Source: Duganella dendranthematis
Lineage (GTDB): Bacteria; Pseudomonadota; Gammaproteobacteria; Burkholderiales; Burkholderiaceae_D
DNA: 64,000 nucleotides
NCBI RefSeq assembly: GCF_012849375.1
Contig: NZ_CP051684.1
Span: forward strand, 682,001 to 746,000
Direction of reading: 5' to 3'
Numbering within the stretch: the stretch's first letter is position 1; every line of letters begins with the position of its first letter. The position numbers and the translations under genes are program-made. Under the pieces are notes generated by a model. The model ran no database searches. It had not been told where the DNA came from and worked only from the letters and a program-made list of their open reading frames with translations. Below are positions 1 through 64,000 of the stretch, piece after piece.

Positions 1-909
1 CATCATCGCGGCCGACAGGATGGTCGCCAGCGGATTGGCGATGCCCTTGCCGGCGATGTCCGGCGCCGAACCGTGCGACGGCTCGTACAAGCCCTTGTTG
101 TTGGCGTCCAGCGAGGCCGATGGCAGCATGCCGATCGAACCGGTCAGCATCGCCGCCGCGTCGCTCAGGATGTCGCCGAACATATTGCCGGTGACGATGA
201 CGTCGAACTTCTTCGGCGCGCGCACCAGTTGCATGGCGGCGTTGTCGACATACATGTGGTCCAGCGCGACATCCGGGTACTCTTTATGCACGTCGGTGAC
301 GATGTCTTTCCAGAACTGGAACGTCTCCAGCACATTGGCCTTGTCCACCGAGGTCAGACGCTTGTCGCGCTTTTGCGCCGCCTGGAACGCCACGTGGGCG
401 ATGCGGCGGATTTCGCCTTCCGCATAGCGCATGGTGTCGAAGCCTTCGCGCTGGCCCTTGAACGGACCGTCCGGGCACTCGCGCACGCCGCGCGGCTGGC
501 CGAAGTAGATATCGCCGGTCAGTTCGCGCACGATCAGGATGTCCAGGCCGGAGACGATTTCCGGCTTCAGCGTCGAGGCGTTGGCCAGTTCCGGATACAG
601 GATGGCCGGACGCAGGTTGCCGAACAGGCCGAGGTTCTTGCGCAGGCCCAGAATCGCCTGCTCGGGACGCAGCGGACGGTCCAGCGTGTCGTACTTCCAG
701 TCGCCCACGGCGCCGAACAGCACGGCGTCGGCGTCCTTGGCCAGTTGCAGCGTGGCGTCCGGCAGCGGATGGCCGCTGGCTTCGTAGCCAGCGCCGCCGA
801 CCGGCGCGGTTTCCAGTTCAAATTGCTCGCCCAGCGCGTTCAGTACCTTGACCGCTTGGGTGACGATTTCCGGGCCGATGCCATCGCCCGGGAGGATTGC
901 GATTTTCAT
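1..909 (-). CDS. leuB: 3-isopropylmalate dehydrogenase LeuB (partial, 3' end off the window)
   Basis: Oxidises and decarboxylates 3-isopropylmalate with NAD+ in leucine biosynthesis; cytosolic. Reading the minus strand from 909 gives [16 protein letters not shown], the family's N-terminal nucleotide-binding start. Later come [19 protein letters not shown] and [10 protein letters not shown], followed by [18 protein letters not shown]. About 303 residues are inside the window; the usual length is near 355, so some 50 C-terminal residues lie beyond position 1. It starts 11 nt after the leuD stop and belongs to the leuC-leuD-leuB operon. Confidence 0.97.
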
Positions 910-920
910 GTCTTTGATCT

Positions 921-1568
921 TTAGATGACGTTAGCCAACCAGGGTTGGTTTGCCAGATGACGCGCTTCGTATTCACGGATGGTGTCGGCGTGACGCAGCG
1001 TCAGGCCAATATCGTCGAGGCCGTTCATCAGGCAGTATTTGCGGAAGGCGTCGATCTCGAAGGGATAGGAGATGCTGCCATTGCTGGTGGAAATGCGTTG
1101 CTGCTCAAGGTCGACCACCAGTTTGTATCCGGGGAACGCCTTGACTTCGTTGAACAGATGATCGATCTGCGCTTCAGTTAATACGATGGGCAGCAAGCCG
1201 CTCTTGAAACAGTTGTTGAAGAAGATGTCGGCAAACGATGGCGCGACCACGGCGCGGAAGCCGTACTGGTCCAGCGCCCACGGCGCGTGTTCGCGCGAGG
1301 AGCCGCAACCGAAGTTCTTGCGGGTCAGCAGGATCGAGGCGCCTTGATAGCGCGGCTCGTTCAGCACGAAGTCCGGGTTCAGCGGACGTTTGCTGTTGTC
1401 CATGCCCGGTTCGCCGTGGTCCAGATAGCGCCACTCGTCAAACAGGTTGGGGCCGAAGCCGGTACGGTGAATGGACTTCAGGAACTGCTTCGGGATGATG
1501 GCGTCGGTGTCGACATTGGCGCGATCCAGCGGCGCGACCAGACCTTCGTAAATCGTAAATTTTTCCAT
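921..1568 (-). CDS. leuD: 3-isopropylmalate dehydratase small subunit LeuD
   Basis: Small (swivel-domain) subunit of isopropylmalate isomerase, which pairs with LeuC to convert 2- to 3-isopropylmalate. The 215-aa product starts [20 protein letters not shown] and has the typical [11 protein letters not shown] segment, followed by [15 protein letters not shown], the signature substrate-binding stretch. Length is normal for the proteobacterial protein. It lies between the entericidin-like gene and leuB, transcribed with both. Confidence 0.97.
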
Positions 1569-1621
1569 AATGCTCTTCCTGGGACGCCACCCCGCCGCTG
1601 CGGGCGAGGGGCGTCGGTTCG

Positions 1622-1744
1622 TTAATGCCCGGCAGCGCCCTGCACCGCCTGGCCGGCTTTCTGCACATCCTTGCCCATGCCGGCAATGGTGTTGCAGCCG
1701 GTGATAGTGATGGCGAGGATGGTCAGAGCGATCAGTTTTTTCAT
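1622..1744 (-). CDS. entericidin A/B-family small lipoprotein
   Basis: A 40-residue product beginning [20 protein letters not shown]. It has a lysine start, a hydrophobic core and a lipobox (ITGC) with cysteine 17, so a lipid-modified envelope protein is predicted. After the cysteine come [21 protein letters not shown], the short helix pattern of the entericidin family, whose E. coli members act as a toxin/antidote lipoprotein pair. It sits between leuC (24 nt before) and leuD (53 nt after) on the same strand, so it is probably co-transcribed with the leucine genes. No second entericidin is present nearby. Its function here is unknown. Confidence 0.85.
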
Positions 1745-1768
1745 GATAATTCCCGGTGGGTAGAGGGG

Positions 1769-3169
1769 TTAGTGCAGTGCACGCACGTCAACAAAATGGC
1801 CGGCGATACCGGCTGCCGCCGCCATGGCGGGAGACACCAGATGGGTGCGTCCGCCCTGGCCTTGGCGTCCTTCAAAATTACGGTTGGAAGTCGAGGCGCA
1901 GCGCTCGCCCGGTTCCAGACGGTCGGCGTTCATCGCCAGGCACATCGAGCAGCCCGGTTCGCGCCACTCGAAACCGGCATCCTTGAAGATGCGGTCCAGG
2001 CCTTCGCGTTCGGCCTGCTCTTTGACCAGGCCGGAGCCTGGCACCACCAGCGCCAGCTTGACGTTGGACGCGCGCTGCTTGCCGCGCACCACCGCCGCCG
2101 CCGCGCGCAAATCTTCGATGCGCGAGTTGGTGCAGGAACCGATGAAGACCTTGTCGATGCGGATGTCCTCGATCGCCGTGTTCGGCTTGAGGTTCATATA
2201 CACCAGCGCCTTTTCCATGGCGTCGCGCTTGACGGCGTCTTTTTCCAGGTCCGGGTCCGGCACGCGGCCGTCGACCGGCAGCACCATTTCCGGCGAAGTG
2301 CCCCAGGTGACCTGCGGCTTGATCTCGGCGGCGTTCAGCGTCACCACCAGATCGAACTTGGCGCCCGGATCGGTGTGCAGCGTGCGCCAGTAGCTCACCG
2401 CCTGGTCCCAATGCGGACCGGCCGGCGAGAACGGGCGGCCCTTGACGTAGTTGATGGTGGTGTCGTCAACGCCGATGATGCCGGCACGCGCGCCCGCTTC
2501 GATCGCCATATTGCAGACCGTCATGCGGCCTTCCATCGACAGCGCGCGGATGGTCGAACCGCCGAACTCGATACAGTAGCCATTGCCGCCGGCGGTGCCG
2601 ATCTTGCCGATGATGGCCAGCACGATGTCCTTGGAGGTGACGCCGGCCGGCAGCACGCCATTGACTTCCACCAGCATCGCCTTGGATTTTTTCTGCAGCA
2701 GCGTCTGGGTGGCCAGCACATGCTCCACTTCCGAGGTGCCGATGCCGTGCGCCAGCGCGCCGAACGCGCCGTGGGTCGAGGTGTGCGAGTCGCCGCACAC
2801 GACGGTCATGCCCGGCAGGGTCGCGCCCTGCTCCGGCCCGATCACGTGGACGATGCCCTGACGCTTGTCGTTCATGTTGAAGTAGGTCAGGCCGTAGGAC
2901 TTGGCGTTGTTGTCCAGCGTTTCGACCTGCAGCCGCGAGACCGGGTCGGCGATGCCGTCGGCGCGCGAGGTGGTCGGCACGTTGTGGTCGGCCACGGCCA
3001 GGTTGGCCGACAGGCGCCACGGCTGGCGGTTGGCGGCGCGCAGGCCGTCGAATGCTTGCGGGCTGGTCACTTCGTGGACCAGGTGGCGATCAATATAGAG
3101 GATGGTGGTGCCGTCTTCCTCGGTCTTGACTACGTGGGATTCCCAGAGTTTGTCGTAAAGCGTCTTCAT
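1769..3169 (-). CDS. leuC: 3-isopropylmalate dehydratase large subunit LeuC
   Basis: Large [4Fe-4S] subunit of isopropylmalate isomerase (aconitase family), acting with LeuD in leucine synthesis. The 466-aa product begins [14 protein letters not shown]. It contains [31 protein letters not shown] and [11 protein letters not shown], which hold the three cysteine ligands of the cluster. Length is that of the bacterial family. It is the first gene of the leu operon on this strand; upstream lie about 200 nt of intergenic DNA before the cheA terminator. Confidence 0.97.
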
Positions 3170-3313
3170 GATGTTCTTTGCGTACTGCTACTATTATCCA
3201 ACTTGATTATGCCATATTGTGCAATGCAATAGCAGCCACCGCTGTCCAGCCTCTTGAGCCCGACGCCTTCTGCCCATCCATCCACTTGGTATGACCCCGT
3301 GTTCTTTACTGCG

Positions 3314-3343
3314 AAAAAAAAGCCTGCGTGAACGCAGGCTTTT
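3314..3343. terminator. Rho-independent terminator between cheA and leuC
   Basis: An 8-bp stem AGCCTGCG/CGCAGGCT (3321-3328 and 3333-3340) with a TGAA loop. A run of A precedes it and a T run follows. It lies just after the cheA stop on the minus strand, so it would end cheZ-cheA transcription. The A/T flanks could allow it to act in both directions. Confidence 0.85.
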
Positions 3344-3368
3344 GGTCTTTTCTGGCTTGATCCGTGAA

Positions 3369-5276
3369 TCAAGCCGCCATGCGTACACTACCCCTGCAAC
3401 CGTCCATTAGGAACGATAGGCCCACCACTAGCACCAGCTCGCCCTCTGCAGAGCGCGCCGTGCCGGTAATGCCCTCGACGGTAATCGCGGTCATCGGCTT
3501 GATCACCAGATCGGCAGTGCCATCCACCGCTTCCACGGCCAGGATGTACGGCTGTGGTGCCGAGACAACAATACCCACCTTCTCGCGGCAGCTTTCGTAG
3601 CCCAGCGAGTCGGCCAGCGAACGCACCGGCAGCGGACGGCCCTGGTCCTTCAGCACCGGCGCGCCGCCGACTTCCATGAACACTTCCGGCAGCTCGACCA
3701 CGCGCTGTACCACGGCCATCGGCAGCGCCAGCGCGGCGCCCGAGGTCGAGACCAGCATGGTCGGCACGATCGACAGCTCGATCGGCAGGCGGATGGAGAA
3801 CTTAGTGCCCTTGCCCAGCTCGGACTCGATGTGGATCGCGCCGCGGTTTTTCTCCACGGCGGTTTTCACCACGTCCATGCCGACGCCGCGACCGGAGACG
3901 CTGGACGCCACTTCCTTGGTCGAGAAACCCGGCAAGAATACCAGTTGATAGCAATCGTCGGCGGTCAACTGTGCCGATTCCGAGATCAGCCCCTTGCGCA
4001 AGGCGATCTGGCGCAGCTTGACCGGGTCCATGCCCTTGCCGTCATCCTGCAGCACGATCATCACGCTGTTGGCTTCCTGCCACGCTTTGAGCTGGATGAA
4101 CGAGCGCAGCGGCTTGCCGACTGCGGCGCGCTCTTCCGGCGTCTCGACGCCGTGATCGAGCGCGTTGCGCAGCATGTGCACCAGCGGATCGTACAGCGAA
4201 TCGACCACCACACGGTCGACTTCGGTCTCCGCACCTTCGATGTTCAGATCGACTTCCTTGCCCAGATCCTTGGCCAGCTCGCGCACCAGGCGCGGGAATT
4301 TCTGGAACAGGCGGCCGACCGGCTGCATGCGGGTCGCCAGCGTGGCGCGCTGCAGTTCGGTCGAGTAGCGCGAGGCGCGTTCCAGCGTTTCGGCCAGCGT
4401 CGACATCAGCGTCTGCGCCTGGCCTTCGAACTTGAACTGCATCAGGCGTTCCAGCAGCACGGCGGCCTGGTTGGCGGCCTGTACCGATTCGCCGGCCACT
4501 TCGAGCAGCGCGTCCAGCTTGACGGCGTCGATCCGGATCGATTCTTCCTTGGCCGGCGCGGCGTGGGCACGTTCGTCTTTTTTGTCGGCCACTTCGCGGC
4601 GCGCACCTGGCGCGGCCTTGACTTCGGCCGCGACAGCGGCGATTTCCGCGGCGCTTGGCGGCGCGGAAGCGGCCGGCGCGGCCGCTGCGGCAACGGCTTC
4701 CACCGGCGCGGCCACCGCGACCGGGGCCGGGGCGGAACGGGTGTAGCTACCGGCAGGCATCACGGTTTCATACATGCCTTCCCAGTCCAGGCCGTCGGCC
4801 GATGGCGCGGCGGCAACGGCGACAGGGGCGGCGGCAACTGGCGCCGGTGCGGGCGCGGCGGCGGCGGCAGCCGGCTTGGCCGGCGCGCTGGACTTGCCGG
4901 CGATGGCGTCGTTGAGCAACTGTTCCAGATCGCTCGGCAGCGCCGGCAGGCTGCTCGGCTCGGCGCCGTCGTTCAGTTCGGCCAGCTGGTCGGCGACAAA
5001 GCCCGACGCTTGCAGCGCCGCTTCGATCGACAGCGGCGTCACCGGCGCGGCGCCGGTCCGCAGGGCGTCAAACAGATTCTCGGTCAGGTGGCAGGCCGTC
5101 ACCATCGCCGGCAGGCCCATGAAACCGGCGCCGCCCTTGATGGTGTGGAACGAACGGAACACCGCGTTCAGCGTTTCCTTGTTCTCGGGGTCACGTTCGA
5201 GGCGCAGCAGGTGCTCCTCCACGTTGACCGCCAGATCCATCGCCTCAACGACGAAATCCTTCAGCATATCGTCCAT
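3369..5276 (-). CDS. cheA: chemotaxis histidine kinase CheA
   Basis: Receptor-coupled histidine kinase that phosphorylates CheY. Domains in the 635 aa: Hpt (about 1-110) with phospho-accepting His44 in SFHTIKGGAGF; an Ala/Pro-rich linker (about 135-245); a dimerisation helix pair (about 250-310); and the ATPase (about 310-490) with HMLRNALDHGVE (N box), DDGKGMD and VSGRGVGMDVV (G boxes). A CheW-like domain forms the C-terminus. I see no P2 CheY-binding domain, only the low-complexity linker. The start overlaps the cheZ stop by one base (TAATG), suggesting translational coupling. A terminator follows at 3314-3343. No cheW, cheY, cheB or cheR is adjacent. Confidence 0.93.
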   Translation of the reverse strand: MDDMLKDFVVEAMDLAVNVEEHLLRLERDPENKETLNAVFRSFHTIKGGAGFMGLPAMVTACHLTENLFDALRTGAAPVTPLSIEAALQASGFVADQLAELNDGAEPSSLPALPSDLEQLLNDAIAGKSSAPAKPAAAAAAPAPAPVAAAPVAVAAAPSADGLDWEGMYETVMPAGSYTRSAPAPVAVAAPVEAVAAAAAPAASAPPSAAEIAAVAAEVKAAPGARREVADKKDERAHAAPAKEESIRIDAVKLDALLEVAGESVQAANQAAVLLERLMQFKFEGQAQTLMSTLAETLERASRYSTELQRATLATRMQPVGRLFQKFPRLVRELAKDLGKEVDLNIEGAETEVDRVVVDSLYDPLVHMLRNALDHGVETPEERAAVGKPLRSFIQLKAWQEANSVMIVLQDDGKGMDPVKLRQIALRKGLISESAQLTADDCYQLVFLPGFSTKEVASSVSGRGVGMDVVKTAVEKNRGAIHIESELGKGTKFSIRLPIELSIVPTMLVSTSGAALALPMAVVQRVVELPEVFMEVGGAPVLKDQGRPLPVRSLADSLGYESCREKVGIVVSAPQPYILAVEAVDGTADLVIKPMTAITVEGITGTARSAEGELVLVVGLSFLMDGCRGSVRMAA

Positions 5277-6097
5277 TAGAACCCCAGATCGGCAAGAAGA
5301 TCGTCAACACTGTCCTGATTCAGCGCCACGGCCGGAGCGGACGGACCGGACATCAGGGACACTTCTTTCTGTGCAATCTTCTCCTTGACCGCCGGCGGCG
5401 CATTGTCGCGCAGCAGCGTGGCCAATTCACTCTCGACAGTTTTCGTGATAGTCACCACTTTCTTGATCAATTGACCGGTGATGTCCTGGAAGTCCTGGGC
5501 CATCATGATTTCCAGCAGGCGCGCCTTTTCCGCTTCGGTGGCGGCCGACACGGCGATCGCGAACTGCTGCGAGTCGCCGGCCAGTTGCTTGAACTGCTCC
5601 AGGCTGAGCTTGCCTGCGAACAGGTCGGCCCAGCGGTTTTCCATGTCTTTTGATTTTTTCGACAGCGTGTCCTGCTCCGGCATGCCCTCGTCCAGGGTGT
5701 TGAGCACCTTGTTGGCGGCTTGCTCGGTCAGCGTAGCGACGTATTCGAGGCGGTCCTGGGCGTCGTTGATCTGGCTCGACGCTTCGGTCAGGGCCTTGTC
5801 GTAGCCCAGTTCGCGCAGCGAATCGTGCAACAAACGCACGATGCCGCCCAGGCGTTCGAACATGGCCTTGTCTTCGACGGGCGCCCCCTCGGCTGGGGCG
5901 GCTGCGGCGGGCGCAGCAACGGCGGCGGGCGCGGCATCGGCCGGACGGGCCGCTGCGACTTCTTCAAACAGGCTTTCCAGGTCGTCTTCTGCGCTGGCGG
6001 CCGGGGCTGGCGCAGGCGCTGGAGCGGGCGCTGCTGTCTTGCTCTGAGCGGACACTTCTTCAAATAAGGCGTCGAAATCGTCAGCGGCGTTAGTCAT
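5276..6097 (-). CDS. cheZ: protein phosphatase CheZ
   Basis: Dephosphorylates CheY-P. The 273-aa protein has the catalytic segment QDFQDITGQLIKKV, with Asp205 and Gln209 at the spacing of the E. coli Asp143/Gln147 pair. It ends QDSVDDLLADLGF, the amphipathic CheY-docking tail. The N-terminal 75 residues are Ala/Pro-rich and carry two copies of a short acidic motif (DALFEEV and ESLFEEV), which is more than the E. coli protein has. First gene of the cheZ-cheA pair, with about 270 nt of intergenic DNA upstream. Confidence 0.9.
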   Translation of the reverse strand: MTNAADDFDALFEEVSAQSKTAAPAPAPAPAPAASAEDDLESLFEEVAAARPADAAPAAVAAPAAAAPAEGAPVEDKAMFERLGGIVRLLHDSLRELGYDKALTEASSQINDAQDRLEYVATLTEQAANKVLNTLDEGMPEQDTLSKKSKDMENRWADLFAGKLSLEQFKQLAGDSQQFAIAVSAATEAEKARLLEIMMAQDFQDITGQLIKKVVTITKTVESELATLLRDNAPPAVKEKIAQKEVSLMSGPSAPAVALNQDSVDDLLADLGF

Positions 6098-6275
6098 AAT
6101 CCCTGCTTCTCCATATTGATAAATTTACTGCCTAAACTAGCTGTATTTGGAGATACTAACATTGGAAAGATCACCGAGGTATGCCGCAGGACACAAAAGT
6201 AGTGCTTTAGTGCAAAAAAAACGTGTCAGACGCATAAAAGCCCACACCCTGCACCACAGGATAAAGCGATTTTAT

Positions 6276-6289
6276 TTGATAAACATCAA
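6276..6289 (+). promoter_or_regulatory. FNR/Anr binding site upstream of the universal stress gene
   Basis: TTGATAAACATCAA matches the FNR consensus TTGAT-N4-ATCAA at all ten defined positions. Its centre is about 84 nt before the start codon at 6366. A possible -10 (TACAAT, 6324-6329) lies downstream. It probably couples the stress gene to low oxygen. The regulator at 7711-8565 has an FNR-type recognition helix and is an obvious candidate to bind it. Confidence 0.8.
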
Positions 6290-6365
6290 GTCTTTCCATA
6301 CTGTTAATAATGTAAATCGGGGCTACAATCATCTTGTGAGTTGATGCATAAAAGGGAGGTTTGTC

Positions 6366-6833
6366 ATGTACCGCAAAATCCTGATCACCACCGACGGCTC
6401 GGCCGTATCCAGCAAGACCGCCTGCGCCGGCGTGCAGTTTGCCGAACAGCTGGGCGCCGAAGTGCTGGCCCTGTTTGTTGCGCCGGAATACCAGTACCCG
6501 ATCTACGTCGAAATCATTCCACCCAGCTATCCCAGCGAGGCCGAATACCGCGCCGCGATGGAGCGCGCCGGCGCCGACCACACCCAGGACGTGGCCGATT
6601 CCTGCGCCAAACGCGGCGTCAACTGCACCACGCTCACCGCCTTCCACGAGAGCGCCGCGCTGAAAATCGTCGACGTCGCGCAACAGCATGGTTGCGACCT
6701 GATCTTCATGGGATCGCACGGCCGCAGCGGCTGGGGTCAGTTGTTACTGGGCAGTGTAACCAACAAGGTGTTGCAGCATTCCAAAATCCCGGTGCTGGTA
6801 CACCGCCTGATCAAGGAGCCTGGCGCCAAATAA
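6366..6833 (+). CDS. universal stress protein (UspA family)
   Basis: Cytosolic ATP-binding stress protein of 155 aa. It begins MYRKILITTDGSAVSS, the first strand and Asp of the Usp fold, and ends with GSHGRSGWGQLLLGSV, the G-x2-G-x9-G(S/T) ATP-binding motif. A GGGAGG ribosome site lies 6 nt before the ATG. An exact FNR box upstream (6276-6289) suggests induction at low oxygen, as known for many usp genes in beta- and gammaproteobacteria. It is followed by a response regulator and an FNR-like regulator on the same strand. Confidence 0.93.
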   Translation: MYRKILITTDGSAVSSKTACAGVQFAEQLGAEVLALFVAPEYQYPIYVEIIPPSYPSEAEYRAAMERAGADHTQDVADSCAKRGVNCTTLTAFHESAALKIVDVAQQHGCDLIFMGSHGRSGWGQLLLGSVTNKVLQHSKIPVLVHRLIKEPGAK

Positions 6834-6922
6834 GCGCCCGTCGGTCAACGTTTATAGTAATATGACCAACTTGACTCAACAGTAACAAAACTTACTATTA
6901 ATCATTTTTTTGCCACCATTCC

Positions 6923-7567
6923 ATGATTCGTATAGTGATTGCCGACGACCACACCATCATGCGCGAGGGGCTGAAACGCATTCTTGATGGCGCGCCGGAT
7001 ATCGACATCGTGGGCGAGGCCATCGACGGCTTCGAGGTGCTCGGCCATGTGCGCCAGGGCGGCTTCGACCTGCTGCTGCTGGACTTGTCGATGCCGGGCC
7101 GCAGTGGCGTCGACCTGATCCGCCAGGTCAAGGCCGAGGCGCCCAAGCTGGCCATCCTGATCCTCACCATGCACGAGGAAGAACAGTACGCGGTGCGCGC
7201 CATCCGCGCCGGCGCCCAGGGCTATCTGACCAAGGAAAGCGCCGGCACCCAGCTGGTCGGCGCGATCCGCAAGGTCGCTTCCGGCCGCCCGTACATCAGC
7301 ACCGAAGTAGCCGAGCAGCTGGCGCTCAACATCATGATGCCGCACGAGTCGCTGTTGCATAAACAACTGTCGGACCGCGAATTCGAGGTGTTCTCGCTGC
7401 TGGTGGCCGGCCGTTCCATCACCGAGATCGCCAACAGCCTGCACCTGAGCGTCAAAACCGTCAGCACCCACAAAACCCGCATCATGCAGAAAATGGGCAT
7501 GAGTTCATTGGCGGAAATGGTGCAGTACGCCGTCGCCCACCGTCTGTTATCCCCGTTCAAAACCTGA
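6923..7567 (+). CDS. NarL/FixJ-family response regulator
   Basis: A 214-aa two-component regulator. Residues 1-120 form a receiver domain with the acidic pocket IADDH and phospho-acceptor Asp54 in LLLLDLSMPG. A linker follows, then a LuxR-type helix-turn-helix (about 148-205): LSDREFEVFSLLVAGRSITEI and SLHLSVKTVSTHKTRIMQKM. No histidine kinase gene is adjacent, so its partner is unknown. It stands between an FNR-box stress gene and an FNR-like regulator, so a role in oxygen or redox response is plausible but inferred from context. Confidence 0.93.
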   Translation: MIRIVIADDHTIMREGLKRILDGAPDIDIVGEAIDGFEVLGHVRQGGFDLLLLDLSMPGRSGVDLIRQVKAEAPKLAILILTMHEEEQYAVRAIRAGAQGYLTKESAGTQLVGAIRKVASGRPYISTEVAEQLALNIMMPHESLLHKQLSDREFEVFSLLVAGRSITEIANSLHLSVKTVSTHKTRIMQKMGMSSLAEMVQYAVAHRLLSPFKT

Positions 7568-7710
7568 TAGCCGAGCTCACCTGTAGGACGACTCCTACAA
7601 ACTTTAGCCCGACTCCTACCAGTAGATTCAGCCATTGCTGATATCTATCCGACCTCCGTGTTGACATACTGAAACCATACCGTTCAGATACCTGTCTACA
7701 GGAGACCACT

Positions 7711-8565
7711 ATGCTGTCAACGCAAACGTCTGAAATTCGCCCGGCCACGACGGCACTGCAATCGTCGTCGATGGAAGCCGGCCGCCAGCGGCAGGGGCGG
7801 CTCTGGTCGAACCTCAAAGAGGTCTGCGACTTGCTGCACATTCCCGCCGCCAGTTCAATGGCCAACGAGGAATTGCTGTTCCAGCACGTGCAGTTTAAAA
7901 CCGGCCAGCGCATCCACACCATCGGCCAGCCGTTCGACACGCTGTACATCGTCAACTCCGGCTTCCTCAAAACCGTGCTGATCGACGAATACGGCAACGA
8001 GCAGGTGCTCAGCTTCCCGATGAAGGGCGACATGCTGGGCGTCGACGGCATCCACACCCGCCACTACTCGTCGGAAGCGGTGGCGCTGTCCGATTGCGAC
8101 CTGATCCTGCTGCCGTTCAAGAAACTGACCGCGCTCGGCCGCATCCACCTTGAGCTGGAAAACATGATGTACGGCGTCATGAGCCGCGAGCTGGTGCGCG
8201 AGCAGGCGATGATCGGCATGCTGGGCGCGCTCAGCGCCGAGGCCCGGGTGGCGCGCTTCCTGGTGGCGCTGGCCGAACGCTTCGCGCAGATGGGCTACTC
8301 CAGCAAGCTGTTCAACCTGCGCATGACGCGCCACGAAATCGGCAGCTACCTGGGCCTGACGCTGGAAACCGTCAGCCGCACCCTGTCCGCCTTCAACGAG
8401 ATCGGCCTGATCAGCGTCGACCAGCGCACCATCGGCATCAAGGATCCCGAAGCCCTGAAAACCTTGCGCCGCCTGCCGCCCTCGCGCACGCGGGGCAAGC
8501 CCGCCACCAGCAAGTCCAAAGGTGGCGCTACCGTACCGTCCGGCCAGTTGCTGGCGGCTTTGTAG
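7711..8565 (+). CDS. Crp/Fnr-family transcription regulator (FNR-like DNA specificity)
   Basis: The 284-aa product has a cyclic-nucleotide-type beta barrel (about 55-165) and a C-terminal winged helix. The recognition helix reads TRHEIGSYLGLTLETVSRTL; its E-x2-SR pattern is that of FNR, which reads TTGAT half-sites. Only two cysteines are present (Cys39 and Cys129), whereas E. coli FNR ligates its [4Fe-4S] cluster with four, three of them in an N-terminal CxxC-x5-C. Direct oxygen sensing by the E. coli mechanism is therefore unlikely. The C-terminus is a basic low-complexity tail. It may control the FNR box at 6276. Confidence 0.9.
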   Translation: MLSTQTSEIRPATTALQSSSMEAGRQRQGRLWSNLKEVCDLLHIPAASSMANEELLFQHVQFKTGQRIHTIGQPFDTLYIVNSGFLKTVLIDEYGNEQVLSFPMKGDMLGVDGIHTRHYSSEAVALSDCDLILLPFKKLTALGRIHLELENMMYGVMSRELVREQAMIGMLGALSAEARVARFLVALAERFAQMGYSSKLFNLRMTRHEIGSYLGLTLETVSRTLSAFNEIGLISVDQRTIGIKDPEALKTLRRLPPSRTRGKPATSKSKGGATVPSGQLLAAL

Positions 8566-8624
8566 TAACCCGCAGTGATTCATTGTAGTGATTCAAGTAC
8601 TACCTCCCGCATTACCCAGCCTTG

Positions 8625-8653
8625 GGCCCGGTCATTGACTGGGCCGTTTTTTT
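8625..8653 (+). terminator. Rho-independent terminator after the Crp/Fnr gene
   Basis: A 9-bp stem GGCCCGGTC/GACTGGGCC with one G-T pair and a three-base loop, followed by a run of seven T (8647-8653). It separates the Crp/Fnr gene from the hemP promoter. Confidence 0.85.
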
Positions 8654-8686
8654 ATCGTCTTGGTAACGAAAAGACTGCAAAAACGC

Positions 8687-8740
8687 TTGCATTCCGCCGC
8701 GTCTTCCTCAATAATGAATGCAAATACGAATCATTCTTAT
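8687..8740 (+). promoter_or_regulatory. hemP promoter with Fur-like operator
   Basis: A -35 TTGCAT (8687-8692) and a -10 AATAAT (8710-8715) are separated by 17 nt. Over and just after the -10 is an imperfect inverted repeat, ATAATGAATG (8711-8720) facing CATTCTTAT (8732-8740). It contains Fur-like hexamers, for example GAATCATT. HemP genes are commonly Fur-repressed. The match to the Fur consensus is partial, so the operator is less certain than the one at 15156. Confidence 0.5.
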
Positions 8741-8755
8741 TAAGGAGAAGCGAAG

Positions 8756-8950
8756 ATGATCACGACTACCCCTGCGATGGCCCCCGCCGCCCACCCTGTC
8801 GCCGTAGCTGCCGCTCAGGCGGTCAAGCCGGTCAAACGCGTCAGCAGCGCCGGCCTGATGGATGGCGGCCGCGAGATGGAAATCGAGCACGGCGGCCGCG
8901 TCTACCGCCTGCGCATCACCCAGCTGAACAAGCTGATCCTCACTGCCTGA
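8756..8950 (+). CDS. hemP: hemin uptake protein HemP
   Basis: A 64-aa protein ending in the HemP signature: GREMEIEHGGRVYRLRITQL then NKLILTA. Members are small and found with heme or iron uptake genes. In Burkholderia they are reported to be needed for expression of heme receptor genes. The first 30 residues are Ala/Val-rich and not conserved. AAGGAG lies 8 nt before the ATG. No heme receptor gene adjoins it; instead two genes follow on the same strand and the flavin/iron reductase operon converges on them. Confidence 0.9.
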   Translation: MITTTPAMAPAAHPVAVAAAQAVKPVKRVSSAGLMDGGREMEIEHGGRVYRLRITQLNKLILTA

Positions 8951-9059
8951 TTTGTGCCGTACCGATTAACTGTGCGTTAAAGGGCGCCGCCGCGCCCAAT
9001 CTCCCCTTGAGTAGCCAGCCGCCGCCAGCCACACTCTCTTTCCACACCTGGAGCGTCTG

Positions 9060-9392
9060 ATGGCCATCGAACATAGCAACCCGATTTTCCTCGCCTCATC
9101 GCATGGCGGCCACAATCCCGAACTGATGCTGTCCGCCGTGCTGCATCTGATGTCGCACTACACCGCCGGCAGCGATGACGCCGGTGGTTGCGTCAAGCTG
9201 GCCTCGGTGATCGAGCGTCATCTGAAAGCACTAGCCGGTTTGCCGGAACTGGCGCCGGTGCTGAGCGCGACCTGCGCCCAGTTGTCGGAACAGTGGGCAA
9301 GCGAGGTGGAACGCAACATGCACGAACAGGAAAAGACCAACTTCCTGAGCCGCATCATGGCCCGCGCGCGCACTGCGCCGTCGGTCGCCTGA
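9060..9392 (+). CDS. hypothetical protein in the hemP operon
   Basis: A 110-aa product beginning MAIEHSNPIFLASSHGGHNP. I do not recognise the family. It is mostly helical in character, with no signal peptide or membrane segment, and ends with the basic helix FLSRIMARARTAP. It starts 109 nt after hemP and ends 15 nt before the DUF2325 gene, so it is probably co-transcribed with both and may be iron-regulated. Histidines cluster near the N-terminus (His5, His15, His18), and there are two cysteines further on. Confidence 0.75.
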   Translation: MAIEHSNPIFLASSHGGHNPELMLSAVLHLMSHYTAGSDDAGGCVKLASVIERHLKALAGLPELAPVLSATCAQLSEQWASEVERNMHEQEKTNFLSRIMARARTAPSVA

Positions 9393-9407
9393 GCGGAGCC
9401 GTTGACC

Positions 9408-10712
9408 ATGTGCGAGAAACACGATCCACTGGCGGCTATCATCGCCGCCGCCATGCCGCAGGTGGCCGGGCCGGTAGCCCAGCCCGGTCAGCGTCTGGCC
9501 GAGCAGAACGCCCGGCAAGTCATCAAGCCGGTCATCAACAACGTTTTCAGCGTGCTGGGCAAGGAACCGGAAGCGCAGGCTTCGCGCCGCCGCCGGCTGT
9601 GGGAACTGGGCCATGCCTGCCACTGCCCGCTGGTCGGGGTCGGCTTCCCGCTGGGCGTGCTGCGCAAGCTGGTCGACAAAGTCACCAGTGGCAAAGTGGT
9701 GGCCGACGACTACGAAGTACACGTCGGCGCGGTGACCGAATGCGCCAGCCGCAACCGCCTGTCGGAAGCGCTGCAAAAAGAGCTGGAACGTCGCTACGCG
9801 GCCGTGCTGCTGCGTTTCCGCAACGCCAAGACGACCGAACAGGTGGCCGAGCTGTGGCGCGCTGCGGTCAACAATGGCGACGTCGCCGGCGCCTTCTGGG
9901 CCGGCCTGACGCATCCGCGCTGCAATTCCGAACTGGAAGAACAGATGTGCCGCGACCTGCACATGGTGCAGCACCAGGCTGGCGCGTGCGTGCGTGCCGA
10001 CATCACCAAGTTCAACGCCACGCTGGAAGAAAACAAGCGCCTGACGCACGAGCTGGCCAAAGCCCAGCAACGCGCCAGCGCGCTGATGGCCGAGAAAACC
10101 ACCGACGCCGACAAGCACGCCTCGCAGCTGATGCAGCTGCGCGCGCAGGTGGTGGGCAAGGACAGCATGATCGACTCGATCAGGGGCGAACTGGAACAAT
10201 TGCGCGAATCGATTCCCGGCCTGGAATCGCGCGCCAAGCTGGCCGAGCGCCTAGGCCAGATGGAAGAACGCGAACGCGCCATGCGCAACCAGATCGCCGA
10301 ACTGAAACTGGAACTGGCGCGCGCCAACGACGCCTCAGTAGCCCCGGCGCCGGTGCAGGAAGCGGCCCGGCAGGTGGTCGAGCACGTCATGAAAATGCCG
10401 TTGAGTCTGCGTGAACGCGCGGTGCTGTGTGTCGGCGGTCGCAACGGTAACGTCGCCAGTTACCGCGAACTGATCGAGCGCGAAGGCGCGCAATTCAGCC
10501 ACCACGACGGCGGCCTGGAAGACAACGCCAACCGCCTGGAAGCGAGCCTGGCGGCGGCCGACCTGGTGATTTGTCAGACCGGCTGCATCAGCCACAGCGC
10601 GTACTGGCGGGTCAAAGACTACTGCAAGCGCAACGGCAAGCGTTGCGTCTTCATCGACAACCCCTCCATCTCCAGCCTGGCCCGCGGCCTGGAACAAGCC
10701 GGCGCCGATTAG
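9408..10712 (+). CDS. DUF2325 domain-containing protein
   Basis: A 434-aa cytosolic protein. The C-terminal 100 residues form the DUF2325 domain: VLCVGGRNGNVASYRELIER, HHDGGLEDN, LVICQTGCISHSAYWRVKDY. The domain's biochemical role is unknown. The middle (about 190-310) is a long charged helix, likely coiled coil. Near the N-terminus is a Cys/His cluster, LGHACHCPLVG (His69, Cys71, His72, Cys73), plus Cys2, which could bind metal or heme. I chose ATG at 9408 because GGAG lies 9 nt before it; a TTG at 9402 is possible. Its stop overlaps the converging reductase stop by 4 nt. Confidence 0.85.
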   Translation: MCEKHDPLAAIIAAAMPQVAGPVAQPGQRLAEQNARQVIKPVINNVFSVLGKEPEAQASRRRRLWELGHACHCPLVGVGFPLGVLRKLVDKVTSGKVVADDYEVHVGAVTECASRNRLSEALQKELERRYAAVLLRFRNAKTTEQVAELWRAAVNNGDVAGAFWAGLTHPRCNSELEEQMCRDLHMVQHQAGACVRADITKFNATLEENKRLTHELAKAQQRASALMAEKTTDADKHASQLMQLRAQVVGKDSMIDSIRGELEQLRESIPGLESRAKLAERLGQMEERERAMRNQIAELKLELARANDASVAPAPVQEAARQVVEHVMKMPLSLRERAVLCVGGRNGNVASYRELIEREGAQFSHHDGGLEDNANRLEASLAAADLVICQTGCISHSAYWRVKDYCKRNGKRCVFIDNPSISSLARGLEQAGAD

Positions 10713-12073
10713 TAGACGTCGCGGCGGTAGCGGCCGGCGACGGCGAGTGCGTCCAGGCCGTCGCGGCCTAGCGCGGCTTCCAGTGCGGCGTCGACGCCGG
10801 CCGCCATGCCTTCCAGGCTGCCGCAGATGTAGATGGCGGCGCCTTCGGCGATCCATTCTCGCACCGCTTCCGCCTGCTCGGCCAAACGGTCTTGCACGTA
10901 GCGCCGCTCGGTCTGGTCGCGAGAAAACACCATATCCAGTTTTTCCAGCATGCCGTCGCGCTGCCAGCCGTCCAGTTCAGCGCGGTAGTGGTAGTCGTAG
11001 GCGGCGTTGCGTTCGCCGAACAGCAACCAGTTGCGTCCCTGCCCTGCCAGCACACGCGCTTTCAGGTGGCCGCGCAGGCCGGCGATGCCACTGCCGTTGC
11101 CGATCAAGATCAGCGGCCGTTCGACGTTGCCTTCAAGGCGGAAACGGCGATGCTGGCGCAGCCGCAATTGCACGGTCTCGCCCAGCGACGCCTGCTGCGT
11201 CAGCCAGCCGGAGGCCACGCCGTGGCTGCCGTCATCATGCGTATGCAGACGCACCAGCAAATGGACGCGGCCATCGGCCGGAATCGAGGCGATTGAATAT
11301 TCCCGCGCGCGCGACGGATCGGCCGGCGCGGCCACCTGCACCAGGTCGCCCGACTGCCAGGCCGGCAGCGCGCCGTTCAGCGGTTCCAGTTCCAAGTGAT
11401 ACACCGGCGCGCCGGCGCTGCCGGCATTCAGTTGCACCCGCTCGCTCAGACGCCATGCGTCAAACGCCGGCGCGCTCCAGTCAGGCGCATCGCTGGTGCC
11501 TGCCAGGTGGCTCAATTGCTGCCGCCATTGCCCGATCGCCTGTTCCGAACTGCGGTTCACTTCCACGCGTGGGAACAGGCTTTGCGCGCCCTGCGCCTGC
11601 AGCCATTGATCCAGCGCGCGGCCGAAACCGCAGAACTGCGCATAAGCACTGTCGCCCAGCGCCAGCACCGCGTAATGCAGTTTCGGCAGCGGCAGCGAGG
11701 TGGTCATCAGGCGGCCTGCAAAGCCGGCCGCCGCATCCGGCGCGTCGCCCTCGCCATAGGTGCTGACCAGGAACAGGATGCGCTCGGCTTCCTGCAAATC
11801 CTGCGCCTCCAGCTCGGACAATTCGCACAGCCGTGCCGGAATACCGGCCAGCTTCAGCGTGGCGGCGGTTTGCTGCGCCAGTTCATCGGCATTGCCGGTC
11901 TGGCTGGCGTAGGTGACGATCCAGCCGGGCGAGGCCGCTGCTTCCGCCTTGGCGCGCGCGGCGGCCTGACGCTTGCGGCGCGTGCGCAGGTACGGCGCCA
12001 GACACACCAGCGCGTACCCCACGCTCATGCCTGCCACCATCATCAATCGGGAAGGGTCGTTGGTCCAAATCAT
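10709..12073 (-). CDS. membrane-anchored flavodoxin/NADPH-flavin reductase (CysJ/CPR-like)
   Basis: A 454-aa diflavin reductase. Residues 9-28 form one membrane helix followed by a strongly basic stretch (RTRRKRQ), placing the rest in the cytosol. A flavodoxin domain (about 50-190) has TYASQTGNADELAQQ and STYGEGDAPD. The FAD/NADP reductase part has REYSIASIP, IGNGSGIAGLRGHLKAR and the C-terminal ending YRRDVY seen in CysJ-type enzymes. It should pass electrons from NADPH through FAD and FMN towards the membrane. Its start overlaps the apbE stop by one base. It is the last gene of the Fur-controlled operon with PepSY, DUF2271, DUF4198 and ApbE, and a ferric or ferrisiderophore reductase role is inferred. 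Confidence 0.9.
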   Translation of the reverse strand: MIWTNDPSRLMMVAGMSVGYALVCLAPYLRTRRKRQAAARAKAEAAASPGWIVTYASQTGNADELAQQTAATLKLAGIPARLCELSELEAQDLQEAERILFLVSTYGEGDAPDAAAGFAGRLMTTSLPLPKLHYAVLALGDSAYAQFCGFGRALDQWLQAQGAQSLFPRVEVNRSSEQAIGQWRQQLSHLAGTSDAPDWSAPAFDAWRLSERVQLNAGSAGAPVYHLELEPLNGALPAWQSGDLVQVAAPADPSRAREYSIASIPADGRVHLLVRLHTHDDGSHGVASGWLTQQASLGETVQLRLRQHRRFRLEGNVERPLILIGNGSGIAGLRGHLKARVLAGQGRNWLLFGERNAAYDYHYRAELDGWQRDGMLEKLDMVFSRDQTERRYVQDRLAEQAEAVREWIAEGAAIYICGSLEGMAAGVDAALEAALGRDGLDALAVAGRYRRDVY

Positions 12074-13098
12074 TATTCGTCTAACATGCTGCGTAAATGG
12101 GTACTCAGGTATTCGGCGAAACTGCCGTCCGGCTGACGCACGACAAAGCGCGCCGCCAGTCCTTGCAGCTCAGCCAGATGCAGGCCGTCGCGCCAGCCCA
12201 GCACGGTCAGCGCGGTCGACCAGGCGTCGGCTGCCATGCACTGCGCGTGCACTACCGTGACCGAGGCCAGGTCGTTGGCGATCGGCATGCCGCTGCGCGG
12301 ATCGACGGTGTGGGAATAGCGCTTGCCGTCCAGCTCGAAATAGCGGCGATAGTCGCCAGAGGTGGCGACCGCCAGCCCATGCAAGGCCAGCACCAGTTCG
12401 TCCGGCGCGGTTGCGCCCGGGGCGATGTCGGTGACTTGCTCCAGCATGACCCACCAAGGCTGGCCGTCCGGCTTGACGCCGGCGCCGCGCAACTCGCCGC
12501 CCACCTCGACCAGGTGGTGCGCAAAGCCCTGGGTTTTCAGGTAATAAGACAGCCGGTCGACGCTGTAGCCCTTGGCCACGGCCGACAGATCCAGCTGCAC
12601 GCCGCCCGGCTGCAAGGCCTTGCGGCCATCGCGCTGCAGGCGCACCGGCCGCGCCGCCAGCTGGCTGCGGGCGATGCTGATTTCATCGTTGGAAGGCGGT
12701 ACAAAATCCGGCTGGTCGTAGCGCCCCCACGGGCCGAAGCCCCACAGGTTGACAAGCGTACCGGCGGTCGGATCGTAAGCGCCGCCGGAAGCGCGCGCTA
12801 CATCCATCGCAAAAGCCAGCACATCAAAAAATGCCGGCGGCAACACGTGCCAGCTATCGGCGGGCGCGCGGTTGAAGCGGCCCAGGTCGGAATCGGTTTC
12901 CCAGTGGCTCATTTCAGCCACGATGGCGTCGAGCTGCTGTTGCAGCCCGTCCTGCAAATGCGTGCAGACGGCATCCGGCGCGGCCACCAGCCGCACCGAC
13001 CAGCTGGTACCCATGCTGCGGCCAGCGTAGTCGTGGATCACGCCGCCTGCTGGCGCCGGGTCGTCGGAAATATCGTGTGGCAGAAGAACCCGGCGCAT
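12073..13098 (-). CDS. apbE: FAD:protein FMN transferase ApbE
   Basis: Transfers FMN from FAD to a Ser/Thr of a target protein. The 341-aa product has the family motifs RSMGTSWSV, GGAYDPTAGTLVNLWGFGP, LDLSAVAKGYSVDRL, VEVGGELRGAG, HTVDPRSGMPI and MAADAWSTAL. No signal peptide, Tat motif or lipobox is visible at the N-terminus, whereas many ApbE proteins are exported lipoproteins. No earlier in-frame start was found. The likely target is the DUF2271 protein two genes upstream, which has a flavinylation motif. It follows the DUF4198 gene by 7 nt and overlaps the reductase start. Confidence 0.95.
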   Translation of the reverse strand: MRRVLLPHDISDDPAPAGGVIHDYAGRSMGTSWSVRLVAAPDAVCTHLQDGLQQQLDAIVAEMSHWETDSDLGRFNRAPADSWHVLPPAFFDVLAFAMDVARASGGAYDPTAGTLVNLWGFGPWGRYDQPDFVPPSNDEISIARSQLAARPVRLQRDGRKALQPGGVQLDLSAVAKGYSVDRLSYYLKTQGFAHHLVEVGGELRGAGVKPDGQPWWVMLEQVTDIAPGATAPDELVLALHGLAVATSGDYRRYFELDGKRYSHTVDPRSGMPIANDLASVTVVHAQCMAADAWSTALTVLGWRDGLHLAELQGLAARFVVRQPDGSFAEYLSTHLRSMLDE

Positions 13099-13105
13099 GC
13101 CTGCC

Positions 13106-13942
13106 TTATTCCGGCAGGATCTCGACCACGGCCGAGTAGCTGACGCGGCGTGGCGCCATCTGCGGCGGCTGGCCTTCGACGCGCTTGATTTCAGGCCAGC
13201 TGCTGCTGATCATGTACTGGCCGGCGGCCGGCAGCGTCAGCGTCAGTTCGCCCTTGTCGTTGGTGGTCTGACGGATTTCGCCCAGCGTGCCACGGAACTT
13301 GACGCCGCCCTGGAACAGGCTCACGCCCTGGTTGGCGGCCGGTTTGCCGTCCACCAGGAAACGCCAGGTCACCTTGTCACCCGCGTGCAGCTCGGTTGGA
13401 TTGGTGACTGGCACCATTTCCAGGCCTTTGCCGGTCGGCTTGAACACATTCATGTCCGGCTTGCCGGTGGAGACAAAAGTTTCCAGACGGGTTTCCTGAC
13501 GCGAGATTTTCACCTCGGTGGCATCGGCCGGCACTTCTTTCGACAGCGTTTCCTCGGTAGCACGGAAGCGCTTCATATTGCCTTCCTTGTCCTTGTAGCT
13601 GCCCATCACGGCGGCGTTGACCAGCGCGACTTTGTAGGTGCCCGGCTTCGGCAGGTTCAGGTCGAACGTACTGCGCAGCTTGCCGTTGTTGACGTTCTGC
13701 GGCTGCAAGGCGCTGCCGTCCGGCGCGGTGATGCTCAAGCCGTCCAGCTTCAGCGAGAAATCGATGGTGAACAGATTCTCGGCCACGGCGGCGTCAAACG
13801 TCACCCAGGCCGAACCGTCACGCGCCGGTTCCACTTCCGTGGTCGAGGCCAGGATGTACGGCTTGTGCGCCTGCGCATTCAGCGAGACAACGGACAGGCC
13901 AGCCAGCGCCAGTGCGATCAACGACTTATTCATTTTCGACAT
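13106..13942 (-). CDS. DUF4198 family periplasmic protein
   Basis: A 278-aa protein with a Sec signal (MSKMNKSLIALALAGLSVVS, cleavage likely after NAQA) followed by AHKPYILASTT, the His-containing start of mature DUF4198 proteins. The rest is predicted beta-rich: GTYKVALVNA, GDKVTWRFLVDGKPAANQ and GQYMISSSWPE suggest two immunoglobulin-like domains. The family is found with nickel, cobalt and iron transport genes; its exact role is unknown. I chose the start at 13942 because GGACGGGG lies just before it; an ATG at 13954 would begin 2 nt after the DUF2271 stop. Confidence 0.88.
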   Translation of the reverse strand: MSKMNKSLIALALAGLSVVSLNAQAHKPYILASTTEVEPARDGSAWVTFDAAVAENLFTIDFSLKLDGLSITAPDGSALQPQNVNNGKLRSTFDLNLPKPGTYKVALVNAAVMGSYKDKEGNMKRFRATEETLSKEVPADATEVKISRQETRLETFVSTGKPDMNVFKPTGKGLEMVPVTNPTELHAGDKVTWRFLVDGKPAANQGVSLFQGGVKFRGTLGEIRQTTNDKGELTLTLPAAGQYMISSSWPEIKRVEGQPPQMAPRRVSYSAVVEILPE

Positions 13943-13956
13943 ATCCCCGTCCATTC

Positions 13957-14466
13957 TTATGGTTTGACTTGCACAACGACCGCGCCGAGTTCTTCCTTGC
14001 CCTGGCCGTTCACGTTCTGTGCCGACTTCGGCGGCCATTGCAGCGGCACCTTGACCACTTCGCGGCCACCGGCTTCGCGCGCCGCTTCGACCATCACGGT
14101 GTACTGGCCGGCCGGCAGCTTGTCCAGCGCGCCTTTCGGTGCATTCAGCGTGAACTCGCCTGGCGCCTTGGTCGCACCCGACACGCCATCCAGCGGCATC
14201 GTCAGTTCACGGCCGGTCTTGCGCCACCACGTGCGCATGTCCTTCAGCCACTTGGTGCCGGCGTTGTCCTTTTTCTTGGTGTCGTACAGCACGGCCAGGT
14301 TGGCCACCACCTGCTGGTCGGCGTTTTCCACCCACGCAGCGATGTAAGGGCGATGGTATTCCGCCACATTCAACTGCGGCACGTCGAGTTTGAGGGCCAG
14401 ATCGGCGGCCATGGCCGAAGCACTGGCGAGTGGCAGACTAAGCGCGATGGAGTAGCGTAATTTCAT
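13957..14466 (-). CDS. DUF2271 family periplasmic protein with flavinylation motif
   Basis: A 169-aa protein with a Sec signal (MKLRYSIALSLPLASASAMA). The mature part contains WVENADQQVVANLAVLY, WLKDMRTWWRKTGREL and then DGVSGAT at residues 93-99. This fits the Dxx(S/T)GA(T/S) motif modified by ApbE, with Thr99 as the predicted FMN site. DUF2271 proteins are known as targets of flavin transfer in operons with apbE and PepSY genes. It probably carries FMN in the periplasm and accepts electrons coming through the membrane. It starts 17 nt after the PepSY stop. Confidence 0.92.
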   Translation of the reverse strand: MKLRYSIALSLPLASASAMAADLALKLDVPQLNVAEYHRPYIAAWVENADQQVVANLAVLYDTKKKDNAGTKWLKDMRTWWRKTGRELTMPLDGVSGATKAPGEFTLNAPKGALDKLPAGQYTVMVEAAREAGGREVVKVPLQWPPKSAQNVNGQGKEELGAVVVQVKP

Positions 14467-14483
14467 GGAAGTCCTGTGTGGGA

Positions 14484-15131
14484 TTAATGGATAAACAGCA
14501 GTGCAATTACGATGGGAATCAGCACGCCCAGGCCCACCATCGGCCAGGTGAACGGCCGATTCGCCGCATGGAACTTCAAAATCAATAAACCGGTGATGCA
14601 GAACACCAGGCACAGCACGGCGAAGATGTCGATGAACCAGTTCCACGCCGGACCGGTGTTGCGGCCCTTGTGGACGTCGTTCAGCCACGAGATCCAGCCG
14701 CGGTCGGTATTTTCGAATTCGGCCGCGCCGTCTTCCAGGCCGATGCGCACCCAGGCGTCGCCGCCGGCCTTGGGCATCGGCAGATAGACTTCGTCGCTGG
14801 CCCACTCGGCATTGCGGCCGCCCGGCTGCACCTTGAATGTGTCCTTCAGCCATTGCTCAACCGGCGCCGGCAGCGGCTCCTTGGCGCCGTCGTGCTGCTC
14901 GGCATAGCTGCGCAGCTGGGTCGTCAGCGGCGCCGGCAACTGCGCCTGCTGGCGGGTGATGACCGGCTTGGCCTCGATCTGCGACGCGTGGTTCAGCGTG
15001 ATGCCGGTGACCGAAAACAGGAACATGCAGAGCAGACACATGGCCGAACTGATCCAATGCCACTGGTGCAACTGCTTCAGCCAGACGGCGCGGCTGGCAT
15101 TGCGGGCGGAACTGGCGCCTTGTACGCTCAC
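14484..15131 (-). CDS. PepSY-associated TM domain protein
   Basis: A 215-aa membrane protein. After a short cytosolic segment (LKQLHQWHWISS) comes a first helix (about 20-42), then a periplasmic PepSY-like part containing DTFKVQPGG, WVRIGLEDG and WLNDVHKGRNTG. Two more helices follow (about 158-178 and 188-213). PepSY membrane proteins take part in electron transfer to ferric siderophores. I chose GTG at 15131: GAGGGA lies just before it, and the upstream ATG at 15155 falls ahead of the predicted transcription start (-10 at 15158-15163). It is the first gene of the Fur-controlled operon. Confidence 0.9.
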   Translation of the reverse strand: MSVQGASSARNASRAVWLKQLHQWHWISSAMCLLCMFLFSVTGITLNHASQIEAKPVITRQQAQLPAPLTTQLRSYAEQHDGAKEPLPAPVEQWLKDTFKVQPGGRNAEWASDEVYLPMPKAGGDAWVRIGLEDGAAEFENTDRGWISWLNDVHKGRNTGPAWNWFIDIFAVLCLVFCITGLLILKFHAANRPFTWPMVGLGVLIPIVIALLFIH

Positions 15132-15155
15132 GGGAATTCCCTCGACGAAAAACAT

Positions 15156-15176
15156 AAATGATAATGATTATCATTT
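15156..15176 (-). promoter_or_regulatory. Fur box (perfect 10+1+10 palindrome)
   Basis: A 21-base perfect inverted repeat around a central G at 15166. Each arm is AAATGATAAT, built from the Fur hexamer GATAAT. It covers the -10 of the promoter at 15158-15186, so ferric uptake regulator bound with iron should block transcription of the PepSY-DUF2271-DUF4198-apbE-reductase operon. Confidence 0.93.
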
Positions 15177-15186
15177 GATGGGTCAA
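15158..15186 (-). promoter_or_regulatory. sigma-70 promoter of the PepSY-apbE-reductase operon
   Basis: On the minus strand, -35 TTGACC (15186-15181) and -10 TATCAT (15163-15158) are spaced by exactly 17 nt. Transcription would start near 15151. This leaves a 20-nt leader with GAGGGA before the GTG at 15131 and excludes the ATG at 15155. The Fur palindrome overlaps the -10 and spacer. Confidence 0.8.
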
Positions 15187-15282
15187 GCCGATTGTGTATC
15201 TGCTATGTAAAGTTGCGCACATTGTGTGGGCGGCAAGCGGGTTAAGGTGAACGCAACGACATCTTTATCATGGAGGCGCATC

Positions 15283-15780
15283 ATGCCGCTCTATTCGCAG
15301 GAACAAATCAACACCATCGCCGCCAAGATCAAGCATGTGAAGTTCGGCATGTTCACCACGGTGGATGGCGATAACGTGCTGAGCAGCCGTCCGCTGACCA
15401 CGCAGCAGATGGATAACGAGGGCAATATGTGGTTCTTCACCTCGGACGAGGCGGCATTCACGCACGATCTGGCGCAGCATCCGGAGGTGAATGTGAGTTT
15501 TTCCAATCCGGACGAGCAGTTATACCTGTCGGTGACCGGGCAGGCGTATTTGCTGAAGGACCGGGCCAAGGCGCGGGAATTGTGGAGTCCGCTGGTGCGG
15601 GCATGGTTCCCCGGTGGTCTGGATGACCCGCATCTGGCCATGATACGGGTCCGCATCCAGACCGCCGAGTACTGGGACGCCAGCGCCAGCAAGATGAAGC
15701 AGCTGGTGCAGCTAGCCAAAGCGGCCGTCACCGGCCGCACGGCGGTGGATATGGGCAAGCATTACACGATCTGTTTGTAA
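15283..15780 (+). CDS. pyridoxamine 5'-phosphate oxidase-related (general stress, FMN-binding split barrel) protein
   Basis: A 165-aa protein of the general stress protein 26 type: ADGDN-like strand FGMFTTVDGDNVLSSRPLTT, then MWFFTSDEAAFTHDL and VNVSFSNPDEQLYLSVTGQA, all typical of the flavin-binding split barrel. Members bind FMN, FAD or F420, but the physiological reaction is usually unknown. GGAGG lies 6 nt before the ATG at 15283. It is divergent from the Fur-controlled operon, 107 nt from the Fur box, and followed by a strong palindrome (15793-15818). Confidence 0.88.
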   Translation: MPLYSQEQINTIAAKIKHVKFGMFTTVDGDNVLSSRPLTTQQMDNEGNMWFFTSDEAAFTHDLAQHPEVNVSFSNPDEQLYLSVTGQAYLLKDRAKARELWSPLVRAWFPGGLDDPHLAMIRVRIQTAEYWDASASKMKQLVQLAKAAVTGRTAVDMGKHYTICL

Positions 15781-15792
15781 CCCAACACCAAG

Positions 15793-15818
15793 GGGTCTGA
15801 CCCCGCGGGGTCAGACCC
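15793..15818. repeat. perfect 26-base palindrome, possible dispersed repeat or terminator
   Basis: GGGTCTGACCCCG followed by its exact reverse complement. It lies 13 nt after a stop codon, between a plus-strand gene and a converging minus-strand gene, so it could stop transcription from both sides, though no T run follows. I recall similar GGGGTCTGACCCC palindromes as frequent in Oxalobacteraceae genomes, but only this copy is in the window. Confidence 0.7.
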
Positions 15819-15848
15819 TGGCATCGCGGTGTAAGGGGGGCAAGCGCG

Positions 15849-16175
15849 CTATTTCGATCGGCTGCCGCCCCGCCCGCCCTTGCTGTTATCCTGCTCCATA
15901 TTCTCGCCTTCGTCCTCCTCCTCCTCCTCCTCGGGCTTGGCGCTACCCTTGTTGCCCGGGTTGGCGCTCTGCTTGCTGCGTCCCGGATCGTTCTTGTGAC
16001 TCATCGCGCCGGCCTTGCGCGCCTCCTCCGATGTGAACTCATGCGCCGTGCCTTTTTCATGCGCGGCGCGACCGCCTTCCGCAGCGATTTCGCGCTGCTG
16101 TTCCGGGTCCATGGAAGCGAACCCGCGTTTGCTGGTGTTGTCGCTTTGCTTGTTACCTTTGTCATTGGTTGCCAT
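15849..16175 (-). CDS. KGG-repeat stress-induced protein (con-10/GsiB type)
   Basis: A 108-aa, very hydrophilic, probably disordered protein. It contains KRGFASMDPEQQREIAAEGG, RAAHEKGTAHEFTSEEARKAG and GAMSHKN, the repeated Gly-rich KGG-type motif of stress-induced bacterial proteins. A run of six Glu and a Gly/Ser/Arg tail follow. AGGAGAT lies 6 nt before the ATG at 16175, which I prefer over the ATG at 16181. Role: general stress or desiccation tolerance, by family. Confidence 0.88.
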   Translation of the reverse strand: MATNDKGNKQSDNTSKRGFASMDPEQQREIAAEGGRAAHEKGTAHEFTSEEARKAGAMSHKNDPGRSKQSANPGNKGSAKPEEEEEEDEGENMEQDNSKGGRGGSRSK

Positions 16176-16288
16176 GATCATCTCCTGAGATAAAACTCCT
16201 GCGTGCAGCACAGGAGCAGTCATCCTAGTTCACGTCCAATGCACCCAACGTAGGACGCCGGCAATAGCCGATGTAGGAGCGTTCCGCA

Positions 16289-16930
16289 TCAAGGAATCGA
16301 CAACACCGCCTCGCCGCTGCTGACGTACATGCGCTCGTCCGGCTGCGCCATCACCGGATGGCCGCCGGTGAACGCGCCAAACGACGGCAGCACCATGCGC
16401 TGCGGCCCCACCAGGAAGCACGGCAGCAACAACGACTCCCAGCCCGAACGCAGCCGGTATACCGGATGCACATGCCCCGCCAGCACATACGACGGCACCA
16501 GCACGTCCGGGTGATGGCAAAACGCGAACGGCCCGATCACATGCGGCTCGTCCACCATCTCAATCTCCAGCTCCGCCGGCGGATCGCCCGCATGCGCATC
16601 ATGGTTGCCGCGCACCACGGTCAGACGCAGGTCGGGATGGCGCTGGCGCCAGGCCAGCATCGCCGCCAGCGTGGCCGGCGCATGGGCCGCCCGCGCATGC
16701 AGGAAGTCGCCGAGGAACATGACGTGGCGCACATCGTACTGCGCCAGCAGCGCATCCAGCCCCAGCAGATTGGCACTGGTGGTGCCCGCAGGCACCGGCA
16801 CGCCCAAGGCGCGGAACGAGGCGGCCTTGCCAAAGTGAATGTCGGCGATGATCAGCATGCCCTCGCGCGGCCAATAGGCGGCCTTTTGCGGCAACAGCAG
16901 CAGTTGTTCATTGGCCAGGGTCAGCATCAT
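16289..16930 (-). CDS. pdeM: ligase-associated DNA damage response endonuclease PdeM
   Basis: A 213-aa calcineurin-like metallophosphoesterase. Its metal-binding blocks are in order: [31 protein letters not shown] and LAGHVHPVY. This is the family that accompanies the ligase/helicase/exonuclease repair cluster. Its start overlaps the helicase stop by 4 nt (ATGA). It is the last gene of the four-gene operon 16289-22170. Confidence 0.92.
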
Positions 16931-19425
16931 GGTCCAGCAGCCTTTTCGAGTTCGCGTACCAGACGGGCGACGCGGTCCGACAGTTTTTCTGTCGATAGTT
17001 TTTCACGGAAGCGCTCGACCATCAAGGCGAACCCGAATGGCGTGGCGCGTTTGATCGCATGGAACTGCACCCGGCGCGCCTGCAATTCCAGTAGTGTGGC
17101 GCGCAGTCGGCCCAGTTCCAGTTCCTGCTCCAACACTTCGCGCTGGGCCTGGGTCAGCAATAGATTGCCGGCGTCATGCTGGCGGAAGACCGCAAAGAAC
17201 AGGGACGACGACGCCTGCAACTGGCGCGCGCTCTTGCCCTGTCCCGGATAGCCCTGGAACACCAGGCCGGCAATGCGGGCAATTTCGCGGAAGCGGCGTT
17301 GTGACATTTCGGTGGCGTTGAGGCTGGCCAGCACGTCTTCCAGCAGATGCTCGGTGCTGAACAGATCGACATCGGCGCCGTGGGCGGCGTCCAGCAACGG
17401 CGCCCAGTCCAGTTCCTGCGCGGACAGCAGCTCGAAGCCATAGTCGTTGACGGCAATCGAAAACGTTACCGGCGTCATGCGGCCGACGCGGTACGCCAGC
17501 AGCGACGCCAGCCCGACGTGCACCGAGCGCCCGGCAAACGGAAACATGAACAGATGACGGCCCTCGCGGCTGTGCATGGTTTCGATGACGGTGGCGTCCG
17601 GCGTCGGCAGCGACGACCAGCGCTGCTGGATCTCCAGCAAGGGTTTGAGTGCCTGCATTTCCGGCCCCTCGTAGCGCTCCAGCGTGGCGAGCCGCAATTG
17701 CTCCAGCGCCGCATGCGCCAGCTCGGACGACATCGGCATGCGACCGCCCTGCCAGCGCGGCACCGCCCCCTTGGCGCCGGTGGCGCGCCGCACGTAAGCG
17801 GTCATCTCGTGCAGCCGCACAAATTCCAGGATGCGGCCGGCGAACAGGAAATGGTCGCCCTTGCGCAAGCGGGCGATGAACGATTCCTCCACGCTGCCGA
17901 GCCGTCCGCCGCTGACGTATTTCACTTGCAGCGACGAATCGGAAACAATGGTGCCGATACCCATGCGGTGGCGGCGACCGATCGCCGCGTCGGGCACGCG
18001 ATAGACGCCCTGCTCGTCCGGCAGCACGCGGCGGTATTCGGGATACGCCGTCAGCGTCTGGCCACCGCGTGCCACGAAGTCCAGCGCCCATTGCCACTCC
18101 TCATCGCTCAGGTGGCGGAACGACCAGGCGCTGCGCACTTCGGCCAGCAACTCATCCGGCCGGAAACCACCACCCAGCGCGATGGTCACCAAATGCTGCA
18201 CCAGCACGTCCAGCGGCTTGTCCGGCACCGGCCGCGCTTCGATGTCGCGCGCGGCGACGGCGTGGATGGCGCCGGCCGCTTCCAGCAATTCCATGCTTTG
18301 CGTTGGCACCAGCGTCAGGCGCGAGATGCGGCCGGGCGCGTGCCCACTGCGGCCGGCGCGCTGCAACAACCGGGCGATACCTTTGGCGCTGCCGATTTGC
18401 AGCACGCGCTCCACCGGCAAAAAGTCGACGCCCAGGTCAAGGCTGGAAGTGCACACCACGGCTTTCAGCTGGCCCTGCTTGAGGCCCTGCTCCACCCACT
18501 CGCGCACTTCCTTGTCCAGCGAGCCGTGATGCAGTGCGATCAGCCCAGCCCAGTCGGGACGCGCGTCCAACATGTGCTGATACCACAGCTCGGCCTGCGA
18601 GCGGGTGTTGGTGAACACCAGCGTGGTGGACGCCTGTTCGATTTCGCGTATCACCGGCTGCAACATCTGCACGCCCAGGTGGCCGCCCCAAGGGAAGCGC
18701 GACGGATTTTCAGGAATCAGCGTATCCACCAGCAGCTCTTTGCTGACATGGCCTTCGATGATGACGCCTTCCGGCATCAGCACATCGCGCGCCCGTTCCA
18801 GATTGCCGAGCGTGGCCGATAAGCCCCACACCAGCAGCGACGGATTCCACTGCCGCAAGCGCGCCAGCGCCAGCTGGGTCTGCACGCCGCGCTTGTTACC
18901 CATCAGCTCGTGCCATTCGTCGATGATGATCATTTGCAGCTGCTTGAAGCGGTCGGCGGCGTCCGGATGGCTCAGCAGCAGCGTCAGGCTTTCCGGCGTG
19001 GTGATCAGCGCATCGGGCAGGCGCTTGTTCTGGCGCGCACGTTGGGCCGAGCTGGTATCGCCGGTGCGGGCTTCCACTTGCCAGTCGGGAGCGGCGTCCT
19101 GCAAGGCGCGCAAGGTGTCGGCGGCCAGTGCGCGCATCGGCGTGATCCACAGCACGCGCAGGCCGGTCTTTGGCGTGCTGCGCGCCGTGTCGCTGGCATC
19201 GGCAGGCATGCGGCGCGTGCGAGAACGCAGGGCGTTGGCGCGGCCAAGCAAGCGCTCACCATAACCGGCGCGCTGCAAGGCGGCGAACCACACAGCATAG
19301 GTCTTGCCGGAACCGGTGGTGGCGTGCAGCAGGCCGGAGCGGCCTTCGGCGGCGGCTTCCCATACGGCGCGCTGGAACGGGAACACCGTCCAGCCGCGCG
19401 CGGCGAACCAGGCTTCCGCCTTCAT
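16927..19425 (-). CDS. ligase-associated DNA damage response DEXH-box helicase (Lhr-like)
   Basis: An 832-aa superfamily 2 helicase. It has a Walker A ([13 protein letters not shown], Lys41), DEWHEL as the DEXH box, WGLSATLGN (motif III), [11 protein letters not shown] (IV) and [13 protein letters not shown] (VI). The C-terminal half is the Lhr-type region. It overlaps the upstream ligase stop and the downstream pdeM start by 4 nt each, so the genes are translationally coupled. The cluster is thought to act in DNA repair. Confidence 0.94.
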
Positions 19426-21041
19426 GACGCCACAAGCAGGCTTTTGAGTGACTCCAGCGTGTCGGCCTCGTCCACGGATTTATCTTCGCGCCGCCGCAGG
19501 ATGCGCGGAAAGCGCACGGCGATGCCGGATTTGTGGCGCGGCGAACTGGCGATGCCTTCAAAGCCGATTTCAAACACCATGCTCGGCGTCACGCTGCGCA
19601 CCGGTCCGAATTTCTCGATGGTGGTCTTGCGGATCGCCTGGTCCACCTGCGCAATCTCCACATCCGTCAGGCCGGAATAGGCTTTGGCGAACGGCACCAG
19701 GTTGCGTTCCTGATCCCACACGGCGAAGGTGTAGTCGGTGTACAGGGAAGCGCGGCGGCCGTGCCCAGCCTGCGCGTAGATCAGCACCGCATCCACACTG
19801 TAGGGATCGATCTTCCACTTCCACCAGGTGCCGACGCTCTTGGTGCGGCCGACGCCGTAGCGCGCATCGACCGCCTTCAGCATCATGCCCTCGACGCCGC
19901 GCTCGCGCGATTCGGCGCGGATCTCGGCCAGGTGCTCCCAGCTGTCCGCCACGATCAACGGCGCCAGCCTCAGCTGCGGCGTCCCTTGCAAACTGCCGAT
20001 CAGTTGTTCCAGCAGCATTCGCCGCTCGGCTTGCGGCAGGTCGCGCAGATCGCGGCCGTCCAGTTCCAGCAGGTCATAGGCCACCATCACGGCGGGCAAT
20101 TCGCCCAGCAGGCGCGCCGACACTTGTTTGCGGCCCATGCGTTTTTGCAGGTCGGCGAACGGCGCCGGTGCGGTGCCGCCGTGCCAGATCAGGATTTCGC
20201 CGTCCAGCACCACGCCGTCCGGCAGGCGCAGCGCCGCCAGTTCGGGGAAGCGTTCGGTGATCAGGTCTTCGCCGCGCGACCATAGCCAGTTCTTGCCTTC
20301 GCGCCGCACCAGTTGCGCGCGCATGCCATCGTATTTCCATTCGACTTGCCAGTTGGCCAGGTCGCCCAGTGTGGATGGCTCCCGTTCCAGCTGGTGCGCC
20401 AGGAAGAATGGGTATGGCTGGCCGCCCCGCTGCGCCAGTTCTTCCGGCGCGTGGGCGGCCGTCAACTGCTTGAACCCGGCGGCGGTTGGGCTGACGCTGC
20501 CGTCGGTCCAGCCCATCAGGCGCTGGGCGATCAGTTTGCTGTCGAGGCCGGCGATGGCGCTCAGCGCGCGCGTCACCAGCAAGCGCGAGACGCCGACGCG
20601 GAAACCGCCGCCGATCAGCTTTGTCAGCAGGAAGCGTTCGCGGGTGTCGAGCTGGTCCCAGTAGGTGAACAATGCTGTCCGCACGGTTTCCGGCGGTGCG
20701 CCGCGCAAGGGCGCGATGCCGAGTTCGATCCAGTCGGCCAGGCCGATTTCGCTTGGGTGGGTCGGCGGCGGCAGCACCAGGGCGATGGTTTCGGCCAGAT
20801 CGCCAACCGAGTGGTAACACTCGTCGAACAGCCATTCGTCGAGACCGGCGTATTCCATCGCGTACTGGCGCAGCAGCTTGGTCGGCACCGCCTGGCGCGG
20901 TTTGCCACCGGCGAGAAAGTAAACGGCCCAGGCGGCGTCTTGCGGCGCGGCAGTGGTGAAATAGGTTTGCAGCGCCGCCAACTTGCGGGTGGTGGACGTG
21001 GTCTCGTCCAATTCGGCGTACAGGCGGGCGAAGTCACGCAT
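19422..21041 (-). CDS. ATP-dependent DNA ligase (ligase-associated DNA damage response cluster)
   Basis: A 539-aa ligase that seals nicks using ATP. The catalytic lysine is Lys236 in [17 protein letters not shown] (motif I). LDGEILIW (motif III), [19 protein letters not shown] (IV) and WWKWKID (V) follow. The N-terminal 220 residues match the all-helical DNA-binding domain of this group. I chose ATG at 21041, which begins [13 protein letters not shown] and overlaps the exonuclease stop by 8 nt. The bacterium's replicative ligase would be the NAD-dependent LigA elsewhere. Confidence 0.94.
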
Positions 21042-22170
21042 GCTCCGCTCCTTCGGCAGCCGGGAATGCAGGGAGGCCGGGGCCAGCCGCAGCAGCCGAG
21101 TCGCCAGCGCGGGCGGCGACGGCGGCCGGGGCCGCGGCGCCATCGGCAGGCGCTGCGGCGCTGTCAGCAGTCGCAGCATCGTCGGCCTCATCGTCGCCAT
21201 ATTCGGTATCGAAGCCGCTGGCCTGCAAGCCTTGCGCCTGTAGCCAGCGCACCAGCACCGCAATCGAGCCGTGCGTCACGATCACGCGCTGCGCGCCGGT
21301 GGCGCCGATCGCCTCCAGCAAACCCGGCCAGTCGGCATGATCGGACAGCACAAAGCCACGATCGACACCCCGCCGGCGACGGGCGCCGCGCAGCTGCATC
21401 CAGCCGCTGGCAAAGGCATCGCTGTAATCGCCAAAGCGCTTGATCCAGGGTGAGCCGGCAGCCGACGGCGGCGCCAACACAATCGACCTGCTGATCTCGC
21501 TCTTGGGCACATCAGCCACCATCACAGTCGACGGCAACCACACGCCCTCATCGCGATACACCTGGTTCAAGGTCTGCACCGCACCATGGCAGATGATCGG
21601 CCCATTAGAAGGATCCAGCCCGCTCAACAGCCGCTGCGCCTTGCCAAAGCTATAGCCCAGCAGCACACTGGCGCGGCCCTGCGCCGCATTGGCCGCCCAC
21701 CATTGGTTGACGTCCTCAAAGATTTGCTGCTCCGGCTGCCAGCGGTAAATCGGCAGGCCGAAGGTCGATTCGGTGATGAAGGTATCGCAGCGCACCGGCT
21801 CGAACGGCGTGCAGGTGCGGTCCGCCTCGACCTTGTAATCGCCCGACGCCACCCACACCTCGCCCCGATAGTCCATGCGCACCTGGGCCGATCCCAGCAC
21901 ATGGCCGGCCGGATGCAGCGACACCGTCACGCCGTTATGCACCACCTGCTCGCCATACGCCAGCCCGGTGATATTGATCGGCCCCAGCCGCGACTTCATC
22001 ACATTTACGCCCGGCGCTGCCGTCAGATAATGCTGATGACCGCCGCGCGCATGGTCGCCGTGCGCATGGGTGATGACGGCACGCTCCACCGGCCGCCACG
22101 GGTCGATGTAAAACTGGCCGGGCACGCAATACAGCCCTTCCTTGCGGACGATCACCATATCTGCGGACAT
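21034..22170 (-). CDS. ligase-associated DNA exonuclease (metallo-beta-lactamase/beta-CASP fold)
   Basis: A 378-aa nuclease of the family found next to this ligase and helicase. The metal site is THAHGDHARGG (HxHxDH), then LHPAGHVLGSAQV and ASGDYKVE; SDHADWPGLLEAI and VTHG follow in the C-terminal part. The last 50 residues are an Ala/Pro-rich tail after DTEYGDDEADD, which is unlikely to be part of the fold. First gene of the repair operon. Confidence 0.92.
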   Translation of the reverse strand: MSADMVIVRKEGLYCVPGQFYIDPWRPVERAVITHAHGDHARGGHQHYLTAAPGVNVMKSRLGPINITGLAYGEQVVHNGVTVSLHPAGHVLGSAQVRMDYRGEVWVASGDYKVEADRTCTPFEPVRCDTFITESTFGLPIYRWQPEQQIFEDVNQWWAANAAQGRASVLLGYSFGKAQRLLSGLDPSNGPIICHGAVQTLNQVYRDEGVWLPSTVMVADVPKSEISRSIVLAPPSAAGSPWIKRFGDYSDAFASGWMQLRGARRRRGVDRGFVLSDHADWPGLLEAIGATGAQRVIVTHGSIAVLVRWLQAQGLQASGFDTEYGDDEADDAATADSAAAPADGAAAPAAVAARAGDSAAAAGPGLPAFPAAEGAEHA

Positions 22171-22246
22171 AAACGGCTTTCATTTTCTGAAGATAGCCGA
22201 TTGTCACGCCCGGCTGCGCTCCCGTCTGTGAGAGAACGCACCGAGG

Positions 22247-22429
22247 CTAGAGGGTATCGATCACTTCCGCCATAAAGGCAATGTTATCGTCTTCCTCATA
22301 TACGATATGCACGCGCTCCTCGCCGACCATCAGCAAGGCGTCGATATCGATAGTGGGCGGCGGTGGCGACTCAACGTGTTTTGGCTTGTTGTGACGCGGC
22401 GGCTCAGCGTTCTTTTTTCTGGTGGACAT
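22247..22429 (-). CDS. hypothetical small protein
   Basis: A 60-aa product starting MSTRKKNAEPPRHNKPKHVE, with a Pro run and an acidic C-terminus (VGEERVHIVYEEDDNIAFMA). I do not recognise it. There is no signal peptide or membrane segment. GGGG lies 6 nt before the ATG at 22429. It ends 76 nt upstream of the exonuclease start on the same strand, so it might be the first gene of the repair operon or independent. Confidence 0.55.
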   Translation of the reverse strand: MSTRKKNAEPPRHNKPKHVESPPPPTIDIDALLMVGEERVHIVYEEDDNIAFMAEVIDTL

Positions 22430-22596
22430 ATTTACCCCGCTTGGTGAATGACGCGCTGCCCACCAGAGTATCCTGCACACGGCCGTTCCGCTATCAGATA
22501 CTGCCTACAAAAAGGGTAGGAAGTCTTCGTAATTTGGCCGGATCGGCTACCATAGAGGCCTCGGCGCGCCTGCGCTTATTTTCAGAACAACACATC

Positions 22597-23103
22597 ATGA
22601 CCTTCACCCTCAGCGACAACGCTTACGGCACCGACAGCGCCGACGCCAAAAATGCCATGTACAACGACCTGCGCCCACAGCTGCAAGGCCTGCTGCACGG
22701 CGAGACCGATTTGATCGCCAACACCGCCAATTTCAGCTCGCTGGTATTCAACACCATGCCGGGCCTGAACTGGGCCGGCTTCTACTTCCTCAAAGGCGAT
22801 GAACTGGTGCTCGGCCCGTTCCAGGGCAAGCCGGCCTGCATCCGCATCAAGAAAGGCCGTGGCGTCTGCGGCACCACCGTGGTGGAAGGCAAAGCCATCG
22901 TCGTGCCGGACGTGCACGCCTTCCCGGGCCACATCGCCTGCGACGTCAATTCGCGTTCGGAGCTGGTGGTGCCGGTGCGCGGCCCGGACGGCGCCATCGT
23001 CGGCGTGTTCGACCTCGATAGCCCGCTGCCGAACCGCTTCGACCAAACCGACGCCGACGGCATCGAAGCGCTGATCAAGCTGCTGGAAGCCACGCTGGCT
23101 TAA
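22597..23103 (+). CDS. msrC: free methionine-(R)-sulfoxide reductase (GAF domain)
   Basis: Reduces free methionine-(R)-sulfoxide in the cytosol. The 168-aa protein is a single GAF domain with Cys81, Cys91 and Cys115 (KPACIRIKKGRGVCG and HIACDVNSRSELVVP). These have the same 10- and 24-residue spacing as the catalytic and resolving cysteines of the E. coli enzyme. LNWAGFYFL and GPFQGKPAC are family hallmarks. I chose ATG at 22597; an earlier open frame has no conserved sequence. Its stop overlaps the converging sigma-factor stop by 4 nt. Confidence 0.93.
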   Translation: MTFTLSDNAYGTDSADAKNAMYNDLRPQLQGLLHGETDLIANTANFSSLVFNTMPGLNWAGFYFLKGDELVLGPFQGKPACIRIKKGRGVCGTTVVEGKAIVVPDVHAFPGHIACDVNSRSELVVPVRGPDGAIVGVFDLDSPLPNRFDQTDADGIEALIKLLEATLA

Positions 23104-24365
23104 TGCGCCTGGGCGCGCGCCAGCAGCAGCTGGCGTTCGCGCTCGTTCTGTGTCAGCGACGCGGCGCGGCCGAACTCCAGGCGCGCTTCGTCGTGACGTC
23201 CCAGCTTGGCCAGCAAGTCGCCACGCACGCTGGGCAGCAAATGGTAGTACTTCAACGCCGGCGCTGCCAGCAAACCATCTACCACCTCCAGTCCCGCCTG
23301 CGGACCGTACGCCATCGACAGCGCCACAGCGCGATTCAACTCGACGATTGGGGACGGCGACAACTGCGCCAGAGCGTCATACAGCGCGGCGATTCGCGGC
23401 CAGTCGGTATCCTGCGCCTGCCGGGCGCGCGCGTGACAGGCGGCGATGGCGGCCTGCAGCCCGTACGGCCCGAGGCCACGGCCGCTGCGTTCGGCGCGTG
23501 CCAGCGCCGCCAGTCCGCGCCGGATCAGCAACTGATCCCAGCGCGCGCGATCCTGTTCCAGCAACAGAATCGGCTCCCCGGCCGGCCCTACGCGGGCGCG
23601 GGCGCGCGAGGACTGGATTTCCATCAGCGCCACCAGCCCGTGCACTTCCGCTTCGTCCGGCTGCAAGCCGGCCAGCACGCGCCCCAGCCGCAACGCTTCC
23701 TCGCACAGCGCGGGCCGCATCCAGTCGGCGCCGGCGCTGGCGGAATAGCCTTCGTTGTAGATCAGGTAGATCACTTGCAGCACCGACGCCAGCCGCTCGT
23801 GCAGCTCATGCGCGCGCGGCGGCTCGAACGGCACCTTGGCCTCGGCCAGCGTGCGCTTGGCGCGCACAATACGCTGCGCCACGGTCTTTTCCGGCACCAG
23901 GAAGGCGCGGGCGATTTCCTCGGTGCTCAAACCGCCCAGCATGCGCAAGGTCAGCGCAACGCGGCCATCGGTCGGCAGAACCGGATGACAGGCCACAAAC
24001 ACCAGCCGCAGCACATCGTCGCCAATGTCGTTTTCCAGCGCCTCGGCCACCGCGTGCTCCAGATCGGGCGCGGCGTCTTGCAGCAGCTGGTCGATTTCAT
24101 AGCTCAGTTGCGGTTCTTTTTCGTGATGCAGCTGGCGGCGGCGCAGCGCGTCCAGCGCGCGGTTCTTGGCGACGGTGGTCAGCCAGGCGGCCGGCTGTTC
24201 CGGCACGCCGCTGTCCGGCCAGCGCTCCAGCGCCAGCACCAGTGCGTCCTGCGCCAGTTCCTCGGCCTGGCCGACGTCGCGCAGCATGCGCGCCAACACG
24301 GCGATGATTTTGGCGGACTCCATCCGCCATACCGCTTCAACGATTTTGTGAACGTCAGCCGCCAC
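23100..24365 (-). CDS. ECF sigma factor, ECF42 type with C-terminal TPR-like extension
   Basis: A 421-aa RNA polymerase sigma factor. Sigma-2 (about 10-80): LRDVGQAEELAQDALVLAL and WLTTVAKNRALDALRR. Sigma-4 (about 125-180): RMLGGLSTEEIARAFLVP and EKTVAQRIVRAKRTL. The 240-residue helical extension (NEGYSASAG, LCEEALRLGRVLAGL, ELNRAVALSMAYGP) is typical of ECF42 sigma factors, which are linked to DGPF/YCII genes rather than an anti-sigma factor. I chose GTG at 24365, overlapping the YCII gene's stop by 11 nt. It presumably controls its own operon. Confidence 0.9.
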   Translation of the reverse strand: MAADVHKIVEAVWRMESAKIIAVLARMLRDVGQAEELAQDALVLALERWPDSGVPEQPAAWLTTVAKNRALDALRRRQLHHEKEPQLSYEIDQLLQDAAPDLEHAVAEALENDIGDDVLRLVFVACHPVLPTDGRVALTLRMLGGLSTEEIARAFLVPEKTVAQRIVRAKRTLAEAKVPFEPPRAHELHERLASVLQVIYLIYNEGYSASAGADWMRPALCEEALRLGRVLAGLQPDEAEVHGLVALMEIQSSRARARVGPAGEPILLLEQDRARWDQLLIRRGLAALARAERSGRGLGPYGLQAAIAACHARARQAQDTDWPRIAALYDALAQLSPSPIVELNRAVALSMAYGPQAGLEVVDGLLAAPALKYYHLLPSVRGDLLAKLGRHDEARLEFGRAASLTQNERERQLLLARAQAH

Positions 24366-25167
24366 GGGCCGCTTTACTGAATGCGTTGCGCAGCCCCGCT
24401 TCCAGCAATTCGGCGCGCAGGCGTTCTTCCGCCTTGACCATCTCCGGCGTGAACTCCTGGCGGTCGATGCGTTCGCAGGCCTCGCGGATTTCCAGCGTGA
24501 TCTCGCCCGGCTGCGGATAGGGATAAGTCTTGGCCCAGGCAATCGCTTCCTCGAGCGAGGCGGCCTGGATCATCCAGTAGCCGGCGATCAGCTCCTTCAC
24601 TTCGGTGAACGGGCCGTCCACCACCGAAGTGCGCGAGTTGGCGTAGTGGACGCGGGCGGCGGTGTCCGTTCCCTTCAGTCCTTCGCCGGCCAGCAGCACG
24701 CCCTGCTGCACGCCGCTTTCATTAAACGCGTTCATCACATCGATGACTTCCGGCGGCGGTTCGGCGTTGGCTTCCGCATACACGTCCGAACGCAGGAAAA
24801 TCACATAGCGCTTCAACGCTTCATTGCGCTTTGGAATAGTGCCGGCCGCCGTGCCGCGCTCATCGAAGCCGACGCAGTTCCCGGGGCAGCCGGCGTCGCG
24901 GATTTCATACACTGCGCCGCTGTCGAACAAGGGCCACCAGCGCACCTGTTCGACGATGTCCTCGCGCGACGCCGCCTCCAGCAGCACGAAGCCGGCGATC
25001 AGCTCCTTCGGCGGAAACGGGCCTTTCAGCTCGCCCCATTCGCCGTCACGGCGCTGCAAGCGCACCGCCTCCACGCTGGGGCGCAGGAAAATGCCCGGCT
25101 CCAGCGCTGGCGGTTGTATCCCTCGTTCCGTGCTTTGATTGGCGCGGCGCAGTACCATGAATTCCAT
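24355..25167 (-). CDS. tandem YCII/DGPF-domain protein
   Basis: A 270-aa protein made of two YCII-like domains. The second (about 115-230) has the DGPF signature: RTSVVDGPFTEVKELIAGYW. The first (about 1-105) keeps ELKGPFPPKELIAGFVLLEA, with Lys in place of the Asp. YCII proteins have a ferredoxin-like fold; function is mostly unknown, and the family is regularly encoded beside ECF42 sigma factors. Upstream lies a single-domain relative (25204-25617) and downstream the sigma factor. Confidence 0.87.
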   Translation of the reverse strand: MEFMVLRRANQSTERGIQPPALEPGIFLRPSVEAVRLQRRDGEWGELKGPFPPKELIAGFVLLEAASREDIVEQVRWWPLFDSGAVYEIRDAGCPGNCVGFDERGTAAGTIPKRNEALKRYVIFLRSDVYAEANAEPPPEVIDVMNAFNESGVQQGVLLAGEGLKGTDTAARVHYANSRTSVVDGPFTEVKELIAGYWMIQAASLEEAIAWAKTYPYPQPGEITLEIREACERIDRQEFTPEMVKAEERLRAELLEAGLRNAFSKAARGG

Positions 25168-25203
25168 TACATCGAGCTCCCGATTGACTTAGGCATTAAG
25201 GTA

Positions 25204-25617
25204 TCACAGGCGCGCCCGTAAAGCCTCCTCCTGGGCCACCACTTCCGGCGTGGCGGCGTCGCCAAAGTCGCTCATTTCATACACTTGACGGATTTCGATG
25301 TCCGACGGCACATCGAATGGATTCGGACAGCGCTTCATCCACTCAATCGCCTCTTCCTTCGATTTCACCTGGATCAGCCAGAAACCGGCGATCAACTCCT
25401 TGGTCTCGGAGAACGGGCCGTCGGTCACGGTGCGGCTGGCGCCGTCGAAATGGATGCGCGCGCCTCTGGCGGTCGGATGCAGGCCCTCGCCCGCCAGCAG
25501 CACGCCGGCGTTGACCAGTTCCTCGTTGAACTTGCCCATGGCGGTCATCAGCTCGGTGCTGGGCAGCTTGCCCGCTTCGGAGTCGGCGGTGGCTTTTACA
25601 ATGATCATGAATCGCAT
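25204..25617 (-). CDS. YCII/DGPF-domain protein
   Basis: A 137-aa single-domain protein starting MRFMIIVKATADSEAG, with GVLLAGEGLHPT and TVTDGPFSETKELIAGFWLI, the family's DGPF signature. The fold is ferredoxin-like and the reaction unknown. It lies 10 nt after the VOC gene stop and 36 nt before the tandem YCII gene, so all are likely in one ECF42-controlled operon. Confidence 0.9.
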   Translation of the reverse strand: MRFMIIVKATADSEAGKLPSTELMTAMGKFNEELVNAGVLLAGEGLHPTARGARIHFDGASRTVTDGPFSETKELIAGFWLIQVKSKEEAIEWMKRCPNPFDVPSDIEIRQVYEMSDFGDAATPEVVAQEEALRARL

Positions 25618-25627
25618 GCGGCGCTCC

Positions 25628-26068
25628 TTACTGACATTCGGACTGCTGTTTCATCGCTTCCATCATCTCGGCCGGCGTCATGTCCTTGATGTGGGTGGCG
25701 ATGGACCAGTGATGGCCGAACGGATCGGTGACCTGCCCGTAGCGGTCGTCCCAGAACATATCGGCCGGCGCCATGCGCACCGAGGCGCCGGCGTCCACCG
25801 CCTGCTGGAACGAGGCGTCCACGTCCGGCACAACCATATGCAGCGTGACCGGGCTGCCTTTCAGCGCCTTCGGCCCGAGACCGCCGTATTCGGGGAAGTC
25901 ATCGGCCAGCATGATGGTGGAGTTGCCGATGGTGAGGGCGGCATGCATGATGCGGCCGTTATCGCCAGGCATGCGCATCTGCTCGACGGCGTTGAAGGCT
26001 TTTTTATAGAACTCGATAGCGTCGGCGGCGCCTTCGCATACCAGGTGTGGAATCACGGTGGTGGTCAT
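25628..26068 (-). CDS. VOC-family protein (PhnB/glyoxalase-like)
   Basis: A 146-aa vicinal-oxygen-chelate protein: TVIPHLVCEGAADAIEFYKK, MHAALTIGNSTIMLADDFPE, VVPDVDASFQQAVDAGA and RYGQVTDPFGHHWSIATH. The pattern is that of PhnB-like proteins, whose substrates are usually unknown. It is the first gene of the operon with two YCII proteins and the ECF42 sigma factor, and genes of this kind are frequent in such operons. Confidence 0.9.
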   Translation of the reverse strand: MTTTVIPHLVCEGAADAIEFYKKAFNAVEQMRMPGDNGRIMHAALTIGNSTIMLADDFPEYGGLGPKALKGSPVTLHMVVPDVDASFQQAVDAGASVRMAPADMFWDDRYGQVTDPFGHHWSIATHIKDMTPAEMMEAMKQQSECQ

Positions 26069-26144
26069 GATGGTCTCCTTGGGTTGACGAGTAAGTCACT
26101 CTACCCCTACGACGCACCAGCAACACACAAATCGACACGATTTT

Positions 26145-27572
26145 TTAACTATTTTGAGCTTTTTTGAACAGCAGGAAAAACGTGGTGCTGGCGCCCGGCT
26201 GACTGTCCACGGAAATCTTTCCGCCATGTAAATTCATGATGGCGCGGACGATGGACAGGCCCAGTCCGGCCGAATGGGCTTGGTCCGAGCGCGCCTGGTC
26301 GGCCCGGTAGTAGCGGTCAAAGATATGCGGCAAATGCTCGGGCGCGATGCCGGGGCCGGTGTTGCTGACCGCCAGTTGCACGCCCTCTTCCACCGCGCGC
26401 GCCGACAGGTGCACTTCGCCGCCGGCCGGCGTGTAGCGGATCGCATTCGACACCAGGTTATTGACGGCGCGCTGCAACAGTACCGGGTCGATCTCGGCGC
26501 GCAGCGGCTCGGCTTCGACGGTCAGGCGAACGCCGCCGTCATCGGCCAGGATCTCGAAATACTCGTGGATGCGCTGCAATTCCACCTGCAAGTCCAGCGA
26601 CTCGCGCCGCAGCGCCAGCTGAGCGTTGTCGACCCGCGCCAGAAAGAGCGTGTTTTCGATCATGCGCGCCAGCCGCTCGTATTCCTCGGAGTTTGACGCC
26701 AGCAGCGCCTGGTATTCCTCCGGCGTGCGCGGGCGCGACAGCGCCACCTGGGTTTCCACCATCAGCGTGTTGACCGGCGTGCGCATGTCGTGCGCCAGGT
26801 CAGCGGCAAAGCCGGACAATCGCTGCACGCCGTCCTCCAACCGGTCCAGCATGGCGTTGAAGGCTTCGCCCATCTGCCGCAACTCGGCCGGCGCGTCCTC
26901 TACCGACAAGCGCGTGTTCAGGCGGCTGGCGTTGATGTCCCCGGCCTTGGCAATCACCGAGCGGAATTGCCGCATGCTGTAACGCACCACCGCATAGCCC
27001 AGCGCGGTCGCCAGCAAAGCGCCGCCACACAGCGCCACCAGCAGATCGGCGACATAGGCGCGCAGCAGCTGCAAACGGTCCGACCGTTCCCGCGCGAGCG
27101 TGATCTGCACCGGTTCACCAGCGTCGCCGGCGGTCGGGTTGACGCCCACCAGCCCGGTGGCGCGCACCATGCGGCCGCGTCCCATGGCCGGCTGCCAGTC
27201 GTGCACATCGTCCATGGTCAGCGCGCGTTGCGCCGGCACGCTGGCCACTGTCGGCAGCGGCCGCGAGGTGACCGAGGTCTGCACCAGTTGCTTGCCGTCG
27301 GCGCCGTTCACCTTCAGCATGAAGTCGTTGTGGCCATACAGCGTGTCGGTCAGCGGCCGGGCGTTGCGCACCATGGCCGACACCGACGGCAGCTCGGCCA
27401 GCACGCGGCGGATCTGGCCGACCTTGGCGATCAGCTCGACGTCGTCGCGGTAGGCCATCTGCCGCTGCAAGGTGTGATACAGGTAGGCGCCAACGGCCAG
27501 AAAGGTCGCCACCGCCACCGCCGACAGCAGCAAGGCCACGCGCAATGTCAGCGACAGCGGACGGCGCTTCAC
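26145..27572 (-). CDS. heavy-metal (copper-type) sensor histidine kinase
   Basis: A 475-aa membrane kinase of the CusS type. There are two membrane helices (about 8-28 and 165-190), with a periplasmic sensing loop between them. HAMP follows, then HisKA with [19 protein letters not shown] as the phospho-accepting His region. The ATPase has [18 protein letters not shown] (N box), [20 protein letters not shown] and [19 protein letters not shown]. The start is GTG at 27572, overlapping the response regulator stop by 4 nt. The metal is inferred from family and neighbours. Confidence 0.92.
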
Positions 27573-28240
27573 GAGCGCGCTTCCAGGAGATAGCCCATAC
27601 CGCGCACCGTCTGCACCAGTTTGAGCGGATACGGGTCGTCCAGTTTGACGCGCAGGCGGCGGATCGCCACGTCCACCACATTGGTGTCGGAGTCGAAATT
27701 CATGTCCCACACCATGGAAGCGATCTGCGTGCGCGACAGCACCTCGCCCTGGCGCTTGGCCAGCAGGTGCAGCAAGGCAAATTCCTTGGCGGTCAGCTCG
27801 ATGCGCTGGCCGCCGCGCGACACGCGCCGTCGCAACACGTCGATTTCGAGGTCCGCCACGCGGATGACTTCCGCCTCGCGCACCGGGCCGCGCCGCATCA
27901 GCGTTTTGACGCGCGCCAGAAACTCGGCAAACGCAAACGGCTTGACCAGGTAATCGTCGGCGCCCAGCTCCAGCCCCTTGACGCGGTCGGCCACGTCGTC
28001 GCGGGCGGTGAGGAACAGCACCGGCGTTTCCTTGCGTTCACGCAGCCTGGCCAGCACCTGCCAGCCGTCCATCTGCGGCAGCATCACGTCCAGCACGATC
28101 AAGTCGTAATCGATCTCCAGCGCCAATGACAGGCCGTCGACGCCGTTGCGCGCCAGGTCGGCCACGTAGCCCGATTCCTGCAGGCCCTTGACCAGATAGT
28201 CGCCCGCTTTGGGCTCGTCTTCAACAATAAGTATTTTCAT
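27569..28240 (-). CDS. heavy-metal response regulator (CusR/CopR type, OmpR family)
   Basis: A 223-aa regulator with a receiver domain ([11 protein letters not shown], phospho-acceptor Asp51 in [24 protein letters not shown]). An OmpR-type winged helix follows: [20 protein letters not shown], then [15 protein letters not shown] and [10 protein letters not shown]. It is partner to the kinase downstream. It is divergent from the CzcE-like, DUF305 and beta-propeller genes, and a copper-box-like site lies between (28278-28293). Confidence 0.94.
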
Positions 28241-28277
28241 GATGGCTGCATTCTCGGCTGTTTGCGCCGCCGTGGGG

Positions 28278-28293
28278 ATTACAAATCTGTCAT
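28278..28293 (+). promoter_or_regulatory. putative copper-box (CusR/CopR-type operator)
   Basis: ATTACAAATCTGTCAT resembles the imperfect inverted repeats (TGACA/TGTCA or TTACA halves) bound by CusR/CopR regulators. It lies in the 127-nt divergent region between the regulator gene and the CzcE-like gene, 75 nt before the latter's start. The match is partial. Confidence 0.45.
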
Positions 28294-28367
28294 TTGAGCG
28301 TCATCTTCCTGTCAGTGCCCATTGCTTAGACTGGCTACATCTTCACTTCACCCCGAAAGGAAACATC

Positions 28368-28694
28368 ATGTTCAACGCTCTGCGCACCACCATCATCGCC
28401 GCCACCTTGTTCACCGGCGCCGCCCACGCTGTGGTCAATCCGAATCCGCAGTTCGGCATGGCCGAAAGCAACGCCAGCGCCGACCGCCAGGTGACCATCA
28501 ACGCCAACACCAAATCGGTCAACGTCAACAACGGCGACACCGTGGCCTTCAACGTCAATGGCAAGACCTTCACCTGGCATTTTGACACGCTGCACGCCGA
28601 AGAAGCCTTCAGCCTGGCCAAAATCGCCCCGGCCGGTATCGATCTCGGCAACGTGACGGTCTACGTCGGCAGCAACCCGCTGTACCGAGGCTAA
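28368..28694 (+). CDS. CzcE-family periplasmic heavy-metal-binding protein
   Basis: A 108-aa protein with a Sec signal (MFNALRTTIIAATLFTGAAH, cleavage near AHA). The mature part has INANTKSVNVNNGDTVAFNV and GKTFTWHFDTLHAEEAF, the fingerprint of CzcE-like proteins, which bind copper in the periplasm of metal-resistant betaproteobacteria. AAAGGAAA lies before the ATG. The DUF305 gene begins 4 nt after its stop. Probable target of the divergent two-component system. Confidence 0.88.
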   Translation: MFNALRTTIIAATLFTGAAHAVVNPNPQFGMAESNASADRQVTINANTKSVNVNNGDTVAFNVNGKTFTWHFDTLHAEEAFSLAKIAPAGIDLGNVTVYVGSNPLYRG

Positions 28695-28698
28695 GCTG

Positions 28699-29115
28699 GT
28701 GCGCGCCGCCCTCATCGCCGGCCTGGCCGCGCTGTCGCTCACAGCGGCAGCGGCCAGCGCGCAGGAGCACCACCATCATGGCGAGGCCGCATCGACGCCC
28801 CCGGCGTCGGCAGCGCCGCCCGTCTTCGTCGCCAGCAGCGCCAAGCCGTTCAGCGCGCTGATGGACGACGCCATGGCCGTCATGGACGCCGGCATGCGCC
28901 AGGCGCCGATGAACGGCAATCCCGACCACGACTTCGTCACCATGATGATGCCCCATCACCAGGGTGCTGTCGACATGGCAAAAGCAGTGCTGCTATCGAC
29001 CAAAGATCCCGAGATCCGCAACCTGGCGCTGGGCATCATCGCCGAGCAGCAGGTCGAAATCCAGGTCATGCAGGCCTGGCTAGACCACCATCCCACCAAG
29101 GAGACCACCAAATGA
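28699..29115 (+). CDS. DUF305 family protein (copper-associated)
   Basis: A 138-aa exported protein starting at GTG 28699, with signal MRAALIAGLAALSLTAAAAS. Just after it is a His cluster (EHHHHGE), then FSALMDDAMAVMDAGM and DFVTMMMPHHQGAVDMAKAV, the Met/His-rich signature of DUF305, and EQQVEIQVMQAW. DUF305 proteins commonly accompany copper resistance genes. Its stop overlaps the next start by 4 nt. Confidence 0.88.
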   Translation: MRAALIAGLAALSLTAAAASAQEHHHHGEAASTPPASAAPPVFVASSAKPFSALMDDAMAVMDAGMRQAPMNGNPDHDFVTMMMPHHQGAVDMAKAVLLSTKDPEIRNLALGIIAEQQVEIQVMQAWLDHHPTKETTK

Positions 29116-30458
29116 AGCAACTCGCATTCGCCGCCGCCATCGGCATGGCCCTGAGCGTCCACGCCGAAGCCGCCATCTCGCCGCTGGACCGGGTCTACAC
29201 GGCCGACCAGAATACCAATACCGTGTCCGTCTTCAGCCCGGCGTCCAACAAGCTGCTGGGCCAGATCAAACTGGGCAACCAGCGGCCTGACGTGCTGTCG
29301 CCGCTGTACAAAGGCGAGATCAATGTGCACGGCCTGGGGTTTTCGCCGGACCACAAGACGCTGATTGCGATTTCCAACGGCTCCAACTCGGTTACGTTTA
29401 TCGACACCGCCACCAACAAGGTCAAAGGTAAAACCTACGTCGGCCGCTCGCCGCATGAAGGTTTCTTTAGCGCCGATGGCAAGGAAGTGTGGGTAGTGGT
29501 GCGCGGCGAGGACTATATTTCGGTGATCGATCCGGTGACCTTCAAGGAAACCCACCGCATCCAGACCGAACTGGGACCGGGCATGGTGCAATTCCATCCG
29601 GATGGCAAGCTGGCGTTTGCCGTTTCCAGCTTTACGCCGACCGTCGACATCATCGACGTGGCGACGCACACCATCATCAAACGCATCAATGTGGTCAGCC
29701 CGTTCTCGCCCTTCCTGCAATTTACCCCCGACTACAGCGAAATCTGGATGACGCACAAGGACGTCGGCAAAGTCACGCGCATCAGCACCAAGACGCTGGA
29801 AGTGACCGGCGTGATCGATACCGGCTTCATCACCAACCACCTGGCGTTTGCCAAGGTCGGCGGCGAAGTGCGCGCGTATGTGACGATCGGCGGCGAAAAC
29901 GTGGTCAAGGTGTACAGCACCGGCCCGCAAGCGAAACTGCTGGCCACCATTCCGACCGGCGCCCTGCCGCACGGCGCCTGGACCTCGGACGACAACAGCC
30001 GGGTCTACATCGGCCTGGAAAACGGCGACGGCGTACAAGTGATCGACACCGCCACCAATAAAGTGATTGCCACCATGGGCGGCGGGCAGGCGCCGCAGGC
30101 GCTGGTCTATCTGTCGAACGTGGCGCCATCGGCCACCGACGCGTCCAACCTGGTGCCGCGCGTGAATCAGGATTCGGCGAATATCCAGCTCAAACCGGTC
30201 GCCGGCGAAGCCAAGGGCTTTGTGGTGGTGCGCAGCCTGGGCGTGGTGGAATCGATCGAGGCCTTCCTGTACAAGCTCAAGCCGGATACGCAATATGACG
30301 TCTATGCGGGCAACGGCGCGGCGCCGGTTGGCAGTTTCCGCACCAACGCCATGGGCATAGCCAACGGCACCATGATCGGCCCGGGCCACGCCGATGGCGC
30401 CATCACCGTCAAGCAGGCCGGCGGCGCCACCGTGCTGACCTCCCTATTCCATAAGTAA
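29112..30458 (+). CDS. YncE/YVTN-type beta-propeller protein
   Basis: A 448-aa periplasmic protein with signal MKQLAFAAAIGMALSVHAEA. Repeats of about 45 residues follow (VYTADQNTNTVSVFSPASNK, SNGSNSVTFIDTATNKVKG, GDGVQVIDTATNKVIATMGG), forming a seven-bladed type propeller up to about 340. A C-terminal beta domain (AEAKGFVVV, FLYKLKPDTQYDVYAGNGAA) covers the end. It is coupled to the DUF305 gene, so a role in metal binding or signalling is likely but not shown. A terminator follows. Confidence 0.87.
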   Translation: MKQLAFAAAIGMALSVHAEAAISPLDRVYTADQNTNTVSVFSPASNKLLGQIKLGNQRPDVLSPLYKGEINVHGLGFSPDHKTLIAISNGSNSVTFIDTATNKVKGKTYVGRSPHEGFFSADGKEVWVVVRGEDYISVIDPVTFKETHRIQTELGPGMVQFHPDGKLAFAVSSFTPTVDIIDVATHTIIKRINVVSPFSPFLQFTPDYSEIWMTHKDVGKVTRISTKTLEVTGVIDTGFITNHLAFAKVGGEVRAYVTIGGENVVKVYSTGPQAKLLATIPTGALPHGAWTSDDNSRVYIGLENGDGVQVIDTATNKVIATMGGGQAPQALVYLSNVAPSATDASNLVPRVNQDSANIQLKPVAGEAKGFVVVRSLGVVESIEAFLYKLKPDTQYDVYAGNGAAPVGSFRTNAMGIANGTMIGPGHADGAITVKQAGGATVLTSLFHK

Positions 30459-30492
30459 GAGGATTATTGAGCCTGGCTCAAATCTCTTTTTA
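30459..30492 (+). terminator. Rho-independent terminator after the beta-propeller gene
   Basis: Stem TTGAGC/GCTCAA (30467-30472 and 30476-30481) with a CTG loop, flanked by AGAG and CTCT that can also pair, then a T run (30488-30492). It would end the metal-response operon. Confidence 0.75.
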
Positions 30493-30560
30493 CCGTGCGG
30501 TGCTTGCCGCTTCTTACCGTGCCACTGAGACTGGGGCTCCCCCCCATCTCAGGAGACACA

Positions 30561-31442
30561 ATGCAAAACAAGCCAAGCTGGTATCCGTCGCGCTTTGGCG
30601 CGGCAGATGAAATCGGCGCCGCCAACCTCATTACCCCGGAACGGGTGCTGAAGGCGGCGGCGCTGATCAAGACGGGCCGCACCTATCCGCTGGCGGTGCC
30701 GGTCAGCAAAGACCTGCCGGCCTTCCGCCACCGCAGCTTCAAACTGTACAACATTCAGCCGGGCGAACAAGCCGGCAAAACCACGGGGCCGAACCAGTTC
30801 ACCTTCAATGACGAACTGGCGGTGGCGTGGACCGGTGTCGGCACGCAACTCAACGGCATCGGCCATATCGGCATCAACCATGTGTATTACAACGGCAACC
30901 ACGCCACCGACTTCGTCACCGTGGAAGGGGTCAAAAAGCTGGGCGTGGAAAAAGTGCCGCCGCTGGTGGCGCGCGGCGTGGTGCTGGATATGACCGTGCA
31001 TTTCGGCGTGGCTATCGTGCCGGGCGGCACCACCATCACGGTGGCCGATATTGAAGCCACGCTGGCGCGCCAGGGCGTTCAGATCGAGGCCGGCGACGTG
31101 GTGCTGTTCAATACCGGCTGGCTGGAGCTAATCGGCAAGGACGACAAGCAATTCCTGGAAGTGGAGCCGGGCATCGACATCGAGGCGGCGAAATGGCTGG
31201 CCGAGCGTGATATCGTCGCTTTCGGCGGCGACACCTGGGCCTCGGAGGTGTATCCGAACCCGACCGGCGAGGAATTCCCGGTCAACCAGTTCATGCTGGC
31301 GCAGCGCGGCATCTACAACCTGGAACTGATCGACACCCGGGCGCTGCTGCGCGACGGCATCTTTGAATTTCTGTTTGTGCTGGGCCAGCCGCTGTATGTC
31401 GGCTCGACCCAGGTCAACATCAATCCGGTCGCGATTGCCTGA
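30561..31442 (+). CDS. cyclase family protein (kynurenine formamidase-like hydrolase)
   Basis: A 293-aa metal-dependent hydrolase fold. Family features: FGAADEIGAANLITPERVL, then GVGTQLNGIGHIGI at the metal-binding segment, VVLFNTGW and FGGDTWASEVYPN. In classical members the segment reads HxGTHxDxPxH; here the corresponding positions are Gln and Asn, so metal binding may differ. AGGAGA is 5 nt before the ATG. Substrate unknown. It ends 3 nt from the stop of the converging hydrolase. Confidence 0.87.
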   Translation: MQNKPSWYPSRFGAADEIGAANLITPERVLKAAALIKTGRTYPLAVPVSKDLPAFRHRSFKLYNIQPGEQAGKTTGPNQFTFNDELAVAWTGVGTQLNGIGHIGINHVYYNGNHATDFVTVEGVKKLGVEKVPPLVARGVVLDMTVHFGVAIVPGGTTITVADIEATLARQGVQIEAGDVVLFNTGWLELIGKDDKQFLEVEPGIDIEAAKWLAERDIVAFGGDTWASEVYPNPTGEEFPVNQFMLAQRGIYNLELIDTRALLRDGIFEFLFVLGQPLYVGSTQVNINPVAIA

Positions 31443-31445
31443 GCG

Positions 31446-32180
31446 TTATTTGGCGGCTTCCAGGATCAGATTAGCGATCTCGTCCGCGTGCGAAATCATA
31501 GACAGGTGGCTGGACGCCAGCTCGATGGTCCTGGCACCCATGCGCTTGGCCAGGAAACGCTCCAGGTCCGGCGAGGTGGTGCGGTCGTTGGTGGATACCG
31601 CGTAATAAGTCGGCTTGACCTTCCACGCCGCCTGCGTGGTGCGGGCGCTGAACAGGGTCTGCGAGATGCGGCCCTGGCCGGCATACAGCACGCGCGCGCG
31701 CGCCGGGTCCAGATCGCCGCCGAAGTCGCGCACAAACGCCTCCTCGCTCAGTTGCGCGAAGCCGTCCGGCGATTTCACCAGACCGGCACTGGCCGGCGGC
31801 GCCGGGAACTTTGCCGCCAGCGCGCCGTAATCCTCACCGGCATCCGGCGCCCGCGCCGCCACATACACCAGCGCCTTGACCTTCGGATCGACGCCGGTCT
31901 CGCTGATCACCGTACCGGCCCACGAATGGCCCACCAGCACCACCGGCCCGTCCTGCAGCGCCAGCACGCGGCGGGTGGCGTCGGCGTCATCCGTCAGCGA
32001 GGTCAGCGGGTTCTGCACGGCGGTGACGTGCTTGCCGGCTTGCTGCAATTTGGCGATCACGTCATTCCAGCACGAGCCGTCGGCGTACGCGCCATGCACT
32101 AACACGATATTATTCACTTCTGCGGAAGCGGCGCCGGAGAACAAGGCGGCGAAGGCGCCGGCCAGTAACAGCTTTTTCAT
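31446..32180 (-). CDS. secreted alpha/beta hydrolase
   Basis: A 244-aa hydrolase with signal MKKLLLAGAFAALFSGAASA. It has the oxyanion segment VLVHGAYADGSCW, the nucleophile elbow VVLVGHSWAGTVI (Ser in GHSWAG) and the late His in ELASSHLSMISHADE. This is the group of short esterase-like hydrolases resembling plant salicylate esterases; substrate unknown. The start at 32180 is chosen because the signal peptide begins there. Confidence 0.9.
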   Translation of the reverse strand: MKKLLLAGAFAALFSGAASAEVNNIVLVHGAYADGSCWNDVIAKLQQAGKHVTAVQNPLTSLTDDADATRRVLALQDGPVVLVGHSWAGTVISETGVDPKVKALVYVAARAPDAGEDYGALAAKFPAPPASAGLVKSPDGFAQLSEEAFVRDFGGDLDPARARVLYAGQGRISQTLFSARTTQAAWKVKPTYYAVSTNDRTTSPDLERFLAKRMGARTIELASSHLSMISHADEIANLILEAAK

Positions 32181-32523
32181 GATGGTTTCCTTCAGTGATG
32201 GGAATGAAACCAGTATAAAAATCCCTCCCTGACGGCAAGGTGACAGCTGGATTACAAACAGATTACATTCCGCACTGGAATACAGCGTATCCGCCGATTG
32301 ATACATGCCAGAAACAATTCTTAAGTCAACTATAACGATTAAGACGATAAAATTATTCACTAATGTAGCACTTGTTAGCATCCCTGCTGCATAAGCGCAG
32401 CATCATCAGCATCACCTTGGCATTGATTAGCCTGGCTCATAAGGTCATGCGATTCCGCCGCATTATTCAAAATGCTGCACCGCGCTATATTGTCCGGTCA
32501 GTCTGTCCCTGGGGGTAATTTGT
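32181..32523. other. intergenic region between the hydrolase and the RND operon
   Basis: About 340 nt, more AT-rich than the genes around it. It must hold the divergent promoters for the hydrolase and for the efflux operon. A small hairpin-like sequence, CTGC-ATAAGC-GCAG, lies near 32388-32400. I saw no reading frame with coding character, no repeat and no clear operator. Confidence 0.6.
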
Positions 32524-35500
32524 GTGTTAATTGAAATCGTCCGCGTGGCGCTCCGGCGTCCCTATACATTTGTGGTCATGGCCTTGCTGCTGCTGATCAT
32601 CGGTCCGCTGGCAGCGATGCGCACGCCGACCGACATCTTCCCCGACATCCGGATTCCGGTGATCGCGGTCGCATGGCAGTACACCGGCCAGCCGCCCGAC
32701 CAGATGGCTGGCCGCGTCTCGACCCTGTTCCAGCGCGCGCTGACCACCACGGTCAACGACATTGAACACATCGAGGCCAACACCTTCACCGGCGTGTCGA
32801 TCGTCAAGATCTTCTTCCAGCCAGGCGTCAACGTGGCGGTGGCCAATGCCCAGGTAACGGCAATCTCGCAGGCGCTGCTGAAGCAAATGCCGGCCGGTAT
32901 TACCCCGCCGCTGATCATTAACTACAATGCGGCCACCGTGCCGATTCTGCAAGTGGCGCTGTCGGGCAAAGGCCTGACGGAACAGCAGCTGTCCGACCTG
33001 GGCACCAACACCGTGCGCACGCCGCTCGTCAGCGTGCCCGGCGCGGCAATTCCGCTGCCGTACGGCGGCAAGCAGCGCCAGGTGCAGATCGACGTCGATC
33101 CGGCGCTGTTGCAGGCGCGCGGCCTGTCGGCGCAGGACATCGCCAACGCGCTGGCCGCCCAGAACGTGCTGACCCCGGTCGGCACGCAGAAAATCGATTC
33201 GCTCGAATACACCATCCAGCTCAATAGCGCGCCAACGGCCATCGCCGACCTGGCCCGCCTGCCGGTAAAAGTGGTCAACGGCACCACCATCTACCTGGGC
33301 GACATCGCCAACGTCCACGACGGCAATGCGCCGCAAACCAACGTGGTGCACGTCGACGGCAGCCGCTCGGTGCTGATGTCGGTGCTGAAGAATGGTTCGA
33401 CCTCGACGCTGGCAATTGTTGACGGCATCCGCAACAAGATCGACACGCTGAAATCCGGCTGGCCGGAAGCGCTGAAAGTCACACCGATCAATGACCAGTC
33501 CGTGTTCGTGCGCGCTGCCATCAAAGGCGTGGCCTCGGAAGGCGTGATCGCCGCTGCGTTGACCAGCCTGATGATCCTGCTGTTCCTCGGAAGCTGGCGC
33601 TCGACGATTATTATTGCGGTATCGATTCCGCTGTCGATTCTCGGCTCCATCATCGCCCTGTCGGCCATCGGCGAATCGCTCAACCTGATGACCCTGGGCG
33701 GCCTGGCGCTGGCCGTGGGTATCCTGGTCGATGATGCGACCGTCACCATCGAAAACATCAACTGGCACCTGGAACAAGGCAAGCCGGTTGAAACCTCGAT
33801 CATGGACGGCGCGGCGCAGATCGCCACCCCGGCTTTCGTCTCGCTGCTGTGTATCTGTATCGTGTTCGTGCCGATGTTCTTCCTGGACGGCGTGTCGCGC
33901 TTCCTGTTCGTGCCGATGGCCGAGGCGGTGATCTTCGCAATGATCTTCTCGTTCCTGCTGTCGCGTACCCTGGTGCCGACCATGGCCAACTACCTGCTGA
34001 AGGCGCACGATACCGGCGAAGGCCATGCCCACGGCCACCACGGCGCGGCCACCCTGCCGCCATCGCGCAATCCACTGGTCAACTTCCAGCGCGCCTTCGA
34101 AGCCCGCTTCGAGCGCCTGCGCGCCGGTTACTACGGCATCCTGGAATCGGCCATCGGCAGCCGTCCGAAGTTCATCATCGGCTTCATGGTGGTGGTGTTG
34201 GCGTCGTTTGCACTGGTGCCTTTCCTGGGCAGTAACTTCTTCCCATCGGTCGACTCCGGTCAAGTGCTGCTGCACGTGCGCGTGCCGGTCGGCACCCGGA
34301 TCGAGGAAACCGCAGCCCGCTTCGCCCACATCGAGCAAGCCATCCGCCGCGTGATCCCGTCCAAGGAAATCGTCACCCTGACCGACAACATCGGCATGCC
34401 GGCCAGCTCGATCAATATGGTGTACAACAACACCGGCATGATGGGCACCCAGGACGGCGACTTCCAGATCGCGCTGGGCGAGGATCATGCGCCGACCGCC
34501 GAGTACGTGCGCAAGCTGCGCAAGGTGCTGCCGGAAGAATTCCCGGACACCACGTTCTCGTTCCCGCCAGCCGACATCGTCGGCCAGATCCTGAACTTCG
34601 GTTCGCCGGCGCCGATCGATATCCAGATCCGCGGCGCCAAGATCGATGACAACTACGTCTACGCTGACAAGCTGCTGAAACGCATTCGCGCCATCAAGGG
34701 CGTGGCCGACGCCCGCATCCAGCAGTCGAACAAGGCGCCGGTGTTCAACGTCGACCTCGACCGTACCCAGGCGCAGCAGCTGGGCCTGAACACGCGCGAC
34801 ATCACCAACAGCATGGTGGTCAACCTGGCCGGTTCGTCGCAGGTAGCGCCGACCTTCTGGCTCAATCCCGCCAACGGCGTCAGCTATCCGATCGTCATGC
34901 AGACCCCGCAACCGCAGCTGGATTCGCTGACCGCGCTGGCCAACCTGCCGGTCGGTAACGGCACCTCCACCGGCACCGCTACCTTAGGCGGCGTCGCCCG
35001 CTTCCAGCGCGGCACCGCGTCGGCGCTGGTCAGCCAGTACGATATTTCGCCGATGGTGCAGATCTACGCCACCACCCAGGACCGTGACCTCGGCGCCGTC
35101 GCCAAGGACATCAACAAGGTGCTGGAAGAAACCAAGGCCGAACTGCCGAAAGGTTCGTCGGCGCAGATGCTGGGCCAGGTGAAAACCATGGACCGCGCCT
35201 TCTCCGGCCTGCTGTTCGGCCTGCTGGGCGCCGTGGTGCTGATTTACTTCCTGATCGTGGTCAACTTCCAGTCGTGGCTGGACCCGGCCGTGATCGTCTC
35301 GGCGCTGCCGGCCGCCCTGGCCGGTATCGTCTGGATGCTGTTCGCCACCAATACCACGCTGTCGGTGCCGGCGCTGACCGGGGCCATCATGTGTATGGGT
35401 GTGGCCACCGCCAACTCGGTGCTGGTGATCTCGTTTGCCCGTGAACGGCTGGAAGAACTGGGCGACGCCACCGCCGCCGCGCTGGAAGCCGGCTCGGTCC

Positions 35501-35748
35501 GCTTCCGTCCGGTGCTGATGACGGCGCTGTCGATGATCATCGGCATGCTGCCGATGGCCCTGGGCCTGGGCGATGGCGGCGAGCAGAATGCGCCGCTGGG
35601 CCGCGCCGTGATCGGCGGCCTGATCTTCGCGACCACCGCCACGCTGCTGTTCGTGCCGGTTGTGTTCAGCCTGGTGCATCGGAAGCATGCGCCGAAATCC
35701 CAATCCAACGACCAACCTATTTCCGGAGCACCTGTCCATGCAAACTAA
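32524..35748 (+). CDS. RND efflux transporter permease subunit (HAE-1 type)
   Basis: A 1074-aa inner-membrane proton antiporter. It begins at GTG 32524 (MLIEIVRVALRRPYTFVVMA). TM4 carries the proton-relay pair in VGILVDDATVTIENINWHLE, and TM10-11 reads MCMGVATANSVLVISFARER. The two large periplasmic loops are present, so length and order match AcrB/MdtB. The central cytosolic loop has a His-rich run (GHAHGHHG, near residue 503). It overlaps the adaptor gene by 11 nt. No regulator is encoded next to it. Confidence 0.95.
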   Translation: MLIEIVRVALRRPYTFVVMALLLLIIGPLAAMRTPTDIFPDIRIPVIAVAWQYTGQPPDQMAGRVSTLFQRALTTTVNDIEHIEANTFTGVSIVKIFFQPGVNVAVANAQVTAISQALLKQMPAGITPPLIINYNAATVPILQVALSGKGLTEQQLSDLGTNTVRTPLVSVPGAAIPLPYGGKQRQVQIDVDPALLQARGLSAQDIANALAAQNVLTPVGTQKIDSLEYTIQLNSAPTAIADLARLPVKVVNGTTIYLGDIANVHDGNAPQTNVVHVDGSRSVLMSVLKNGSTSTLAIVDGIRNKIDTLKSGWPEALKVTPINDQSVFVRAAIKGVASEGVIAAALTSLMILLFLGSWRSTIIIAVSIPLSILGSIIALSAIGESLNLMTLGGLALAVGILVDDATVTIENINWHLEQGKPVETSIMDGAAQIATPAFVSLLCICIVFVPMFFLDGVSRFLFVPMAEAVIFAMIFSFLLSRTLVPTMANYLLKAHDTGEGHAHGHHGAATLPPSRNPLVNFQRAFEARFERLRAGYYGILESAIGSRPKFIIGFMVVVLASFALVPFLGSNFFPSVDSGQVLLHVRVPVGTRIEETAARFAHIEQAIRRVIPSKEIVTLTDNIGMPASSINMVYNNTGMMGTQDGDFQIALGEDHAPTAEYVRKLRKVLPEEFPDTTFSFPPADIVGQILNFGSPAPIDIQIRGAKIDDNYVYADKLLKRIRAIKGVADARIQQSNKAPVFNVDLDRTQAQQLGLNTRDITNSMVVNLAGSSQVAPTFWLNPANGVSYPIVMQTPQPQLDSLTALANLPVGNGTSTGTATLGGVARFQRGTASALVSQYDISPMVQIYATTQDRDLGAVAKDINKVLEETKAELPKGSSAQMLGQVKTMDRAFSGLLFGLLGAVVLIYFLIVVNFQSWLDPAVIVSALPAALAGIVWMLFATNTTLSVPALTGAIMCMGVATANSVLVISFARERLEELGDATAAALEAGSVRFRPVLMTALSMIIGMLPMALGLGDGGEQNAPLGRAVIGGLIFATTATLLFVPVVFSLVHRKHAPKSQSNDQPISGAPVHAN

Positions 35749-36892
35749 AACTACTCGTATGGGTCACAAGCCGCTGGCCCTGGGTCTGATCGTGCTTGCC
35801 GTCGCCCTGGTGGCGGCCGGCGTGATAAGCCGCCGCTCGGTCGCCGAGCAAGTCAACGAAGCCAGCGCACCGCTGGTGCCGATGGTTAGCGTGCTGGCCG
35901 TCAAGCCGATCAGCGGCGCGCCGCTGGAACTGCCGGCCCGCATCGAAGCGTGGCAACGCGCACCGATCTATGCCCGCGTCAGCGGCTACCTGAAAAGCTG
36001 GAGCGTCGACATCGGCGCGCCGGTCAAGGCCGGCCAGCAACTGGCCGACATCGAAACGCCCGACCTCGACCAGCAACTGCTGCAAGCCAAGGCCGAACTG
36101 GCCAGCGCGCGCAGCAACCTGACGCTGGCCGCCAGCACCGCCAAGCGCTGGCAGGGTCTGCTGACGGCGGACGCCGTGTCGCGCCAGGAAGCGGACGAGA
36201 AAGCCGGCGACCTGGCCGCCAAGCAGGCCGCCGTCAGCGCCATGCAGGCCAATGTCGACCGCGTGCAATCGCTGCAGCGCTACACCCGCCTGGTGGCGCC
36301 GTTCGACGGCGTGGTGACCACCCGCAACACCGATGTCGGCGCGCTGATCAGCGTCGGCGGTGCGCCGGGCACGGAACTGTTCGTGGTGTCCGACATCAGC
36401 CGCCTGCGCGTCTACGTCAACGTGCCGCAACGCCAGATCGCCGCCATCAAGGTCGGCGACAAGGCCGAGCTGACCGTGCCGGAACGTCCGGGCAAGACCT
36501 TCGTCGCCACCGTGCAGTCGCTGTCGCAGTCGATCAATGTCAGTTCCGGCGCCATGCTGGTGCAGCTGAGCGTGCAGAACGACAGCCACGACCTGCTGCC
36601 GGGCGGTTACGCCTCGCTGCACTTCGACGCGCCGCTGACCAGCAACGCGCTGAGCATCCCGCCAAGCGCGCTGATCTTCAACAAGGCCGGCACCCAGGTC
36701 GCGACGCTGGGCAAGGATAACCATGTGGTAGTGAAAACCATCACCGTTGGCCGCGACCTCGGCAATGTGCTGGAAATCGCCTCCGGCCTCGATAGCAACG
36801 ACCAGGTGATCGCCAATCCGCCGGACGGCGTCGCCACCGGCGATGTGGTCCGCGTTGCCGCCGCTGCTACTAACTCCAAGGCCAAGCTGTGA
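35738..36892 (+). CDS. RND efflux periplasmic adaptor subunit
   Basis: A 384-aa membrane-fusion protein with one N-terminal membrane helix (about 13-31) and a lipoyl domain half (RVSGYLKSWSVDIGAPVKAG). An alpha hairpin (about 105-175, KAELASARSNLTLAASTAKR) follows, then the second lipoyl half (RLVAPFDGVVTTRNTDVGAL) and beta-barrel. It links the permease to the outer-membrane channel. I chose ATG at 35738, within the end of the permease gene. It overlaps the channel gene by 4 nt. Confidence 0.94.
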   Translation: MQTKTTRMGHKPLALGLIVLAVALVAAGVISRRSVAEQVNEASAPLVPMVSVLAVKPISGAPLELPARIEAWQRAPIYARVSGYLKSWSVDIGAPVKAGQQLADIETPDLDQQLLQAKAELASARSNLTLAASTAKRWQGLLTADAVSRQEADEKAGDLAAKQAAVSAMQANVDRVQSLQRYTRLVAPFDGVVTTRNTDVGALISVGGAPGTELFVVSDISRLRVYVNVPQRQIAAIKVGDKAELTVPERPGKTFVATVQSLSQSINVSSGAMLVQLSVQNDSHDLLPGGYASLHFDAPLTSNALSIPPSALIFNKAGTQVATLGKDNHVVVKTITVGRDLGNVLEIASGLDSNDQVIANPPDGVATGDVVRVAAAATNSKAKL

Positions 36893-38310
36893 AGATCTTT
36901 AATCCCGCTCCCCTCGCTTTGGCCGTGACGCTGGCGTTGGCCTTGAGCGCCTGCGCCGACGCTCCGGTTCAGGCTCCGCCGGCGGTGCCGCTGGCCGACG
37001 CTTTCCGCGACCTGCCGCCCGGCTGGGCCGACGCCAACGCCAAGGCGCCGCAACTGCCCGCCGACTGGTGGAAAATGTACGGCGACCAGCAACTCGACCA
37101 GCTGCAACAACAGCTGCTGGATAACAGCCCCGACCTGGCCAGCGCGCTGGCGCGCTACCTGCAGGCGCAGGCCGCCACCAATACGCTGCGGGCGGCGCAA
37201 TCGCCGACCCTGGGCGCCTCGCTCAACGGCCAGCGCGACCGCCAGTCCGACCTCAAGCCGCTGCGCGGCGCCACCTCGCCGGCTGAATACAACAGCGGCA
37301 CGCTGCAATTCGATCTCGGCTACGAAGTCGACCTGTGGGGCCGCATCAGCAAGCAGGTCAGCGCTGGCGTGGCGCAGGAACGCGCCGCCAATGCCGATCT
37401 GGCAGCGGCCCGCCTGTCGCTGCAAATCCAGCTGGCCGACACGCTGCTGGCCCTGCGCGGCGCCGATGCCGACCTCAAGCTGCTGCGCGAAACCGAAGTG
37501 GCCTACCAGCGCCAGGCCGACCTGATCAACCGCCGGCATGAAGGCGGCAGCGCCTCCGGCCTGGACCTGGCCCGCGCCGAGACCCAGCTGGAATCGACCC
37601 GCTCGCTGCTGCGTCAGCGCCAGGCCCAGCGCAATGTGCAGGAACACGCGATCGCCGCACTGGTCGGCGCCAACGCCGCCAGCTTCACGCTGGCGCCGAA
37701 CGACGTCAGCTTCGTGACGCCGGCGCTGCCGGTCGGCCTGCCGTCGCAATTGCTGCAACGCCGTCCCGACATCGCCGCAGCGGCGCTGCGCGTGGCGGCC
37801 GCCAGCGACCAGGTCGGCGTGGCGCGCACCGCGCTGTTCCCGTCGCTGACGCTGAACGCGTCGGGTGGTTTCCAGTCGAGCGACTTCGGCCGCTTTGCCC
37901 AGGCTTCCAACCTGTTCTGGGCAGTCGGTCCGTCGCTGGCCGTCAGCCTGCTGGATGGCGGCCGCCGCAAGGCGCAGATCGCCAATGCCGAGGCACAGCT
38001 GGATGAAGCCGGCGCGCGCTACCGTTCGGTGGTGCTGACCGCCTTCCAGCAGGTCGAAGACCAGCTGTCGCTGCTGACCAACTACGACGAAGCGTCCAAG
38101 TCCGACCATCTGGCCGCCACCGCCGCCCAGCGCGCGCTGGACCTGGCCAAGAAGCGTTACGACGAAGGCGCGGCCAGCTACCTGGAAGTGGTGACGGCGC
38201 AAACCGCCTACCTGCAATCGGCGCGCAGCGAACTGGACCTGACCACCCGCTACCGCCAGGCCGGCGTGCAGCTGGTCAAGGCCATCGGCGGCGGCTGGAC
38301 CGCAGGTTAA
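36889..38310 (+). CDS. RND efflux outer-membrane factor (NodT/OprM family lipoprotein)
   Basis: A 473-aa TolC-like channel. The start is GTG at 36889, with signal VKIFNPAPLALAVTLALALS and a lipobox LSAC, so it is lipid-anchored. It has two repeats of the outer-membrane-efflux domain: WWKMYGDQQLDQLQQQLLDN and FDLGYEVDLWGRIS, then LLQRRPDIAAAALRVAAASD and GPSLAVSLLDGGRRKAQIA. It completes the tripartite pump. Confidence 0.95.
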   Translation: MKIFNPAPLALAVTLALALSACADAPVQAPPAVPLADAFRDLPPGWADANAKAPQLPADWWKMYGDQQLDQLQQQLLDNSPDLASALARYLQAQAATNTLRAAQSPTLGASLNGQRDRQSDLKPLRGATSPAEYNSGTLQFDLGYEVDLWGRISKQVSAGVAQERAANADLAAARLSLQIQLADTLLALRGADADLKLLRETEVAYQRQADLINRRHEGGSASGLDLARAETQLESTRSLLRQRQAQRNVQEHAIAALVGANAASFTLAPNDVSFVTPALPVGLPSQLLQRRPDIAAAALRVAAASDQVGVARTALFPSLTLNASGGFQSSDFGRFAQASNLFWAVGPSLAVSLLDGGRRKAQIANAEAQLDEAGARYRSVVLTAFQQVEDQLSLLTNYDEASKSDHLAATAAQRALDLAKKRYDEGAASYLEVVTAQTAYLQSARSELDLTTRYRQAGVQLVKAIGGGWTAG

Positions 38311-38390
38311 GCGGGATCTGGCTAGCGGGGCAGGCAGAATCGCCGTCATGGCGCTACAATGGATGAGTTAACGACTAATCAAGGAGCTCC

Positions 38391-38876
38391 ATGATGGCGA
38401 AAGCAATGAAGATCGATATCGGCCTGTCCGATAAAAGCCGTGCGAAAATCGCGGCTGGCCTGTCCGGCCTGCTGGCCGACAGCTACACGCTGTACCTGAT
38501 GACCCACAACTTCCACTGGAACGTCAAAGGTCCGATGTTCAACTCGCTGCACCAGATGTTCATGACGCAGTACACCGAACAATGGGCGGCGCTGGACCAG
38601 ATCGCCGAGCGCATCCGTGCGCTGGGCTACCCGGCGCCGGGCACCTACGCCCAGTTCGCCAAGCTGGCCACCATCAAGGAAGTCGACGGTGTGCCGGTCG
38701 CGCTGGACATGGTGCGTCACTTGGTCGAAGCGCAGGAAGCCACCGCCCGCACCGCGCGCAAGCTGCTGCCGGTGGTCGACGAGTGCGACGACCAGCCGAC
38801 CGCCGACCTGCTGACCCAGCGTCTGGACGTGCACGAGAAAACCGCGTGGATGTTGCGCAGCCTGCTGGAAGAATAA
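38391..38876 (+). CDS. dps: Dps-family DNA-protecting ferritin-like protein
   Basis: A 161-aa Dps/miniferritin. The ferroxidase residues are in [20 protein letters not shown] and [20 protein letters not shown]. It oxidises Fe2+ with peroxide and stores iron in a dodecamer, protecting DNA. AAGGAG lies 4 nt before the first ATG and 7 nt before a second at 38394, which is equally possible. It is free-standing, about 80 nt after the efflux operon, and ends at a bidirectional terminator. Confidence 0.95.
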
Positions 38877-38893
38877 ACCTTTCGTACCTTAGC

Positions 38894-38920
38894 AAAAGGG
38901 GCCGCATGCGGCCCCTTTTT
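38894..38920. terminator. bidirectional Rho-independent terminator between dps and the chemoreceptor gene
   Basis: A perfect 26-base palindrome with arms AAAAGGGGCCGCA and its complement, followed by a T run on each strand. It lies between two converging genes (dps stop 38876, chemoreceptor stop 38925). Confidence 0.9.
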
Positions 38921-38924
38921 TCAT

Positions 38925-40676
38925 TTAGAACTCTTCCCACTCCTGGCTGTTATCGGCCGGCGCCTTGCGCGGCGCCGACGACGCTGGCGCGGCTGCCTTG
39001 GCCGCCGCCTTGGCTACCGGCTTGCTCGCCAGTTTTAGCGCCGGTTTGCGTGGCGCCGCAGCGGCCGGGGCCGCCGCCGTTGCCCGCGCCGCCGGCCGGG
39101 CAGTCGAGATCTTGCGGGCTGCGATATTGCCGCCTTCCACCTGGAACACCGCCACCATCTCGGCCAGCTTGACGGCCTGCTCCTGCATCGCTTGCGATGC
39201 CGCCGCCGCCTGTTCCACCAGCGCCGCATTCTGCTGCGTCACGGTATCCATCTCGGCCACTGCCGTATTGATCTGTTCGATGCCGATTTCCTGCTCGCGG
39301 CCTGCCGAGCTGATCTCGCTGATGATGTCGGTCACGCGCTTGACGCTGGTGACGATCTCTTCCATCGTGGTGCCGGCCTCGTTGACCAGCGCACTGCCGC
39401 TGCCGACCTTCTCCACCGAATCGGTAATCAGCGCCTTGATGTCCTTGGCGGCAGCGGCCGAGCGTTGCGCCAGATTGCGCACCTCGGTGGCGACCACCGC
39501 GAAGCCACGGCCTTGCTCACCGGCACGGGCCGCTTCCACGGCCGCATTCAGCGCCAGGATGTTGGTCTGGAAGGCGATGCCGTCGATGACGCCGATGATG
39601 TCGGCGATCTTGTCGGACGATTCGGTAATCGAGCCCATGGTGCCGATCACGCGGCTGACCAGCTCGCCACCCTTGATGGCAATGTCGGACGCCGACGACG
39701 CCAGCGTATTGGCCTGGCGCGCATTATCGGAATTCTGGCGTACGGTCGAGGTCAGCTCTTCCAGCGACGACGCCGTCTCTTCCAGGCTGGCGGCCTGCTG
39801 CTCGGTGCGGCGCGACAGGTCGAGGTTGCCGGCGGCGATTTCGCTGGACGCGGTGGCGATCGCATCGCTGCCTTCGCGCACGCTGCGCACGGTGTCGGCC
39901 AGCCGCTCCTGCATCGCGCCCAGGCCTTCCATCATCGCCCCCATCTCATCCTTGCGGCCATGCTCGATGCGATTGGCCAAGTTGCCGTCCGCCATCGCGT
40001 TGAACAGCGTCAGCGCCTGGTTCAGCGGCCCCATGACCGCGCGCAGCAGCAGCAAGCCGGAGAACGCCGCCAGCGCGATGCCGATCACGATGGCGACAAT
40101 CGCCAGCGTCAGGTTGCGCTGGTAGGCGGCCTGGCTGGCTTCATACTGATCGGTAGTCGACTTCAGCTGGTAGGTGGTGAGCTTTTCCGAGCTGTCCGTG
40201 TACAGGCGGAACAGACGCGTGACCTCGCTCAGCATCATGCGGTCGATCTCGGGCTTGTTCTTGTCGGTGATGGCCTTGATGGCAACCAGAATACCCTGCT
40301 TGATCAGCGCCTCGCGCTGCGCCGCGACCTGGTCGGCCAGCGCCTTTTCGCCCTCGCCGAATGGCAGCGAATAGTAAGTCTTCCACAGCTTGTCGCTGTT
40401 GTCGATGAAGTCCTGGGTGCGCTTGAGCGTCTCCGGCACGTTGGCCGCGTCCGGCGCCATGGCGATGCGGTCCAGCGACAGGCGCGCGCGGTCGATCTGG
40501 ATCTGCGCTTCATAAATTGCCTTCATCGACACCATCGCATTGCTGTTGACATCTTTCAGCACATCGTTGGATGTATGCAACGCCTGGATGCCGCGCACGC
40601 CGATGAAAATAATGAGAAGTCCCAGCAAGGCCATGGTGCCGATCAGCCGGGTACGAATAGTCAGGTTAGCAAACAT
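38925..40676 (-). CDS. methyl-accepting chemotaxis protein (Tar/Tsr type)
   Basis: A 583-aa inner-membrane chemoreceptor with two membrane helices (about 11-30 and 188-210) and a periplasmic four-helix-type sensor between them. HAMP (about 212-262) and a long signalling hairpin with the conserved tip [20 protein letters not shown] follow. The C-terminus is Ala/Lys-rich and ends EWEEF, a variant of the NWETF pentapeptide that tethers CheR/CheB. It is the only receptor in the window; cheZ-cheA lie 33 kb away. Confidence 0.94.
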
Positions 40677-40956
40677 AATATTTTTCCAATCGAAAGAAAA
40701 TCGATAGCTGTCCTATGAGGACATTGAGATCGCTAAATGAATTCGGACACGGCGGGGATGGGGCCGTAATAATAATGACGCACGCCCGGCAGGGGGTGGC
40801 ATGGCGGCGGAGAATCGAGTGCAATCAGCTTAGCGGAATACTTTCCATATAACAAGTGATATCCATGGCGATCCTTTGGGGCGTGCCGGCCTCGTTACGT
40901 GACCATAGGCAATGAAATATACTGGCGCCTGTTTTTGGCTGATCAAGGTACAGGGC

Positions 40957-42201
40957 ATGGAAACAAAACGCGCGGCGCTGGAGCGGCCATGGCTAATCGT
41001 GGTGCTGCTGGCGCTGGGGCAGATGATTTCCTTTGTCGACCGCACCAGCCTGTCGTCGGCACTGGCCGACCACGGGTTCATCAGTGAATTCGGACTGACC
41101 AGTGTCGAGCGCGGCTGGCTCAGTTCAGCCTTTTTCTGGTCGTATGGACTAGTGCAGCTGCCGATGGGCTGGGTCGTCGACCGCTACGGCGTCAAGTGGC
41201 CATACGCCATCTGCCTGGCCGTGTGGTGCATGACGGCGGCGGCCACCGGCCTGGTCGGCACACTGTGGGCGCTGATTCTGATGCGGCTGCTGATCGGCGC
41301 AGCCGAAGGCGTGGTGGTGCCGGCCACCTACCGCTACCTCGCCAACCACTTTGCCGAGCGTCAGCGCGGCACGGCGCTGGGCATCTTCTCGGTCGGCGGC
41401 AAGATGGGGCCGGCGCTGGGTGCGCCAATCGCCGCCTGGCTGATTGTGCATCACTCGTGGCAGCTGATGTTCATCGCCACCGGCCTGACTGGACTGCTGT
41501 GGCTGTGGCCGTGGCTGACGCAGGTGAAGAATGATTTTCCGTCGCCGCAAGAACTGGCGGTACGGGTGGAGCAAGCGGCGTCGGTGCCGCTGCGTAATCT
41601 GCTGGCCAGCCCGGTGATCTGGGGCGGCATGCTGAACAACTTCTGCTACGCCTACTTCTACATTTATTGCATGACGTGGATGCCGGCCTATTTGGTCGAG
41701 CAGCGCGGATTGACGCTGCAAAAATCCGGGCTCTACACCTTCTTCAGCTTTGCCGGCATCGCCGTGGTGGCGGCGCTGGCCGGCTGGAGCGCCGACCGCC
41801 TGATCGCGCGCGGTCACGACGCCGTACGGGTGCGCAAATGCTTCATCGTCGCCGGCTTCATCGGCGCCACTACCGTGCTGCTGGGCGCGTATGCCGACAC
41901 GCTGCGCATGGCGCTGTTCTGGAATGTGGTGTCACTCTCGCTGCTGGGGCTGGTGACCGCCAACCACCTGGCGCTCAGCAAGCTGACACTGATCCCGCTG
42001 CCGGCGGTCGGCCTCAACACGGGCTTGCTGCAAGTCGCCACCAGCCTGGCGGGCGGCGTCTCGGCCAGCCTTTCCGGCTGGCTGCTGCACACCAGCGGCA
42101 GTTACACGCTATCGATGCAAGCCATCTTCCTGTTCCTGCTGCTGGGCGCCACCAGCACGCTGGTGCTATTTCGCCGCCAGTGGGCGCCCAAGATCCGCTG
42201 A
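40957..42201 (+). CDS. MFS transporter (ACS-type organic anion symporter)
   Basis: A 414-aa transporter with about 12 membrane helices. It starts METKRAALERPWLIVVLLAL. The loop 2-3 signature is GWVVDRYGVKWPY and TM4-5 has LLIGAAEGVVVPATYRYLAN, as in the anion:cation symporter group (glucarate/phthalate/tartrate uptake). CAGGG lies just before the ATG at 40957. Its stop abuts the stop of the converging isochorismatase-like gene with no base between. The substrate cannot be read from sequence. Confidence 0.9.
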   Translation: METKRAALERPWLIVVLLALGQMISFVDRTSLSSALADHGFISEFGLTSVERGWLSSAFFWSYGLVQLPMGWVVDRYGVKWPYAICLAVWCMTAAATGLVGTLWALILMRLLIGAAEGVVVPATYRYLANHFAERQRGTALGIFSVGGKMGPALGAPIAAWLIVHHSWQLMFIATGLTGLLWLWPWLTQVKNDFPSPQELAVRVEQAASVPLRNLLASPVIWGGMLNNFCYAYFYIYCMTWMPAYLVEQRGLTLQKSGLYTFFSFAGIAVVAALAGWSADRLIARGHDAVRVRKCFIVAGFIGATTVLLGAYADTLRMALFWNVVSLSLLGLVTANHLALSKLTLIPLPAVGLNTGLLQVATSLAGGVSASLSGWLLHTSGSYTLSMQAIFLFLLLGATSTLVLFRRQWAPKIR

Positions 42202-42855
42202 TTAGTGACCTTCAGCCGCGTTGAACATGGTTTTGGCGTAGATCAGGCCCAGGCCGTAGCCGCCGCCGTGGGCGATCGAGGTCGCTACGGTTTCGTTGTA
42301 GGTCTCGCCACGGGCCCAGTCGCGTTGCAGTTCCAGCAGGTATTGCAGCGAGGTCATCGGACGGGCGCCGGCCTGGATCATGCGGGCCACGGCGCGTTCA
42401 TGCGCTTCGTCGGAGACGTCACCGCTGGCGTCGGTGATGACGTAGACTTCAAAGCCTTGGTCGAGTGCCGACAGCGCTGGGCCGACGATGCAGACCGAAG
42501 TCCACAGACCGGCCAGCACGATTTTGTCCTTGCCGATGGCGTTCACGCGCTCGGCGATGCGCGGGTCTTCCCAGGTATTCATGGTGGTGCGGTCAATCGC
42601 CACTTCGTCCGGGAACACGTCCTTGATTTCGTTGAAGATCGGGCCGGAGAACGATTTTTCCGCCACCGTGGTCAGGATGGTCGGCACCTTGAATTCCTTG
42701 GCCGCTTTCGACACCAGCGCCACGTTGTTGCGCAGCTGGACCGGGTCAATCGACTTGGTGGCAAACGACATCTGCGACTGGTGATCGATCAGGATCAGGG
42801 CGTGGTTAGTTGGGCTCAGCAGAGTTTGACCTGGTTTGGCGATGGCGGTTGGCAT
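42202..42855 (-). CDS. isochorismatase-like cysteine hydrolase (YcaC-related)
   Basis: A 217-aa hydrolase. The catalytic Asp24 lies in LILIDHQSQMSF, and Cys122 in LAGLWTSVCIVGPALSA. The region that gives the catalytic Lys in YcaC aligns with IDRTTMNTWED, where I see no Lys at the expected place; the pattern may be that of a subfamily. The C-terminal 40 residues include HGGGYGLGLIYAKTMF. The substrate is unknown. A palindrome lies upstream (42987-42999). Confidence 0.88.
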   Translation of the reverse strand: MPTAIAKPGQTLLSPTNHALILIDHQSQMSFATKSIDPVQLRNNVALVSKAAKEFKVPTILTTVAEKSFSGPIFNEIKDVFPDEVAIDRTTMNTWEDPRIAERVNAIGKDKIVLAGLWTSVCIVGPALSALDQGFEVYVITDASGDVSDEAHERAVARMIQAGARPMTSLQYLLELQRDWARGETYNETVATSIAHGGGYGLGLIYAKTMFNAAEGH

Positions 42856-42986
42856 AATGTATTCTCCTAAAATTCAAAAATTTCGATATGGTGTTTAGCG
42901 CTGCGTTTTGCTGTGTGCCTTGCTGATGGAATGAATTATGCGGCAGCCATTCACAATCAGAAAGCGGAAAAGTTACCGCTCTATTA

Positions 42987-42999
42987 TCGAAATTTTCGA
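42987..42999. promoter_or_regulatory. possible operator palindrome TCGAAATTTTCGA
   Basis: A perfect 6+1+6 inverted repeat in the 221-nt region between two divergent genes (hydrolase and diguanylate cyclase). A matching half, TTTCGA, occurs at 42881-42886 near the hydrolase start. The regulator is unknown. Confidence 0.35.
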
Positions 43000-43076
43000 A
43001 AGCCATCCGAACGCGGCCTTTCAGGCGACGGGGCTATACTGGGCTCCCTATTGCGCGGTGCAGGTCAGGAGCCCCG

Positions 43077-44705
43077 ATGCGGCCGCTTTTCAGCTTCTTC
43101 CTCAGCTTTAAGTTCAAGATCAGCGCGCTGATCATTGCGCTGCTGCTGTTCGCCGGCATCGGCGCCGGCGGCATTTCGCTGTTGATTGCCGAATCCGAAC
43201 TGCGCCAGATCCTCGCCCGCCAGGAACTGTCGCTGCTGACCGGCGCCGCAGCCTTCATCGACAACGACCTGCAAAACAAGCGCCAGTTGCTGAAAGCGCT
43301 GGGCGAGGAGATCAACGACCGCGGCCTGCCGCTGGCCGAGCTGCAGACCATGCTGGAGGCGCACGAAACGCTGCGCGACACTTTTTTCAACGTCAACGCT
43401 TTCGACCTGTCGGGCAACCTGGTCGCCAGCCTGCGCGACCGCAACGCCAGGCGCATCAATATCGCCGAACGCAAATATTTCCAGGACACGCTGCGCCTGC
43501 AGGAAGGCGTGATCTCGCCGCCGATCAAAAGCGCACTGTCTGGCCAGCCGGTGGTGGTGATTACCCAACCGTTGCGCGATGCCGATGGCAAGCTGATCGG
43601 CATCGTGCTAGGCGCCATCGACCTGCTACGGCCATCGTTCTCGGCCCAGCTGGATGCGCTGCGCTCGGGCGCCGATGGCTACCTGTTCATCGTCGCCGGC
43701 GACGGCGTCACCGTGCACCATCCGGACAAGGCGCGCATCCTGGAAAAGGCCGACGACGCCCCCGGCACCCTGCTGGACGCCGCGCTGCGCACGCCGGAAG
43801 GCTGGGAAGACGGCCTGCTCGACGACGGCGTGCCGGTGCTGCTGGTGCACAGGCACCTGCGCGAAGTGGACTGGACCATCGCCCTCTCCTACCCGCTGCG
43901 CAGCGCGTTTGCCTCGATGCAAAGCGTGCGGCTGCGGGCGCTGCTGGGTGCGGCCGTCCTGACCGCTTGCGCCGGCCTGTTCGGCTGGGCCATCACCAAG
44001 AAGCTGCTGCGTCCGTTGACCAAGCTGCATGAACATGTGGAAAACATCAGTGCCGGCCGCGCCGATATCGTCGTGTTCGATGTCGCGCGGCGCGACGAGT
44101 TCGGCGACCTGAGCCGCGCCTTCTATGGTCTGTCGCAGCGCCGCGAGCAGGCGGAGCAGGAACTGCACCACCTGGCCACCACCGACGTCCTGACCGGCCT
44201 CAACAACCGCCGCATGTTCGACGCCTTTCTGCCGCAAGCCCTGGCGCGCGCGGCCCGCTCCGGCCAGCCGGTGGCCTTGGCCATCCTGGACGTCGACCAC
44301 TTCAAGGACATCAACGACACGCTGGGCCACGCCGCCGGCGATCAGGTGTTGGTGGAATTTGCACGCCGGCTGTCGGCGGCCGTGCGCGCCAGCGACACCG
44401 TGGCGCGGCTGGCCGGCGATGAATTCGTCATCGTGTTCGAGCAGCTGTCGTGCCCCGCCGAGATGGACGTGCTGGGCAAGCGCATCCTGGAAGCCATGCA
44501 CGCGCCGTTTGCGCTGGGCAGCGTGCAGCGCGTGGTACAGGCCAGCATCGGCATCGCCGTCACCCACAGCGCCGGCGTCGATGTGGAGGAACTGATGCGC
44601 GCCGCCGACCAGGCCTTGTACGGCGTCAAGACCGCCGGCCGCAACAGCTTCGCCATCAATGCCGTCGGCGCCGAACGCGTGGCGCTGGTAAGCGGCCGTG
44701 GTTAG
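43077..44705 (+). CDS. membrane diguanylate cyclase with Cache-type sensor, HAMP and GGDEF domains
   Basis: Makes cyclic di-GMP. The 542-aa protein has two membrane helices (about 12-38 and 283-305) with a dCache-like sensor between (NIAERKYFQDTLRLQEGVIS, PLRDADGKLIGIVLGAIDLL). HAMP (KKLLRPLTKLHEH) and a GGDEF domain follow (DVLTGLNNRRMFDAF, VDHFKDINDTLGH). The active site reads AGDEF (446-450), a functional variant, and the inhibitory RxxD site is present (RASD, 437-440). Its stop overlaps the converging GH53 stop by 4 nt. Confidence 0.94.
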   Translation: MRPLFSFFLSFKFKISALIIALLLFAGIGAGGISLLIAESELRQILARQELSLLTGAAAFIDNDLQNKRQLLKALGEEINDRGLPLAELQTMLEAHETLRDTFFNVNAFDLSGNLVASLRDRNARRINIAERKYFQDTLRLQEGVISPPIKSALSGQPVVVITQPLRDADGKLIGIVLGAIDLLRPSFSAQLDALRSGADGYLFIVAGDGVTVHHPDKARILEKADDAPGTLLDAALRTPEGWEDGLLDDGVPVLLVHRHLREVDWTIALSYPLRSAFASMQSVRLRALLGAAVLTACAGLFGWAITKKLLRPLTKLHEHVENISAGRADIVVFDVARRDEFGDLSRAFYGLSQRREQAEQELHHLATTDVLTGLNNRRMFDAFLPQALARAARSGQPVALAILDVDHFKDINDTLGHAAGDQVLVEFARRLSAAVRASDTVARLAGDEFVIVFEQLSCPAEMDVLGKRILEAMHAPFALGSVQRVVQASIGIAVTHSAGVDVEELMRAADQALYGVKTAGRNSFAINAVGAERVALVSGRG

Positions 44706-45709
44706 TCGGCGCGGAAGGCTTCCATCGCCTTGGTTGGTCGGCCGTCGGCGCCCCATGCGCTCAGCTCGTAGTGGCTCCAGCTGCGCGCGCCTTGCGGTTC
44801 CCAGTAGATCACGCCCAGGCCCTTGTGGTCAGGCACCGCTTTCACCTTGCGCTGCACGGCCACCAGCATGTCGTAGGTATTTTGCGGCTGCGTGTCTTCG
44901 CCGCCGACTTCCACCACCATCACTTCCTTGCCGTAGCGCGCCGCCATGTCGTTCATGTTGGCGGCCAGGTCGTTGATCGAGGCGGTGTAGTCGGGCCGGC
45001 CGTCCAGCCAGTACGGGTAATAAGACATGCCGATCACGTCATACTTGGCGCCGTTGGCCCTGGCGTTGTCGAACCAAGTGCGGAAGCGCTGGCTGTCGTT
45101 GCCGCGATCCAGATGCAGCACCACCTTGGACGTGGGGCTGACGGCCTTGATGGCGTCATAGCCCTGGTTGATCAGCTGCGCCAGTTGCGGCCAGTTGTCG
45201 GTGTGACCTTCCGGATAGATCATGCCGGTCGGCGTTTCATTGCCCACCTGTACCCACTCGGGCGTGACACCGGCCTGCTTCAGCGCGCTCATCACCTCAT
45301 GCGTGTAACCATAGACATCCTTCAGCAGTTGCGGGAAATCGTGACCGATCCACGCGGCCGGCTTGCGCTGCTGCTGCGGATCGGCCCAGCTGTCGCTGTA
45401 GTGGAAATTGATCATCACGCGCATGCCCATCTTCTGCGCGCGCACCGCCATGGCGACGGTTTCGTCCTTGCTGTTGTGGCCGCTGGCGCGGTCGCTGGAC
45501 GGGTTGACCCAGGTCCGCAGGCGGATGGTGTTGATGCCGTCCTCCTTGAGTATCTGCAACAGGTCTTCCTGCTTGCCCTGGCGGTTGTAGAATTTGTAGC
45601 CGGTGGCTTCCATCTGCGGCAGCCAGCCGACATCGGCGCCTTTGACGAATGGTTCGGCGTGGGCGGTGATGGCAGCAGCCATCATGAATGCGATCAGGAT
45701 GTTTTTCAT
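44702..45709 (-). CDS. arabinogalactan endo-beta-1,4-galactanase (GH53)
   Basis: A 335-aa secreted enzyme cutting beta-1,4-galactan of plant pectin. It has signal MKNILIAFMMAAAITAHAEP, then FVKGADVGWLPQME, GINTIRLRTWVNP and NFHYSDSWADPQQQRKPAAW, typical of the family. The acid/base is Glu158 (QVGNETPTGM) and the nucleophile Glu267 (VVEVGGED). It stands alone, without a transporter or sugar regulator beside it. Its signal peptide supports the ATG at 45709. Confidence 0.93.
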   Translation of the reverse strand: MKNILIAFMMAAAITAHAEPFVKGADVGWLPQMEATGYKFYNRQGKQEDLLQILKEDGINTIRLRTWVNPSSDRASGHNSKDETVAMAVRAQKMGMRVMINFHYSDSWADPQQQRKPAAWIGHDFPQLLKDVYGYTHEVMSALKQAGVTPEWVQVGNETPTGMIYPEGHTDNWPQLAQLINQGYDAIKAVSPTSKVVLHLDRGNDSQRFRTWFDNARANGAKYDVIGMSYYPYWLDGRPDYTASINDLAANMNDMAARYGKEVMVVEVGGEDTQPQNTYDMLVAVQRKVKAVPDHKGLGVIYWEPQGARSWSHYELSAWGADGRPTKAMEAFRAD

Positions 45710-45821
45710 GCGCGTATGCTAGCCCAAAGGCAGAGCGCGCAGGCATGCGGAAAATGGCAGAATCCATGCCCTTTCGATATGGACGCGCCGCCATGGCGTT
45801 TGCCGGTAAGATAGAAACACC

Positions 45822-46694
45822 ATGACCACCCAAGACTCCGCCACCGTCCTCACCTCCGATCCCCACCAGCGCCTCGGCAAGCCGGCCGGCGGCTGGCGTG
45901 CCGCGCTGTACGCCATCATCTTCGAATCCGACACGCCGAAAGGCCGCGCTTTCGACCTGGCGCTGATCGGCGCCATCCTGCTCAGTGTGCTGGTGGTGGT
46001 GCTCACCAGCGTCAAGCCGATCGCCGACAAATATGGCGACTGGCTGCATGCCGGCGAATGGTTCTTCACCGCGCTGTTCACCATCGAATATGCCGCGCGC
46101 TGCCTGTGCGTGCAGCGGCCGGTGCTGTACGCGCGCAGCTTTTTCGGCGTGATCGACCTGATGTCCATCCTGCCCGCCTACATCTCGCTGTTTGTGCCGG
46201 CCGCGCACGTCGTGTCGGGCGTGCGCATTCTGCGGCTGCTGCGCATTTTCCGCATCCTCAAGCTGACCTTGTACATCCAGGAATACAGCATGCTGGGCGA
46301 CGCGCTGCTAGCCAGCCGCCGCAAGATCTTCGTGTTTTTGTCGGTGGTATTTCTGGTCGTGTTCTTGCTGGGGAGCGTGATGTACGTGGTCGAAGGTCCG
46401 GAAAACGGCTACACCAGCATCCCCACCGCCGTCTACTGGGCCATCTCGACCATGACCACGGTCGGCTTTGGCGACCTGGTGCCCAAGACCGACATCGGCC
46501 GCACCATCGCCTCATTCATGATGCTGCTGGGCTGGGGCATCCTGGCCGTGCCGACCGGTATCATCAGCTCCGAGATCACCCACCAGCGCGGCCAGCGGCT
46601 GCTCTCGATGCGCGTCTGCCCCAACTGCCACAGCACCGGCCATGAGCCGGAAGCACGCTACTGCAAAGATTGCGGCACGGCGCTGCCCTCCTGA
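45822..46694 (+). CDS. voltage-gated potassium channel-type ion transporter with C-terminal zinc ribbon
   Basis: A 290-aa six-helix channel. S4 is LRLLRIFRILKLTLYIQEY, with repeated Arg/Lys. The pore loop is WAISTMTTVGFGDLVPKT, where TVGFGD is the potassium selectivity filter. The cytosolic end has four cysteines, CPNCHSTGHEPEARYCKDCG, forming a probable zinc ribbon. The gene runs 37 nt into the end of the converging oxidoreductase gene, including the second CxxC of the ribbon. Confidence 0.93.
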   Translation: MTTQDSATVLTSDPHQRLGKPAGGWRAALYAIIFESDTPKGRAFDLALIGAILLSVLVVVLTSVKPIADKYGDWLHAGEWFFTALFTIEYAARCLCVQRPVLYARSFFGVIDLMSILPAYISLFVPAAHVVSGVRILRLLRIFRILKLTLYIQEYSMLGDALLASRRKIFVFLSVVFLVVFLLGSVMYVVEGPENGYTSIPTAVYWAISTMTTVGFGDLVPKTDIGRTIASFMMLLGWGILAVPTGIISSEITHQRGQRLLSMRVCPNCHSTGHEPEARYCKDCGTALPS

Positions 46695-47686
46695 GCCGTC
46701 AGGATCGCTTTGCGGCCGTCGGGCGAGGCATAGGCCATGGCCGCGTCGATCTGCTGGTAGCTGAATTGCTGTCCCTGCCAGGTGGCGAACATCGGATCGG
46801 CAATCAGCGGCTCCAGTGCCTTCAGCGCCGCCACCAGCCGCGCCGGCTGCTTGACGGTGGCGCTTTCAAAATTGCTGAAACGGCGGATCGTAAGATTCTT
46901 CATCATCAACAGCGTGGTGTGGATGGCGGCAGGCGCCGCGCCGCCCAGGAAGCCGTAGCAATAGATGGTGCTATTCGCCGGCAGGGCCGGTGCGATCTGG
47001 CCCATCAACTCGCCGCCGACGCCGTCGAACACCGCCGTCGCCCGCAGCGCCGCAGCCAGCAAGGCCAGTTGCCCGGCATAACCTTCGCTGGTGACGATGA
47101 CGTGCTCGACGCCCAGCGCGCGCAGTGTTTCGGCAGCGGCCTCGCTGCGCACCAGAAAAATTGCCGGCATTTGCCGGGCACGCGCCAGCGCCGCCATGGC
47201 ATGGCCGGTAGCCGAATTGCCTGCCGTGACGATCACGCCCTGATGTCCGGCTTCGGCGACTTCCTCAAGAAATGCGTAGGCGGTGATGACGTTGACCAGC
47301 GAGCCGCAGTAGTCCCTGGCGTTCACCTGCTCCGGCAAGATCAGGCAACTGGTGTAAGGAATAACTGCTGTCTCGCACCACAAGCCGACGCTATCAGGGC
47401 TGCGCGTCAGCGAGCGGTAGATCGCCACCTGCTTGCCGGCGTATTCGGCTGGCACGCCGTCGCCCAGTGCGACCACCCTGCCCGCGCCAGACGCACCCCA
47501 CACGTCGTGGCGCGACGCCGGAATCTGCGGGCCGGCCGCTGCTGGCATTTTCAGGAAGGCCTTGTCGCCATGGTTGATGGCAGAGGCTTCCATCGCCACC
47601 AGCACATGGCCGGCCGCCGGTTGCTGCGGGGCCGGAAGGTCGCGCACTTCAAGCTCGCGGTTGACGGTGACACAAATCGCTTTCAT
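46658..47686 (-). CDS. zinc-independent alcohol dehydrogenase/quinone oxidoreductase-like protein (MDR family)
   Basis: A 342-aa medium-chain reductase: MKAICVTVNRELEVRDLPAP, MEASAINHGDKAFLKM, VIVTAGNSATGHAMAALARA (nucleotide-binding segment), VFDGVGGELMGQIAPAL. The zinc-ligand set of classical alcohol dehydrogenases is absent, so it is the quinone-reductase type. It is divergent from a LysR regulator, with an LTTR-type palindrome between, and its 3' end overlaps the channel gene by 37 nt. I chose ATG 47686 as the conserved start. Confidence 0.9.
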   Translation of the reverse strand: MKAICVTVNRELEVRDLPAPQQPAAGHVLVAMEASAINHGDKAFLKMPAAAGPQIPASRHDVWGASGAGRVVALGDGVPAEYAGKQVAIYRSLTRSPDSVGLWCETAVIPYTSCLILPEQVNARDYCGSLVNVITAYAFLEEVAEAGHQGVIVTAGNSATGHAMAALARARQMPAIFLVRSEAAAETLRALGVEHVIVTSEGYAGQLALLAAALRATAVFDGVGGELMGQIAPALPANSTIYCYGFLGGAAPAAIHTTLLMMKNLTIRRFSNFESATVKQPARLVAALKALEPLIADPMFATWQGQQFSYQQIDAAMAYASPDGRKAILTAQEGSAVPQSLQ

Positions 47687-47768
47687 TGCTGCACTCCGTT
47701 GAATGATCCAGACAGCATCATAGGAAACCTGATCGATTGACGAAACGCCGGCCGGCGACATACCATCG

Positions 47769-47783
47769 ATTCCACTTTGGAAT
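47769..47783. promoter_or_regulatory. LysR-type operator (T-N11-A palindrome)
   Basis: ATTCC-N5-GGAAT, a perfect 5+5+5 inverted repeat with the T-N11-A core of LysR sites. It lies in the 114-nt gap between the divergent oxidoreductase and LysR genes, 17 nt before the LysR start, so it fits autoregulation and control of the oxidoreductase. Confidence 0.65.
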
Positions 47784-47800
47784 TGATTGGAGCAGAAAAG

Positions 47801-48676
47801 ATGGATCGTCTGGATGCCATGCGCCTGTTTGTGCGGCTGGTGGAATGCGGCAGTTTTTCCGCCGTCGGCCGCGAGGAAGGCATTGGGCAGCCGGCGGTCA
47901 GCAAGCAGATCGCCGCACTGGAGCGGCATCTGGGCGCGCAGCTGGTGCTGCGCAATTCGCGCAATGTCGTCATCACCGATGCCGGCCAGGCCTTCTATGA
48001 ATCGGCCAAGCAGCTGATCGATGACTTTGACGCGGTGGAATCGTCCGTGGGAGACCGCCAGCAATCGCCTCACGGCCTGGTCAGGGTCAGTACCGCACCC
48101 GGCCACGGGCGGCTGTGCGTGACGCCGTTGCTGGCCGAATTCTTCCGCCGCTATCCGCAGGTGTCGGTGGAAATATCGGTATCCGAACGGCCGGTCGATC
48201 TGGTGGCGGAAGGGATCGACATCGCCATCCGCCATGGCCGCCTGCTGGACTCCTCACTCACTGCGCAACAATGGTCGGAGACGGATTTTGTGCTGGCCGC
48301 CAGCCCGGCGTATCTGGCGGCGCATGGCACGCCGTCGAATCTGTCCGACCTCGATCATCACACCTGCATCGTCTTCGCGCGCGGGCGCGAGCGTTACCCA
48401 TGGCGCTTCCACAGGGGCCAGCAGGCCGTGTCCTACATGCCGCGCGGCTCGCTCTTGACCGGCGATGCCGAACACGTGCGCGCCGCCGTGCTGTGCGGCC
48501 TGGGCGTGGCGCAGGCGCCGCGCTGGCTACTGGAAGACGAGATCCGCAGCGGCCAGGTCAGCGTGCTGCTGCCGGCCTTACAGCCGGAGCGGCTGCCGCT
48601 CAACATCGTCTACGCAGCCGGGCGCCGCGTGCCGATGCGGGTGCGCGTGCTGATCGACTATCTGCTGGCCCAATGA
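47801..48676 (+). CDS. LysR-family transcription regulator
   Basis: A 291-aa regulator. The winged helix (about 1-65) is MDRLDAMRLFVRLVECGSFS with PAVSKQIAALERHLGAQLVL. The substrate-binding domain (about 90-285) has VDLVAEGIDIAIRHGRL and DAEHVRAAVLCGLGVAQAPRW, as in the CrgA-like group. I chose ATG 47801 with AGCAGA upstream. The probable target is the divergent oxidoreductase; the inducer is unknown. Confidence 0.93.
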   Translation: MDRLDAMRLFVRLVECGSFSAVGREEGIGQPAVSKQIAALERHLGAQLVLRNSRNVVITDAGQAFYESAKQLIDDFDAVESSVGDRQQSPHGLVRVSTAPGHGRLCVTPLLAEFFRRYPQVSVEISVSERPVDLVAEGIDIAIRHGRLLDSSLTAQQWSETDFVLAASPAYLAAHGTPSNLSDLDHHTCIVFARGRERYPWRFHRGQQAVSYMPRGSLLTGDAEHVRAAVLCGLGVAQAPRWLLEDEIRSGQVSVLLPALQPERLPLNIVYAAGRRVPMRVRVLIDYLLAQ

Positions 48677-48706
48677 AAAAAGCCCCCAGCATTGCTGCCG
48701 AGGGCT
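48677..48706 (-). terminator. Rho-independent terminator after the TonB-dependent receptor gene
   Basis: On the minus strand, AGCCCTC pairs with the GGGGGCT that follows (imperfectly, with internal mismatch), then a run of six T. It lies 25 nt after the receptor stop and right at the LysR stop from the other side. Confidence 0.65.
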
Positions 48707-48730
48707 TCCGATTCTACAGACTGCTACAGC

Positions 48731-51490
48731 TTAGAACTTGTAGCTAGCCGACACGTAGCCAGTGGCGCCGTGTGCATCGTAGTAGGTTGGATCGTAGCCA
48801 GCCTGGAAGTAGTTACCCAGGCCGATGATCTCAGGTGGCTGACGGTTGAACAGGTTCTTCACGCCAACACGTACGGTCAGGTTTTTCACGCCGGTGTACG
48901 ACACTTGCGAATCCCAGGTCGAGAACGCGCCAACACGTACTGGCGTCACCGATTTTTCCAGGTCTTCATCCGCGCGGGTTGCGTCGTGGTAGCCCGACTG
49001 GAAGTTCTGGGTCAGGTTGACGCCCCAGTTCTGGTATTTCCAGTCAAACGCCAGCTGATGCTTCCAGCGCAGGATGATGCCGCCGTTGCCGACCGCGTTC
49101 AGCGGCGAGCCGGTTTCATCAACGGTGCGCGCCACGCTCTGCTGCACGGTACCGTCCGGCAGGGTCATGTCGTACTTGGTGACGTAGGTGCCGTTCAGGC
49201 GGGTGGCGAAGGTGCCGTAGTTGGCAGTCTTGGCGATGGTCCAGCGGGCATCCAGATCGATACCGGCGGTTTTCAGGCCGCCAGCGTTCAGGTTGGTGCT
49301 GGTGATCTGGGTGATGTTGCCGGCCGAGTCACGCTGCACCAGCGCGCCGTAGGCAGGAACATCTTCGTGGTCGACGATGAACTCAGGAGTCAGCGACGTC
49401 ACCAGGTTGTTGACGTTGATTTTCCAGTAGTCGATGGCGATCGAAGCGCCTGGCACCGGATCAATCACGAAGCCGACCGAAGTCTGTTCCGATTTCTCTG
49501 GTTTCAGGTTTGGATTGCCACCGGCCAGCACGTTGAACTGACCGAAGGTATTGGTCTTCGGATCGGTGAAGCTGGCGCTGGTGCCCAGGGTTTGCGGGTT
49601 GTTCAGCTCAGGCAGCGCCGCTTCGCGGAAGCCGCGGCCGTAGGAAGCGCGCACCAGCACTTGTTGCAGCGGCTGGTAGCGGAAGCTGACCTTCGGATTG
49701 GTCGCGGTCGCGTTTGGATAGCGGTCGGTACGCACGGCCAGATCGGCTTCCAGGTTTTTCAGGATCGGTGCGTTCAGCTCGGCGAAGATCGCCGACGAGT
49801 TACGCGATGCCGACAGCGGCAGCGTCTGGCCGCCGTAGCCCGAGATGTCGCCCGACTGGTACGCCGCCGACGGGTTCAGGTCCAGCTTCTCGTCGGTCAT
49901 CGACGCGCCCACTGCGAACTTGGCCATACCGGCCGGCAGCTGGTACAGGTCGCCCGAGATGCGCGCGTTCAGCGAGTCATTGCTCAGGGTCGAGTTGATC
50001 ATGTTGCCAACGTAGTTGGTGGCGTAGATCTGCTGGGCCAGCGCTGGCGACTGGGTCGCTGCGAACGGGTTGAAGGCGTTGTTGTTGCTCAGCAGTTTGA
50101 CCAGCGCCAGCTGCGACTGGTAGCCGGAGATGGTGTCTTCGCTGACATTGCTGGAGTTGTGGGTGTAGGCCACATCGTAGTCGTAACCCTTGACGGTGCC
50201 GCGGAAGCCCATCACCAGATGGCTCATCTTGGCGTGGTCGTCGTGCGAACGACCGCCGCCGTCAAACGCGCGGTAGCTGACGGTCACCGGCTGGCCATTG
50301 ACCGTTGGGTAGTTGGCGGCCAGGTAGGATGCTGGATAGTACGGGCTGCTTGGCGACAGAATGATGGCCGGGTACACATTGGCGGTGGCGAATGCGTTGT
50401 CGGTCGACAGGAACGAGGCGCTGTACGGCGACGACTGTTCGTTGGTAGTGGTTTTCTGTTCCGAGTGGAAGCCTTCGATGAAGAATTCATTCTGCTCGTT
50501 CAGCTTGAAGCGGAAGTTGGCCGAGACGTTGGCGCGGGTCACGTCCGGGAACAGCGGCACGGCGCCGGCCGAGTTGAAGCGGCACGAACCGGTGTTGGCG
50601 TCGAACTGGCTGCCGTTGGTGGTGCAATCGCCGCCATTCAGCGGGTTGCCCAGGCCGGAGCCCAGCGAGGCCAGCGAATTCGGGATCACGCCGTTGGCGT
50701 TTGGCGTGGTGGTCGGGTTGAAGGTGCTCAGGTTGCCGCTTGGGGTCGCCGAAGCGTCACGCAGGCCGTTGTTGTTCCACGATTCGCGGGCGTAGCCGCG
50801 CTGGCTGCCGTAGATCGCTTGTTCCTTGCCAACGTCAGCCGACACGGTGAAGTTGTAGCGGTCTTCGTCGTAGTCGCCGAAGCCGGCCAGGATCGAGGCT
50901 TTGGTGTTGCGGCCGCCGCCGTCCTTGGTGCCGCTGCCGTAGCCGGTCACTTCCACGCCGTTGTAGTTGTTGCGCAGGATGAAGTTGATCACACCGCCGA
51001 TGGCGTCGGAACCGTACACTCCGGAGGCGCCGTCCTTCAGGATTTCCACGTGGTCCACCGCGGCCAGCGGGATCGAATTGATGTCGACCGAGGTACCGTC
51101 GGTGGCGAAGTTGGCCAGGCGGCGGCCGTTGACCAGCACCAGGGTTTTGTTCGAGCCGAGGCCGCGCAGCGAGGCGGCAGCCAGACCGTAGGTCGAGGCG
51201 CCGGCGCCCTGGGCGCTCACGGTGCCGCCGACGGCGGTATTGGCGGTGATGCTGGCCAGCAGTGCTTCGGTGCTGGTGGCGCCGGTCTTGGCGATGTCTT
51301 CACGGGAGACGGTCTGCACCGGCAGCGCGCCTTCAACTTGCGCGCGTTTGATGGACGAACCGGTGATTTCCACGCGGGCGATCGGCGCTTCCGGCGCGGT
51401 TTGGGCATGGGCGCCGGCGATCGCGCCAAAGGCCACGGTGCCGGAGAACATCAGGCGCAGCGAGCGCGAGATAACAGTTTCTTTGGTCAT
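48731..51490 (-). CDS. TonB-dependent outer-membrane receptor
   Basis: A 919-aa receptor. It has a Sec signal (about 1-29, GAHAQ), then a TonB-box-like start (IARVEITGSSIKR) and a plug domain with LVLVNGRRLANF and VEILKDGASGVYGSDAIGGV. A beta-barrel ends in Phe (YVSASYKF). There is no STN domain. The substrate is not evident: no transporter, hydrolase or anti-sigma gene adjoins. A terminator follows at 48677-48706, and a 421-nt AT-rich region lies upstream. Confidence 0.94.
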   Translation of the reverse strand: MTKETVISRSLRLMFSGTVAFGAIAGAHAQTAPEAPIARVEITGSSIKRAQVEGALPVQTVSREDIAKTGATSTEALLASITANTAVGGTVSAQGAGASTYGLAAASLRGLGSNKTLVLVNGRRLANFATDGTSVDINSIPLAAVDHVEILKDGASGVYGSDAIGGVINFILRNNYNGVEVTGYGSGTKDGGGRNTKASILAGFGDYDEDRYNFTVSADVGKEQAIYGSQRGYARESWNNNGLRDASATPSGNLSTFNPTTTPNANGVIPNSLASLGSGLGNPLNGGDCTTNGSQFDANTGSCRFNSAGAVPLFPDVTRANVSANFRFKLNEQNEFFIEGFHSEQKTTTNEQSSPYSASFLSTDNAFATANVYPAIILSPSSPYYPASYLAANYPTVNGQPVTVSYRAFDGGGRSHDDHAKMSHLVMGFRGTVKGYDYDVAYTHNSSNVSEDTISGYQSQLALVKLLSNNNAFNPFAATQSPALAQQIYATNYVGNMINSTLSNDSLNARISGDLYQLPAGMAKFAVGASMTDEKLDLNPSAAYQSGDISGYGGQTLPLSASRNSSAIFAELNAPILKNLEADLAVRTDRYPNATATNPKVSFRYQPLQQVLVRASYGRGFREAALPELNNPQTLGTSASFTDPKTNTFGQFNVLAGGNPNLKPEKSEQTSVGFVIDPVPGASIAIDYWKINVNNLVTSLTPEFIVDHEDVPAYGALVQRDSAGNITQITSTNLNAGGLKTAGIDLDARWTIAKTANYGTFATRLNGTYVTKYDMTLPDGTVQQSVARTVDETGSPLNAVGNGGIILRWKHQLAFDWKYQNWGVNLTQNFQSGYHDATRADEDLEKSVTPVRVGAFSTWDSQVSYTGVKNLTVRVGVKNLFNRQPPEIIGLGNYFQAGYDPTYYDAHGATGYVSASYKF

Positions 51491-51911
51491 TTAAATTCCC
51501 GATTTGTTGTGTGAGTCTTTGAGACTGCATGGGCGGGACCTTGAGGGGTAATCAAAGTCGGGTCACATGACAACACGCGGGAAAGATTTCACCAATGACA
51601 GCGTGGACAAAATGCGTCACTTGTCAGCCGCAAGTGTAAAAACACCGCAGCATTAAGGCAATCTTAAGAATCGTGGCGAATTTAAGTTTCTTAACGGCGA
51701 TTTACCAGTTTTTTCACTAGTAAACTATTGAAAGACTAAATAAAGTCTGTTCATGCGGCAGGCGGCCGAGCGGGTTGGAGCGGATGACTCTTATCAGTCC
51801 ACTATTTTTGGGAACATCTTGTTACACTTGATACCAAACTCTCTTGGGAAGTTAGCATACTTTTCCTGCAACATGCATGAAACTTGCATAAAGTTGGTGA
51901 GATACAACAGA
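51491..51911. other. intergenic region upstream of the TonB-dependent receptor
   Basis: About 420 nt, clearly AT-rich. It must hold the receptor promoter and the 3' end of the gene at 51912. I saw a small inverted repeat (AGACTAAATAAAGTCT, near 51734-51749) and two close TGCAT motifs near 51873-51890, but no coding frame and no operator I can name. Confidence 0.55.
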
Positions 51912-52775
51912 TTAAGCGGGTAGCAGCCAATTTGCCGCATTCACCACGTAGCGGTGGATGTCGGCCAGCGCTGCCGGATGGGTGTGCATGCCGTCGCCCG
52001 GCGCCTCGCTGACGAAGCCGGGGCAGCCCTGTTGCGCGTCCCAGTTGTAGTCGGCGAAATGGTGGAAGGTGCTGGCGGCGAGCGCGCGGCCACGACCGCC
52101 CTCGCCCTCGAAAGCCACGGCCAGATTGAACATCTCGCCGCTGACAATGCTGCGGCCCTGGGCGATGACGCGCGCGTGCTGTCCCGGCGGCGCGCTGACC
52201 GCGCCTTCGTGCGGATGGGCCGGGAACCAGCGGATCGCGCCGGTCGGCGAGGAAGGATCGGCCAGCACCGGATGCAGCGGCGCGCAAATGGTCACCGGCT
52301 GATAGTCACCGTTGCGGCCGGAATGGTAATTCGGCCACTGGATCGCCGGCGTGCCGGTGTCGTCGTTGACGCGGCGGCGCGCATCGTGTTCCGGGTTGTG
52401 GCTGTGAAAATGGTGGGCGGCGCCGATGTCATCCAGGCCGCACACCGACGAGCCCAGGTCCATGTGATCGCGCGCCACCAGCACGCCGCCGCCGCGCTGG
52501 CGGAAGCGTTCGATGGCCCGGCATTCCTCGGGGTGCAGGCCGTCGCCCACATCCACCGCCAGCAGCCACAGCACGTCGATATCGCTGAGATCCAGACCGG
52601 CCAGCACCGGATCGGGCTGGCCACTGACGGCGCGGTCGCGCGCCAGCACCTCGAATAGCGGCGCGCCGTCGGCGTCGCGTTGGTCGCGCAGCAGTTGCAC
52701 CATCAGCGAGAAGCGCTGGATCGACCAGTCTTCAATGGCCGGTTCAATGGTGGTCTGGATCAGGATTTTGCGCAT
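51912..52775 (-). CDS. hypothetical protein, ThuA/glutamine-amidotransferase-like
   Basis: A 287-aa cytosolic protein starting MRKILIQTTIEPAIEDWSIQ. IDVLWLLAVDVG, AIERFRQRGGGVLVARDHMD and PGQHARVIAQGRSIV fit a Rossmann-like amidotransferase fold of the kind in ThuA proteins, but I do not recognise a specific family. Many histidines lie in AAHHFHSHNPEHDARRR and TFHHFADYNW, so it may bind metal. There is no signal peptide. It stands alone between a TonB-dependent receptor and a monooxygenase/DJ-1 pair. Confidence 0.7.
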   Translation of the reverse strand: MRKILIQTTIEPAIEDWSIQRFSLMVQLLRDQRDADGAPLFEVLARDRAVSGQPDPVLAGLDLSDIDVLWLLAVDVGDGLHPEECRAIERFRQRGGGVLVARDHMDLGSSVCGLDDIGAAHHFHSHNPEHDARRRVNDDTGTPAIQWPNYHSGRNGDYQPVTICAPLHPVLADPSSPTGAIRWFPAHPHEGAVSAPPGQHARVIAQGRSIVSGEMFNLAVAFEGEGGRGRALAASTFHHFADYNWDAQQGCPGFVSEAPGDGMHTHPAALADIHRYVVNAANWLLPA

Positions 52776-52950
52776 GGGAGGTCAGGTAAATAATCAAGTT
52801 TCCACAAAGGTGGCAAGGTCACCAGATGCAAAGTCGGCAACAGCTTATTGAGAGCGTACCAGTTCTCCATCGGGAGCGCGATATCCTGATGCGCCCCCAA
52901 ATGGAGGATGGGAATCGTGGCGATTTTGAGCGCCGGCCGGGAGCCTACAG

Positions 52951-53253
52951 CTAGCTCCGCGCCTGCAGCACCTCGACCTTGCGCTCGGCCAGCAAAGCCA
53001 GCACGCGGCCCACCACCAGCGCCTGGTAATGCGACGACTGTTTGTGGTCCTCCAGCGCCTGCGCATCGCGGTAATGCTCCAGCAACAGGAAGCTGCGTGG
53101 CTGCGCGGCGCTTTCGAACACTTCGTAGCCGAGACAGCCCGGCTCCGCCAGCGATAGTGGACGAAGCTCGTCTATGACAGCCCGCACCTGCTCATACGCG
53201 CCTTCGGTCGGCAGCCAGCGGGCCACAATGGTGATTGGGTTGGTTGCGCTCAT
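52951..53253 (-). CDS. putative quinol monooxygenase (ABM domain)
   Basis: A 100-aa single antibiotic-biosynthesis-monooxygenase domain: ITIVARWLPTEGAYEQVRAV, SLAEPGCLGYEVFES, SFLLLEHYRDAQALEDHKQS and HYQAL. YgiN-type members oxidise quinols without a cofactor. AAGGAG lies 7 nt before the ATG at 53253 and 1 nt before one at 53259, so the former is chosen. It follows the DJ-1 gene with no room for a promoter and is probably co-expressed. Confidence 0.88.
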   Translation of the reverse strand: MSATNPITIVARWLPTEGAYEQVRAVIDELRPLSLAEPGCLGYEVFESAAQPRSFLLLEHYRDAQALEDHKQSSHYQALVVGRVLALLAERKVEVLQARS

Positions 53254-53255
53254 GC

Positions 53256-53930
53256 TCATTCTCCTTTCATTGCTTCAACGATGGCTTCTGCCAACGGGCC
53301 GGCCGAAGCGGGGTTCTGGCCGGTGAACAGGCGGCCGTCGATCACCACTTTCGGCTGCCAGACCGCAGTTTCCACATAATCGGCGCCTTCGGCACGCAGC
53401 GCGTCTTCCAGCAGGAACGGCACGTCGGCCTGGGCGTAGCCGGCCTCCTCCGCGTTGGAGAATGAGGTCAGCTTGCGGTTTTCAATCAGGCGCGTGCCGT
53501 CGGACAGCGTCACGCCCAGGAATGCCGCCGGGCCGTGGCAGACGGCGGCGACGATCTTGCCGGCCTCCCAGGCACGCGCCACCACGCGCTTGACCTCGGG
53601 GTCGACGGCGATGTCCACCATCGGTCCCAGCCCGCCTGGGAAGAACACGGCGTCGTAGTCGAGCACATCGACTTCGGACAGTTTGCGGCTGCGGCCCATG
53701 CGGCGGATCGCCGCGCTATCGCGGAAGGCCGCCTGGACCGGATCGGCGCCGTCGTAGCCATCTTCCGGCGGCGTGCCGCCCAGCGGCGACGCGTATTCGA
53801 TGGCGATGCCGGCCTGGTCAAATACGTCGTAAGGATGCGCCACCTCAGCGAAGAAGTAACCGGTAGGACGATGCTGAGGGCCGATTTCAGGGGTGTTGGT
53901 CAGGACAAACAAGACATGTTTAACGCTCAT
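53256..53930 (-). CDS. DJ-1/PfpI-family protein (Hsp31-like glyoxalase/chaperone type)
   Basis: A 224-aa protein. The nucleophile Cys131 is in IVAAVCHGPAAFLGV, and Glu29 in TGYFFAEVAHPYDVF matches the Hsp31-type partner. FFPGGLGPMVDIA is the third conserved block. Family members detoxify glyoxals or act as chaperones. GGAG lies 6 nt before the ATG at 53930. It is upstream of the monooxygenase gene in a two-gene operon that may handle reactive carbonyl or quinone stress. Confidence 0.9.
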   Translation of the reverse strand: MSVKHVLFVLTNTPEIGPQHRPTGYFFAEVAHPYDVFDQAGIAIEYASPLGGTPPEDGYDGADPVQAAFRDSAAIRRMGRSRKLSEVDVLDYDAVFFPGGLGPMVDIAVDPEVKRVVARAWEAGKIVAAVCHGPAAFLGVTLSDGTRLIENRKLTSFSNAEEAGYAQADVPFLLEDALRAEGADYVETAVWQPKVVIDGRLFTGQNPASAGPLAEAIVEAMKGE

Positions 53931-54089
53931 GATATTCTCCAAAAAAGTGTAGTCAGGCGAAGCGCCCGGTTCAGAACTGCTCTGACGTCACTTTAGAGCG
54001 GCAAGCAACACGGAAGAAGGCGTGTTGTTATCCTATGACTGCCAGTCACTGGCATGGCTTTGCGCCAAAGGGTGATATCATTTCATCGC

Positions 54090-55295
54090 ATGACTTCCAG
54101 CTTACAGACAGATATCGCCTCCATTCAGAGCATCGGTTCCGTGCCGACCATTCTCAAGGCGGTCGCCGAACTCACCGGATTGGGCTTCGTCTGCGTGGCC
54201 CGCGTCACGCAGGATAGCTGGCACTCGTGCGCCGTCCTGGACCAGCTGGAATTTGGCTTGAACGTCGGCGACAGCCTCGACGTCACTACCACGATTTGCG
54301 AGGAAGTCCGCGACAACAACGCCGCCGTCATCATCGACCACGTGTCGGAGAACGACCAATACCGCGACCACCACACACCGCGAATGTATGGCTTTCAAAG
54401 CTATTTCTCGATTCCTTTGTATCGGCCCGATGGCGAGTATTTCGGCACCTTGTGCGGTCTCGACCCCAAGCCGGCGGCGCTGACCAAGGCGTCGATTCAA
54501 AACACGCTGATGCTGTTTGCCGAACTCATTTCGCGTCAACTGGTCAATGAAGTCAGGATCAACGCCTCCGAGTCGGCGCTGAGCGACGCGCTGGAAACCT
54601 CGCAGCTGCGCGAGCAATTCATCGCAGTCCTGGGGCATGATTTGCGCACCCCGCTCGGCGCGCTGCTGAACGGTACCGAATTACTGCGCCACCACGCGAC
54701 GCCCGCCGCCGTTCCAGTGCTGAATCGCATGCGCCGCAGTATTGAACGCATCGCCGGCCTGATCGACGATGTGCTGGACTTTACGCGCGGCCGTATGGGC
54801 GGCGGGATCTCGCTCAATATGCGGCACGAGAAAGCCCTGCATCTGACGTTGGCGCAGGTGGTGGAAGAACTGCGGGCCGCGCATGCGGATCGGCAAATCA
54901 TCGCCGTGCTGCCCGCGGATCTGTCGCTGCTCTGCGATGCGGCGCGCATGGGGCAGCTGCTGTCCAACCTGCTGAAAAATGCCCTGGTCCACGGCAGCCA
55001 GTCGGAACCCGTGCACGTCCGGGCCAGCCAGGTCAACGGCATCTTTGAACTCGCGGTATCGAACCAGGGCAGCCCGATCAGCAGAGAAGTCGTGGCGAAA
55101 TTGTTCAAGCCGTTTTGGCGGGCCCAAGGCCAAAGCCCGAGCGAAGGCCTGGGCCTGGGCCTGTTCATCGTCTCCGAAATCGCCAAATCCCACGGCGGCA
55201 CGCTGGACGTCGTTTCGTCCGACACCACCACATCGTTCATCTATCGCTACCGGACTGCATCGTTTGTCGAGCGACGCATTCTCGCGCGGGAGTGA
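54090..55295 (+). CDS. GAF-domain sensor histidine kinase (soluble)
   Basis: A 401-aa kinase with no membrane helix. An N-terminal GAF domain (about 12-155) contains MYGFQSYFSIPLYRPDGEYF and GTLCGLDPKP. HisKA has phospho-accepting His183 (FIAVLGHDLRTPLG). The ATPase has LLSNLLKNALVHGSQ (N box) and GLGLGLFIVSEIAKSHGG. The start is weakly supported: no good ribosome site precedes ATG 54090, and a GTG at 54072 is in frame. It is coupled to the hybrid kinase gene by overlapping stop and start. Confidence 0.88.
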   Translation: MTSSLQTDIASIQSIGSVPTILKAVAELTGLGFVCVARVTQDSWHSCAVLDQLEFGLNVGDSLDVTTTICEEVRDNNAAVIIDHVSENDQYRDHHTPRMYGFQSYFSIPLYRPDGEYFGTLCGLDPKPAALTKASIQNTLMLFAELISRQLVNEVRINASESALSDALETSQLREQFIAVLGHDLRTPLGALLNGTELLRHHATPAAVPVLNRMRRSIERIAGLIDDVLDFTRGRMGGGISLNMRHEKALHLTLAQVVEELRAAHADRQIIAVLPADLSLLCDAARMGQLLSNLLKNALVHGSQSEPVHVRASQVNGIFELAVSNQGSPISREVVAKLFKPFWRAQGQSPSEGLGLGLFIVSEIAKSHGGTLDVVSSDTTTSFIYRYRTASFVERRILARE

Positions 55296-57601
55296 TGCAT
55301 CCCATGGAGAATGAAGTGGCTCAAACTTTACATGCGGCGGTTGACCTCCCCTGGAGCGCCGACCCGGTGATTCACACCCACTTGCTTCAGCAGCGGCCGT
55401 CGAAAGCCCCCAACTATCAGGCGGAAAACGCTGCGATGATGGAGTTGATGGGCGAACTGGCCAACGATCCCGAGTCGGTGACGCAGCGCCTGGTGGAAGT
55501 CGCACTGCGATTGACGGCTGCCGGGTCGGCCGGGCTCAGTCTTGCCGAGACGGAAGACGGCAAGGAAATCTTCCGGTGGATCGCCACCGCTGGCCAATAC
55601 GCTCGTTATTTGCACGGCACCATGCCGCGCGACTTCAGCCCTTGCGGCGAGGTTCTGCGCAGAGGCGAGCCGCTGCTGATGCGCGACGTGGTCCGCGCCT
55701 ATCCCTACACCGCCAGCCTGCACGCGCCACCGACCGAGGTATTGCTGGTGCCGTTTGCCAACAATGGCAAGCTGGTCGGCACCGTCTGGATCGTCGCGCA
55801 CGATCCGGGTCACACCTTCGACAAGGAAGACTTGCGGGTGGTCGCCAGCCTGGCGGTGTTCGCGTCGGCCGTGTCCGCCACCGTGAGCGTGGTCCGTAAC
55901 CTTGCTGCCCGTGAGTCAGAGCGGGACCAGAATGCCCAGGCCATTTCACGCGAACTGCAGGACACCCGTTTATTGCGGGATGTCGCCTCGCGTCTGATCG
56001 GCACGGAAGGCAGCGACGCGTTGTTCGGCGAGATTCTTGATGCTGCGATCAATATTACGCAGGCCGATGCCGGCACGATTCAATTGCACAACAAGGATAG
56101 CAATACCCTGACCTTTCTCGCCACGCGCGGCTTCGCTCCGGACATATTGACTCATTTTGCGCGCGTGGATGCATCATCCGGCTCCCCGTGCGGGATTGCC
56201 CTGTCCACCGGCAAGCGCGCCATGGTCGAATTCCGGCGCGACGCCCCTGATCCGGACGGTTCGATCAAATTACATGCAGACGCAGGTTTCAGTTCAGCCC
56301 AGTCCACGCCGCTGATCAGCCGCACCGGCCAACCGATGGGCATGTTTTCCACGCACTGGCATGCGCCTCGCGAACTGAGCGAGCGCGAACTGCGTTTCCT
56401 CGACCTGCTGGGCCGCCAGGCGGCCGATTTGATCGAACGGATCGAGGTACAGGAAGCGCTGCGCAGTAGCGAAAAAGCGCTGCGCGAAGGCGCGCGCCGC
56501 AAGGATGAGTTTCTGGCGGTGCTGGCCCATGAGCTGCGCAATCCGCTGGCGCCGATCCGGACCGGCACCGACCTGCTCAAGCGCGCCATGCATGAGCCCA
56601 TCGTCGCCAAAGTGCAGCCCATGATGGAGCGCCAGACGACCCATATGGTGCGTCTCATCGACGACCTGCTGGACGTCTCGCGCATTACCTCCGGCAAGGT
56701 CGTGCTGCAACACGAGACCGTCACCTTGGGCAGCCTGGTGGAAACCGCCGTCGAAGCCAACCGCAGTGCACTGGTCGCCGCGGGTCTCGAATTGCAGGTT
56801 GAGATGGACGAACCGGAGCGGCGGCTGGATGTCGACGCCACACGCATGTCGCAGGTGCTGTCGAATATTTTGCATAACGCGGTGAAGTTCACGCCTGCCG
56901 GCGGCAAGATCATCCTCAGCACGCGCCTCGATCCTGGGCCAAGTCCATCTCAGGTTGAGCAGGTGATCGCGATCACGGATACCGGCGTCGGCATCGCTGC
57001 GGACACCTTGCCCACCATCTTTGAACTGTTCACCCAAGCCCGCCCGGACAGTGCCCTGCGTCATGGCGGCATGGGCATCGGCCTGGCCCTGGCGCGAAGC
57101 CTGGTCAGCCTGCATGGCGGCACACTCAGTGCCGAAAGCCAAGGCCCGGGTACCGGCAGCACGTTTGTCATTCGTATTCCAGCACCCGCATTGGCGAGCC
57201 TGGCTGCACCTCAATCCATACCATCTGCAGCAGCAAAACTGGCAGGCCTGCGGGTCCTGGTGGTCGACGACAACAGGGACGCTGCGGAGGCGCTGGGACA
57301 CTTGTTGTCACACCATGGCAGCGACGTGCGCATCAGCTATCTTGCTGAACCTGCGATCGACTTGCTCGGCGAATTCGATCCTGCCATCGTTTTGCTCGAC
57401 ATCGGCTTGCCCTTTATGGACGGGTACGAAGCGTGCAAACGCATGCGTGCCATGAGCGGGACCGGGGTTCGCATCGTCGCCCTGACTGGCTGGGGGCAGG
57501 ACAGCGATCGTCATCGGGCAGCCGAGGCGGGTTTCGATGCCCATTTGACCAAGCCCGTGGAGTTCGAGCGGCTAGCGGCTGTCGCATTCCCCGGTGATTA
57601 A
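55295..57601 (+). CDS. GAF-GAF hybrid sensor histidine kinase with C-terminal receiver domain
   Basis: A 768-aa soluble hybrid kinase. Two GAF domains (about 45-195 and 220-375), a coiled helix, HisKA (FLAVLAHELRNPLAPIRTGT), an ATPase (LSNILHNAVKFTPAGGK, HGGMGIGLALARSLVSLHGG) and a receiver with VVDDNRDAAEALG and VLLDIGLPFMDGYEA. ATG 55295 overlaps the previous stop (TGATG); ATG 55304 is the alternative, 11 nt after GGGAG. No separate output regulator is adjacent. It converges on the dipeptidase gene. Confidence 0.9.
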   Translation: MHPMENEVAQTLHAAVDLPWSADPVIHTHLLQQRPSKAPNYQAENAAMMELMGELANDPESVTQRLVEVALRLTAAGSAGLSLAETEDGKEIFRWIATAGQYARYLHGTMPRDFSPCGEVLRRGEPLLMRDVVRAYPYTASLHAPPTEVLLVPFANNGKLVGTVWIVAHDPGHTFDKEDLRVVASLAVFASAVSATVSVVRNLAARESERDQNAQAISRELQDTRLLRDVASRLIGTEGSDALFGEILDAAINITQADAGTIQLHNKDSNTLTFLATRGFAPDILTHFARVDASSGSPCGIALSTGKRAMVEFRRDAPDPDGSIKLHADAGFSSAQSTPLISRTGQPMGMFSTHWHAPRELSERELRFLDLLGRQAADLIERIEVQEALRSSEKALREGARRKDEFLAVLAHELRNPLAPIRTGTDLLKRAMHEPIVAKVQPMMERQTTHMVRLIDDLLDVSRITSGKVVLQHETVTLGSLVETAVEANRSALVAAGLELQVEMDEPERRLDVDATRMSQVLSNILHNAVKFTPAGGKIILSTRLDPGPSPSQVEQVIAITDTGVGIAADTLPTIFELFTQARPDSALRHGGMGIGLALARSLVSLHGGTLSAESQGPGTGSTFVIRIPAPALASLAAPQSIPSAAAKLAGLRVLVVDDNRDAAEALGHLLSHHGSDVRISYLAEPAIDLLGEFDPAIVLLDIGLPFMDGYEACKRMRAMSGTGVRIVALTGWGQDSDRHRAAEAGFDAHLTKPVEFERLAAVAFPGD

Positions 57602-57606
57602 GTCGG

Positions 57607-58706
57607 TTAATGTGTCGTCGCCAGTTTTTGCGCCTCGCCCAGCACGCGCAGGAAATTTCCACCCATAGCTTTGCGATGTCGCCCTCGGCATATCCGCGCC
57701 GCAGCAGTTCGATGGTGACATTTTGCGCTTCACCCTCATTGTCCCAGCCTTGCACGCCGCCGCCGTGATTGAAGTCCGACGCGATGCCGACGTGATCGAC
57801 GCCGATTCTCTTGACGGCATAAGCAATCGCATCCACCAGTTGCGCCACGGTCGCCGGAGCTGCCTTCACGCCTTCCGGCGCCTTGCGCAGATAGTTGCTG
57901 AACGCGACTACCTGCACCACGCCGCCATTCTGCTTGATCAGATCCAATTCCTCGTCGCTCAGATTACGCGGCGCATCCACGATGGCTTTGAGGCCGGAGT
58001 GCGTCGCTACGACCGGCGCCTTGGTCAGCGCCAGCACCTGCTTGAGCGCCGGCGTCGTCAGCTGCGAGACATCGATCAGGACCCCGAGCCGATTGAGGCG
58101 AGCCACGCCCTGCTTGCCCAGCTCCGTCAAACCGCCGCTCTGGTCCGGCGTATCGTTGAGTGTCTTGCTTGGACGGGATGAATCGGACCACTGATTGTTG
58201 CCCGCATGGGTGTAGCCCAACACGCGCACGCCGCGCTGGTACCAAGCGTCGAGTTGATTCACATCGGTGCCCAGCGGATAGGCGTTCAACACGCTGATCA
58301 ATACCGCAAACTTGCCCTGCCCTGCAAGCCGCCGCACGTCATCCGGCGTGTACGCAAGCGCCACCTTGTCCGGATTGTCCTCGGCGAAGGACTTGATCAG
58401 CTGGTATTTCTTCTCGGCCTCTTCGCTCGCTTTGGCGTAACCCTCCGGCGTTCTCGGGCCTTGCGGGACAAATACCGCCAGCGCCGCCCCCTTCAACTGA
58501 CCGCGCGCCACTTTTGGAAGATCGATCTGCGTGGGTCCGTCCGTCGCCGCGCCTGGGTAATCGAACGGCAGATCAACGTGGCTGTCGATGGCAATAATCC
58601 GCTGATGGATTTGCCGGGCCTGCTCGGCCAGCGTGGCGTCTGCCGCGCCGGCATTGCCGGCACCAAGGATCAAGCCTGCTATCAGGCAGTACAGTGTTCT
58701 GTTCAT
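57607..58706 (-). CDS. membrane dipeptidase (M19 renal-dipeptidase family), frameshifted near the C-terminus
   Basis: Signal peptide MNRTLYCLIAGLILGAGNAG, then the M19 metal motif IAIDSHVDLPFDYPG (HxD), GYTHAGNNQWSD, VVATHSGLKAI and VGIASDFNHGGG, so a zinc dipeptidase in the periplasm. After GDIAKLW, the read frame changes: as sequenced it runs on to 57414 with non-family sequence. One extra C in the CCC at 57662-57664 would restore GGNFLRVLGEAQKLATTH and a stop at 57607. This would end 5 nt from the hybrid kinase stop instead of overlapping it by 188 nt. I give the restored end. ATG 58706 is 9 nt after AAGGG. Confidence 0.85.
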
Positions 58707-58718
58707 TGAATGCATCCC

Positions 58719-59189
58719 TTAAAGTAAACCAATCAAGCGGCCCGCAATAATTGTTGCCAGCCACGTCAGCGCGATCAGCGCGGCAACCGGCCTTGCTGGC
58801 GCGGCGTCATGTTTGGCGCTACGCAGCAGCCATATCTGCGCCACCGTCATCACGATGAGCAGCACCAGTTTTGTTTTGAATACCGGGTTCGCCCAGAATT
58901 TCAATACATCGGCAACAAACAACCAGAAGCCGCTGAGCAAGGCGACGCTCAATCCGGCCAGCAAATAGGGCTGCACGTTTTGAGCGATACTCGCCGCCGA
59001 ACTGGCCCGCAGGCCGATTCCGACCAGGCGCAAATCGAGTATCAGGGAGGTGCCGAATGCCAGCGCGATGCCGAGCAAATGGATGCTCATGACGGCGGCG
59101 AAAATCCAGGGATCGGCTTCGTTGAAAGTATGGGCGACCGAAGTTTGCGCCAGCCATTCGATGACCGCTGGATGCGTGTGGACAGACAT
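58719..59189 (-). CDS. DUF6644-like small membrane protein (copy 1)
   Basis: A 156-aa protein with about four membrane helices: WIFAAVMSIHLLGIALAFGT, VQPYLLAGLSVALLSGFWLF, TKLVLLIVMTVAQIWLL and a C-terminal one ending ATIIAGRLIGLL. SIHLLGIALAFGTSLILDLR and the GRLIGLL ending recur in the next gene, so the two are paralogues. The His in the first helix could bind heme or metal, which is a guess. It lies 12 nt before the dipeptidase start and 9 nt after copy 2. Confidence 0.8.
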   Translation of the reverse strand: MSVHTHPAVIEWLAQTSVAHTFNEADPWIFAAVMSIHLLGIALAFGTSLILDLRLVGIGLRASSAASIAQNVQPYLLAGLSVALLSGFWLFVADVLKFWANPVFKTKLVLLIVMTVAQIWLLRSAKHDAAPARPVAALIALTWLATIIAGRLIGLL

Positions 59190-59198
59190 CGTAATTCC

Positions 59199-59687
59199 TC
59201 AGATATAAAAAGCGATCAGGCGGCCGGCGATCAGCGTGCCCGTCCATAACAGCAGCGAGGAAGCCCCGGCGAATCTGGCTTGCCACGGCAGCACCGGCGC
59301 GTTGCTCCATTGCGCATGGCGCGAAAAGTTATAGTGCCAATAGCCGATGTTCAGCGCGGCCAATATCAGCAACAGCAGCTTGGCTTGCAGCAGCGGGTTG
59401 ACCCATATCCTGGCCGCTTGCGGCAAAAACAGTCCGATGCCGCTGGGGAAAACAAGCACGGCGCCGAGTATGGTGATCGGCAGGACTTGCTTTTGCAGCG
59501 TCGCCAGCCCGACCTCCGGAAACGCGAGGCCGAGCAAACGCAAGTCCACGACCGCAATGCTGCCCGCAAGCAGCAAGACGCCCACCACATGGATCACATC
59601 GAGCGCGGTGAACAGATTCAGTGATTCACCAATGAGTTGGCTGACAGGCAGCGCCGCCAACTCGTCAAAAAAAATGCCAACAGGCAT
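59199..59687 (-). CDS. DUF6644-like small membrane protein (copy 2)
   Basis: A 162-aa membrane protein, paralogue of the gene at 58719. LDVIHVVGVLLLAGSIAVVD, VLPITILGAVLVFPSGIGLF, LLQAKLLLLILAALNIGYWH and TLIAGRLIAFYI give four helices. AAGGAG from the end of the TonB-dependent receptor gene serves as its ribosome site, suggesting co-expression with it. Function unknown. Confidence 0.8.
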   Translation of the reverse strand: MPVGIFFDELAALPVSQLIGESLNLFTALDVIHVVGVLLLAGSIAVVDLRLLGLAFPEVGLATLQKQVLPITILGAVLVFPSGIGLFLPQAARIWVNPLLQAKLLLLILAALNIGYWHYNFSRHAQWSNAPVLPWQARFAGASSLLLWTGTLIAGRLIAFYI

Positions 59688-59698
59688 TGCATCGCTCC

Positions 59699-62326
59699 TT
59701 AGAACTTGTAATTCAGCGTGGCGGCATACTGCGTGCCGATGTCGGCGCCCAGCGGTCCGCTGGTGTCGAAGGCGTACAGATACTGGCCCTTGGACGCGTT
59801 GGTGCGCGAGATATCCGGCACGCGTCGCGCGCGTTCGTTGAACAGGTTGAAGGCGGATACTTTGGCGTCAAACCCATGTCCCAGATTCCAGCCTAGCGTC
59901 AGGTCGGTGGTCCAGAGTTTGCCGGCGTTCCATTCTCCGGTGGTCGGGAGACCGGCCGCGGCGTTGTCGGCGTTGGTCCAGAAGCGGCGCACTTTGCCAA
60001 TCCGGGTTTCAATCACATTGACGGTGAAGGCGCCGCTTTTGTAATTGACGTTGAGGATTTGCTTGTCACGCGGCGCCAGGTACAGCGTGTTCTGCTGGTT
60101 GGTCAGCGACAAGGTGGTGATGTTGGGCAGCCCCTGCAACTTCGCCGGGATGCCGGAAATGCGCGTGAATGCGCTGGTATTGATATTCGCGGCGAAGTTC
60201 CACCTCAACACACCATCGCCCAGACGGTGCTTGCCATCGACGGTCAAGTCCAGGCCGCGACTGCGGACGTCGCCGACATCGGTGAAGTAATGCGCCGTCA
60301 GCCCATTGCCTTGCTGCGGAATGGCCAGCCCGGCCGTCGTAAAGTAGTTTTGCAGGACGGCCAGCTGCGCAGGCGTCAGGAGCGCGCCGGTGGCGTCGCG
60401 GAATTGGCCGTCCGCGTTGGTGCGGTCCAGGCCGACGGAGGCGGAAGTGCCGAGCGTGTGTTGCACTTCCGTCTGATAAAAGTCCAGCGCGTAATTGAAT
60501 TGCGACGCGACGTCGCCGGTAATGCCGAGAGTGTAGCCCTTGGCTTTTTCCGGCGCCAGAGGAACCGCGCCCAGCGCCAGGCCGGCCGCCGAGTCCGGCC
60601 TCACCAGCGAGGAAATCAGGCCATTCGGGCGGCCGGACGTATTGCTGAACGAGACGGTTTGCAGTGCCGGCGCGTGGAAGCCATTGCTGGCGGTACCGCG
60701 TAATGCAAACGCCGGGCTGAAGTCATAGCGCGTCGACAGCTTGCCGATTGCCCCGCTGCTACCGAAATCCGAGTAATGCTCGCCGCGCAGGCCGCCGTCG
60801 AGGAACCATTCCTTGGTGATGTTGGCGCCGGCGCCGAGATAGCCGGAATAACTATGGCGCTTGGTATCGGACGCATCACGCGGCAGATAACCGGGCAGCG
60901 ATTGCGCACCGCCGCTGCCACTGCCGCCGTCGCCCGGAATCACACCCAGATAGGCGTTGGGCTCGCCCGGCTTGAGCTGGCTATGTTCCTGGGAATATTC
61001 GAGACCGGCCGAAAGATTCAGCGGCTTGGCGGTCCAACCGGTCTCCACACTGCGGGTCAGATCTAGCGTGTTCGACCACAGGGAATAAGCGTTCTGGCCG
61101 ATGTAAAAATCGGTTTGACCGGCAGAAGCTGGCAGCGCGTAGTTGGCGGAATCCACGGTGTAGACATCGACCTTGTCCTTGCCGTAGTTGGTACTCAAGT
61201 CCCAATTCCAGCCGCCAAGCACGCCACGGATACCGGCCACCAGTTGCGCCTCACGGTCGGAGGTGGATTCCTGCGGCGTAAAGCCGTCTGGATAAAACCC
61301 GTACCAGCCGTTGGTCCGCGCCAGCGTGCTGCTATAGATGGAAAACGGGCTGCGGAAGTTCTGCGCCGAATATGCGCGGCGGTCGGCATACGTGCCGAAG
61401 CTGTAGACGGTGAGGTCGCGGCCCAGGTCATACTCGCCATTGAAGCCGACGCTGGCGTTCCTGACGTCGAGTTTTTGTCCGCTGTTCCTCCACGGCGCAT
61501 TGTCGCGCGTGGCTTCCTTGGGATTCGGCTTGGCCCCGGCTGGCAATGTGTTGTTGGCGCCGAGCGTGGTGGACAAGGTGCCGTCGGCTTTGATCGCAGG
61601 GTAATACAAATAGTTCGGATTCAAGGGCGAACTGCGGATTGCCGGTTTCTGCTTGCTCAATTGCCCGAACAGGTTGACGAAACCGCCCTCGCCCAATGCG
61701 AGGCCCTGGTCCACGGCAATGCTGCCGTTCTCGCCGCCCCCTTTGAACGTGGAGCCGCCTTTAAAGACGACGCTGCCGCTTTGCGCATTGTGTTTCAGTA
61801 TCACGTTGACGGTGCCGGCAATCGCCGACGAACCGTACAATGCCGATGCGCCGTCGCGCAACACTTCGACGTGGTCGATCGCGCTGGTCGGTATCAAGCC
61901 CAGGTCCACCGCAGCCGAGCCGGCGAAGCCGCCCTCGTTGACCACCGCCGTGGTGTTGCGGCGCTTACCGTTGATCAGTACCAGCGTGTACGCCGGCGAC
62001 AGATTGCGCTGTTGTACGCCGAGCACAATACTGCCCAAATCGGGTTGCGGCGATTGGCCCGGCAGATTGAAGGACGGCACCAGCGCAACCAGCGCGCCGA
62101 GCAGATTGTCCGAACCGCTGTTGGCCAAATCTTCCTGCGTGAGGACGTCGATCGGCGAGGCGCTATTCTCCACAGTGCGTCCACTCACGCGCGAACCGGT
62201 AACCACCACCACACTCCCCTCCGCGCCCGGATCGGCCGCCTGCGCGGGCGCAATCAGGGCCAGGGAAACCGCCAGAGCCAGCGCAGTTAATGGAACGTTG
62301 TGGTGATCTTTTGGATTTGAACTCAT
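59699..62326 (-). CDS. TonB-dependent outer-membrane receptor (second)
   Basis: An 875-aa receptor. It has a signal peptide (about 1-27, PAQAAD), then VVVVTGSRVSGRTVENSASP at the TonB box, a plug with YTLVLINGKRRNTTAV and VEVLRDGASALYGSSAIAGT, and a barrel ending in Phe (YAATLNYKF). ATG 62326 is chosen because the signal follows directly; earlier in-frame sequence is not convincing. It heads a minus-strand group with two DUF6644-like proteins and a dipeptidase, and a DUF6152 gene precedes it, so a peptide-type or small-organic substrate is possible. Confidence 0.93.
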   Translation of the reverse strand: MSSNPKDHHNVPLTALALAVSLALIAPAQAADPGAEGSVVVVTGSRVSGRTVENSASPIDVLTQEDLANSGSDNLLGALVALVPSFNLPGQSPQPDLGSIVLGVQQRNLSPAYTLVLINGKRRNTTAVVNEGGFAGSAAVDLGLIPTSAIDHVEVLRDGASALYGSSAIAGTVNVILKHNAQSGSVVFKGGSTFKGGGENGSIAVDQGLALGEGGFVNLFGQLSKQKPAIRSSPLNPNYLYYPAIKADGTLSTTLGANNTLPAGAKPNPKEATRDNAPWRNSGQKLDVRNASVGFNGEYDLGRDLTVYSFGTYADRRAYSAQNFRSPFSIYSSTLARTNGWYGFYPDGFTPQESTSDREAQLVAGIRGVLGGWNWDLSTNYGKDKVDVYTVDSANYALPASAGQTDFYIGQNAYSLWSNTLDLTRSVETGWTAKPLNLSAGLEYSQEHSQLKPGEPNAYLGVIPGDGGSGSGGAQSLPGYLPRDASDTKRHSYSGYLGAGANITKEWFLDGGLRGEHYSDFGSSGAIGKLSTRYDFSPAFALRGTASNGFHAPALQTVSFSNTSGRPNGLISSLVRPDSAAGLALGAVPLAPEKAKGYTLGITGDVASQFNYALDFYQTEVQHTLGTSASVGLDRTNADGQFRDATGALLTPAQLAVLQNYFTTAGLAIPQQGNGLTAHYFTDVGDVRSRGLDLTVDGKHRLGDGVLRWNFAANINTSAFTRISGIPAKLQGLPNITTLSLTNQQNTLYLAPRDKQILNVNYKSGAFTVNVIETRIGKVRRFWTNADNAAAGLPTTGEWNAGKLWTTDLTLGWNLGHGFDAKVSAFNLFNERARRVPDISRTNASKGQYLYAFDTSGPLGADIGTQYAATLNYKF

Positions 62327-62460
62327 CTCGGCGCTTTCATCATTTAGTGAACGAAAGCCCGATTTTCCACGCGGCACACACTGCTGTCGAAGAATAAAAC
62401 CTCACACCGATATGCGGCCCGGCAGCGTAAGCTAATTACAATATTGAATCAATCGTTGAC

Positions 62461-62904
62461 TCAGGCACCAGCCGGCTTCGGCGTCTCGGCAGGCTTGCTG
62501 TCGCCGGGGCCGCCATCGCCATCGGTGCCGCCATTGATCACGCGGCCGTCGGGCAAGGTCACCACGCGGCCATCAATCAAACGCACGCCGGCCTTCTTGA
62601 CCAGGTAGCCATCCACGATCAGCGTATCGCCAACTTTCACGTCGCCCTTTTTGAAACCGCGACGCGACAAGGCGCCCGGTCCCGCACCTTCCACCGCCCA
62701 GCTGTTGGTGACGCCCTTGCTGTCGACCACGTCGACGTGGAAATAACTGTGCGGGTTGGTCCATTCAATTTTGGTGAGCGTCCCTTTCAGGCGTATCGGT
62801 TTGTTGGCGTCGAACAGCGCGGCAAAGGAATGGTGGGCAGAGGCCAGCGGGCCAACTGTCAAAGCCGCCAGAACCAGCACGGCGCGGGGGAAAATTTTCT
62901 TCAA
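62461..62904 (-). CDS. DUF6152 family periplasmic protein
   Basis: A 147-aa protein. It starts at TTG 62904, preceded by GGAGAT at 5 nt, with signal LKKIFPRAVLVLAALTVGPL. The mature part begins HHSFAALFDANKPIRLKGTL and contains TKIEWTNPHSYFHVDVVDSK, the family signature, and GDTLIVDGYLVKKAG. The C-terminus is Gly/Pro-rich. These small beta-barrel-like domains are of unknown function. It is 134 nt upstream of the receptor gene, on the same strand. Confidence 0.85.
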   Translation of the reverse strand: MKKIFPRAVLVLAALTVGPLASAHHSFAALFDANKPIRLKGTLTKIEWTNPHSYFHVDVVDSKGVTNSWAVEGAGPGALSRRGFKKGDVKVGDTLIVDGYLVKKAGVRLIDGRVVTLPDGRVINGGTDGDGGPGDSKPAETPKPAGA

Positions 62905-63065
62905 GGTGGATCTCCAATAGCTGACGAGGTGCGTGCAGCTTACCTGCAAATATGTCCCCGACCAAACGCGTACTTAAGATATGGATATGCAATAAGCTTA
63001 TTGGACGGGGTGCGTGCTTGCTGGCAAATTACGCTTTCCTTAAATCACTTCCCCAAGAGAATCCA

Positions 63066-64000
63066 ATGCCTCTTCGAATCAATCCGCTGCATATGGCGGT
63101 TGGCTTGGCTCTATCCGCGGCAGCCTTGTCGGCCTCTGCGCAATACCGCGATGAAGCCAAGCCGGATAGCATCACCACCAAGTCCGAAGCCATCTGGCTC
63201 GGCACTGAATATGCTGGCAAGCCTGTCAGCACGCCGCGTGATGCCAAAGGCAAACCGCTGCTGAATGGCTATTGGAAGCTGCTGCACGAAGCCGACAAGC
63301 CCGACGGCAATCTGGGGAAGGATTTGCCGAATTTCCAGTTGCCCTACACGGCAGCCGGCAAGGCTGCGCTGGCCGCCAACACCAAAATCGTTGATCCGGA
63401 AGCGCGCTGCATCGTCACCGGCATCCCGCGCGCGCTCACTGCCGTGCTGCCGTTTGAAATTCAACATAACGGTGTGCGCTTTGCCAGCTTTCATCAACTG
63501 GGTTGGCATCGCCTGGCCTGGCTGGACGACCGCAAGCCAGCGCCAGATCCCGATCCGCGTTACAGCGGCAACGGCATCGGCAAGTGGGACGGCGATACGC
63601 TGGTGATTCGTTCGCATGCGTTCAAGGGCAGCGGCGAAGGCCGGGTCTGGGCCGATGACAATGCCAATCCCATCAGCACTGAGGCCGTGCTGGTTGAGCG
63701 TTGGACACGTCCCGATTATCACCACCTGAATCTGGAATTCACCCTGACCGATGCCAAGTATTACAGCAAGCCGATCAAGTACACGCGCAAGTTTGTACTG
63801 GCGCCGGAAGGTGAAGCGCTGAAGGAGTTTTCCTGCGAGTGGAACACCCACTGGGTCACCACGCAACTGGAGCCGGGACCAGGCAAGATCGGCGCCGACG
63901 GCAATCGCTACTTCGGGCCGGACAAGCAGCTCGTGCCGGACTGGCCCTTGGGCGCGGTGGACGACGACGGTCGCGGCACCGGCTACTGGCTATATCGCAA
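63066..64000 (+). CDS. hypothetical secreted protein (partial, 3' end off the window)
   Basis: The open frame runs from ATG 63066 to the window edge (311 codons). MPLRINPLHMAVGLALSAAA is a signal peptide, with cleavage likely after SASA. The mature part has LNGYWKLLHEADKPDGNLGK, FEIQHNGVRFASFHQLGWHR and KWDGDTLVIRSHAFKGSGEG, which are beta-rich and unlike any family I can name. Proteins of this kind occur next to DUF6152 genes. AAGAGAA lies before the ATG. It is divergent from the DUF6152 gene, 161 nt away. Confidence 0.75.
   Translation, partial: MPLRINPLHMAVGLALSAAALSASAQYRDEAKPDSITTKSEAIWLGTEYAGKPVSTPRDAKGKPLLNGYWKLLHEADKPDGNLGKDLPNFQLPYTAAGKAALAANTKIVDPEARCIVTGIPRALTAVLPFEIQHNGVRFASFHQLGWHRLAWLDDRKPAPDPDPRYSGNGIGKWDGDTLVIRSHAFKGSGEGRVWADDNANPISTEAVLVERWTRPDYHHLNLEFTLTDAKYYSKPIKYTRKFVLAPEGEALKEFSCEWNTHWVTTQLEPGPGKIGADGNRYFGPDKQLVPDWPLGAVDDDGRGTGYWLYR

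Follow-up and report, generated by a model that had tools for sequence, protein, structure and literature searches.

A Fur-box-linked five-gene operon of Duganella dendranthematis as a candidate flavin-based pathway for reducing ferric iron in the periplasm

The five-gene order considered here, lying behind a Fur palindrome, is already known and is of the Caulobacter type. In Caulobacter crescentus the operon CC_3059-3063 (CCNA_03155-03159) reportedly rises 12.25- to 44.13-fold in expression when iron is limited, is induced by fur mutation too, and has a promoter that Fur binds in EMSA (PMC3751524); insertions in the operon lower fitness in EDTA (PMC12004947). Its first gene appears as 'Transporter' in Table 1 of the former paper and as a PepSY-family gene in the latter. 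Genes for DUF2271 and DUF4198 proteins also rise under iron limitation in Alteromonas (PMC7190382). The class of PepSY-like flavinylation systems was named by Meheust et al. 2021 (PMC8238504), who proposed a role in iron reduction; for the DUF2271 protein of A. ursilacus the same paper reports ApbE-dependent flavinylation that was lost when the target Thr was changed to Ala.

Here we examined a 64,000-nucleotide stretch of the D. dendranthematis genome (the window). On its minus strand, positions 10709-15155 hold five genes head to tail in one operon-like run; 17, 14 and 7 bp separate the first four, and apbE overlaps the reductase gene at TAATG. By Pfam profiles the transcription order is PepSY_TM_like_2, DUF2271, DUF4198, ApbE and a flavodoxin plus NAD-binding reductase. 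ORFs, spacing and Pfam thus confirm the order PepSY/DUF2271/DUF4198/ApbE/anchored reductase read from the letters in the initial annotation. The features are as follows.

15157 to 15175, no strand assigned: Fur-box-like palindrome of two overlapping 16-mers, one exact and one with 1 mismatch
14484 to 15131, minus strand: PepSY_TM_like_2 inner-membrane protein, 215 aa from a likely GTG start (PF16357, 275 bits); the ORF extends to an ATG at 15155
13957 to 14466, minus strand: DUF2271 protein with a Sec-type signal peptide (signal rule), predicted ApbE substrate (PF10029, 160.2 bits)
14170 to 14190, minus strand: flavinylation motif DGVSGAT with target Thr99, invariant in 36/36 aligned sequences
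13106 to 13942, minus strand, start may be 13933: DUF4198 periplasmic protein (Pfam, 149.5 bits)
13865 to 13867, minus strand: codon of the predicted mature N-terminal histidine of DUF4198 (60/60 aligned; cleavage predicted)
12073 to 13098, minus strand: ApbE, an FAD:protein FMN transferase in which no signal peptide is recognised (PF02424, 264.8 bits)
10709 to 12073, minus strand: compact CysJ-like diflavin reductase with a single N-terminal membrane anchor (Flavodoxin_1, 101 bits; NAD_binding_1, 39.7 bits)

An Rfam scan of 9000-16500 gave no match. On the far side of the Fur box a divergent pyridoxamine-phosphate-oxidase-like gene (15283-15777, plus strand) begins 107 bp away and may use the box too; at the other end a DUF2325 coiled-coil gene (9402-10712, plus strand) converges on the reductase gene with a 4 bp overlap at the ends. 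The closest named record is from Duganella margarita, with a DUF2271 protein 98 percent identical to that of the window, and the nearest named records are Duganella.

The locus shares with the Caulobacter operon, as described in PMC3751524 and PMC12004947, its five gene types, their order, the Fur site and the GTG start of the PepSY gene, a likeness resting on gene types and order, with the Caulobacter control genome matching only PF10029, PF02424 and PF16357. Expression and an EDTA phenotype have been measured in Caulobacter; the Duganella operon is described here from its sequence. With the PepSY-like flavinylation systems described in PMC8238504 it shares a PepSY-like membrane protein, here with three transmembrane segments (PF03929/PF16357), a DUF2271 substrate bearing the target Thr, a secreted DUF4198 protein and ApbE. 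It differs from them in two ways: its reductase is not fused to PepSY but is a membrane-anchored diflavin protein of its own, and its ApbE has no recognisable signal peptide, whereas flavinylation is placed outside the cytosol in that survey. That such operons are already known, that DUF4198 probably binds metal and that the ApbE lacks a recognisable signal peptide were points absent from the initial annotation. Its reading of the operon as a system for iron reduction is supported, since the Caulobacter operon is Fur-repressed and contributes to fitness when iron is chelated (PMC3751524, PMC12004947); the individual electron-transfer steps and the final acceptor are best regarded as predictions. 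To the whole explanation, a Fur-controlled flavin route from NADPH to periplasmic iron, we give a probability of roughly 0.7. Its basis in this genome is gene content, gene order, the Fur box, rule-based signal peptides, conserved residues and protein folds; its basis elsewhere, by analogy, is the Fur control and iron-related phenotype in Caulobacter and the flavinylation of a different DUF2271 protein.

For analysis of conservation we assembled 100 DUF2271 neighbourhoods, namely the window and 99 others fetched from genus and phylum samples, leaving out 7 above-cut-off DUF2271 places (G023, G026, G027, G029, G031, G033:C80 and the second of G025) and 11 places below the cut-off. In the phylum sample, 65 of 398 genomes had DUF2271 above the cut-off. 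The complete five-gene order was found in 50/100 neighbourhoods, 28 within the genus (including the window) and 22 outside it, and the next commonest arrangement was DUF2271 with a reductase and ApbE (16/100). Of the 80 named loci with the DUF2271 closest to that of the window, a set biased to close relatives and including 7 that duplicate fetched neighbourhoods, 70 showed the full order. A Fur-like 16-mer with no more than 2 mismatches preceded 28 of the 50 five-gene loci (21 exactly), and 33/50 at up to 3 mismatches; the remaining 17 were without a box of the GATAATGATTATCATT form, several of them carrying another palindrome by eye.

None of the 16 reductase-ApbE DUF2271 loci had a Fur-like 16-mer within 3 mismatches. 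These loci, labelled '2RA' (L079, L131 and others), place DUF2271 beside a PepSY_TM-flavodoxin-NAD_binding fusion (two fusions scanned) and a signal-less ApbE, without DUF4198. That a DUF2271 arrangement exists without this Fur-like site (16/16 loci) speaks for the notion that the operon serves to repair or recharge redox targets in the envelope during iron starvation, such as oxidised methionine, quinones or heme proteins, rather than iron reduction for uptake. We consider this highly improbable: by Pfam no repair enzyme is present in the operon, disrupting the Caulobacter operon by insertion makes cells less fit in EDTA (PMC12004947), and VciB of V. cholerae, a related PepSY-like protein, is cited in PMC8238504 as a reported iron reductase.

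A perfect Fur palindrome ahead of the operon had also been claimed, and this holds: GATAATGATTATCATT is present exactly at 15160-15175, the sole exact copy in the 6.53-Mb genome. Allowing up to 2 mismatches gave 8 matches at 6 places genome-wide and none with the reversed control, and in the window, at up to 3 mismatches, 0.08 matches were expected versus 2 found, which overlap each other at the palindrome. The ATG at 15155 directly adjoins the box; the GTG at 15131 is preceded by a ribosome-binding sequence, gaggga, with the same spacing in two close relatives (L061, L066). These sequence features make GTG 15131, not the ATG, the likelier start of the PepSY gene, and the Fur box would then lie 26-44 nt upstream. 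At the five further Fur-like places of the genome we scanned one or two neighbour genes each and found a TonB-receptor plug protein at L163; feoA together with tonB at L164/L169; a protein with PepSY_TM and flavodoxin domains at L166 (near 2549395); a TonB receptor at L167; and, at L168 (near 5418779), both a TonB receptor and a PepSY_TM protein. The motif thus marks iron genes. The feoB gene comes after feoA, and FeoB, the probable entry route for Fe(II), shares the motif. The two PepSY_TM proteins beside Fur-like boxes, one of them with a flavodoxin domain, point to possible redundancy in ferrisiderophore reduction.

These sites bear on whether iron is the metal concerned. The target could instead be nickel, copper, zinc or cobalt. 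Fur control would then merely mirror crosstalk among metal pools; DUF4198 would be the central component, and the valence of the metal would be set by the redox proteins. The DUF4198 model matches in fold both Zcp (9mhi-9mho), whose PDB titles name bound copper, zinc and cobalt, and Ideonella IsDUF4198 (9gcb, Ni), which is reported to bind nickel (PMC12537917); when the DUF4198 profile was run against PDB sequences, Zcp came up and 9gcb did not, whereas the fold search recovered both. Identity of the window protein to 9gcb and Zcp is about 14-18 percent; judged by its fold and its predicted N-terminal histidine, it probably binds metal. It is without the His found at alignment column 38 in 44/60 sequences, and position 156 is Asn (His in 55/60); the window protein (13109-13867, minus strand) and a small close group keep the N-terminal His and lack two other common histidines. 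A PepSY_TM protein of Bordetella that supports heme-copper enzymes (PMC13038864) likewise lends something to a role with other metals. Such a role is nevertheless very unlikely, given the perfect Fur box, the Fur-like sites that this genome has beside feoA, tonB and receptors, and the induction of the Caulobacter operon by iron limitation and fur mutation (PMC3751524). Nickel and zinc, besides, require no reduction.

The two proteins proposed to carry electrons as far as the periplasm, PepSY and the reductase, were examined by domain, and the PepSY protein by fold as well. The PepSY protein also scores against PF03929 (43.2 bits), and its AlphaFold model (pLDDT 93.5) has three long helices, 13-55, 168-197 and 203-221. 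A Foldseek search of this model against the PDB gave no match at E<=0.001, and FoxB surfaced only on a second look; FoxB-type reductases (7abw_B) have 365 residues, whereas the Duganella system has a three-helix PepSY protein of 215 aa with a separate reductase and flavoprotein. The PepSY protein may hold heme. As for the reductase, its domains and its alignment to CysJ agree with the membrane-anchored CysJ-like diflavin protein of the initial annotation. It shares with CysJ the flavodoxin and NAD-binding domains and aligns to it as far as the C-terminal RDVY; unlike CysJ it is only 454 aa long, has an N-terminal membrane anchor and shows no detectable PF00667 domain, and it scores 272.8 bits, below the CysJ equivalog cut-off of 668.15. 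In both scanned fusions (2/2) from other DUF2271 loci, PepSY_TM is joined to flavodoxin and NAD-binding domains; together with the PepSY_TM-flavodoxin protein at L166 beside its Fur-like box, these fusions support the reductase-to-PepSY step.

The DUF2271 protein carries the flavinylation motif that had been noted, reading DGVSGAT; Thr99, invariant in the 36 sequences aligned, would bear the covalent FMN. A relaxed form of the motif was present in 89/100 neighbourhoods; the strict form was missing from 9 of the 50 five-gene loci, mostly by Pro replacing the Ala ahead of Thr. The other proteins of the operon were rejected as further ApbE targets, the motif being found in 0/77 reductases, 0/77 PepSY proteins and 0/80 DUF4198 proteins. 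Flavin on DUF2271 would be dispensable if PepSY and the reductase reduced iron directly, DUF2271 served to bind or dock, and ApbE modified DUF2271 after an unusual export of its own, or never. FoxB is not known to need a DUF2271 protein, which counts for this alternative. So does its established role in reducing ferrisiderophores in the periplasm (PMC13001220); moreover, 8/100 neighbourhoods hold PepSY, DUF2271 and DUF4198 with no ApbE or reductase nearby; and the A. ursilacus ApbE is described with a signal peptide (PMC8238504). Even so we judge direct reduction unlikely, since Thr99 is invariant, the A. ursilacus DUF2271 is flavinylated at the equivalent Thr (PMC8238504) and the window ApbE has no recognised export signal.

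This last observation was pursued with a home-made Sec signal-peptide rule, for which controls were run on DUF2271, DUF4198 and ApbEs of other genomes. Among distinct sequences the rule recognised a signal in 165/171 DUF2271 and 150/152 DUF4198 proteins and in 9/149 ApbEs (this last count omits L148, the second ApbE of the same genome). Raw counts for the 100-neighbourhood and named sets were 95/100 and 79/80 for DUF2271, 79/80 and 78/79 for DUF4198, and 6/80 and 3/77 for ApbE. Four of the nine rule-positive ApbEs are single-ORF ApbE-DUF2271 fusions (L120, L129, L137, L146), L119 is a clear lipoprotein, and inspection by eye suggests that L083, L204, L217 and L240 are spurious; within the fetched five-gene loci the rule was positive in 2/50 (L083, L119). 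Control ApbEs from genomes without above-cut-off DUF2271 gave 14/28. Of the 34 genomes that made up this control, 31 belong to the same order, 2 to the family and 1 to the genus; ApbE was present in 21 of them, at 31 places, 30 with loci, yielding 28 full ORFs (two ORFs counted twice). Of the 22 extra-genus genomes with the five-gene order, 17 were without any signal-bearing ApbE, the exceptions being G450, G384, G212, G254 (doubtful) and G442 (rule unmet, Tat-like by eye). Both ApbEs of the window's genome lack a signal peptide by the rule, and that of the window has neither a lipobox nor a recognisable export signal. The second, L148 (G000:C1:2744000-2758000), lies at 2749016-2749819, preceded by a beta-barrel-like protein and followed by a DsbD-like gene. 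By eye this locus, in which ApbE alone was scanned, resembles a DUF3570/DsbD flavinylation cluster, whose substrate would be exported as well.

A signal hidden by a misannotated start was rejected after every ATG, GTG and TTG in the 60 codons ahead of the ApbE domain had been tried as a start. In the window ApbE at most 28 residues separate the first possible start from the MGT motif, and 30 residues or fewer fit ahead of that motif in 44/78 and 40/77 ApbEs. An RVL-x-P-like N-terminal motif occupies the signal-peptide position in 37/50 and 72/77 ApbEs (window 13040-13098, minus strand). Were DUF2271 to travel by the Tat route, flavinylation before export would be ordinary; Tat export was rejected for most, a twin-arginine motif occurring in 1/100 and 0/80 in the stretch examined, and three DUF2271 loci (L084, L085, L086) start MRR.

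With a signal on DUF2271 and none on ApbE, flavin attachment probably takes place in the cytosol, ahead of Sec export. Most ApbEs are exported, signal-less examples being those acting on the soluble Klebsiella fumarate reductase and those of eukaryotes, and in Salmonella a periplasmic location of ApbE is essential, according to PMC12052999. The same source reports that seven-residue tags can be flavinylated, so that a loosely folded DUF2271 precursor could serve as substrate. In PMC8238504 flavinylation was assayed with truncated DUF2271 and ApbE coexpressed in E. coli, which indicates that the reaction can run in the cytosol. The A. ursilacus ApbE, which lies outside the sets scored by our rule, is there termed 'signal peptide-truncated', wording that speaks against a signal-less ApbE in that organism. 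On balance we put at even odds the proposal that a cytosolic ApbE flavinylates the DUF2271 precursor and that Sec then carries the FMN-bearing polypeptide to the periplasm. In the openly licensed papers searched we found neither the missing ApbE signal peptide nor flavinylation before export in print.

The preferred flavin route from NADPH to periplasmic iron would run as follows. On iron starvation Fur would leave the promoter and the five genes would be co-expressed. ApbE, retained in the cytosol, may use cytosolic FAD to put FMN on Thr99 of the DUF2271 precursor, with Sec export next. At the inner face of the membrane the anchored reductase would take electrons from NADPH into its FAD and FMN domains, as its family and motifs suggest; electrons might then traverse the membrane via heme on conserved histidines of the three-helix PepSY protein and pass to the DUF2271 FMN in the periplasm, which would reduce Fe(III) or a ferrisiderophore. 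DUF4198 may take the metal at or after reduction, with Fe(II) presumably entering via FeoB.

The operon is a candidate for a compact path that takes electrons from NADPH to ferric iron in the periplasm, every part being tied to one testable step, and DUF4198, a family with solved metal-bound structures, gains a concrete place in an iron-starvation operon. If attachment precedes export, the view of periplasmic flavoprotein maturation changes: no FAD exporter would be needed, the accepted order of export and then flavinylation would be reversed for many periplasmic electron carriers, and censuses that keep only signal-bearing ApbEs could undercount flavinylation.
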